A stretch of 36,983 nt of DNA from Methanobacteriota archaeon (GTDB taxonomy: Archaea; Thermoplasmatota; Poseidoniia; Poseidoniales; Thalassarchaeaceae): contig PAOZ01000037.1 in NCBI GenBank assembly GCA_002708695.1, positions 1 through 36,983 on the forward strand, in the 5' to 3' direction. Shown piece by piece: positions 1 to 36,983 of this stretch. A model generated the notes under the pieces. It had not been told where the DNA came from. It saw only the letters and a list, made by a program, of their open reading frames with translations, and made no database searches. Made by a program: the position numbers and the translations under genes. Position 1 is the stretch's first letter, and each line of letters begins with the position of its first letter.

Positions 1-2
1 AT

Positions 3-176
3 GGGATTGAAGCACGTGGTCTGGATGAGAATTTGGAATTAATCGTTGATAGAACGCCTATTCGAAATCATCTCGCTCAAACAACTCCTGAATTGATTGT
101 TAGGCGTTTGGCAGCACGTGCGCAAGGCCCCTCTGCATCGATTTTCTCAACTTTGATTAAACGCTTCAAGGATTAA
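3..176 (+). CDS. C-terminal fragment of a protein of unknown function (5' end outside window)
   Basis: Frame 3 is open from the window edge to TAA at 174-176: ...GIEARGLDENLELIVDRTPIRNHLAQTTPELIVRRLAARAQGPSASIFSTLIKRFKD*. No family recognised. Confidence 0.6.
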   Translation, partial: GIEARGLDENLELIVDRTPIRNHLAQTTPELIVRRLAARAQGPSASIFSTLIKRFKD

Positions 177-1620
177 TTGAAGCATATGAATCTGGAAGAA
201 ATAATTCCAGACCGAATAGTGGGTCAGGATCTGATGAATCGTGATAAGCGATTACAGATCCCCCGTCAGGAAGAATAGTCATACTAGCGAAATCAAATCT
301 AATGTCTTGTCCTGCTCCTGATGCTGCATCTAAATCACCTAGGCCTAGAAACGTCATTGAATCTGGTTCTAGACTTTCTGAGTATTCTCTAACATGCCAG
401 GCAATATCGATGTCTGGCCCTTCGGAACTTTGGTATCGAACATTCAGAACAAATAAGTCCAAAATTCCATTTGAATGAAATTCCCATTCTTCTATTTCTG
501 AGGCCTGCCCAGTTAGATTATAGGTTTGATTTTTCCAAGTTTCACCTCCATCAATTGAAATCATATGTTCGAATAGGAGTCCAGAATTAATGACACAATG
601 TAAATGTGCAGAGGAGTCAAATGCACAATATTCGCTTGGTAAACTGTTTCCATCCACAGTTGTCGCTCTCCACCAATTCAGGGAAGTATCTAGGAAAGCA
701 TCTCCTCCATCATTGAAAAAATTAGGAAAATATGCTCCCCCTGAAGGTACAGGAAAGCCACGCATTTTTTTGTGCGGTTTTGTGAAATCCCATGCTGGCT
801 CAAGGTTTTCTGCGATTAAATCAACTTCCATAGTATCTAATTGTGCATCTCGATCTGGGAATTCAAAATAATAGTAATTTAGTCCATCAGTAGACATTTG
901 TCCACCTCTGTTCGAAGATTGATGCCAGAAGTTCGAAATTACAAGACTAGCCCATTCCCCACTTCCGTAAGGTGCTCCCGCATCAATAGGGCCTACAATT
1001 TCCATTTGCCAAGACCTATCGTAGAATGGCTCAGTTAATCTATTGTAACACCAAGTCCAATCTTCCTCGTCGGAATCCCAGAAGAAAGCATAGAATTGGT
1101 CACCACCTGATGATGACGGATAGGGAAACCACCCCATTGCAATAATATCTCCAGTTGTTGTTTGAACGATACTTCCTTCTCCAAGACCTTCTTGTCCAGG
1201 AACAGTAAGTTTAGGCGTTCTACAATTCAAATCTTGTAAAACTGGGGGTATCCATTCTTTCCAAGTATGGCCTCTATCTTCTGACCAAGTAGGATATTCT
1301 CCTCCGAAATTGAGAATCCATCCCCATTCTGTAGCAGCAAGGTAGTGCTCACAACAATTTCCACCTTCCAAATTCCCAAAAACTGCCCAAGATGAATTGC
1401 CCCATGATTCATTTAGAGAAGGATTTGGATGACTTACATTAAATGGCCTGATTCTATCTTCTCCTGTAAATCCAGATGGGTCATCAATATAGCTGAAACC
1501 GTCGCTCCAAATATTTCCATTTACGATTTCATCATTTGAACCAAAGCATCCCGGAACAAGTAAAATGAGTGTGGCGATGATTGCAGAAATTCGCCGCCAA
1601 GTCCCACCCTCCATGTACAT
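166..1620 (-). CDS. Secreted lipoprotein with BNR/Asp-box (sialidase-like beta-propeller) motifs
   Basis: 484 aa. N-terminal hydrophobic segment ending in a lipobox-like LVPGC. Asp-box-like motifs WSEDRGHTWKEW and SIDGGETWKNQ. Confidence 0.7.
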   Translation of the reverse strand: MYMEGGTWRRISAIIATLILLVPGCFGSNDEIVNGNIWSDGFSYIDDPSGFTGEDRIRPFNVSHPNPSLNESWGNSSWAVFGNLEGGNCCEHYLAATEWGWILNFGGEYPTWSEDRGHTWKEWIPPVLQDLNCRTPKLTVPGQEGLGEGSIVQTTTGDIIAMGWFPYPSSSGGDQFYAFFWDSDEEDWTWCYNRLTEPFYDRSWQMEIVGPIDAGAPYGSGEWASLVISNFWHQSSNRGGQMSTDGLNYYYFEFPDRDAQLDTMEVDLIAENLEPAWDFTKPHKKMRGFPVPSGGAYFPNFFNDGGDAFLDTSLNWWRATTVDGNSLPSEYCAFDSSAHLHCVINSGLLFEHMISIDGGETWKNQTYNLTGQASEIEEWEFHSNGILDLFVLNVRYQSSEGPDIDIAWHVREYSESLEPDSMTFLGLGDLDAASGAGQDIRFDFASMTILPDGGSVIAYHDSSDPDPLFGLELFLPDSYASINP

Positions 1621-1671
1621 TTTTTGTAGCCTTACCTTTTGTGATTGTCGGCTTTTTGGGATTTATTGTAA

Positions 1672-4482
1672 ATGGTAGGGTTCAAGCCCTTGCTATTGTC
1701 TTGTGGATTCATGGGAGTCGGCAAGCAGTACCAAGTTATCCTGGCAATTGCTGTTTTCTTGCTCACACCAATTTCTGGATTGGTTGCAGGGGATGGAAAT
1801 GATGATTTGCAAGTTTCTGAGATTTTGGTTTCTTCCAACAATGAGAATTATGGGGGGACTGATTGGAATTGTGATGGCTCATTTGGTAGTAATAGTGATC
1901 AATTTGTTGAATTGTATAATCCTTCTTCCAATTCTATCGATATTAGTGGATGGAGTTTAGAGTTTCAAGGTGTTGAATCTACTGATTCATACACAATTCC
2001 TTCAGGAGTTACAGTTGACAATGGGAATCGAATAGTGTTTTTCAGAGCAGATACAGGCATAGCATTCGATTATTATGGAGGAGGTTCTGTTAGATTGGTT
2101 AGTCCTTCAGGGAATTTAATCTCATCAATTTCTTTTGAGGGTGAAGATTCTGATTGGGACACATCATATGTTTCGGATTCTAGTGGACAAGTTTCCAAAG
2201 TTTCACCCCCTACTCCTGGTTGGGGCCCTGGGGAAAATCCTCCTTTATCTGGCCCAGGTGCACCTTGTCCAGAATTTACTGGAGTAAGTCATTCTGGATC
2301 ATATGTTCTTTCTGGAACAATAGTGACTATGGAATCTGAATCTAGTGTTTTACTAAATGGGAATATATTGGTTGTAGATGGAATTATTTCTGCTGTTTGG
2401 TCCGAAGGTCAGACTATTCCTAGTGCTGCTGAGGGTATTGAAATCATTGATACAGGCGGAATAATTTATCCCGGTTTACTAGATGTTCACAATCATCCCC
2501 ATTACAATGTAATCCCAATTTGGGATCATGGAACTGATGGTTGGGAAAATCGATACCAATGGAGGACTGAATCTGAATATAAGGATGCAATTACTAAAGT
2601 GGAAAATGGTCTTAATGATGGGGGTTCAGATGGTTGTGGATTAATGGTTGAATCAATGAAACACGCAGAAGTGAAATCAATCGTTGGAGGTACAACTGTA
2701 ATTCAGGGCGCTACTACGGAGAGTGAATCTACCTTTGATTCAATATTAGCTCGAAATGTGGAAAAGGAAAATTTCGGCTCAGATGGAATTGAGACACGTG
2801 TCGGGGGCTCTTGGTTCCCTCCAGATTATTCCGGTTCACATATTAAATCGAAGAAGTCGGCAGGAACTCTAGATGCTTGGATGATACATCTTTCAGAGGG
2901 AATTGATGAACCATCTAGAGCCGAATTTGACTCTCTTGTGAACAATCAATTGCTTATTGATGAATTAATTGTAATTCATGGCACTGCTCTCACAGCAACC
3001 GAGTTTTCTTTGATGGCACAAGTAGATGCATCTTTGGTTTGGTCGCCTATGTCCAATTTATTGTTATATGGCGATACTGCAGATATTGCAGCAGCTGATG
3101 ATGCAGGTGTATCAATCTCAATTTCTCCTGATTGGGCTCCTTCAGGGGCTAAGAATGTGTTACATGAGGTAAAGATTGCAGATTGGTGGGATACGAACGT
3201 ACTTGGAGACCGTTTTTCCGATTTTGAGATGGCACAGATGCTTACTACTAATTCTGTGGACCAAGTTGCATGGACTGACCATCTAGGTAGAATAAAACCT
3301 GGTTTAGCAGCAGATTTTCTTGTTCTTGACTCGTTTGAATCTAATCCTTACAGGAATCTCATTGAAGCGGTAGATCCAGATGTTCGCTTAGTTGTAGTTG
3401 GAGGATTACCCGTTTTCGGTGATGTCGATTTGATGCAGATAATGACTAATGATACAGAAATAATCAGCGCCCCTGATTTTGTCAAAGGAATTGATATTCG
3501 ATTTGATGGAGTACCTTCAGGTACGCAGACATATGCAGTTGTGGAACAAAAATTGAGAGATTGTTTAGAAGATCTTTCCATAGGTCCTAGACCGTTTGAC
3601 CCTTGGTATACATTTGGTGATGACCGTTATTTTGACGTCTTGAACCGTTCATTAACATTTCAAAATGGGCGTTCAGTTGATTTATGGTCCGATTATTATG
3701 ACATAAATCTCGATTCAAATGGGAATCGTACATCTGTAGAATCTTCTGACCCCTCAACTTGGACAGGTGGTAGCTCAAATAATCAAACTTCTGATTCGAA
3801 TGATTCCTCAGGGAATGAAGGAAATGAAGTTCAAGATTTGAATAATAGTATTTCAATCGATGAACTTCCAATTTTATGGCCTACTTTTGGGCCATTCGGT
3901 GGTGAACAACATCCTTCCAATTCCACCTTTGAACAAGGGATTCATATTGAGGAATGTACTACTATTTCTCAGATCAAAGAAGATGGGAAGGTTAGGGGTT
4001 GTGGCGCAGTAGTTGTTTTAATTCAGGAATCAACAGGGGGTTTTGTTGAATCTGAATCATCTGTTGAATACCTAGATATTTGTCCTGAAGATTCGGTTTG
4101 GGATTCACCTCATCCTGAGATTAGCGAATCATTTGAAACAGGTAATTGGCCAGTGAGCCGATTAGACCCAAGTTATCTTCCAGGTGATGTAATTACATTC
4201 CCTGGGATGACTTGTGCTGATCCAATTGTTGCTCAAACACTGCACTATACGATAATCACGGATGATACCCAAATTGGACAATGGGAATGTAGGCAGGCAA
4301 TGAATTGGATTAACAAGATAGATTCTAACACTCAATCAGATGATTCTCTAAATTCGGAACAATTGGATGAATCACTTTCATCTTCTTTGACTGGAGAAGT
4401 TTGGTATTGGTTTGCAATTGTATTTGCCTTTGCGATTTTGTCTGTTTCAGCATTTGTAATTGTTCGATCAATTAAGAAATAA
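1672..4482 (+). CDS. Membrane-anchored extracellular amidohydrolase with N-terminal lamin-tail-like domain
   Basis: 936 aa. Signal peptide (MGVGKQYQVILAIAVFLLTPISGLVAG, likely start near 1711). LTD-like VSEILVSSNN...DQFVELYNPSSNSIDISGWSLEFQG. Amidohydrolase motifs GLLDVHNHPH, VIHGTAL, VWSPMSNLLLYG and GRIKPGLAADFLVLD. C-terminal TM helix. Confidence 0.75.
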   Translation: MVGFKPLLLSCGFMGVGKQYQVILAIAVFLLTPISGLVAGDGNDDLQVSEILVSSNNENYGGTDWNCDGSFGSNSDQFVELYNPSSNSIDISGWSLEFQGVESTDSYTIPSGVTVDNGNRIVFFRADTGIAFDYYGGGSVRLVSPSGNLISSISFEGEDSDWDTSYVSDSSGQVSKVSPPTPGWGPGENPPLSGPGAPCPEFTGVSHSGSYVLSGTIVTMESESSVLLNGNILVVDGIISAVWSEGQTIPSAAEGIEIIDTGGIIYPGLLDVHNHPHYNVIPIWDHGTDGWENRYQWRTESEYKDAITKVENGLNDGGSDGCGLMVESMKHAEVKSIVGGTTVIQGATTESESTFDSILARNVEKENFGSDGIETRVGGSWFPPDYSGSHIKSKKSAGTLDAWMIHLSEGIDEPSRAEFDSLVNNQLLIDELIVIHGTALTATEFSLMAQVDASLVWSPMSNLLLYGDTADIAAADDAGVSISISPDWAPSGAKNVLHEVKIADWWDTNVLGDRFSDFEMAQMLTTNSVDQVAWTDHLGRIKPGLAADFLVLDSFESNPYRNLIEAVDPDVRLVVVGGLPVFGDVDLMQIMTNDTEIISAPDFVKGIDIRFDGVPSGTQTYAVVEQKLRDCLEDLSIGPRPFDPWYTFGDDRYFDVLNRSLTFQNGRSVDLWSDYYDINLDSNGNRTSVESSDPSTWTGGSSNNQTSDSNDSSGNEGNEVQDLNNSISIDELPILWPTFGPFGGEQHPSNSTFEQGIHIEECTTISQIKEDGKVRGCGAVVVLIQESTGGFVESESSVEYLDICPEDSVWDSPHPEISESFETGNWPVSRLDPSYLPGDVITFPGMTCADPIVAQTLHYTIITDDTQIGQWECRQAMNWINKIDSNTQSDDSLNSEQLDESLSSSLTGEVWYWFAIVFAFAILSVSAFVIVRSIKK

Positions 4483-6012
4483 TTACTTCAGTGACCATTC
4501 CACTCCATCTGGAGTATCTTGAACATCAATTCCCATTTCTGCTAGTCGATCTCTGATTTCATCAGCTGCCCCCCAATCTTTTGCATGTCGTGCAATCGAT
4601 CTTCGGGCAAGCAATGCTTCTACTTCGTCCCTCACTGCAATTCTTCTAGGATCTAGTCTAGGATCAAAAATCGCCTTCGCAATTTCTTTTGTTGGAAGAA
4701 CTCCCAAAATAGACCCCGCAATCTCTTCGATCCAGTCTACTGAAAATACAGCAAATGCTGCTGTATCTATTTCGTCTATTTTCTCTGAATCAAGTACTTC
4801 CGAAATTATTCTGGCACCTGCTTGAACTTTTGATAATGCAAGTCTACTGTTTAAATCATCATCTAATGCACGCGCTGCATCTTCTGCTAATGATTCAATT
4901 ACACCTATTCGTTGTGACAAATATTCTGATGAGGTAACATCACCTTGAGGGAGTGATGGCAGTGGAGATAGAGCTTCTCCTTCTTCTTTTGAGATAATTG
5001 CCTGCCCATATATTTCAGATAATTTTCGTTGATTTCCCTTTGCATCATCCAATAATTGTTCACTAACATCAATTGGATTTCGGTAGTGTGCATTGAGTAA
5101 GGCATATCTCAAAACAATAGGATCATAGATTTTGAATGCATCTTTTACCGTCCAAAAATTTCCTAGACTCTTACTCATTTTTTCTCCATCTACTCTAACA
5201 AATCCATTGTGCATCCAAACACCTACAACTGGTTCTTTACCTGTGCAACATTCGGATTGGAAAATTTCTGCTTCATGATGTGGGAACCTTAGATCAAATC
5301 CACCTCCATGGATATCGAAAGATTCCCCAAAGTGATGTAGACTCATTGCACTACATTCGATATGCCATCCCGGTCTTCCCTTTCCCCATGGAGAATCCCA
5401 AGATGGTTCACCTGGTTTTGCTGCTTTCCAGAGCGCGAAATCGTTGTGTTCCCTTTTACCCGATTTATCTAATCGCCCTGAACCACCTGCTTGTACTGCT
5501 TCAATTGTGTTTCCAGTCAAGGTCCCGAATTTTTCAGGTGCAGATGAAACTGAGAACCAGACTCCATCAGATGATACATACGCATTTTCTTTTTCGATTA
5601 GAATTTCAATCATTTTGATAATTCCATCTAAGTGTTCAGTTACTCTTGGGTAATGATCTGCTCGTTCTACCCCTAATGCATCCATTACTAGATAGTAATC
5701 CTCTATATTTCGATTAGCAATTTCTAGGAAATTCACTCCTTCTTCATTTGCGATGTTGATTATTTTATCATCGATATCAGTAAAATTTTGAACATAATCT
5801 ACATCGTAACCAGATGCCTCTAACCATCGATGAAGAAGGTCGAAAGCGATGTAACATCGAGCATGTCCTATGTGAGAAGGAGAATATGGAGTAATCCCAC
5901 AAACATACATCTGAACCTTTCCAGGAATTGCAGGATGGAAGGCAACCTTCTCTTTCCTGCGAGTATCATAAAGGTGTAGAGTCATGTCCTCCTCGTCCCT
6001 TGGGCAGCACAC
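4483..6012 (-). CDS. cysS: Cysteinyl-tRNA synthetase
   Basis: Class I signatures SHIGHA and KMSKS, GWHIECSAMS, and C-terminal AKDWGAADEIRDRLAEMGI. The likely start is the internal Met at about 5985 (MTLHLYDTRR). Confidence 0.95.
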   Translation of the reverse strand: MCCPRDEEDMTLHLYDTRRKEKVAFHPAIPGKVQMYVCGITPYSPSHIGHARCYIAFDLLHRWLEASGYDVDYVQNFTDIDDKIINIANEEGVNFLEIANRNIEDYYLVMDALGVERADHYPRVTEHLDGIIKMIEILIEKENAYVSSDGVWFSVSSAPEKFGTLTGNTIEAVQAGGSGRLDKSGKREHNDFALWKAAKPGEPSWDSPWGKGRPGWHIECSAMSLHHFGESFDIHGGGFDLRFPHHEAEIFQSECCTGKEPVVGVWMHNGFVRVDGEKMSKSLGNFWTVKDAFKIYDPIVLRYALLNAHYRNPIDVSEQLLDDAKGNQRKLSEIYGQAIISKEEGEALSPLPSLPQGDVTSSEYLSQRIGVIESLAEDAARALDDDLNSRLALSKVQAGARIISEVLDSEKIDEIDTAAFAVFSVDWIEEIAGSILGVLPTKEIAKAIFDPRLDPRRIAVRDEVEALLARRSIARHAKDWGAADEIRDRLAEMGIDVQDTPDGVEWSLK

Positions 6013-6090
6013 TTCAACATAAATGCGTGCGAACTAATTTTGATTAAAACCGTAACAAAAATTCAAACCAAAGAAAATAGTACGTCAAGT

Positions 6091-7086
6091 ATGAGTGGCA
6101 CATTCAAGCGAATATTGGTAACTGGGTGCACAGGTTTTCTCGGCCGACAGGTTACTCATGAGTTTCTTTCTAGAGGGTATTTTGTTAGAGGTACAACTAG
6201 AACTCCTGATGAATTGCACCAAGATATATTGGAAGATTTTGATTGTAATCCCTTATTGGAACTCAGATGTCTTGATTTGATTTCTGATGAGGGGTGGGAA
6301 AGTGCAATGAAAGATATTGATGCTATCGTTCATACAGCATCTCCTTTTTCTGCTTATGAACCAAAGGATGAGCAAGAATTGATTAAGCCGGCCAGAGAAG
6401 GAACAATTCGTGTTTTGACTCATGGATATGAAGCAGGCATTCGTAAGTTTGTGATTACGTCATCTACTGCTGCTATTTCAGGTGCTACTCCAACAAGTAA
6501 AAACAAGACGTATTCTCATGAAAACTGGACTGATCTAAATAGTAAAATTTCGGCTTACACTAAGAGTAAAACTTTAGCTGAACAAGCAGCATGGGAATTT
6601 ATCGAATCACATCCTGATTCCATACTTACAACTGTAAATCCAAATGTGATATTGGGTCCCTTGCATAGTGGGACGCCAGGTACCTCATTAAGAATAATTG
6701 AATCAATAATTGACAGTTGGTATCCTGGTTTTCCAAAAATCAGTTTTGCTCCAGTGGATGTTCGCGATGTGGCTTGGATGCATGCTGAAGCAATTGAGAA
6801 TTCAAATCTAAATGGGGAACGATTGATTATGGCAACTTCTCCAATCACTATGCCTCAAATTGCAGCACATCTCAAATCCAATGGTTGGAAAGTATCTACT
6901 CGTGCTCTTCCCAATTTTATTGTAAAAATCATGGCGCTTTTCATCAAAGAGGCACGTTTAGTTTCTAGTGGTCTTGGCACAACTAACTATTATGATTGTT
7001 CAAACACTATCCAAAAATCAGGATGGAAATCTAAATCCCAAAAAGAGATGATAATTTCCGCAGTCGATTCATTGAACCTTCGATAA
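6091..7086 (+). CDS. NAD(P)-dependent epimerase/dehydratase (extended SDR, dihydroflavonol/cinnamoyl-CoA reductase-like)
   Basis: Rossmann motif ILVTGCTGFLGRQV, downstream YTKSKTLAEQAAW (YxxxK) and NPNVILGP. The ORF track extends to 6040, but MSGTFKRILVTG fits better as the start. Confidence 0.85.
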   Translation: MSGTFKRILVTGCTGFLGRQVTHEFLSRGYFVRGTTRTPDELHQDILEDFDCNPLLELRCLDLISDEGWESAMKDIDAIVHTASPFSAYEPKDEQELIKPAREGTIRVLTHGYEAGIRKFVITSSTAAISGATPTSKNKTYSHENWTDLNSKISAYTKSKTLAEQAAWEFIESHPDSILTTVNPNVILGPLHSGTPGTSLRIIESIIDSWYPGFPKISFAPVDVRDVAWMHAEAIENSNLNGERLIMATSPITMPQIAAHLKSNGWKVSTRALPNFIVKIMALFIKEARLVSSGLGTTNYYDCSNTIQKSGWKSKSQKEMIISAVDSLNLR

Positions 7087-7092
7087 TTTGAG

Positions 7093-7488
7093 TTATTCAG
7101 AATCAATTAATCCATTTGCACGCGCCCATCTAAAGGATTGAACGCATGCATATGTGTAAACTCCACCAAGGACCAGCAATAGTGCATGAGAAATGATCAA
7201 GATACCTGAGGAATCTGCATCCAACAGAACCATTGGCAACCTTAGTCCTCCTAAGGCACATAACAATCCAAACACTACAGCGATGTGCATGAACAGTTTT
7301 GTACGAGATGGAAACCGGTCTGCAGCCGACCCCATAACAGCGATTGGAGTCCCCATGATCGTAGGAATCAAAGCTGTGGCACTGGCATTACCAGAAATCA
7401 TGTATGCTGCAACTCCCCAAGCGGAGAGTATCCCTCCGACCAATATTGATATCAGTGGCATCTTCATTCCTAGAAATTTGTAACTCAT
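7093..7488 (-). CDS. Small multi-pass membrane protein, unknown function
   Basis: 131 aa with about four hydrophobic segments. Confidence 0.6.
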   Translation of the reverse strand: MSYKFLGMKMPLISILVGGILSAWGVAAYMISGNASATALIPTIMGTPIAVMGSAADRFPSRTKLFMHIAVVFGLLCALGGLRLPMVLLDADSSGILIISHALLLVLGGVYTYACVQSFRWARANGLIDSE

Positions 7489-7497
7489 TTTATCACC

Positions 7498-7815
7498 TTA
7501 ACCATATGCATAAGTAATTCCAAAACCACCACGAGGATGATTCCAACTCAATGCACCATCAGTACACATCAAGAAGCAGGTTCCACATTCAACACAATCT
7601 TCGTATTGAAATTTCATTTCTTCCAATCCTACATCTCGGAACATATAGCATTGCGCAGGACATCCCCAAACACACATCATGGAATCACAATCGCCACATT
7701 TCTTAGTATCTACAATGATATGGGCATGCTCATGTTCGTCAACATTGTAGGCAATTAGTCCAAGACCATTTTTTACATCATATTCAAAAAGTCCTATTTT
7801 TGTTTTTTCACTCAT
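7498..7815 (-). CDS. fixX: Ferredoxin-like protein FixX (partner of ETF-quinone oxidoreductase)
   Basis: 105 aa with cysteine clusters KKCGDCDSMMCVWGCPAQCY and YEDCVECGTCFLMC. Directly downstream of a FixC-like gene. Confidence 0.8.
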   Translation of the reverse strand: MSEKTKIGLFEYDVKNGLGLIAYNVDEHEHAHIIVDTKKCGDCDSMMCVWGCPAQCYMFRDVGLEEMKFQYEDCVECGTCFLMCTDGALSWNHPRGGFGITYAYG

Positions 7816-7832
7816 TTTCGCACCTCTTTTGA

Positions 7833-9395
7833 TTACAGTTTTCGCCCCATCATTCCTAATCTGATTAAGTTAAGCAATCCCATACCTTTCTTGGTTTTCT
7901 TATCCTTCCGTCGCATTTCTTTTCTTAATCGAAGAGCCTGTTTTTCAACTGTGATTTTTTCTTCACCTATTTCACGAACAACTCTATTGAACATTTTACC
8001 CATGAATTTTGGAACCCAAGTATAATTTGCATCATCTGCTAGGAACTTTGCTGTAGTCTTGAAACGCCTTAAATCTCGCATTACATAAGACTGATCGAGG
8101 TCTTTTTTGTATTGACCTAGAGACTTTTTACTGAAATCTCCTGATTCAATACATTTAGCAATTACTTTAGCGGCGAGTTTACCTGAATGAATTGAGTAGT
8201 TTTGTCCCTGAATTACAGCGCCATTTGAGTAAACAAGGCCAGCGGCATCTCCAATGACAACAGCACCATCTCTTACCAGACGCGATGGCATTCGGTCTAA
8301 TCCATACTCAGGAACCAAATGTGCGCCATATTCCACTGTTTCTCCTCCACTAATTAGAGGCGCAATTGCTGGATGGGATTTGTAGGCTTCTAACATGTCA
8401 TATGTATGGATTCCAGACGGTAGACTATCTAACTGAATTACTACGCCTATTGAGAGAGTATCTCGATTAGTGTAAAGCCAACCTCCTGCTCTAGGAACTT
8501 GGCCCGCCGTAACTGGATATTCTTCCCATGCTTTCTCAGCCATATCGTCGTATATGGCTAATGCTGCTTCCATTGCCATTCCACTAGGAGGCCTTTCTTC
8601 ATCACCTGAAAAACATCCAAATCTACTGTTAATTACATCTTCTCCAAGATGTATTACTTCCTTAACTCCTAAGATTATTCCATGTCGAGATTGAGCATGT
8701 AACATTGTATCAAAAGCATATGATCGTGTTAATATTGAATTACTACCTTCTGCAATTACAACTACATTACTGGTCATTATTTCTCCATCTTGAACAATCC
8801 CGCATATTTTACCCTCGCGCACAGCATTAACTATCTCCTGATCTGCATTGTCAATTCTCCATTTTTGAGCTGCCCCTCTTCCCGAATCTTCTGCAGGAGA
8901 AGTCAAGTCTCTGGCTGAATAAGAAGTGTGGTCAAGCCCATCGATATGTAATTGATCAATCTTAATGCCAGGCATGATGAAAACTCCGACTTCTTCGAGT
9001 TTTTCAGCAAACCACGAATCTGTTTTTGCTCGAAGAACACTCCATCCTGTTCTCATAGATGGTTCTTCAGTCCCTCCAATTCCATCCCAAGAAGCAAATT
9101 TACCTTCCATAATAAACGCATCTTCAGAGGACAAGAATCCAATTTTTTTGTGATTTATGTATCGTTCAATCCCTGGATTTTCCATTTCCCAATTTGGAAA
9201 AATATCGTCCAATTCATCCAGTTCTCTGCCCCAAAGGATACCGCCAGAAAGGTTCTTGGCACCAATTGGTTCACCCCGATCAACCACTAGAATTCTGTCT
9301 CCTTCAACCCCTTCTTTTAGAAGTTGAGCAGCACAAGCCATGCCTGCCATTCCACATCCGATAATGATGACATCGAAGTCAACATCTTCGCTCAT
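7833..9395 (-). CDS. fixC: FixC-like electron-transfer flavoprotein:quinone oxidoreductase (FAD-dependent)
   Basis: FAD motif DVIIIGCGMAGMACAAQLLKEG, GAKNLSGGILWGRELDEL and VIGDAAGLVYSNGAVIQGQNYSIHSGKLAA. Confidence 0.85.
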   Translation of the reverse strand: MSEDVDFDVIIIGCGMAGMACAAQLLKEGVEGDRILVVDRGEPIGAKNLSGGILWGRELDELDDIFPNWEMENPGIERYINHKKIGFLSSEDAFIMEGKFASWDGIGGTEEPSMRTGWSVLRAKTDSWFAEKLEEVGVFIMPGIKIDQLHIDGLDHTSYSARDLTSPAEDSGRGAAQKWRIDNADQEIVNAVREGKICGIVQDGEIMTSNVVVIAEGSNSILTRSYAFDTMLHAQSRHGIILGVKEVIHLGEDVINSRFGCFSGDEERPPSGMAMEAALAIYDDMAEKAWEEYPVTAGQVPRAGGWLYTNRDTLSIGVVIQLDSLPSGIHTYDMLEAYKSHPAIAPLISGGETVEYGAHLVPEYGLDRMPSRLVRDGAVVIGDAAGLVYSNGAVIQGQNYSIHSGKLAAKVIAKCIESGDFSKKSLGQYKKDLDQSYVMRDLRRFKTTAKFLADDANYTWVPKFMGKMFNRVVREIGEEKITVEKQALRLRKEMRRKDKKTKKGMGLLNLIRLGMMGRKL

Positions 9396-9511
9396 TATAG
9401 CAGCCTCACATCATTCCACTCGTATGCCGCCCTTGAATGTCTCCATTGAAAATGTCATGAAAGGTAAGAGGAATTAGCAATTGATATTTGGGAAGTAGTT
9501 TAGGCTAGACC

Positions 9512-10480
9512 ATGTGGAGTGCAGATGCTCCGGCCAAGGCCATACTTTTCGGAGAGCATGCAGTTCTTTACGGCGCTCCTGCTATTGCAATCGCAATAGA
9601 TTTGCGTGCATCGGTTTCTCTTGAAAAATCTGAAAAATGGTTACTTAATGGGGATGCCTTTAATCCTTTGTTAAATCCACATTTGGGCCATTTAATATCT
9701 GAGTTTGGAGATTTAGATAATCCACTCTCGATATCAATTGATAGTACAATTCCTATGGCTGCAGGATTGGGTTCTTCTGCGGCACTTTCAGTTGCTTCTG
9801 GAATGGCGTTATCTGCATCGAGAGGTCACAATTCAGTGACTTCAATCGAATCTCTTGCTAGAGCAGCACATAGGGCTGAAGCTAGTGCTCAGGGAGGTAG
9901 GGCCAGCCCTACCGATACGAGTGTTTCGACATTGGGTGGTGCAGTGATTGTTTCATCATCTCGTATTAAATCATTAGAACATAGATGGGCAATAGATTTG
10001 GAGTCTCCAGATGGGTCTAAGCATTGGGATGTTCATTCTTTATCTATTCCTTCTTCCTTGTCTCGCATTCCTATTGTTATTGGGTTTACTGGAATTTCAT
10101 CATCTACAAAGAAAATGGTTGAAATGGTTGCAAATAATATGCAAACATCTTCCTTTAGATTAGCTATGGAAAAGGTTTCAGAAATTTCTCAAAAATCTAT
10201 TGATATTCTTTCCACTGGAAATCCTGAGGCCATTGGAGATGCAATGACTCGATGCCATTCTCTTTTACAAAAAATAGGTGTATCTTCTACGGAGTTAGAC
10301 AATCTAATTGATGCTGTTCTCCCTTTCTCATTCGGTGCAAAATTGACAGGCGCTGGAGGAGGAGGTTGTATCATTGCTCTTTCAAATGAGCCCCAAGCAT
10401 GTGCTGAGGAAATTAATAAATGCGGAGGCATCCCTTACATCACATCATTTGCAGAGATTGGAGTTAAAATTTCATCTTAA
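9512..10480 (+). CDS. mvk: Mevalonate kinase (GHMP kinase)
   Basis: SADAPAKAILFGEHAVLYGAPAIAIAIDL, IPMAAGLGSSAALSVASG and KLTGAGGGGCIIAL. Confidence 0.92.
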   Translation: MWSADAPAKAILFGEHAVLYGAPAIAIAIDLRASVSLEKSEKWLLNGDAFNPLLNPHLGHLISEFGDLDNPLSISIDSTIPMAAGLGSSAALSVASGMALSASRGHNSVTSIESLARAAHRAEASAQGGRASPTDTSVSTLGGAVIVSSSRIKSLEHRWAIDLESPDGSKHWDVHSLSIPSSLSRIPIVIGFTGISSSTKKMVEMVANNMQTSSFRLAMEKVSEISQKSIDILSTGNPEAIGDAMTRCHSLLQKIGVSSTELDNLIDAVLPFSFGAKLTGAGGGGCIIALSNEPQACAEEINKCGGIPYITSFAEIGVKISS

Positions 10481-10517
10481 TTTCTTCCTTTTCTATCCCT
10501 ATGGTTTTGCGCACTTC

Positions 10518-10525
10518 TTTATATA
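10518..10525 (+). promoter_or_regulatory. TATA box of the tbp gene
   Basis: TTTATATA centred about 26-27 nt upstream of the ATG at 10548. This is the classic archaeal TATA-to-TSS distance, so the mRNA may be leaderless. Confidence 0.55.
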
Positions 10526-10547
10526 CCCTTGATAAATCCCCGTTTAT

Positions 10548-11291
10548 ATGAGCGACGAAGATCGATTGGTAGTAGTGAATGTTGTAGCGAGTACTCGAGT
10601 GGCAGAAGAATTAGATTTGCCAGAGATTGCTATTGAATTAAATTGCGAATATGAGCCAGAACAGTTTCCTGGTGTAGTATATCGTGTAACTGACCCCCGT
10701 TTAGCAATTCTAATGTTTAGGTCCGGTCGTGCTGTTTGCACAGGCGGAAAAAATGAACAAAATATCCACACTGGAATTGAGAGAATGATTGCTGATTTAA
10801 GAGCAGCAGATATTGAAACATGGGATCTGAAAGATGTGAAAATTGAGGTCCAAAATATGGTTGCAACTTATGCTTTGCATTACCCAGAAGATTATGACGG
10901 TATTTCGAAGGATGTAGATCAACGAATGAAGATAGTAAAGGACCCAGGTCATAAAAATTCAAACAGTGGCGGATGGAGAGCTCCTACTGAAGAAGAAGTG
11001 GCTATGCCAGAAGAAGACAGCCCTCTTACTACTCTCCCAGTAGGCGAGCCGTTAGCAGGACTTCCTCGTCATTTGAATCTTAATCACTTGACTTTCCACT
11101 TGCCTTTCGATAAGGTAGAGTATGAACCAGAACAATTCCCTGGTTTAATTTATCGAATTGATTATCCAAAGGTAGTTTGTTTGATTTTTGGTAGCGGTAA
11201 AATGGTTATTACTGGGGCTCGTCACAAGGACGAGATTCTAGAAGCTATTGAATTCATCAAGGATGAATTAGCAGATTTACTCTACGAATAA
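10548..11291 (+). CDS. tbp: TATA-box binding protein with an enlarged inter-repeat region
   Basis: Two imperfect TBP repeats, each with EYEPEQFPG..YR: VVNVVASTRVAEELDLPEIAIELNCEYEPEQFPGVVYR and HLNLNHLTFHLPFDKVEYEPEQFPGLIYR. Also IEVQNMVATY. Confidence 0.93.
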   Translation: MSDEDRLVVVNVVASTRVAEELDLPEIAIELNCEYEPEQFPGVVYRVTDPRLAILMFRSGRAVCTGGKNEQNIHTGIERMIADLRAADIETWDLKDVKIEVQNMVATYALHYPEDYDGISKDVDQRMKIVKDPGHKNSNSGGWRAPTEEEVAMPEEDSPLTTLPVGEPLAGLPRHLNLNHLTFHLPFDKVEYEPEQFPGLIYRIDYPKVVCLIFGSGKMVITGARHKDEILEAIEFIKDELADLLYE

Positions 11292-11340
11292 ATTTGTTTG
11301 CAAGCGATTGGTTGATACACAGCCGAATGGCTGTGGGTGC

Positions 11341-14300
11341 ATGGTGGCTTCAACAGGCATGTCGTCTCGAAGGGCGGCGCTGTCAATTGTTTTGATTTTT
11401 CTTCTTTCTACTCAATTGGTATTTTTACAATCAATAGAACCTCTTGAAGAAGAAGAATCATCATTCAAAGTGATGGGTGTCAGGTCTTCACAAGGATCGG
11501 TGGATGTTCCAGAATGGGCTGTTGGCGATGTATGGACATATGATGCATTTTTCGATGTTGAAGATTTGATTGCTTCTGGGGCTCCAGGCTCAAGTATAGG
11601 TGTACTTCGTGGTACACTAACAAAAGAAGTAGTTGAAACGACAATCATGATGATTGAAAATCAATCTACTATCGTTTACGTCGTTGAATCTTCAGGGACA
11701 TTTCAGAAAAATGGAATTACTTTAGTTGCTCAAGGCACTTCAATTAATGCTGATTTGAGAGTTAGTTACGACTCTGATGAACTTATTAGAGCATCAGATC
11801 TCGGTCAAATCTCTTACTCTCAAGAATTAGATGTAGATTTGAATAACATTCCATTTCCTGCTAGCCTTCTTTTGGGTAGTTCTCTCGCTCTCGCAGACAT
11901 CTCAATAGGAACTCAATACTCTCCTCCCAAGGAATATTACGATTTTCCAATGGCAGTTGGGGAGTATTGGAATACATCTGTAACAACTGGAACAACATGG
12001 TCTGGTTCTGTTTATCAAAATCTTTTCGAGTTGCCAGAAGATTCTGAGGAACCAAGTGAAGAATCTCATGGAATCACCGCTGTAGGTAATCCAGGGGTTA
12101 GTTATCCTGGATGTGCTACTTCTCTAAATGCTACTTCGTTTAATTCAACAGGCGCAGTTACTGGTTTTCGATGGTACTGTCCTGCAGCAAAAGGTGAAGC
12201 ATGGTGGCATCAAGAGTTAGATTTAGGTTTACAAATTGACTTCAAATTGTTGACATATACTCCTGCTTCTAGAGATCCTGTTATTTCTGTAGAAACAGCG
12301 TTTCCTGCTTGGCCGCTAAATACGAATATGGGTGCTTGGGTGAATTTAACAGATCCTTCAACTGGTTCTCCATTAGGTAATCAAGCAGTTCAATTTAGAT
12401 ATGAATCCACAGGGGATTATCGTTCACTTTCTACTGCCACTAACGGTAGTGCATATGTTGAATTTGATACAGGTGCTTGGCCCGATCCTTCTCCTACAAC
12501 ATATGACTATGCCAGTCATGGAGTGATAGGTTGGGATTCATCTAGCAAGTCTGTAGGAGTCACAACCATGGTCTTAGATGAAAATTTAGTAGAAGTAGAT
12601 CTTGTCACCTTGGCATCTGGCGTATCAGTTTCTAGAACGAGAGGGGACGTAACTGAACAATTGAATGCCATTACTGGTTTTAACTCAATTCCAAATGATG
12701 TTTTGGAATTTTCAATTCCTGTTCGTAATCTAGGAATTCTTTCAGCCCCTTCTTCTGAAATTGAAATTACTTCGCCAGATGGTAGTTCCTCTAGAGTTAA
12801 CATCCCTAGTTTGCCAGCGTTAAGTGAGGTTCGAGTAGATGTTCAGTGGACCGTTCCTGAAGGTCAGGCAATTGGCGATACGACTCTTCAATTTGAGGTA
12901 GATCCAGATTCATTGGTTGTTGCTGATGCTAATAGGAGTAATAATGCGGATTCGTTCAATATTTTTGTTGGACGTTTACCTGTTGCGGATTTAGCACAAA
13001 TGAATAGTTTTTACACTTTTACAACAGTAATGTTGGACGCAACCTCTTCAAATGATCCAGATGGTTATTCGGATATTTATTGCTATTTCATGATTGAAGA
13101 TCCACTTGCTATTGATGATAATGATGGGGACCCTACTGATGGTTTCATTGAGAGGGTAATCTCCACAAATTCCACAGATGATTGTGTAGTAGAATGGTCT
13201 TGGGATGATGATGGACAATATTTGATTGAATTGAGAATCGTTGATGATGAAGGTGATATGACTATGATGAATATGACAGTTGAGGTTCTCAATCGTGCTC
13301 CAGAAGTTGTTGTTGCATCTGATAGATCTAGTGTACCAGTAATGGACCCGATTACCTTCAATGTCTTCCAACATAGTGATGTAGATACAATTACTCCAGA
13401 AGCACCTGTAGATTTCCTTTGGGAGGCTGATTGTGAGCAGGGTAGAGTTACACAACTTTGTACAGTTACTCCTATGGTTGAAGGCATATACACTATGAGA
13501 GCAAGTGTAACAGATGACGATGGAGCCGTAACATCGAGTAGCCATAGTATCAATGTTACAAATATCGCACCTTGGAATGCTTCGCTATCGGCTGCCCACG
13601 AAAATGGGACTCCGATTAATATGGATTCACAAATGGTTTGGCATGTTCTAGAGGATCAACCAATAGTATTCTCGGGTTCAGCTGAAGATTCATCAAATGA
13701 TATTCCTTCACTAAGTTACGAATGGTGGCCAGATGTAGATGCTGATCCCTCTAATTCTACAATAGATAATGAAGCAGGTTCATCCTCTTCCCTGACTCAT
13801 TCGTATGAAACTCATGGAATGCATGTAATTTCTATGCAAGCAACAGATAATGACGGTCTTCGAACAAGTGTTGCTAGTGGTTGGTTGATGGTACAAAATG
13901 TTCCTCCTACAATTGACCCATTTCCTACATTACTTCCAATAGCGGAAGATCAGGTGCTGAATGTGGTAGGTTCTTTCCAAGATACTCCTTCTGATCTTGA
14001 TGCACTTCACTCTTGTTGGGATATTAATCCTGCATTTAATACAGATTCTACAGGTTCTGCTGAAGACGATTGTGATGTTGAAGGGGCTACGTTAGCATAT
14101 TCATGGCCTGATGCAGCCACTGCTCCTTCACAAATTGTATTTCATGTTACAGATGATGATGGCGAGAGGGCGGTTGAGATGCTCAATATCACTATCAAAA
14201 ATATACGTCCTAAGGGTGCAATCAATGTAACAGAAGGCCCATATGAAGTAGGGCAAGATATTGTATTCTCTGGTGAAGGAACTACTGATTCTAGCCAAGA

Positions 14301-15039
14301 TTTCCCCGCTTTGTCATATTATTGGGATTTCAACACTGCAGTAGATTGGGATGAAGATGGAAATACCGCAAATGATATTCAAAAGCAAGGGTTTACAGTT
14401 ACTCATCAATTTAGTGAACCGGGCATTTACGTTGTTCGTTTGATTGTAGGAGACGAATCTGAAGAAGACACAGTAGATGTTCAAATTGAAGTCATAGATA
14501 CTAGTTTTTTGGGCATGAATATTGGTTTTGGAGAAGCGGGTGCAGCAACCGTTGCGATATTGATTCTCACTGTAATTTTCCTTTTACTTCTAGTTGGAAT
14601 TGGTTTCACGAGACGAGGACGTCGTGCTGAATTTGATGCATATGGGGTAGGTAGTTCTATCCATTCGATGGGTGGTGCCCAACCGTCTATGCCAAATGCT
14701 CCACCACCTACCTACGCTTTTGGCGAAGAAATTGGTGGCGCACCTCCAGTTCCTACAGAAGGGCTTCCTGCTGGGTGGACTATGGAACAATGGAATCATT
14801 ATGGTCAACAATGGTTGGATACTCAACAAACATCCCCTGCCCCTATAATGACTCAGACTCCTGATCCAGAGCCTACTTATGTTGCACCTGAATCTACTTA
14901 TGCTGCACCTGATCCTACTTATGCTGCCTCTATTGAATCTGTATCTCAACCATTGGAGTCCCTTTCTGAAGAATCTCCAAAGTCACGCGGATTATCTGAG
15001 CCTCTTCCTTCTACAGATATTTTAGATTTTGATTTGTGA
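11341..15039 (+). CDS. Large surface protein with PKD-like repeats, C-terminal TM helix and cytoplasmic tail
   Basis: Signal sequence RRAALSIVLIFLLSTQLVFLQS. Several PKD-like units (e.g. WSWDDDGQYLIELRIVDDEGDMTMMNMTVEVLNRAPEV). TM AATVAILILTVIFLLLLVGIGF followed by RRGRR. The ORF track extends to a TTG at 11308. Confidence 0.8.
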   Translation: MVASTGMSSRRAALSIVLIFLLSTQLVFLQSIEPLEEEESSFKVMGVRSSQGSVDVPEWAVGDVWTYDAFFDVEDLIASGAPGSSIGVLRGTLTKEVVETTIMMIENQSTIVYVVESSGTFQKNGITLVAQGTSINADLRVSYDSDELIRASDLGQISYSQELDVDLNNIPFPASLLLGSSLALADISIGTQYSPPKEYYDFPMAVGEYWNTSVTTGTTWSGSVYQNLFELPEDSEEPSEESHGITAVGNPGVSYPGCATSLNATSFNSTGAVTGFRWYCPAAKGEAWWHQELDLGLQIDFKLLTYTPASRDPVISVETAFPAWPLNTNMGAWVNLTDPSTGSPLGNQAVQFRYESTGDYRSLSTATNGSAYVEFDTGAWPDPSPTTYDYASHGVIGWDSSSKSVGVTTMVLDENLVEVDLVTLASGVSVSRTRGDVTEQLNAITGFNSIPNDVLEFSIPVRNLGILSAPSSEIEITSPDGSSSRVNIPSLPALSEVRVDVQWTVPEGQAIGDTTLQFEVDPDSLVVADANRSNNADSFNIFVGRLPVADLAQMNSFYTFTTVMLDATSSNDPDGYSDIYCYFMIEDPLAIDDNDGDPTDGFIERVISTNSTDDCVVEWSWDDDGQYLIELRIVDDEGDMTMMNMTVEVLNRAPEVVVASDRSSVPVMDPITFNVFQHSDVDTITPEAPVDFLWEADCEQGRVTQLCTVTPMVEGIYTMRASVTDDDGAVTSSSHSINVTNIAPWNASLSAAHENGTPINMDSQMVWHVLEDQPIVFSGSAEDSSNDIPSLSYEWWPDVDADPSNSTIDNEAGSSSSLTHSYETHGMHVISMQATDNDGLRTSVASGWLMVQNVPPTIDPFPTLLPIAEDQVLNVVGSFQDTPSDLDALHSCWDINPAFNTDSTGSAEDDCDVEGATLAYSWPDAATAPSQIVFHVTDDDGERAVEMLNITIKNIRPKGAINVTEGPYEVGQDIVFSGEGTTDSSQDFPALSYYWDFNTAVDWDEDGNTANDIQKQGFTVTHQFSEPGIYVVRLIVGDESEEDTVDVQIEVIDTSFLGMNIGFGEAGAATVAILILTVIFLLLLVGIGFTRRGRRAEFDAYGVGSSIHSMGGAQPSMPNAPPPTYAFGEEIGGAPPVPTEGLPAGWTMEQWNHYGQQWLDTQQTSPAPIMTQTPDPEPTYVAPESTYAAPDPTYAASIESVSQPLESLSEESPKSRGLSEPLPSTDILDFDL
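14872..14932 (+). repeat. Imperfect 21-bp tandem repeat encoding PTYVAPE-STYAAPD-PTYAAS
   Basis: Three consecutive CCTACTTATG(T/C)TGCACCTGA(A/T)-like units in the cytoplasmic tail coding region. Confidence 0.75.
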
Positions 15040-15043
15040 TAGT

Positions 15044-15517
15044 ATGGTAGATATTTTCAGACTACTAGGTCTTCCTTCTCCCACATCTTCTAGTGTGGAT
15101 AAAGAGAAAGATAGTCCTCGGGCATCTTCTACTTCGTTTTCATCGGCGCCGATTCTTTCTTCAAATTCATCAGACTTCATGGATTTGTCTTCCATTGAAT
15201 GGGCAAGAAAAGCAGGCCCTCTTTCTCCTGAACGCTATTTGAGATATATTCAACCCGATGATCGTCACATCATCCCTCATTCTGAAATTTCAGACTGTCT
15301 TAAAGAAGGAGATGTAGTAATTGTTGATTTACGTAGATTAGCACACATGGAGGCACAAAAGAGTGCCTGTCGGCGTAGAATTCAGGAAGTTGCTCGTGAT
15401 TTATCCATCCATGCCTTTGTTCTAGATGCGTCTGAAGATTTGATTTTAGTACCAGGTGTAGGTATTTCTGTTGACGTCGATCGTCATGTTTTAGGAATAG
15501 AAACAGACCTAATCTGA
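15044..15517 (+). CDS. sepF: SepF-like cell division protein
   Basis: N-terminal short amphipathic MVDIFRLLGL, Ser-rich linker, then a SepF/DUF552-like core: RYIQPDDRH..LKEGDVVIVDLRRL...RRRIQEVARDLSIHAFVLDASEDLILVPG. Confidence 0.65.
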   Translation: MVDIFRLLGLPSPTSSSVDKEKDSPRASSTSFSSAPILSSNSSDFMDLSSIEWARKAGPLSPERYLRYIQPDDRHIIPHSEISDCLKEGDVVIVDLRRLAHMEAQKSACRRRIQEVARDLSIHAFVLDASEDLILVPGVGISVDVDRHVLGIETDLI

Positions 15518-16372
15518 ATTAATTTCATACTTCCAATTTGTTGATTGAATTCCTCCGAATATTTCATTTGATAATTGACTTAGAATTGGAATTGATTCAA
15601 TTTCTTCTATATTTGTAGAAAAGGGTTTGATTATCGTATCAACTTTTAGCACTACCAATTCTGATACCGCACCTAAAGGCAATGTATGACATTCTACCAA
15701 TGTAGTTTCAATAGCTGCAATAGCAGGTTTTGGTGCAGTAACCGTTTCGAAAATAGAAGTGACCCCTTCTATGTCTCCCCATTCTGACTCGCCTCTTGGT
15801 ATTGATTTCGAAGTAATGTTTACGATTTCTGCTGAATATGAATTTGCTGGCAGAATTGCCAGTGTTGCCTTACCAGTTTCTTTGAGATTCAGTAAGGTGT
15901 CCCTAGGCCGGCCTTCTCTGTTCGTCGAAAGACTCATTCCAATTAATGGAGGGGTGTTTGAAATTACAGATACTGAACTCATTGGAGCAAGATTAGGTAT
16001 GCCCTCGGATGATATTGTTGATACCAAAATCAATGGTCTAGGTGAGATAATTGCAGACAACCATCTTGATCTTTCAACATGATTCATTTTCTCTATATCT
16101 AAGGAATTAATTTCAGAACTAAGGTCAAATGTCACAGTGTTGTAATCATTAAACCAGTCATCTAAATCCCCTTTTGATATTTCTTCTGAGGCATAGGCTG
16201 TAAAATCACGATATGCTTCCCATCGATTAATTTCACTTTCATTTTCTCCTCTTTTTCGTTTTCTTTCTATGGAATCGTTTGCATATTCTACACATCGATT
16301 AAGAAAATCAATGACAGTATTTTTTTTATCATCATTTGTCATTAGTCTACCTCTATTCGTTTTCGATTTCAA
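15509..16372 (-). CDS. Flavin reductase-like (FMN-binding split barrel) domain protein
   Basis: SAIISPRPLILVSTISSEGIPNLAPMSSVSVISNTPPLIGMSLS and DTLLNLKETGKATLAIL resemble flavin reductase-like proteins. N-terminal extension of about 90 aa. Confidence 0.75.
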   Translation of the reverse strand: MKSKTNRGRLMTNDDKKNTVIDFLNRCVEYANDSIERKRKRGENESEINRWEAYRDFTAYASEEISKGDLDDWFNDYNTVTFDLSSEINSLDIEKMNHVERSRWLSAIISPRPLILVSTISSEGIPNLAPMSSVSVISNTPPLIGMSLSTNREGRPRDTLLNLKETGKATLAILPANSYSAEIVNITSKSIPRGESEWGDIEGVTSIFETVTAPKPAIAAIETTLVECHTLPLGAVSELVVLKVDTIIKPFSTNIEEIESIPILSQLSNEIFGGIQSTNWKYEINSD

Positions 16373-16829
16373 GAATTTTCAATAAACGACCAACATGTCC
16401 TGTTGCCTTTACTCCTTTACCGCACCATTCGATAATCCCATCTTGATTAATGATAAAAGTACTGCGAATAGCCCCCATGTACACCTTTCCATAGTTCTTT
16501 TTCTCCCCCCATGCACCATACAATTGGTGAATTTCAGTATCAGGGTCAACGATCAAATCAAAGTTCAATTTCTGTTTTTGAATAAAGCGTGAATGGCTTG
16601 CTGCTGAATCTCTCGATACTCCAACAACGGTCCAATTTTTCGAATTAAGTACAGGCATAGCGTCTCGAAAATCGCAAGCTTGAGTAGTGCATCCAGGAGT
16701 ACTATCTTTAGGATAAAAATAGAGTATTATTCCAGTTTTGTTTAGAGCATCTGACAGTTTCCACTCCGTCTCATCCTGTAGTTTTGCTGTGAAATCAGGG
16801 GCAATATCTCCAATATCTGGTCCGCTCAT
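16353..16829 (-). CDS. bcp: Peroxiredoxin, Bcp/AhpC-TSA type
   Basis: GDIAPDFTAKLQDETEWKLSD, LYFYPKDSTPGCTTQACDFRD, VVGVSRDSAASHSRFIQKQKLNFDLIVDPD and RSTFIINQDG. Confidence 0.92.
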   Translation of the reverse strand: MSGPDIGDIAPDFTAKLQDETEWKLSDALNKTGIILYFYPKDSTPGCTTQACDFRDAMPVLNSKNWTVVGVSRDSAASHSRFIQKQKLNFDLIVDPDTEIHQLYGAWGEKKNYGKVYMGAIRSTFIINQDGIIEWCGKGVKATGHVGRLLKILEIENE

Positions 16830-16867
16830 GTTACTCCCACTCCGTTGTCATAGTCAATACTATGTTT

Positions 16868-17920
16868 CTAATCTACTCTGTCTTCTGTAAATTTAATGAT
16901 TTTTATTGCGTCATCTGAAAGTTCTGAAAGGGTTCTTCTTCCATCTCGGCGTCGAATAACTAATCCTAATTCACTCATTCTTGTTACTGCAGCTACTCTT
17001 CTAAGTTGAAGAATTGAATTCGTCCAATTAAATGCAGTCCCTTCTCCATATTTTCTAGCCATTCTGGCATCTAAGCGTTCATTTCCAACTGCTCCTCCTC
17101 TCATTCCATCGATTAATGTCCTCATGATATTCCATTCTTGAGGTAGACGATGATTAATCGAATCAAGAATCAAAGTCCGTTCTAGGGGGCTAAATGGCCC
17201 CTCGTGTGCTAGATCTCGATCTATAATTGGGTTTGGGAGTTTTGCTAGATCTAATCCGTGGGGGGTTAATCGATATCCCTCTGAATCTTTAGTTGACCAT
17301 CCAATGATTTCCATTGCAGATAATTTGGTTGTTCCACCAGGCGAACCAATCATCCAGTTAACTGCTCGACTTCTTGCATCATCATCCAGATGACTAAACC
17401 CTGCAGCTAATCTTTCTCCTCTCCCTCGCCCAAATCGATTGTCCTCATTTGCTAATGTTTCTCCATTTAATCTCAACATTTGGTTCATGGCATTCCTAAA
17501 TTCTCCGTCTGGCAATGATCTTTTTGTTTCGCTGCTCATGGACCATAGTAAGCGTAATGCATGTTTCATTGGCAATAATCTGAGGAGCCCTGAGGGTAAC
17601 ATTTCATTTTCTAAGCGCCCTATGTTTGGTCCGATTACAGGATCGCCTCTGATTGATTCTAAACGAAGAAAATTCCGATTTCCAAATTCTCTTTGAGCTA
17701 AAGAATCCCCTGCTTTTGCCCTCCTGTCCCATGCTCTTTCAGCTAATCCTGAAAGTATTCCTCCTTCTGCAACTGTTGATTCTTTGTCCTGTTCAATTTT
17801 TGTTGTACTCGTATCTGCGCTTTGGATTAACCATTCTTCTAGTGTTATGCCCTTCTCTTGAGCGGCTTGAATCCAGTTGAAAAGTTGTCTATCTTTGACT
17901 GAAAGCGTCACGTCAACCAT
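16868..17920 (-). CDS. Putative DNA-binding protein: ribbon-helix-helix-like N-terminus, C-terminal winged-helix-like segment
   Basis: MVDVTLSVKDRQLFNWIQAAQEKGITLEEWLIQSA at the N-terminus. TNSILQLRRVAAVTRMSELGLVIRRRDGRRTLSELSDDAIKII at the C-terminus. The ORF track extends to 17953. Confidence 0.45.
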   Translation of the reverse strand: MVDVTLSVKDRQLFNWIQAAQEKGITLEEWLIQSADTSTTKIEQDKESTVAEGGILSGLAERAWDRRAKAGDSLAQREFGNRNFLRLESIRGDPVIGPNIGRLENEMLPSGLLRLLPMKHALRLLWSMSSETKRSLPDGEFRNAMNQMLRLNGETLANEDNRFGRGRGERLAAGFSHLDDDARSRAVNWMIGSPGGTTKLSAMEIIGWSTKDSEGYRLTPHGLDLAKLPNPIIDRDLAHEGPFSPLERTLILDSINHRLPQEWNIMRTLIDGMRGGAVGNERLDARMARKYGEGTAFNWTNSILQLRRVAAVTRMSELGLVIRRRDGRRTLSELSDDAIKIIKFTEDRVD

Positions 17921-17934
17921 GTGCTTCTCACAAT

Positions 17935-17953
17935 ATGATTCATTATGAATCAT
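17935..17953. promoter_or_regulatory. Perfect palindrome ATGATTCA-TTA-TGAATCAT, candidate operator
   Basis: 8-bp arms with a 3-bp spacer, about 15 nt upstream of the likely start (17920) of the putative DNA-binding protein. Confidence 0.45.
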
Positions 17954-17971
17954 TCTATTATAATCTATAAT

Positions 17972-18000
17972 TAATGATATAATGATTATAATGATATAAT
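17972..18000. repeat. Iteron-like TAATGATATAAT direct repeat (12 bp, twice) with a third TAATGAT between
   Basis: TAATGATATAAT at 17972-17983 and 17989-18000; TAATGATT at 17980. Confidence 0.6.
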
Positions 18001-18047
18001 AACGAATTACTGAATAATCTATTTATTGGTAATTTGATATAGAAGAT

Positions 18048-18071
18048 TTATTCAATAATAATATTGAATAA
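18048..18071 (-). terminator. Perfect 9-bp-stem hairpin TTATTCAAT-AATAAT-ATTGAATAA just after the 18087 stop codon
   Basis: Inverted repeat with a 6-nt loop in an AT-rich intergenic region, downstream of the minus-strand gene ending at 18087. Confidence 0.35.
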
Positions 18072-18086
18072 AAAATGAATTACTCA

Positions 18087-18857
18087 TTATACATCGAAGA
18101 AACAAACTTCTTGTGGCGGATCACCGCTACTGATTTGGCCTTTGAATTCTCGAGGGTTGCCATCAACGGAAACTAGGATGTTAAATTCGGTTACATCTGT
18201 AGAATCATGTTTCTCAAAGTGTTCTACAAATACTCGATATCTCCCCTTAGGGGCATCCTTCTCCCAGAATACGTTTTCAACTGGTTCTTCCGAGTTTCCA
18301 GTTTCATTCATGTCGATATCTAAACGACCTCCACAGTTGGAAATTTTATTGTCGAATGAAATTCGTTCTCCACTGGGGCAAACGACTGATAAATCCAAAT
18401 CGTTTTTGTTGAACCAAATTAGGCTTACTTGCACTTCCCCACTAGCTGCTCCTTCACGCCCCAATCTTTCTGCAAATACGTCTTCTTGTTCTGATTCGAC
18501 TTCTGTGCCAATGACCTCGTTTCCATCGAGTTCGGGGGCAGCAGGTAGTTCAACAGGTTGTGGTTCGTCATCTATTGGCGCCTCTTCCTCTTCTATTGGC
18601 GCCTCTTCCTCTTCTATTGGAGCTTCTTCTTCCTCCAAAGCTGGGCCAGGAGAGGAATTTGGCATGCTTGAACTAATTTCCACACTTCGATCTAATTGTT
18701 TTCTAGGTCGCCTTAGTCCCTTGTCAATAACTGGCGCAGGTAGTGAGGCCATTGAGGGAAGCATTGCTCTACGCGCATCGCCTCGCAGAATTCGATAGAT
18801 ACCTTGGACAGAACCTACTGTTAAAGTGGCAATGACCGCGCCGCTTACAGGGTCCAT
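18087..18857 (-). CDS. YfaP/DUF2135-like domain protein with acidic repeat linker
   Basis: C-terminal VQVSLIWFNKNDLDLSVVCPSGERISFDNK...GGRLDIDMNE...EEPVENVFWEKDAPKGRYRVFVEHF. Linker PIEEEEAPIEEEEAPIEEEEAPIDDE. Confidence 0.65.
   Translation of the reverse strand: MDPVSGAVIATLTVGSVQGIYRILRGDARRAMLPSMASLPAPVIDKGLRRPRKQLDRSVEISSSMPNSSPGPALEEEEAPIEEEEAPIEEEEAPIDDEPQPVELPAAPELDGNEVIGTEVESEQEDVFAERLGREGAASGEVQVSLIWFNKNDLDLSVVCPSGERISFDNKISNCGGRLDIDMNETGNSEEPVENVFWEKDAPKGRYRVFVEHFEKHDSTDVTEFNILVSVDGNPREFKGQISSGDPPQEVCFFDV
18571..18633 (-). repeat. 21-bp x 3 in-frame tandem repeat encoding the PIEEEEA heptad
   Basis: TCTATTGGCGCCTCTTCCTCT repeated at 18571, 18592 and (diverged) 18613. Confidence 0.85.
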
Positions 18858-18980
18858 TAGTGGGGTCAGGGAACTTTAGGTATGTCTTGGTTTCGTTTGT
18901 TTTGTTCAAATAATTTCTAGTGTAGTTTGCGGTTCCTTCATATTCCTTCGGGAACTGACAGGGCATAGCGGAGGCCATGC

Positions 18981-19394
18981 ATGTCTAATCGTCTGGGTAG
19001 AAAGGCAAGAAAATATCTTCGCCGAATTCAAAAGGCTAGGAGCCTACAAGACCTTCAGTCGATAGCAAATGAAATCCAAACAGATGTCGATTCTCGTAGT
19101 ATAAATTATGAGGAAGCTAACCAATTAGGAAATAGAATTCAAGAACGAGCAGATATCATCGATTCAGATGGTTTGATTTATGCTATTAGTGATAGAGATA
19201 CGTATCGACGAACTTTAGAGATTTATCTCAAAGATGGATTACTTACTAGGACTGAACAGATGCTTCTTTGGGATGAACGAAGAAAATTAGGAATTAGTGA
19301 AGATGAGCATACACATTTACTGGACAAATTAGTTTCACTGTACCGAAGTCAAGGTCGCACCATTAGAATTCAAAAATCAGGAGGTAATTCGTGA
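18981..19394 (+). CDS. Small basic, helical protein of unknown function
   Basis: 137 aa, SD-like GGAGG upstream. Stop codon overlaps the next start (19391 GTG / 19394 ATG). Confidence 0.65.
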   Translation: MSNRLGRKARKYLRRIQKARSLQDLQSIANEIQTDVDSRSINYEEANQLGNRIQERADIIDSDGLIYAISDRDTYRRTLEIYLKDGLLTRTEQMLLWDERRKLGISEDEHTHLLDKLVSLYRSQGRTIRIQKSGGNS

Positions 19395-22300
19395 TGAGAA
19401 TTTTCCATGCTGTGACGTTAGTGACTCTTCTTCTGATTTCTTCCTTGGGTCACTTGGCTATTTCTGAAATGGAAAATAATTCCTCATTCACGTCTGGACG
19501 TTCAGTCGATATCTCCGTAGATAGTATACAGATAATTTCAGATTCAGCAGTCATTGCAGGTGTACATACCTTGGCTAATGTAAATCATGAAGTTAGAGTT
19601 ACAATTGTTAATCTCGGAACTACAGGTGCCTCTGGAACCTTAGAATTGAACGTTGCAGTAAATTCAGGGGTATCTTCCGTAGTTGATACTGTTTCATTCA
19701 ACTTGTTAGGAAGTTCATCAGAAGTTCATTTACTTGAGTGGACACAAACATCTGGAACTGCCGACATTTCTGTTTCTGCCACCGCTGGAGCGGACTCTGA
19801 TCCTTCAAATGATGACCTTTCTTATCCTCATACTCTAACAGTTCAGGATACACATGATCATCTAGAGGTTTCGAATACTCTTCCCAATAATGGAGATGTA
19901 ATCGGCAGAGATATGTGGTATGGTGATTGGGTCTTCTCCAATACCGGCAATGTTCCTTTTTCTGTAGAGGGTGAATTAATTCTAACTCCTGATGGAGGAG
20001 GCACTTCCATTCCAGTGACATCTAGTGTGACCCATGCACCCCCTGGTTCATTGGCTCAAAATGCTGGAAATTCAGCTGTTAATCTCTCATTTGATGGTTC
20101 TACGTTGACTGGAACATATACCCTGAGTGGATTGTTCAAGATGACATTGTCAGATGGTTCAACATCCGATATTCCAATTTCTTCTCGAAATATTATTTTG
20201 TCTGATTCATATACAACAATTACTCCTCCCTCTAATATCTCAGTTAATCCTGGTAGTGGAACAGGATTACTTTTCATTGTTCAGAATCTTGGTTCATCCT
20301 CCGATTCATACACAGTTGAATATAGTAATGTTTCAGGTTGGGTAGATGACTCAAGTTTGCCTTCAACTATCAGCAATTTAGCATCAAACACTGGTGCACC
20401 GATTAACGTTCCAGTAAATGTTCCAATTACTGCTGATCGTTCAGAAATTGAAACTGTGACTGTATATGTAAATAGCACAACTACGGGAGTTAGCGTTCCT
20501 GCTAGGGCTTCTGTTCTTGCTGGTGATCTTTACCAATCAGATTTACAGAGTAATGGTTCTCTACTGTATATTGATCCTGGCTCATTTGTAATTGTTGATT
20601 ATACATTAGTTAACACTGGGACTACACCTGCCCATTTTGATTTGACTGCAGGATTACAAGAGGATCCTGAGGGGTGGAATGTTGAAATTGATACGACTAC
20701 TACCGATCTCCTCTCTCCAGGTAATTCTAGAGCCATTACTATTACAATCACTGCTCCAACTTTAACTTCCCCTCTGAATCCCGAAGCAAAAATTTCTGCA
20801 GGAAATCGCTTACATCTGAGAGTTACTTCTACTCCAGTTGAAGGGGGTTCAGCACTCACTGCCTCAAATATCAGCGATATTGAGGTTCGACCATCAGTTA
20901 GTGTTTCAATGACTCCTTCTGTAGAACAGTTAGTATTCTCTACGGCTCAATTAGAGGCAGGAAACATGTTTGAAATGTTTGATTTAGAAGTATCTTTGTT
21001 GAGTAATTTCCCATCAGGTACTATTGGTTCTGCTGCAATAATTATTACTTCAGAAGCAACCCAATTTACTTCTGTAGATGGAGCATCATATGGTAGCCAA
21101 GAACCGTCTAGGTGGGATTCTTCTGTTGGTCCGAATTCAATTAATCTAGATCTCGGGGAATCTGGTACTGTAGTTATCTCTGTATTGGGTCCTACCGAGG
21201 CTTTACCTGCAGCAGGTGTGCTAAACTTCACCATCACTGCATCTACTTCATTATCGGGAATGGTTGGAATTACTTCTCCGGAAACAACTGCTTCATTCCA
21301 AGCAATAATTGAAACAGTAATTGATGGTGAATTAGAAGATAGTCCAATTACTGCTGGTATTCCAGGTGAAGAAAATGATGCTACCATGGTGTTGACAAAC
21401 ACTGGAAATGCTCTATCAGATTACTCTCTAACAACTTCTGGTCTTCCAGGATGGGTCGTGAATTTTACGCCCAATGCGGTTACTGCATTGGCTCCTGAGG
21501 TTGGTACTTGGCCAACAGGAATTGATTCGGTTTTCCAGAATGTAGTAGTAACTGCAACTCCTCCATCTGATGCTAGAGCAGACATTGTACATGAAATTGA
21601 GATTTTATTGTTTGATAGCGAGGGTTCATTTGTAGATAATGGAACTGCTAGATTCGTTCTTGATGAAGTAATTGGCGCTCTCATTGAACCCGATTCTATG
21701 GAAATTGAAGTACCAAATGAAGGAACACAAACAGCTAGTTTCATCGTTCGAAATACGGGCAACTCACTCCAAACATTTGATATTTCTACAGGAAATTTTG
21801 TTGGAGGAACGGATTTTACTATTGGGGCACCAAATAGTGTGACTGTAGAACCAGGTGCAAATGCAACTCTTTCGGTTGATGTGACTGCATTAGCCAGTGC
21901 TAGAGCGGATTCAACTTATTCTTTTGAATTAATTTTGGAATATAATGGGACAGAACAAGATCGATCTACAGTTTTAGTTGGAATAGAGAAAATTCATGAT
22001 ATTCGATTATCACATGAATCTTCTTTCCTCGCAATACCTGGTGAAACACTGGAAATTCCTGTTACCATCGAAAATCGAGGTAACTTGAGAGAAATTGGAT
22101 CTTTTAATCTTACAACTCCTGAAGGTTGGGTTCAGTCTTCCGATTTAATCGATATTTCTCCTGGTGAGACACTTTCTGGATTAATGGTTAGAGTCACAGT
22201 TCCAGCTCTTGATTCTGAAGAAGTTCCAATGGCTGGACAGATATATTCCATTCCGATTTTGATAATTAATACCACAGATAATCTCACAATTGGGCAGTCC

Positions 22301-24106
22301 AATCTTAGTGTTACTATCAAACCAGTATTTCAGTTGGTCATGACTTCATCACCTTCTCGAATTGCAAGTATTCCTGGACAAACTAGGGATGTCTCATATC
22401 TAATGAAAAATGCAGGAAATGACGCGGTAATCCTCGATGTAACTTGCTCGTTGGATCCTTCTAGTTCCGGTCGTTGGTCAAATCCTGTTTGTCCCCCTAC
22501 ATTGGAATTAAACGTAGGCCAAGAACGTTGGATTAATCTTTCAATGACTCCAACTGATGACCGTCATTGGGATAAGGAATCAGGAACATTATCATTCGAG
22601 TTTGTGCCACGTGGAGAAGTAGGAGGAAATGCAAGTTGGACAACACCTCTAGTAATTGAAAGAGTTCAAACAGATGAACCAATCATTCTACGTGGTTCAG
22701 ATGGCCCTCTATATACCTTGAATATTGATTGGATGCATGTTCCTGAATTGAGCCAAACTGGAACACTTTCTCCTTCGTCTTACTCTCTTAGGTATGTTTC
22801 TGCTGAAAGAACAGTTAACGATTCACTCTACCCAGAAACATTGTGGAGTTTTGCTATTGCTGGAGGCCCTGATCCATTGGTGCCCAATGACCTTCATTCT
22901 CTTGGTTCAGCATCCCCTTACGCACTCGACTCATTTGATCTTCTTGTAAGAATGCCCGATTCTTCTTCAATTGCTCCAGGAGATGGATGGGATTTGACAT
23001 TTAATCTTGAGAATCTCGATGAAGCGGGTACTAGGCCAGGTACTACATTTATTGTTAAAATCCGACTAGATTCTTATAGCGATCCAAGAATTTCAGATAT
23101 TAGTTTTAGTGACGGAACTCTTGTAGAGGGTAGCACCACTGAATTAGTAGTTAATATCTCCAATACAGGTACCGCCATATTGCCAATGTTTAGTGTGGTT
23201 ACGGTTTCTTGCAGAGGCTCAGTAGATATTTTGGATAATTCTCCAAAAACTATACCTCCATTGGGCATTCAAGAGTCCATTGAAGTGAATTGGACGGTAT
23301 CTGCGGACGCTCTACCTTGGTATGTTACTGAAGGAGAATTTGATTGCACATTTAATTTGATTTTATCAGATTCTGTTTACGGGAATGTACTGGAAAATGA
23401 TGAACAAGTAGAGACATTATCGGTTGACACTTGGAGCCCAGGATTCCTAATATCTTTGATATCTGGAATTTTAGTCTTGATTCTTTCTTTGTTCCTTTTC
23501 CGTAGAGGATTAGATGATGATGAACGTGCTTTACATGGTTCAACATATTTGGCAATGTTGGGTTTGGCAGTTTTAGCGCGCTCATCTGTAATTCCAGAAA
23601 TTGGCTTAATTTGTATTGCTTTAGCAACTCTTTGGATGTTTGTAGTTTCATGGTTGGGTGCTGGCGAAATTCAAGCTATTCATGATGATCGCAGAAAAGC
23701 ATTGATTGGAGAGAGAGCCGCTTTAGGAAATCATGCAGAAGAAATTGAAAATACAAGGCGTGAAGTGGGATGGATTCTTCTTGGGGCACCTATTTTCTTT
23801 GTATTAATGATGACAATCGATCCAAGTCTTAAGGTGAATACTGATGTTAACAGCATAGGTTCTAGTATTGGATATGTTATCATTCTTGGAACAATTTGTC
23901 TTGTTCTTCTTCGATATCTTGATCGACTATATGGGCTATTGCACAACGATTTGGCTGCTTTGGATATTAGAACGGCTAGGATTAGAGGGATTCTTCAAAG
24001 TAGGACTCAAAATCGCGTTAACCCATTTGCCACTCCTCCTCCGATGCCCGAAGTATTCAATCAGGATGTAGAATCAGCAGATGATACAGGGGGCGAAGAA
24101 GAATGA
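19391..24106 (+). CDS. Giant secreted/membrane protein with CARDB/NEW3-like beta-sandwich repeats and C-terminal multi-TM domain
   Basis: 1571 aa. Signal sequence MRIFHAVTLVTLLLISSLGHLAIS. Recurrent NxGN/...PGGW-type modules (VLTNTGNALSDYSLTTSGLPGWVV, VRNTGNSLQTFDIS, IENRGNLREIGSFNLTTPEGW). C-terminal hydrophobic helices and cytoplasmic tail. Confidence 0.85.
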   Translation: MMRIFHAVTLVTLLLISSLGHLAISEMENNSSFTSGRSVDISVDSIQIISDSAVIAGVHTLANVNHEVRVTIVNLGTTGASGTLELNVAVNSGVSSVVDTVSFNLLGSSSEVHLLEWTQTSGTADISVSATAGADSDPSNDDLSYPHTLTVQDTHDHLEVSNTLPNNGDVIGRDMWYGDWVFSNTGNVPFSVEGELILTPDGGGTSIPVTSSVTHAPPGSLAQNAGNSAVNLSFDGSTLTGTYTLSGLFKMTLSDGSTSDIPISSRNIILSDSYTTITPPSNISVNPGSGTGLLFIVQNLGSSSDSYTVEYSNVSGWVDDSSLPSTISNLASNTGAPINVPVNVPITADRSEIETVTVYVNSTTTGVSVPARASVLAGDLYQSDLQSNGSLLYIDPGSFVIVDYTLVNTGTTPAHFDLTAGLQEDPEGWNVEIDTTTTDLLSPGNSRAITITITAPTLTSPLNPEAKISAGNRLHLRVTSTPVEGGSALTASNISDIEVRPSVSVSMTPSVEQLVFSTAQLEAGNMFEMFDLEVSLLSNFPSGTIGSAAIIITSEATQFTSVDGASYGSQEPSRWDSSVGPNSINLDLGESGTVVISVLGPTEALPAAGVLNFTITASTSLSGMVGITSPETTASFQAIIETVIDGELEDSPITAGIPGEENDATMVLTNTGNALSDYSLTTSGLPGWVVNFTPNAVTALAPEVGTWPTGIDSVFQNVVVTATPPSDARADIVHEIEILLFDSEGSFVDNGTARFVLDEVIGALIEPDSMEIEVPNEGTQTASFIVRNTGNSLQTFDISTGNFVGGTDFTIGAPNSVTVEPGANATLSVDVTALASARADSTYSFELILEYNGTEQDRSTVLVGIEKIHDIRLSHESSFLAIPGETLEIPVTIENRGNLREIGSFNLTTPEGWVQSSDLIDISPGETLSGLMVRVTVPALDSEEVPMAGQIYSIPILIINTTDNLTIGQSNLSVTIKPVFQLVMTSSPSRIASIPGQTRDVSYLMKNAGNDAVILDVTCSLDPSSSGRWSNPVCPPTLELNVGQERWINLSMTPTDDRHWDKESGTLSFEFVPRGEVGGNASWTTPLVIERVQTDEPIILRGSDGPLYTLNIDWMHVPELSQTGTLSPSSYSLRYVSAERTVNDSLYPETLWSFAIAGGPDPLVPNDLHSLGSASPYALDSFDLLVRMPDSSSIAPGDGWDLTFNLENLDEAGTRPGTTFIVKIRLDSYSDPRISDISFSDGTLVEGSTTELVVNISNTGTAILPMFSVVTVSCRGSVDILDNSPKTIPPLGIQESIEVNWTVSADALPWYVTEGEFDCTFNLILSDSVYGNVLENDEQVETLSVDTWSPGFLISLISGILVLILSLFLFRRGLDDDERALHGSTYLAMLGLAVLARSSVIPEIGLICIALATLWMFVVSWLGAGEIQAIHDDRRKALIGERAALGNHAEEIENTRREVGWILLGAPIFFVLMMTIDPSLKVNTDVNSIGSSIGYVIILGTICLVLLRYLDRLYGLLHNDLAALDIRTARIRGILQSRTQNRVNPFATPPPMPEVFNQDVESADDTGGEEE

Positions 24107-24951
24107 TGGGCAATGATCCACTTGATGACATAATGGGTTCAGGTGCCGATGCATCTTCTCGATTTGTTGATCAACTCACAATCCGTTCAGCTAGAGTAAG
24201 GCATTTTCTGTGGAATCATCGACCCTTCAAAGCAAGAGCAGATTTGAAGGAAGCAAATAGGGATGCAGAGTTTCTAGAGAAACAAGTAATTCGCTTACAT
24301 CGTTCTTTGTTGGCATTAGAACAACATCTTGCTAGTCTTGATGACTTGAGTGAAGAAGAAATGAGAGCAAGAGGAATGGTTACAGATGGCCTAATTGATT
24401 TAGGGAAGGGCGAATGGGAAGCGGCTTTGGATTCATTTAGGACTGCAATACAATCTTTGAGTGATTCCGGTGGAAGAGTAAATCCATTTGTTGCAGGTCG
24501 CTTCTTCTTCACAATAGAAGCTCGCTGGCCACCTGAATTAGAACATGGACTTCTAGTGATGACAATCGAGAATATGGGAGAACATGATTTGCCTGCTATG
24601 CGCATAGCAGCGCCTGCCCCTACTGGATGGGTAGCAGAACCGAAGGCTGCTCAAATCCCTGCAATTCCTCCTCGAGGCGTAATTGAGATGGGCATTCATA
24701 TTCATCCAACAGGTACGATTTCAGAAAATTTGGTTTTGTCTAAACAAGTTTCAGTAATTACTGGATATATGGTTGATATGGGAGATGTATCGGTAATGTC
24801 GAGGGTTGAGAATAGAACTGTACGCACGATTGAAGGGTTTGTTGTTGATGCTTGGCTACCTAGAGGTTTCTCGGCTAAACGAGTACCATTTGTTCAAAAT
24901 ATTGCACCGGGGGAAGTAGTTCATGTAGCTACTGAAATTGATGCTAGATAG
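24103..24951 (+). CDS. Probable cytoplasmic protein with coiled-coil/TPR-like N-terminus and beta-sandwich-like C-terminus
   Basis: 282 aa, start overlaps the previous stop (ATGATG). GLIDLGKGEWEAALDSFRTAIQSL resembles a TPR helix pair. No signal peptide or TM segment visible. Confidence 0.65.
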   Translation: MMGNDPLDDIMGSGADASSRFVDQLTIRSARVRHFLWNHRPFKARADLKEANRDAEFLEKQVIRLHRSLLALEQHLASLDDLSEEEMRARGMVTDGLIDLGKGEWEAALDSFRTAIQSLSDSGGRVNPFVAGRFFFTIEARWPPELEHGLLVMTIENMGEHDLPAMRIAAPAPTGWVAEPKAAQIPAIPPRGVIEMGIHIHPTGTISENLVLSKQVSVITGYMVDMGDVSVMSRVENRTVRTIEGFVVDAWLPRGFSAKRVPFVQNIAPGEVVHVATEIDAR

Positions 24952-25041
24952 TGTTTAGAAAATGCTCTCTGTGTTTGAATTTCTTACTTCTTAGGACTAC
25001 TATGATATACTTCAATGGAGTGCAAAGGAACGGTGAACACC

Positions 25042-25635
25042 ATGAATAAGAGAAACACCCCCTACATGAATGACGATAAAGCATCGATTGGTATCGGTGC
25101 AATGATTGTATTTATTGCGCTAATTTTAGTAGCAGCAGTAGCATCTACAATCATTATCAAGACCGCAGAAGAACTACAGCAGCGTGCTGAAGCAACTGGT
25201 GATGATACCCGTGATGAAATATCGGGTAAAATCCAACTTGTAATGGCCTATGTTTCGGAAGAAACTGGTGGTGGTGCGACCACAGTTGACGAAATCACTC
25301 TTGTAGTCCAGATGGCGGCTGGTTCAGACGAGACTTTGTTGACTGCTATTCAGTGGCTTATCGTTTGTGACGGCGGCGCAGGTTCAGCTGATACCAACAA
25401 CGGTGTCCTAGATGACGGTGCTGGAACCATTCTAGCTGAAGATCTAGGCGGCACAGCATTGACTGATTCAAGTGTTGGTTCTGGCGAGACTTTCACAATA
25501 GTGATTGATACTTCTGGCTCCTGCACACCCGATGTTGGTGACACACAGGAACTTCGCATCGTCGTCGATGGCGGTGGCGAGACTTACGCACAGTTGGCTT
25601 ACAACGATTTCGCGGCTGGAACTCTAATCGTTTGA
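25042..25635 (+). CDS. arlB: Archaellin (archaeal flagellin)
   Basis: Class III signal peptide MNKRNTPYMNDDKAS-IGIGAMIVFIALILVAAVASTIIIKTAEELQQRAEATGDDTRDEISGKIQ. SD-like GGTGA upstream of the ATG at 25042. Followed by arl genes. Confidence 0.92.
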   Translation: MNKRNTPYMNDDKASIGIGAMIVFIALILVAAVASTIIIKTAEELQQRAEATGDDTRDEISGKIQLVMAYVSEETGGGATTVDEITLVVQMAAGSDETLLTAIQWLIVCDGGAGSADTNNGVLDDGAGTILAEDLGGTALTDSSVGSGETFTIVIDTSGSCTPDVGDTQELRIVVDGGGETYAQLAYNDFAAGTLIV

Positions 25636-25652
25636 TTACTGAATTGGTGTTT

Positions 25653-25678
25653 CCCCTTAGGCCTTCGGGCCTTTGGGG
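25653..25678 (+). terminator. UUCG tetraloop hairpin between archaellin and the rest of the arl operon
   Basis: CCCCTTAGGCC-TTCG-GGCCTTTGGGG. GGCC/GGCC and CCCC/GGGG stems around a TTCG loop, with a small T-T internal mismatch. It starts 18 nt after the arlB stop. Confidence 0.65.
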
Positions 25679-25707
25679 ATTTCATTGATTGGATATAGGG
25701 TGATTAG

Positions 25708-26520
25708 ATGGATAGTAATGAGGGTCGTATGGCAGATAGGCTGGACGATGCTTCACGTGTCACTGTAGATCAAATCGATATTCCTCCTGAATATCGTCCA
25801 ACTGATCTTGAGGCTTGGTTGTTCACCCCTGGTGCAACACGTGTAGGGTTCATGGGAGATGGCGGGTCAAGGCCCCCTTCCGGTGCTCCTCCTTCTTCTG
25901 GCTCCTCTTCCAGTGGTCCTCCTCCTGATGAATTACTCAAAATGCTAGCTGATCGATTTGAGAGATTAGAAGCTTCCATTGGCCATATGGAAACAAACTT
26001 GGCCCTTGGACAGGTTAGTGCAGGTCACTCTTCTCATTCTGATGTAATGCATACTGTTGGAGAAGATGGCGAAATCAAAACTATCTCCCTTGGAAATTCC
26101 GATAATGAAACAGAAGGCGTAGATGCAATTCATGCAGGCCCAGGTTTACTTGATTTGTATGAAGCTCAATCTTTGGCTCTCAATCCGTTTTTGAGGTCTA
26201 AGGATTTAGAGTTCAATGGTCCAGCAGTTGATCCAGCAAAGATTGTTGCATTAATTCTTGATAATTTATCAGGAAGTGATGCTCAATTATTTATTCAATC
26301 AGCAGCAAAAAGTGGATTCCTTAACGCATCTGAAGCAAAAACTCTCAGTGGAATCACGTCTCTTGCTCATCCTGGAGAAGGAAGTGGCAATGCAACTCTC
26401 CCGAATCGTCCTTTGTTGACTTTTGTTGCAATGGTAGAAGCATGGCGTTCGCAATCATCATCATCTCGAACATCATCGATTGCTTCCGCACCCATGGTTG
26501 ATTTTGAACCGGGGGAGTGA
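25708..26520 (+). CDS. Unknown archaellum-operon protein occupying the arlC/D/E position
   Basis: 270 aa. Pro/Ser-rich linker, coiled-coil DELLKMLADRFERLEASIGHMETNL, and C-terminal helical domain DPAKIVALILDNLSGSDAQLFIQSAAKSGFLNASEAKTL. SD-like GGGTGA upstream. Confidence 0.7.
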   Translation: MDSNEGRMADRLDDASRVTVDQIDIPPEYRPTDLEAWLFTPGATRVGFMGDGGSRPPSGAPPSSGSSSSGPPPDELLKMLADRFERLEASIGHMETNLALGQVSAGHSSHSDVMHTVGEDGEIKTISLGNSDNETEGVDAIHAGPGLLDLYEAQSLALNPFLRSKDLEFNGPAVDPAKIVALILDNLSGSDAQLFIQSAAKSGFLNASEAKTLSGITSLAHPGEGSGNATLPNRPLLTFVAMVEAWRSQSSSSRTSSIASAPMVDFEPGE

Positions 26521-26523
26521 GAT

Positions 26524-26919
26524 GTGGGTGGTTCAGCCAGTGTTGGCGCCTTGATTGTAGGCACGGTGCTTCTTTCTATTTTTGCTAATGCAATGGTGAT
26601 GTCTCTCGAGAATAGGGAACGATTTGAAAAGATTGATGATAATCAATCCAAAGATGTTGAAGTTCGAATCAATAATGCAACACTTTCGTCTACAACTCTT
26701 TATGTTAATATCACAAATGATGGTGCAGATCCAGTTTTGTTTTCTGAAATTTGGATAATATTAGATGGAGGAGATCCCTTTCCATTTTCAAACTATTATT
26801 CTTCCACTGAATATTTGTTTCCTGGTGAGACTGTTATGGGTTCTGATTCCATAACCGGAACTCCAGTACGTGCATTTGTTTCATCTTACGGACATAGTTC
26901 AGGAGCAACAATTCAGTAG
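26524..26919 (+). CDS. arlF: ArlF-like archaellum protein
   Basis: GTG start. N-terminal hydrophobic helix GGSASVGALIVGTVLLSIFANAMVMSLENRERFE as in FlaF. Beta-rich extracellular domain. Syntenic with arlG/H/I/J. Confidence 0.75.
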   Translation: MGGSASVGALIVGTVLLSIFANAMVMSLENRERFEKIDDNQSKDVEVRINNATLSSTTLYVNITNDGADPVLFSEIWIILDGGDPFPFSNYYSSTEYLFPGETVMGSDSITGTPVRAFVSSYGHSSGATIQ

Positions 26920-26927
26920 GTGAAGAA

Positions 26928-27401
26928 ATGGCAGATGGGGGCGCTTCTGATATGATTATGTTAGTTTCAAGTCTCATTGTAGCGGGCATCGTATCTGCAG
27001 TCCTCATTCAAGCATGGGCGGGAGTTTCGATGTCTTTGAATGATGGTGCAGACCAAATCGAAGCAAACGAAAAAACGGATGCAACTTTAATTAGTGATCC
27101 AATGAATATTGATTGGAACCCAACTACTAATCAGACAATGATTACAATTCAAAATACAGGTGATTATACATTGAATATCTCAGATACGGTTATTCTTCTA
27201 AATGGTTCTCCCATGAATGTGACTCAAAGAGGGGTGATTCCCTCTATTTGGCTTCCAGGTTCAATTGTGAATTTCACTGTTCAAGGTAACATTTCTCTTT
27301 CATCAAATGATGAGGTGTATCTGAATATAGTTGTTTTATCAGATAATTTGAATCCTGCAAGAGGAGTGTACTCATTTACAGAGGTGATTCGAATTGTCTG
27401 A
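26928..27401 (+). CDS. arlG: ArlG-like archaellum protein
   Basis: ASDMIMLVSSLIVAGIVSAVLIQAWAGVSMSLNDGADQIEANEKTDATLISDP resembles the FlaG N-terminus. Beta-rich domain. SD-like GGTGA. Confidence 0.78.
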   Translation: MADGGASDMIMLVSSLIVAGIVSAVLIQAWAGVSMSLNDGADQIEANEKTDATLISDPMNIDWNPTTNQTMITIQNTGDYTLNISDTVILLNGSPMNVTQRGVIPSIWLPGSIVNFTVQGNISLSSNDEVYLNIVVLSDNLNPARGVYSFTEVIRIV

Positions 27402-28083
27402 AGATTCATTTCCGTTTGGTTTAGAACAAGACAGTCTAGCCAACAGTCTTGGTGCAGCAATTCCTAATCGTTCTCTAATGATTGTCGAAGGTGAAATAGG
27501 TGGTGGAAAAAGTCTAATTGCTCAACGTCTTGCATTTGGTCTTGTTGAAAATGGAACAAAAGTTGCATTGGTTACTACCGAATTAACGACTAGAGGGTGG
27601 CTTGAACAAGTTGCCAGCATTGGTTATGGGATGTCAGATTATATCGATAATGGTCAATTTTTACTCATGTCGAGATTCGGTGTACTTACAGATGAAGTAG
27701 AAGTAGAAATTACAATCGACGATTTACTTTCTAATGATGGACTTAGAGCAGCCGATTTCATAATTATTGATCGTGCATCTCAATTGATTCCTAATGATAC
27801 AAATCCAGCATCTCTTCTTTCGGCAATTCGTAGATTTACTGCCGAAGGTCGAACTCTAATGTTATGTTTTGACTCAGAGGAAGTTGAACCTGCTTTACTT
27901 CGAGAAATTAAAGGATCAGCAGAAGTGGTTCTAGGTTTGCTTTCTAATACCCAAGGAGGACAATTAAATCGTACATTAGCAGTTACTCGTTTCCTTCGAG
28001 CTGCCGGTCCTGTACAAGCTAGAATTGGATGGAGAGTAGAACCTAGTATGGGTTTCATTGTCGATATTACTGCGGTCAGTTGA
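27394..28083 (+). CDS. arlH: ArlH, KaiC/RecA-like ATPase of the archaellum motor
   Basis: TTG start. Walker A GEIGGGKSLIAQRL, Walker B DFIIIDRAS, order arlG-H-I-J. Confidence 0.9.
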   Translation: MSEDSFPFGLEQDSLANSLGAAIPNRSLMIVEGEIGGGKSLIAQRLAFGLVENGTKVALVTTELTTRGWLEQVASIGYGMSDYIDNGQFLLMSRFGVLTDEVEVEITIDDLLSNDGLRAADFIIIDRASQLIPNDTNPASLLSAIRRFTAEGRTLMLCFDSEEVEPALLREIKGSAEVVLGLLSNTQGGQLNRTLAVTRFLRAAGPVQARIGWRVEPSMGFIVDITAVS

Positions 28084-28093
28084 GGTGTAAATC

Positions 28094-29815
28094 GTGGAAG
28101 AAAATGAGAGTTTTGAGATTGCCAAAGGGGATCTTGACGGGTTAATGGCTCGATATTCTCACGTACGTAGATGGGTAGAGGATTTTGAAGCCCAACATGG
28201 AACTCGCCCTTATTTCTATGGACCTTTAGATCGAGGTGCTAAGAGTATTGAACCGAGAAATTTGATTTATTCTTTAAAACCTCCATTATTCGCCCATATT
28301 TACAAGCCACCCGATGATGATGAACAGGGAGCAGGTACTACTTTGTGGTTCGGTATTGAACCCGTTTTGAATGAAGAAGAAGAGGTCATTCGTCAAGAAA
28401 TAGTTGACAGATTATTACGTGATGCGCCAAGTGCTCCTTCATTTACTTCTGATTCTGAATTTGAAGGGATTCTTGAAGGAATGATTGAACGTATGACTAC
28501 TACTAGTTCTAGTGTGATTCAAGCAGATAGTGTCATAGGTCCTGCTATGGAATTTCTCGGATTAGGAGAATCCTCAATTTCTGTAAATGAAGAGCAGTTA
28601 GAACGGCTGAAATATATCATTATTCGAGATTTAGTTAAATCGGGTCCATTAGAGGCATTACTCTCAGACGAGCAACTTGAAGACATACATTCTGTAGGTT
28701 TAAGATACATCAATATGGATCACAAGGTTTTCGGGATGGTAACCTCCAATATTCGTTTTAGGGATAGAGAAGTTCTAGCAAGGTATCTCCGTTCAATGTC
28801 TGAGAGAATTGGACGTCCAGTATCCGATAGTAAACCGATTATTGATGGAGCATTATTGGACGGTTCAAGAATTAATATCATTTTCAGCGATGATGTTTCG
28901 ATGTTAGGTCCCTCTTTTACGATTCGAAAGTTCGCTGAAGAGACTATCTCTGTTATTCAATTGATAAAGTGGGGGACCATGTCAGCACAACAAGCAGCAT
29001 ATATCTGGTTAGGTCTAGAAAATGGCATGTCTCTACTTGTATCTGGAGAAACTGCATCAGGAAAAACAACAACCTTGAATGCAATTTTACCTTTCATCGA
29101 TCACAATGTAAAGATATATTCTGCTGAAGATACTCCTGAAGTAAAGGTTCGTCATAGATTGTGGCAGAGATTGGTTACTCGAGATTCTAAAAATGAAGAT
29201 TCAAGAGTAGAAATGTTCGATTTGTTGAAGGCTGCTCTTCGTTCTAGGCCCCGATATATCATAATTGGAGAAATTCGTGGTGTTGAAGGAGCTACCGCAT
29301 TCCAAGCAATGCAGACTGGGCACCCTGTAATTGCAACCTTCCACGCATCATCTATTGTCAAAATGATTCAGAGATTTACTGGGGATCCAATCAATGTTCC
29401 AGCTCGATTTTTCGATAACCTCAATTTTGCAATTTTCCAAGAGGTGGTTGAGGCTCCAGGAGGTGGAATTGCTCGTAGAATTACTGGAATCGATGAAGTA
29501 ATTGGTTACAATAAACACGCTGATGGAATTTTAACACGAGGAATGTTTGAATGGGATCCAGTGATTGACAAGCATTACTTTAGAGGAATGTTCCAATCTC
29601 ATTTAATGGAAAATAAAATGGCTCCAATGATGGGATTCGCGAATAAACGTGATATTTACGATGAAATGGAGAGAAGAACAGAGGCAATTCAGAGAATGGC
29701 TGATCGAGATTTAACACATTATGATGATGTCTTCGATATTTTGGACATTTATTATCAACAAGGATGGGAGCAGTTTTCTTCCGCCATAGACACCTGGGTA
29801 GGGGTGAATCATTAG
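28094..29815 (+). CDS. arlI: ArlI, archaellum motor/assembly ATPase
   Basis: GTG start. Walker A SGETASGKTTTLNAI, Asp box AEDTPEVKV, Walker B RPRYIIIGEIRGVE and GHPVIATFHASS. Confidence 0.96.
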   Translation: MEENESFEIAKGDLDGLMARYSHVRRWVEDFEAQHGTRPYFYGPLDRGAKSIEPRNLIYSLKPPLFAHIYKPPDDDEQGAGTTLWFGIEPVLNEEEEVIRQEIVDRLLRDAPSAPSFTSDSEFEGILEGMIERMTTTSSSVIQADSVIGPAMEFLGLGESSISVNEEQLERLKYIIIRDLVKSGPLEALLSDEQLEDIHSVGLRYINMDHKVFGMVTSNIRFRDREVLARYLRSMSERIGRPVSDSKPIIDGALLDGSRINIIFSDDVSMLGPSFTIRKFAEETISVIQLIKWGTMSAQQAAYIWLGLENGMSLLVSGETASGKTTTLNAILPFIDHNVKIYSAEDTPEVKVRHRLWQRLVTRDSKNEDSRVEMFDLLKAALRSRPRYIIIGEIRGVEGATAFQAMQTGHPVIATFHASSIVKMIQRFTGDPINVPARFFDNLNFAIFQEVVEAPGGGIARRITGIDEVIGYNKHADGILTRGMFEWDPVIDKHYFRGMFQSHLMENKMAPMMGFANKRDIYDEMERRTEAIQRMADRDLTHYDDVFDILDIYYQQGWEQFSSAIDTWVGVNH

Positions 29816-29835
29816 TAGGTTGAGGGGACGGACAT

Positions 29836-31629
29836 ATGGAGCGTCTCCCTACATGGCAAATTGCAATTCGCCGATTGGGAATGCCAATTAGTGAATATGC
29901 TCTGAAAGTGGTTCTACCTGCATCGATTATTGGATTACTTGTAGGTGCAATAATTTTCTATATTTCATCAGGATTATTTACTGGAGCATCTGGATTAATT
30001 CTTGCTTTACTTTTTCCACTCTTGACTGGCGGAGCCGCAGCAGTATGGCCGTTAATTCAAACGCAACGTCTTGCTATAGCAATTGAGCGTGAAATGCACA
30101 TGTTCATCACTCGAATGGGAATTTTATCTTTAGGTGATGCAGGTGCTCAATCTATGTTTGATATTCTAAAGCAAATGGGAGATTATGGTGCTTTAGCAGA
30201 TGAGGTTCAAGCAATTGAAACTCTTGTAGATCGGTGGCATACCAACTTGCCAGAAGCAGCCAGAATAGTCGGTAGACAAAGTCCTTCACCGATATGGGGT
30301 GATTTTCTCGATAGAATGGCATTTTCTGTAGAAGCAGGTCAACCATTAGAAGATTTCATGCGTTCTGAGCAGGATACATTCCAAGAGGAATTCAATACCC
30401 TATATGATACTAGATTAGAAGCCGTCGACACACTTCGAGAAATTTATATTTCACTAACTACAACTGGAATGTTCTTACTTGTGGTTTCAGGTATACATCT
30501 TGTATTGTTTATGACTGGTACTTTAGAGGATGATCCATGGACTGTAATGGTTAGGATCCGATGGATTCTTCTTGCAGCATTAATTTACACATTACTACAA
30601 TTGTTTGGCTTAATTTCGTTTATGGTTTTGATTCCGGATGATGATTTGTTTTCTCGAAATGATATGGCTACGAATTACAAAATTAAAATGCGGAGAGCAT
30701 GGGTTTTGGCTACTATCATAGGTGTTTCAATAATTTTGATTACATTATTTTCAAGTATTTTAGTCGACTTTACTTTCATTCTGGATAATTGGGACAAATA
30801 TGGTTTGTTGGCGGTCGCAGTAATTGTTACGCCATTTGCAGTTCCTGCATATTTAGTTGGCAGAGAGGAAAGTTCCGTTCGCCGTAGAGATGAATCATAT
30901 CCTGGTTTTATTCGTGCTCTAGGTGGTACTGCTCAAGCACGTTCTTCTGAGCCAAGTGCAACTGTTCGTGCCCTAAAGGGGATTGACTTTGGTGCTTTGA
31001 ATGAGTCTATCGATCAATTAGAACGTAGACTTTCAATGAGGATTGACAGTGATCATTCATGGGATTGGTTTGCTGCTGATGCAAATTCAATGATGGTTTC
31101 TAGATTTATTAGAATCTATCTTGAGGGGGCACAAACTAGTGGAGAACCAGCAGGAGTAGCTGAATTGGTTTCAAAGAATACCACGAATCTTCTTTCTCTA
31201 AGAAGGAGAAGAGCTCTTTCTTCAGGAACCATGCAAGGAGTTGCTTTTGGGGTTCTAGTTGCAATGATAACTAGTCTCAACATTACGATATCAATTGTTC
31301 AAGGTCTCGGTTCTTCGATTAGTGGAGTTGCACAAGGAATGGTACAAACCGATGTTGCAGGTATTCCTGAATTATCTGGAGGATTTGGATTACCAGTTTT
31401 AGATGATAGTACAGTGGTTGAAGAGAATATATTCCTCTTCAAAATTCTAGTTTCGATTCTAGTGATGATGATGATAATGATTCTAGGATTAATTTCTGCT
31501 AGAATTAGAGGAGGAGGTATTGCCCTATCCATTGGTCAGATGATTACGATGTTATGGGTTGCAGGATTTACTAGTTTCTTGACCGCAGTGCTTTTGGATG
31601 CCTCAATCGGACTATTCATTAGTGGTTAG
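29836..31629 (+). CDS. arlJ: ArlJ, archaellum platform membrane protein
   Basis: 597 aa, multiple TM segments, T2SF-like MFITRMGILSLGDAG...PSPIWGDFLDRMAFSVEAGQPLEDFM, directly after arlI. Confidence 0.93.
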   Translation: MERLPTWQIAIRRLGMPISEYALKVVLPASIIGLLVGAIIFYISSGLFTGASGLILALLFPLLTGGAAAVWPLIQTQRLAIAIEREMHMFITRMGILSLGDAGAQSMFDILKQMGDYGALADEVQAIETLVDRWHTNLPEAARIVGRQSPSPIWGDFLDRMAFSVEAGQPLEDFMRSEQDTFQEEFNTLYDTRLEAVDTLREIYISLTTTGMFLLVVSGIHLVLFMTGTLEDDPWTVMVRIRWILLAALIYTLLQLFGLISFMVLIPDDDLFSRNDMATNYKIKMRRAWVLATIIGVSIILITLFSSILVDFTFILDNWDKYGLLAVAVIVTPFAVPAYLVGREESSVRRRDESYPGFIRALGGTAQARSSEPSATVRALKGIDFGALNESIDQLERRLSMRIDSDHSWDWFAADANSMMVSRFIRIYLEGAQTSGEPAGVAELVSKNTTNLLSLRRRRALSSGTMQGVAFGVLVAMITSLNITISIVQGLGSSISGVAQGMVQTDVAGIPELSGGFGLPVLDDSTVVEENIFLFKILVSILVMMMIMILGLISARIRGGGIALSIGQMITMLWVAGFTSFLTAVLLDASIGLFISG

Positions 31630-31664
31630 AAATAAAAAATAATAATTCAAAATTTGTAAATTGA

Positions 31665-31670
31665 TTTTTT
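31665..31670 (+). terminator. Oligo-T candidate terminator after arlJ
   Basis: T6 run about 35 nt after the arlJ stop in AT-rich intergenic DNA. Confidence 0.3.
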
Positions 31671-31756
31671 CCGTGACATGCACTATGATTCAGAATCAAT
31701 GATTTTGACTCTCATGCTTACAATGTTTGAAATTGTAGAAATTTTCAAATTCATTT

Positions 31757-32698
31757 ATGGTTGACATAAACCGAGCGTTTATTGCATCATCTATTGTTTT
31801 GAATATTCTTCTTGCAATAGTTCTCTACACAGTCATTTCAAGTGAAGAACCATCTAATCCGGAAATAATATTTTTTGAGCGTTCTGAAGAAAATAAAATT
31901 GAATTTGATCGTGATGAGGTAGTTCGTGTTGCTACTTTCAATATTCGAACATTTGGAGTTACTAAGATGGGTAAACCTGAAGTTGTATCGGAATTAGTCC
32001 AAATTTTCGATCGATATGACATGGTAACAGTTCAAGAAATAAAAGATATCAATCAAGAAGTACCATACAGGTTTTTGGATGAATTAAAAAATGAATCATC
32101 AGAAGATTGGGAAATGTTGTTGTCAGAACGTAGTGGGCAACAAGAGGACGATATTGGTGGCCAGGAGCAATATGCCGTATTCTATCGAAACACTGCAGTC
32201 GTTCCATCTGATGATTATATGTTGTACAATGATTCTGAATTAGACGAATTTTATAGAGAGCCATTCTTGACAGAATTCACTGTGTTAACCAAGAATGGTC
32301 AAATTTCTAATTTGACATTTCTCATGATTTCAATTCATACTTCACCAGAAGTAACAGTAGAAGAACTGCAATCATTATCTAATCTGACTATGAGTTTTCC
32401 AGAATCTAAGAGATTGATTATCTTAGGGGATATGAATGCGGATTGTAACTACGCGTCACTTAATGAGTTAGATTCACTTAAGATACGTAATTCAAATTTT
32501 ACATGGATTGTACCCGATGATGCTGATACTACATTTTCTTCAACTAGGTGTGCTTATGATCGTATAATTCTCGATGAACAAATTTCTAGTTCTTACACTG
32601 GATGGTGGGGAATAGATCGAGAAATGAGTAATTCGAACGTATCCGATCATTTTCCTATATGGTTCGAACTTCTTCGTCCATCCTCGACTCTAAATTAG
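31757..32698 (+). CDS. Membrane-anchored/secreted DNase I-like endonuclease (EEP superfamily)
   Basis: N-terminal TM helix. VATFNIRTFGVTKM, RYDMVTVQEIKD, ISIHTSPE, LGDMNADCNYASL, FTWIVPDDADTTFSSTRCAYDRIIL and SDHFPIWFELL. Confidence 0.9.
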   Translation: MVDINRAFIASSIVLNILLAIVLYTVISSEEPSNPEIIFFERSEENKIEFDRDEVVRVATFNIRTFGVTKMGKPEVVSELVQIFDRYDMVTVQEIKDINQEVPYRFLDELKNESSEDWEMLLSERSGQQEDDIGGQEQYAVFYRNTAVVPSDDYMLYNDSELDEFYREPFLTEFTVLTKNGQISNLTFLMISIHTSPEVTVEELQSLSNLTMSFPESKRLIILGDMNADCNYASLNELDSLKIRNSNFTWIVPDDADTTFSSTRCAYDRIILDEQISSSYTGWWGIDREMSNSNVSDHFPIWFELLRPSSTLN

Positions 32699-32734
32699 TC
32701 CATTTAATTCGGACAAATGGCTGGAACATTGACT

Positions 32735-33382
32735 TTACGATTTTCGTTCTTCTCGTTTACGTTTTTTTGTTGCGGCCCAAGAACAAATTAAACTATTGTT
32801 AAGTTCATGGAACCTTGCAGGACAGTGTTCTCGGCCAAAGAATATGATTTGTAGATGTCTTGAATTCCAAGTTTCCTTAGGAAATACTGCTTTCAAATCG
32901 CTTTCAGTTTTCTCAACACTTTTTCCATTACTTAAGCCCCATCTGGCGGCTAGTCTATGGATATGAGTGTCAACAGGGAATGCCGGAATACCAAATGCTT
33001 GTGCCATAACAACACTTGCTGTTTTATGTCCAACTCCTGCTAAAGATTCCAAAAATTCCCATTCAGGTATTACTTCTCCACCATTGGAAATAATTTGTTC
33101 AGCCATTTTTTTGAGATTTTTAGCCTTTGTAGGAGCAAGGCCTATTTCACGGATAATTTCCTTTATTTCTTCAACTTCTAGTGAAGCCATAGCATGCGGA
33201 TTAGGTGCAACAGAGAAAAGTGCAGGAGTGACTTCATTCACCTTTTTGTCAGTTGTTTGCGCTGACAACATTACTGCCACGAGTAGGGTATATGGATCAT
33301 TGTGTTCCAAAGGAATAGGTGTTTGTGGATATAAATCGTCAAGAATCTCTCCAATTTTTTTAGCCTTTTCAATTCGTTTCAT
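32735..33382 (-). CDS. nth: Endonuclease III family DNA glycosylase/AP lyase
   Basis: SAQTTDKKVNEVTPALF, HhH SLAGVGHKTASVV and FPVDTHIHRLAARWG (catalytic K and D present). Confidence 0.92.
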   Translation of the reverse strand: MKRIEKAKKIGEILDDLYPQTPIPLEHNDPYTLLVAVMLSAQTTDKKVNEVTPALFSVAPNPHAMASLEVEEIKEIIREIGLAPTKAKNLKKMAEQIISNGGEVIPEWEFLESLAGVGHKTASVVMAQAFGIPAFPVDTHIHRLAARWGLSNGKSVEKTESDLKAVFPKETWNSRHLQIIFFGREHCPARFHELNNSLICSWAATKKRKREERKS

Positions 33383-35337
33383 TATTTTCCTTCCATCATT
33401 CTTTCTTCAATTACACTACCAGGTAGACAATTCAAAACATCCTGTTCTTCTAGCCAACCTTTTCTGGCCATTTGAACTCCAAACCACACATCTTTCAGAC
33501 CCTTTTTAAAGTGCGCGTCAGGGTTGATTACAATGGGAACTCCTTGAGATTTTGCAAATTTACACAGTCTCCAATCTAAGTCTAATCTGTAAGGACTTGC
33601 ATTGATTTCACAAGCTTTCAATACACCATCTGAATTTAGTTCACCCATTCTCCGTAGAACTGCATGCATGTCCAATGGAAAACCTTCTCTGCCACCAATT
33701 ATTCGCCCAGTAGGATGCCCCAAAATTGTAAATGTAGGGTCTTCAATTGCTTTGATTAAGATTTCAGTATTTTCAATTTCATCTCGATTTCTCCATGAAC
33801 GAATAGCGTGTACGCTTCCTACTACGTGTGAAAATTCTCGTCTAATGCTATCTGGGTAATCCAATTTTCCATCTGCCAAAATATCACATTCGGAACCATG
33901 TAGGATACGAAAATCAGTTCCCTCAGTTGACCATTTATCATTCATCTCTCTAATTTCATTTCCTTGTTTTTTGACTAAATGTTGGGGAACTCCAATACTT
34001 CTTCCTCCAATATTCAGAACTTCAGAATGATCTGCAATCCCCAGATATTCCCAACCTAGAGCCATTGCTGCTTCTGCCATTTCACTTAATGATGCGGAAC
34101 CATCTGATGCAGTAGTGTGGTTATGTAGTGCTCCTTTGACTTGATATGGCTCAATTAATGATGGGAGATTATCAGATAAAGCGGCTTCAATCTCTCCCAT
34201 ATCCTCTCTCATTTCTGGGGGGACCCATTTCATTTGGAGGTGTTCATAAATTTCCGTTTCATCCATTGCCGGCATTCCATTAGCTGCTGCTTCGAGTCCT
34301 TTTGCGTCTCCCAGACCATCAAGAGGAAATAATCCAAATTCATTGAGTCTTAATCCCATGTCTAATGCTCTTTGTCGCATTCGAACATTGTGCTCTTTGC
34401 TTCCAGTGAAATATGCCATTGTGTATGCGAAAACATGAGGAGGAACTAGCCTCACTTGAGCATCGATAGTTGAATTGGATTCCAATTCTTCCCAAGCTTC
34501 TCCTCCAAGTGCGGCTAGTACTCCTTCATCTATTGTAGAATTAGAGAAAGCCTCTTCAAAGATTGTAGATTCTAGGATTAGACTAATTTTTGAATCTCCT
34601 GCTCCTTTAATCTCGGCTATACCTGGAATAGATAGAATTGCATCGGTGACTTTTTCAATATCTTCATTTTCAACAGCTGCGACAATATCGAGGTCTCCAA
34701 TTGACTCTTTTCTTCTTCTTGCTGAACCTGCAAGTTGAGCTCTTTGGACTCCTGAAATAGAAGAAATTCTTCTTTCAAATGCCTCTCCATAAAGTAGACC
34801 GATGTCTAGCCGTCTTCTTCCAGTAAATCTGGCAAGTAAATCAATTCCTTCAAGTATTCTTTCCTCCATCTTTTTACCCATTCTAGGTAAATTTGCTAGA
34901 GCACCTTCTTCTGCTGCTGATCTCAGTTCTGCAATACTCTCTATCCCTAGTTCATCATGGAATTGTTTTATTCTCTTGGGGCCAAGCCCAGGAACTCCTA
35001 ACATTTCGATTAACCCCTTAGGGACTTTTTGATATAGAGAATCTAAATCTCCCCACGTACCCTCATTCATTGCTTCATCTATCAGCCCTGCAATTCCTTT
35101 GCCAATTCCTTTGATTTCAATTAAGGTGCCTTCTTGGACAGTTTCCCATAAATTGTCTTCGTGAGAAGAAAGACTTCTAGATGCATTTTCATATGCTCGA
35201 ACTCTAAATGGATTTGCACCATCTAATTGTAACAGTGTACCTACTTGTTCTAGAACTGAAATGATTTGATTTTTTGTAAAGAAAGGCGGCTCACTTCTTC
35301 GCGATCGTGGGATGACCCAACCGTGCACGCTCACCAT
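33382..35337 (-). CDS. polX: Family X DNA polymerase-PHP domain protein (PolX)
   Basis: N-terminal NPFRVRAYENASRSL, HhH motifs GIGKGIAGLI and GLGPKRIKQF, LAGSARRRKESIGDLDIVAAVE, YFTGSKEHNVRMRQRA, PHP domain ALHNHTTASDGSASLSEM and GIADHSE. Confidence 0.93.
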   Translation of the reverse strand: MVSVHGWVIPRSRRSEPPFFTKNQIISVLEQVGTLLQLDGANPFRVRAYENASRSLSSHEDNLWETVQEGTLIEIKGIGKGIAGLIDEAMNEGTWGDLDSLYQKVPKGLIEMLGVPGLGPKRIKQFHDELGIESIAELRSAAEEGALANLPRMGKKMEERILEGIDLLARFTGRRRLDIGLLYGEAFERRISSISGVQRAQLAGSARRRKESIGDLDIVAAVENEDIEKVTDAILSIPGIAEIKGAGDSKISLILESTIFEEAFSNSTIDEGVLAALGGEAWEELESNSTIDAQVRLVPPHVFAYTMAYFTGSKEHNVRMRQRALDMGLRLNEFGLFPLDGLGDAKGLEAAANGMPAMDETEIYEHLQMKWVPPEMREDMGEIEAALSDNLPSLIEPYQVKGALHNHTTASDGSASLSEMAEAAMALGWEYLGIADHSEVLNIGGRSIGVPQHLVKKQGNEIREMNDKWSTEGTDFRILHGSECDILADGKLDYPDSIRREFSHVVGSVHAIRSWRNRDEIENTEILIKAIEDPTFTILGHPTGRIIGGREGFPLDMHAVLRRMGELNSDGVLKACEINASPYRLDLDWRLCKFAKSQGVPIVINPDAHFKKGLKDVWFGVQMARKGWLEEQDVLNCLPGSVIEERMMEGK

Positions 35338-35423
35338 GCACTTGGTTATTCACTGGGGGTTTTGAAACATATCTTTCACTCAAAATCAAAGACCGACTAG
35401 AAGTAGAGTGGATTGGGGAGAGC

Positions 35424-35762
35424 ATGTTAGAGTTATTCGAATCTATACTTTCATGGTCCTGTGGCCTAGTGATAGTAATTTGGATTTCAATAGGAACCCT
35501 AGCTCGCTCCCAAAAAATTGAACGGATTTCTCACAATGTCATGTCTTTTTTGTGCATGGTTACTGCCATTGGACTTGTTTTATTTCATTTCTTAGGGGGT
35601 ACATTTTGGGGATCACCTCCGTTAGCTAACTTTCTTGCATTAGTACTCGTATTAATGGGTATAGTTAGTCAAATTATTCCAATTAATGGTGAAGAAATTC
35701 AAGGGGAACCCAATCCTCATCATCTGATGAAATTACGTAGAGAAAGGGAGGGTGAAGAGTGA
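35424..35762 (+). CDS. Small membrane protein, unknown function
   Basis: 112 aa with three hydrophobic segments. Confidence 0.6.
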   Translation: MLELFESILSWSCGLVIVIWISIGTLARSQKIERISHNVMSFLCMVTAIGLVLFHFLGGTFWGSPPLANFLALVLVLMGIVSQIIPINGEEIQGEPNPHHLMKLRREREGEE

Positions 35763-36086
35763 TTATCCGCTACTCTCTGCTTCACTTTCTAATTTCTCAT
35801 CAATAAATTGACGCATATATTCTGGCAATTCGCCGTTTTGGAAAATTACATCGTTGACTACATCTAATTGCATTAAAGAATAGTAAATTTGCATTGCAGT
35901 CATTGGTGTTGACCCACATCCTGTACATCCGCCTTCTAATGAGATCATAATAATGCCATCAGTGGTATCTACCACATTTACTACTCCGTCATGTGCATCC
36001 AATACAGCCTGTACGGGCCCCACAGAATCTAGAATGAGTTGCTTGTCAACCACATCATTCCCATTGTGTACTACTCTATCAATCAA
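35763..36086 (-). CDS. NifU C-terminal domain-like Fe-S scaffold protein
   Basis: VQAVLDAHDGVVNVVDTTDGIIMISLEGGCTGCGSTPMTAMQIYYSL, with CxxC in the NifU-like context. TTG start in the ORF track. Confidence 0.8.
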   Translation of the reverse strand: MIDRVVHNGNDVVDKQLILDSVGPVQAVLDAHDGVVNVVDTTDGIIMISLEGGCTGCGSTPMTAMQIYYSLMQLDVVNDVIFQNGELPEYMRQFIDEKLESEAESSG

Positions 36087-36092
36087 CTGATT

Positions 36093-36106
36093 AAAATCGC
36101 GATTTT
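36093..36106. promoter_or_regulatory. Perfect 14-bp palindrome AAAATCGCGATTTT upstream of the NifU-like gene
   Basis: Self-complementary sequence 6 nt upstream of the NifU-like start, in a divergent intergenic region. Confidence 0.35.
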
Positions 36107-36172
36107 TTGCATTGATGGCGATTAACTAAACTATGTGAAAAAGGTCAAACCAGTAATTCAAATCGGTCTCTA

Positions 36173-36181
36173 TTAAATATA
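36173..36181 (+). promoter_or_regulatory. Candidate TATA box of the membrane pyrophosphatase gene
   Basis: TTAAATATA about 40 nt upstream of the ATG at 36217. SD-like AGGTGA lies between. Confidence 0.4.
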
Positions 36182-36216
36182 GGTCGATTTTCGCGTTGAT
36201 GAAATAGGTGAAAAAA

Positions 36217-36983
36217 ATGAGTGCATTTACCCCAGAAGAATTGGCTCAAATAGGCGTTGCATTGGCTGTTTTCGGATTGATTACTGCCTTTGTCCTTTAT
36301 CGACGGAATGATTCTATCGTAATTGATAATGAAACAGTATCTGACATTACTAATCAGATTCAGAAAGGAGCTATGGCGTTCCTATACGCTGAATACAGGT
36401 ATCTTTCAGTATTCGTTTTAGTCGTAGCAGGCCTACTCATGGCAGGTGGACAAATTAACTCAGATTTGGGTATGGAAACCGCACTTGCATTCTTAATTGG
36501 TGCCTTTACTTCGGTAATGGCAGGATATTCTGGAATGCGTAGTGCAACTTCTGCTAATGGTAGAACCGCTATGGCTGCTAAAAATGGAGGTCAACCAGAA
36601 GCATTGCTTGTATCGTTCAATGGTGGAGCAGTCATGGGACTTGCCGTAGGGGGGCTCGGTCTTCTAGGGGTTTCTTCCATGTATCTATGGCTCGGTCAAG
36701 ATTTCAGTACAGTTGGATCGATTGCAGGTTTTGGAATGGGTGCATCTAGTATCGCTCTATTCGCTCGTGTGGGTGGTGGAATTTACACAAAAGCAGCAGA
36801 TGTAGGTGCTGATTTGGTAGGTAAGGTTGAAGCAGGGATTCCAGAAGATGACCCTCGAAATCCAGGAGTTATTGCAGATAATGTAGGAGATAACGTTGGC
36901 GATGTAGCAGGAATGGGAGCAGATATCTTTGAGTCATTTGTTGGTTCAATAATTGCGTCTATGGTGATTGCAGCAGCTGCAGG
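36217..36983 (+). CDS. hppA: Membrane-bound ion-translocating pyrophosphatase, N-terminal part (truncated by window end)
   Basis: Open to the window edge. GALAVFG-like N-terminus; [76 protein letters not shown]. Confidence 0.95.

What the first reader, a model, noticed from the sequence alone, without database searches (positions are those of the whole stretch)
31757..32698. Animal DNase I-like membrane-anchored nuclease directly downstream of the archaellum operon
The protein resembles the pancreatic DNase I lineage more than generic EEP enzymes. Examples are ATFNIRTFGVTKM (animal: AAFNIRTFGETKM), FTWIVPDDADTTFSSTRCAYDRIIL (animal: FQWLIPDSADTTATPTHCAYDRIVV) and GDMNADCNYASL (animal: GDFNAGCSYV). 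The expected catalytic positions (Glu in VQE, His in SIH, Asp/Asn in GDMNA, Asp in AYDR, His in SDH) are all present. The protein has only two cysteines, at the positions of the essential DNase I disulfide, consistent with an extracellular fold. An N-terminal TM helix suggests it is tethered outside the cell. Inference: it degrades extracellular DNA for phosphate or nucleotides. A link to motility is only positional.
Basis: partly seen in the sequence, partly recalled or inferred. Interest (0 to 1): 0.7.

Follow-up and report, generated by a model that had tools for sequence, protein, structure and literature searches.

The report
Surface DNase I of marine archaea
This ocean archaeon carries an intact, membrane-tethered relative of animal DNase I that probably chops up DNA outside the cell; its place next to the swimming-filament genes is a recent accident, because close relatives keep the same gene elsewhere.

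Summary
The ORF at 31757-32698 (313 aa) is real and under strong purifying selection (dN/dS about 0.07-0.10). It belongs to the DNase I family in the strict sense. phmmer against the PDB hits only DNase I and DNase1L3 (best E 2.4e-35). The AlphaFold model's ten best PDB matches are all DNase I or DNase1L3 (TM 0.81-0.87 by target). Every catalytic residue and both cysteines of the essential disulfide are present; across 74 homologues the cysteines are always kept or lost together. An N-terminal helix, excess N-glycosylation sequons in Poseidoniales homologues, and lipoprotein and SNase-PKD-fused homologues all point to an outward-facing, tethered nuclease. Two parts need correcting. (1) "Animal-like" means DNase I family, not kinship with animals: a Vibrio plasmid protein is closer to bovine DNase I, and the tree leaves animals, Vibrio and archaeal clades unresolved. 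(2) The archaellum link is incidental: only 4 of 9 genomes of the genus have the gene there, the other 5 have arlJ directly against nth, and a complete genome of the other family has the loci about 100 kb apart. Most likely role: attacking extracellular DNA, probably as food; uptake steps are not identified. New member of a known kind.

The parts
31757..32698 (+). CDS of a membrane-tethered DNase I-family nuclease, 313 aa
   Evidence: dN/dS 0.07-0.10
31763..31840 (+). N-terminal transmembrane helix (residues 3-28), a predicted signal anchor with no lipobox
   Evidence: AlphaFold helix H3-28; hydrophobic N-terminus in all 16 aligned homologues
31919..32674 (+). DNase I catalytic domain (about residues 55-306)
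   Evidence: phmmer 56-301, Foldseek
32036..32038 (+). E94, equivalent of bovine E39 (metal ligand)
32165..32167 (+). E137, equivalent of bovine E78 (pairs with H134)
32336..32338 (+). H194, equivalent of bovine H134 (catalytic)
32429..32446 (+). D225, N227 and C230, equivalents of bovine D168, N170 and C173
32549..32560 (+). C265 and D268, equivalents of bovine C209 and D212
32645..32650 (+). D297-H298, equivalents of bovine D251-H252 (catalytic His)
31690..31756 (+). upstream block conserved between genomes in which the gene lies after arlJ and genomes in which it lies after an MTAP-like gene; presumed own promoter that moved with the gene
   Evidence: alignment; between-group identity 0.76 in the best 20 columns against 0.34-0.43 further upstream

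Best explanation
The gene encodes a true DNase I-family endonuclease of Ca. Poseidoniales (Marine Group II). An uncleaved N-terminal helix (residues 3-28) anchors it in the cytoplasmic membrane, and a roughly 25-residue linker holds the catalytic domain outside. There, a disulfide (C230-C265) and Ca2+-site residues stabilise the DNase I fold, and the E137-H194 / D268-H298 pairs with E94, D225, N227 and Mg2+ hydrolyse phosphodiester bonds of DNA non-specifically, leaving 5'-phosphates. The likely benefit is breakdown of dissolved or particle-bound DNA for phosphorus, nitrogen and nucleosides. The gene is a self-contained unit with its own upstream region. It moved to the arlJ-nth junction in one sub-lineage of its genus and is not part of the archaellum. 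Shown here: family membership, conserved residues, selection, non-conserved synteny. Inferred: the outside location (about 0.85), DNA hydrolysis (about 0.9), nutritional use (about 0.5).
For: PDB sequence hits are only DNase I and DNase1L3, with a wide gap to the next protein in the profile search. The fold's top 10 are all DNase I/DNase1L3, TM 0.81-0.87 by target and 29-32% identity; next is EEPD1 at 18%. Catalytic residues are invariant in 49/49 Poseidoniales copies; the two cysteines are co-present in 61 and co-absent in 13 of 74 homologues, never single; Ca2+-site positions D107/F109/E112 and D201 are kept. dN/dS is 0.07-0.10. Sequons in the outward part exceed shuffles in the Poseidoniales main and g20 forms (window p=0.05, others 0-0.019). 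The g20 forms carry a lipobox-like PGC, and other Thermoplasmatota forms an SGC. One Thermoplasmatota homologue is an SNase-PKD-DNase I fusion. On a Vibrio plasmid the homologue lies next to a ribonuclease T2 gene. Precedent: Haloferax Hvo_1477, a putative surface lipoprotein nuclease (SNase type), is important for growth on DNA, which serves mainly as a phosphorus source (PMC3929857). SNase is found in only 5 of 294 Poseidoniales genomes, so DNase I could fill that role. Synteny.
Against: No activity data. The DNA minor-groove loop differs from animal enzymes: Y76 is G/S, N74 is Q, R41 is K, and there is a 4-residue insertion, so affinity or preference may differ. No 5'-nucleotidase-C, PhoD or CNT nucleoside transporter was found in 39 related genomes, so a nutritional pathway is not visible with those families. 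Helix topology and disulfide geometry were not measured.
Confidence: 0.68

Rival explanations
1. Same outward nuclease, but its benefit is remodelling of DNA in particles or biofilms (detachment, mucus thinning), or protection from DNA released by lysed neighbours, rather than feeding.
For: Poseidoniales archaella are proposed to serve particle attachment (PMC6461757); extracellular nucleases modulate biofilms in bacteria (PMC3929857); the phosphatase and transporter families searched were not found.
Against: The gene is absent from many archaellum-bearing genera of the same family (g4, g5, g7, g10), so it does not track the attachment apparatus.
Confidence: 0.2
2. A surface defence or DNA-processing nuclease, for example degrading incoming viral DNA or making DNA ready for uptake (EndA-like).
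For: EndA of streptococci is a surface-bound nuclease that processes DNA before internalisation (PMC3929857); archaellum machines are related to type IV pili (general knowledge).
Against: No ComEC/Competence family in 39 relatives; no PADLOC match; no phage or viral-contig relative; not conserved next to the pilus-like machine.
Confidence: 0.08
3. A functional part of the archaellum operon, for example DNA sensing or clearing around the filament.
For: Same strand and 127 bp downstream of arlJ here, and directly after arlJ in four related genomes in all.
Against: Five sister genomes have arlJ directly against nth with no DNase there; the gene sits in several other places; its upstream block travels with it; many archaellum-bearing genera lack it.
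Confidence: 0.03
4. Generic intracellular EEP enzyme (exonuclease III or lipid/inositol phosphatase type).
For: Pfam only calls it Exo_endo_phos (2.3e-9).
Against: The genome's ExoIII-type EEP protein is separate (G000:C54) and falls far away in the tree; DNase I-specific disulfide, REP motif and fold.
Confidence: 0.01

Closest known systems
Bovine/human DNase I (PDB 1atn, 2dnj, 4awn)
   Same: Fold (TM 0.85-0.86), catalytic residues, Cys173-Cys209 positions, most Ca2+-site residues
   Different: About 30% identity; membrane helix instead of a cleaved signal peptide; lacks the second cysteine pair 101/104; Y76, N74, R41 and the actin-contact residues Y65/V67 are changed; 4-residue insertion before E137
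DNase1L3 / DNase gamma (PDB 7kiu)
   Same: Only the C173-C209 type cysteine pair; EQYAFLY-like strand (window EQYAVFY); 30% identity
   Different: Secreted animal enzyme; Y76 and N74 kept
Vibrio plasmid DNase I-like protein WP_235676624.1 (L089)
   Same: Catalytic and disulfide residues, hydrophobic N-terminus, Ser at the Y76 position
   Different: Closer to bovine DNase I than the window protein is (36% vs 31%); next to an RNase T2 gene
MnuA family membrane nuclease (NF045851)
   Same: Membrane-tethered DNase I-like concept; weak match over residues 59-194
   Different: 41.5 bits against a cut-off of 185
Haloferax Hvo_1477 / Bacillus YokF surface nucleases
   Same: Proposed job: prokaryotic surface nuclease for feeding on DNA (PMC3929857)
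   Different: Staphylococcal-nuclease fold, lipoprotein; unrelated family

Membership tests
DNase I family (DNase1/DNase1L) | Sequence similarity clearly above that to other EEP families | tested here: met
   2.4e-35 by single sequence, 2.8e-53 by profile; next non-DNase I 6.7e-5
DNase I family (DNase1/DNase1L) | Catalytic residues N7, E39, E78, H134, D168, N170, D212, D251, H252 | tested here: met
   all present and invariant in 49 Poseidoniales copies
DNase I family (DNase1/DNase1L) | Essential disulfide Cys173-Cys209 | tested here: met
   C230/C265 at aligned positions; co-present 61, co-absent 13, single 0 of 74 homologues; geometry of the pair not measured
DNase I family (DNase1/DNase1L) | Ca2+-binding sites (D99/D107/F109/E112; D201/T203/T205/T207) | tested here: inconclusive
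   D107, F109, E112, D201 and T203 equivalents present; D99 falls in a gap, though a nearby D159 is invariant in A1; T205 is S
DNase I family (DNase1/DNase1L) | Minor-groove contacts R41, N74, Y76 | tested here: not met
   K, Q and G in the window; N74 and Y76 are also changed in most other prokaryotic homologues, and DNase1L3 has K at 41; this affects substrate contact and I do not treat it as defining membership
DNase I family (DNase1/DNase1L) | DNase I fold closer than other EEP folds | tested here: met
   top 10 Foldseek matches, TM 0.81-0.87 by target; EEPD1 0.71-0.76, ExoIII 0.61
DNase I family (DNase1/DNase1L) | Ca2+/Mg2+-dependent, non-specific DNA nicking | not testable with these tools
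   needs enzyme assay
MnuA membrane nuclease (NF045851) | Score above the curated cut-off of 185 bits | tested here: not met
   41.5 bits
ExeM/NucH extracellular nuclease (NF033681) | Score above the curated cut-off of 300 bits | tested here: not met
   17.8 bits
Archaellum operon gene | Conserved co-location and co-occurrence with arlHIJ | tested here: not met
   adjacent in 4 of 9 genus members with the gene; empty arlJ-nth junction in the other 5; absent from archaellum-bearing g4, g5, g7, g10

The most novel reading that the evidence does not exclude
Animal-type DNase I descends from an old prokaryotic surface-nuclease family, of which the Poseidoniales enzyme is a major living archaeal branch, and it is the main tool by which abundant surface-ocean archaea feed on dissolved DNA.
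Probability: 0.15. Interest if true: 0.6.

Novelty: new member of a known kind. Interest (0 to 1): 0.35.

Why it matters
Marine Group II archaea are abundant in surface seawater and uncultivated. A DNase I-family surface enzyme in about a third of 294 sampled genomes (100 of 294; 15 of 35 near-complete ones) suggests a route to dissolved DNA, a phosphorus-rich pool. The main texts of the two major genome surveys of the group contain neither 'nuclease' nor 'DNase'. It also shows that DNase I with its signature disulfide is not confined to animals, and gives a set of diverged natural enzymes for studying which DNA contacts are needed.

Tried and rejected
Special kinship with animal enzymes: not supported. 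Archaellum function: adjacency not conserved. Transfer of the gene from Poseidoniaceae into this Thalassarchaeaceae genus: the tree nests it beside genus g14 (88/90), but the AU test does not reject the alternative (p=0.283); G191 keeps the gene in the same gene neighbourhood as g14 and g12 genomes, so vertical descent with loss is equally possible. Operator: the palindrome TACAAT-N7-ATTGTA at 31719-31737 is the only exact copy in the genome, but near-matches are only slightly above control (24 vs 16 at up to one mismatch) and it is broken in relatives; no regulon. DNA-uptake machine: no ComEC family. Phage origin: no relative in phage records or viral contigs; the viral scan used only two peptide patterns. 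Sigma-70 and terminator scans: at chance.

Full report
Observation. The reading frame 31757-32698 (+) encodes 313 residues exactly as described. The window is part of a 1.77-Mb, about 70%-complete assembly. Near relatives are titled Euryarchaeota archaeon or Candidatus Thalassarchaeaceae archaeon, which places it in Ca. Poseidoniales (Marine Group II), family Thalassarchaeaceae. The codon pattern is that of a functional gene: dN/dS is 0.07-0.10 in the close pairs of near relatives, and no higher in the pairs where dS is saturated.

Family. Pfam gives only the superfamily (Exo_endo_phos, 2.3e-9). Against all PDB chains, phmmer finds only DNase I (2.4e-35) and DNase gamma (1e-30). A profile of 16 Poseidoniales homologues finds DNase I at 2.8e-53 and the next protein, EEPD1, at 6.7e-5. 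The AlphaFold model (pLDDT 82.9, pTM 0.80) has ten DNase I/DNase1L3 structures as its first ten Foldseek matches (TM 0.81-0.87 by target length, 29-32% identity); EEPD1 follows at 18% identity, then Tdp2 and others. NCBIfam's MnuA and ExeM/NucH models score far below their cut-offs.

Residues. The bovine catalytic set N7, E39, E78, H134, D168, N170, D212, D251, H252 corresponds to window N62, E94, E137, H194, D225, N227, D268, D297, H298, and each is invariant in the 49 Poseidoniales copies. The two cysteines C230 and C265 match C173 and C209. Across 74 homologues they are both present (61) or both absent (13), never alone, as expected for a disulfide. Ca2+-site positions D107, F109, E112, D201 and T203 are kept; D99 falls in a gap. 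The DNA minor-groove contacts differ (R41 to K, N74 to Q, Y76 to G, with a 4-residue insertion), as do the actin contacts Y65/V67, so substrate affinity may differ and actin inhibition is not expected.

Location outside the cell. The model has an N-terminal helix 3-28 followed by a low-confidence linker; all 16 aligned homologues have such a hydrophobic N-terminus. N-glycosylation sequons exceed shuffled expectation in the window protein (6 vs 2.85, p=0.05) and in every other Poseidoniales main or g20 form tested (p 0-0.019), but not in bovine, Vibrio, other Thermoplasmatota or type-2 forms. Genus g20 copies have a lipobox-like PGC and several other Thermoplasmatota copies an SGC. One of the Thermoplasmatota copies is fused to an SNase and a PKD domain. 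These are indirect but agree.

Animal affinity. Bovine DNase I matches a Vibrio plasmid protein better (36%, 160 bits) than the window protein (31%, 139 bits). In a maximum-likelihood tree the Poseidoniales main clade (97/95), the animal clade (99/97), the Vibrio protein and the other Thermoplasmatota clade (100/100) are not resolved relative to each other. Animals plus Vibrio are one side of a weakly supported branch (45/94.9), and an animals-plus-Poseidoniales grouping without Vibrio is neither found nor rejected (AU p=0.192). The correct statement is 'DNase I family', not 'animal lineage'. Bacterial sampling was thin.

Distribution and archaellum link. In 294 Poseidoniales genomes the protein is found in 100, in 9 of 22 genera. 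In this family only the window's genus has it; in the other family it is common but patchy. ArlI is found in many genera without the nuclease, such as g4, g5, g7 and g10. Within the genus, 9 genomes have the gene; in 4 it follows arlJ (G000, G073, G030, G241). In the other 5 (G191, G152, G130, G181, G161) arlJ abuts nth directly, with no nuclease there. In those the gene lies after an MTAP-like gene and, where the contig continues, before a methyltransferase gene, or beside a DedA-like gene (gene names by eye). In G191 it lies in the same neighbourhood ('SISQTPDA' protein, 'GRPG' protein, SDR and galactokinase-like genes) as in the other family's G145, G002 and G022, each of which has most of these genes. 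In the single-contig genome G002 the nuclease and arlI are about 100 kb apart. The last 65-70 bp upstream are similar whether the gene follows arlJ or the MTAP-like gene, so the gene probably moved with its own promoter. The arlJ-nth junction also holds other inserts downstream of the nuclease in L003 and L004 (in L003 the contig ends before nth), so it looks like a spot that accepts genes.

Function. An outward, Mg2+/Ca2+-type DNA endonuclease is the direct reading. Feeding on DNA is the best guess. Haloferax uses a putative surface nuclease of another fold (SNase) for growth on DNA, mainly as a phosphorus source (PMC3929857), and SNase is nearly absent from Poseidoniales (5 of 294). Against a simple nutritional story, no 5'-nucleotidase-C, PhoD, CNT transporter or ComEC family was found in 39 relatives; other phosphatases and transporters were not searched. 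The main texts of the two large Marine Group II genome papers contain neither 'nuclease' nor 'DNase'; supplements could not be read, so earlier mention cannot be excluded.

Verdict. It is a new archaeal member of a known enzyme family with a plausible ecological role. The two points that made it look special, animal lineage and archaellum neighbourhood, do not hold.

Noticed in passing
L069:1344-2879 (-): Thermoplasmatota protein fusing staphylococcal nuclease, a PKD domain and a DNase I-like domain in one predicted surface protein.
   Followed up: partly
L080, L081, L082, L086: A second, diverged DNase I-like paralogue ('type 2') in some Poseidoniaceae, with a longer N-terminus and extra cysteines near the Ca2+ site.
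   Followed up: partly
window:31630-31756 and 32699-32734; L003:7011-7559; L004:7017-10232: The arlJ-nth junction holds different extra genes in close relatives (DNase; plus a 182-aa lipoprotein-like ORF in L003; plus a 1071-aa ORF in L004), like an insertion hotspot.
   Followed up: partly
window:31719-31737: Perfect palindrome TACAAT-N7-ATTGTA about 20 bp upstream of the DNase start, the only exact copy in the genome; not kept in the MTAP-linked relatives.
   Followed up: yes
window:32735-35337: nth (endonuclease III-like) and a PolX-type polymerase with PHP domain lie together and stay together downstream of the archaellum genes across the genus.
   Followed up: no
L089:1-1379: On a Vibrio plasmid the DNase I-like gene directly follows a ribonuclease T2 gene: a possible nucleic-acid scavenging pair.
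   Followed up: no
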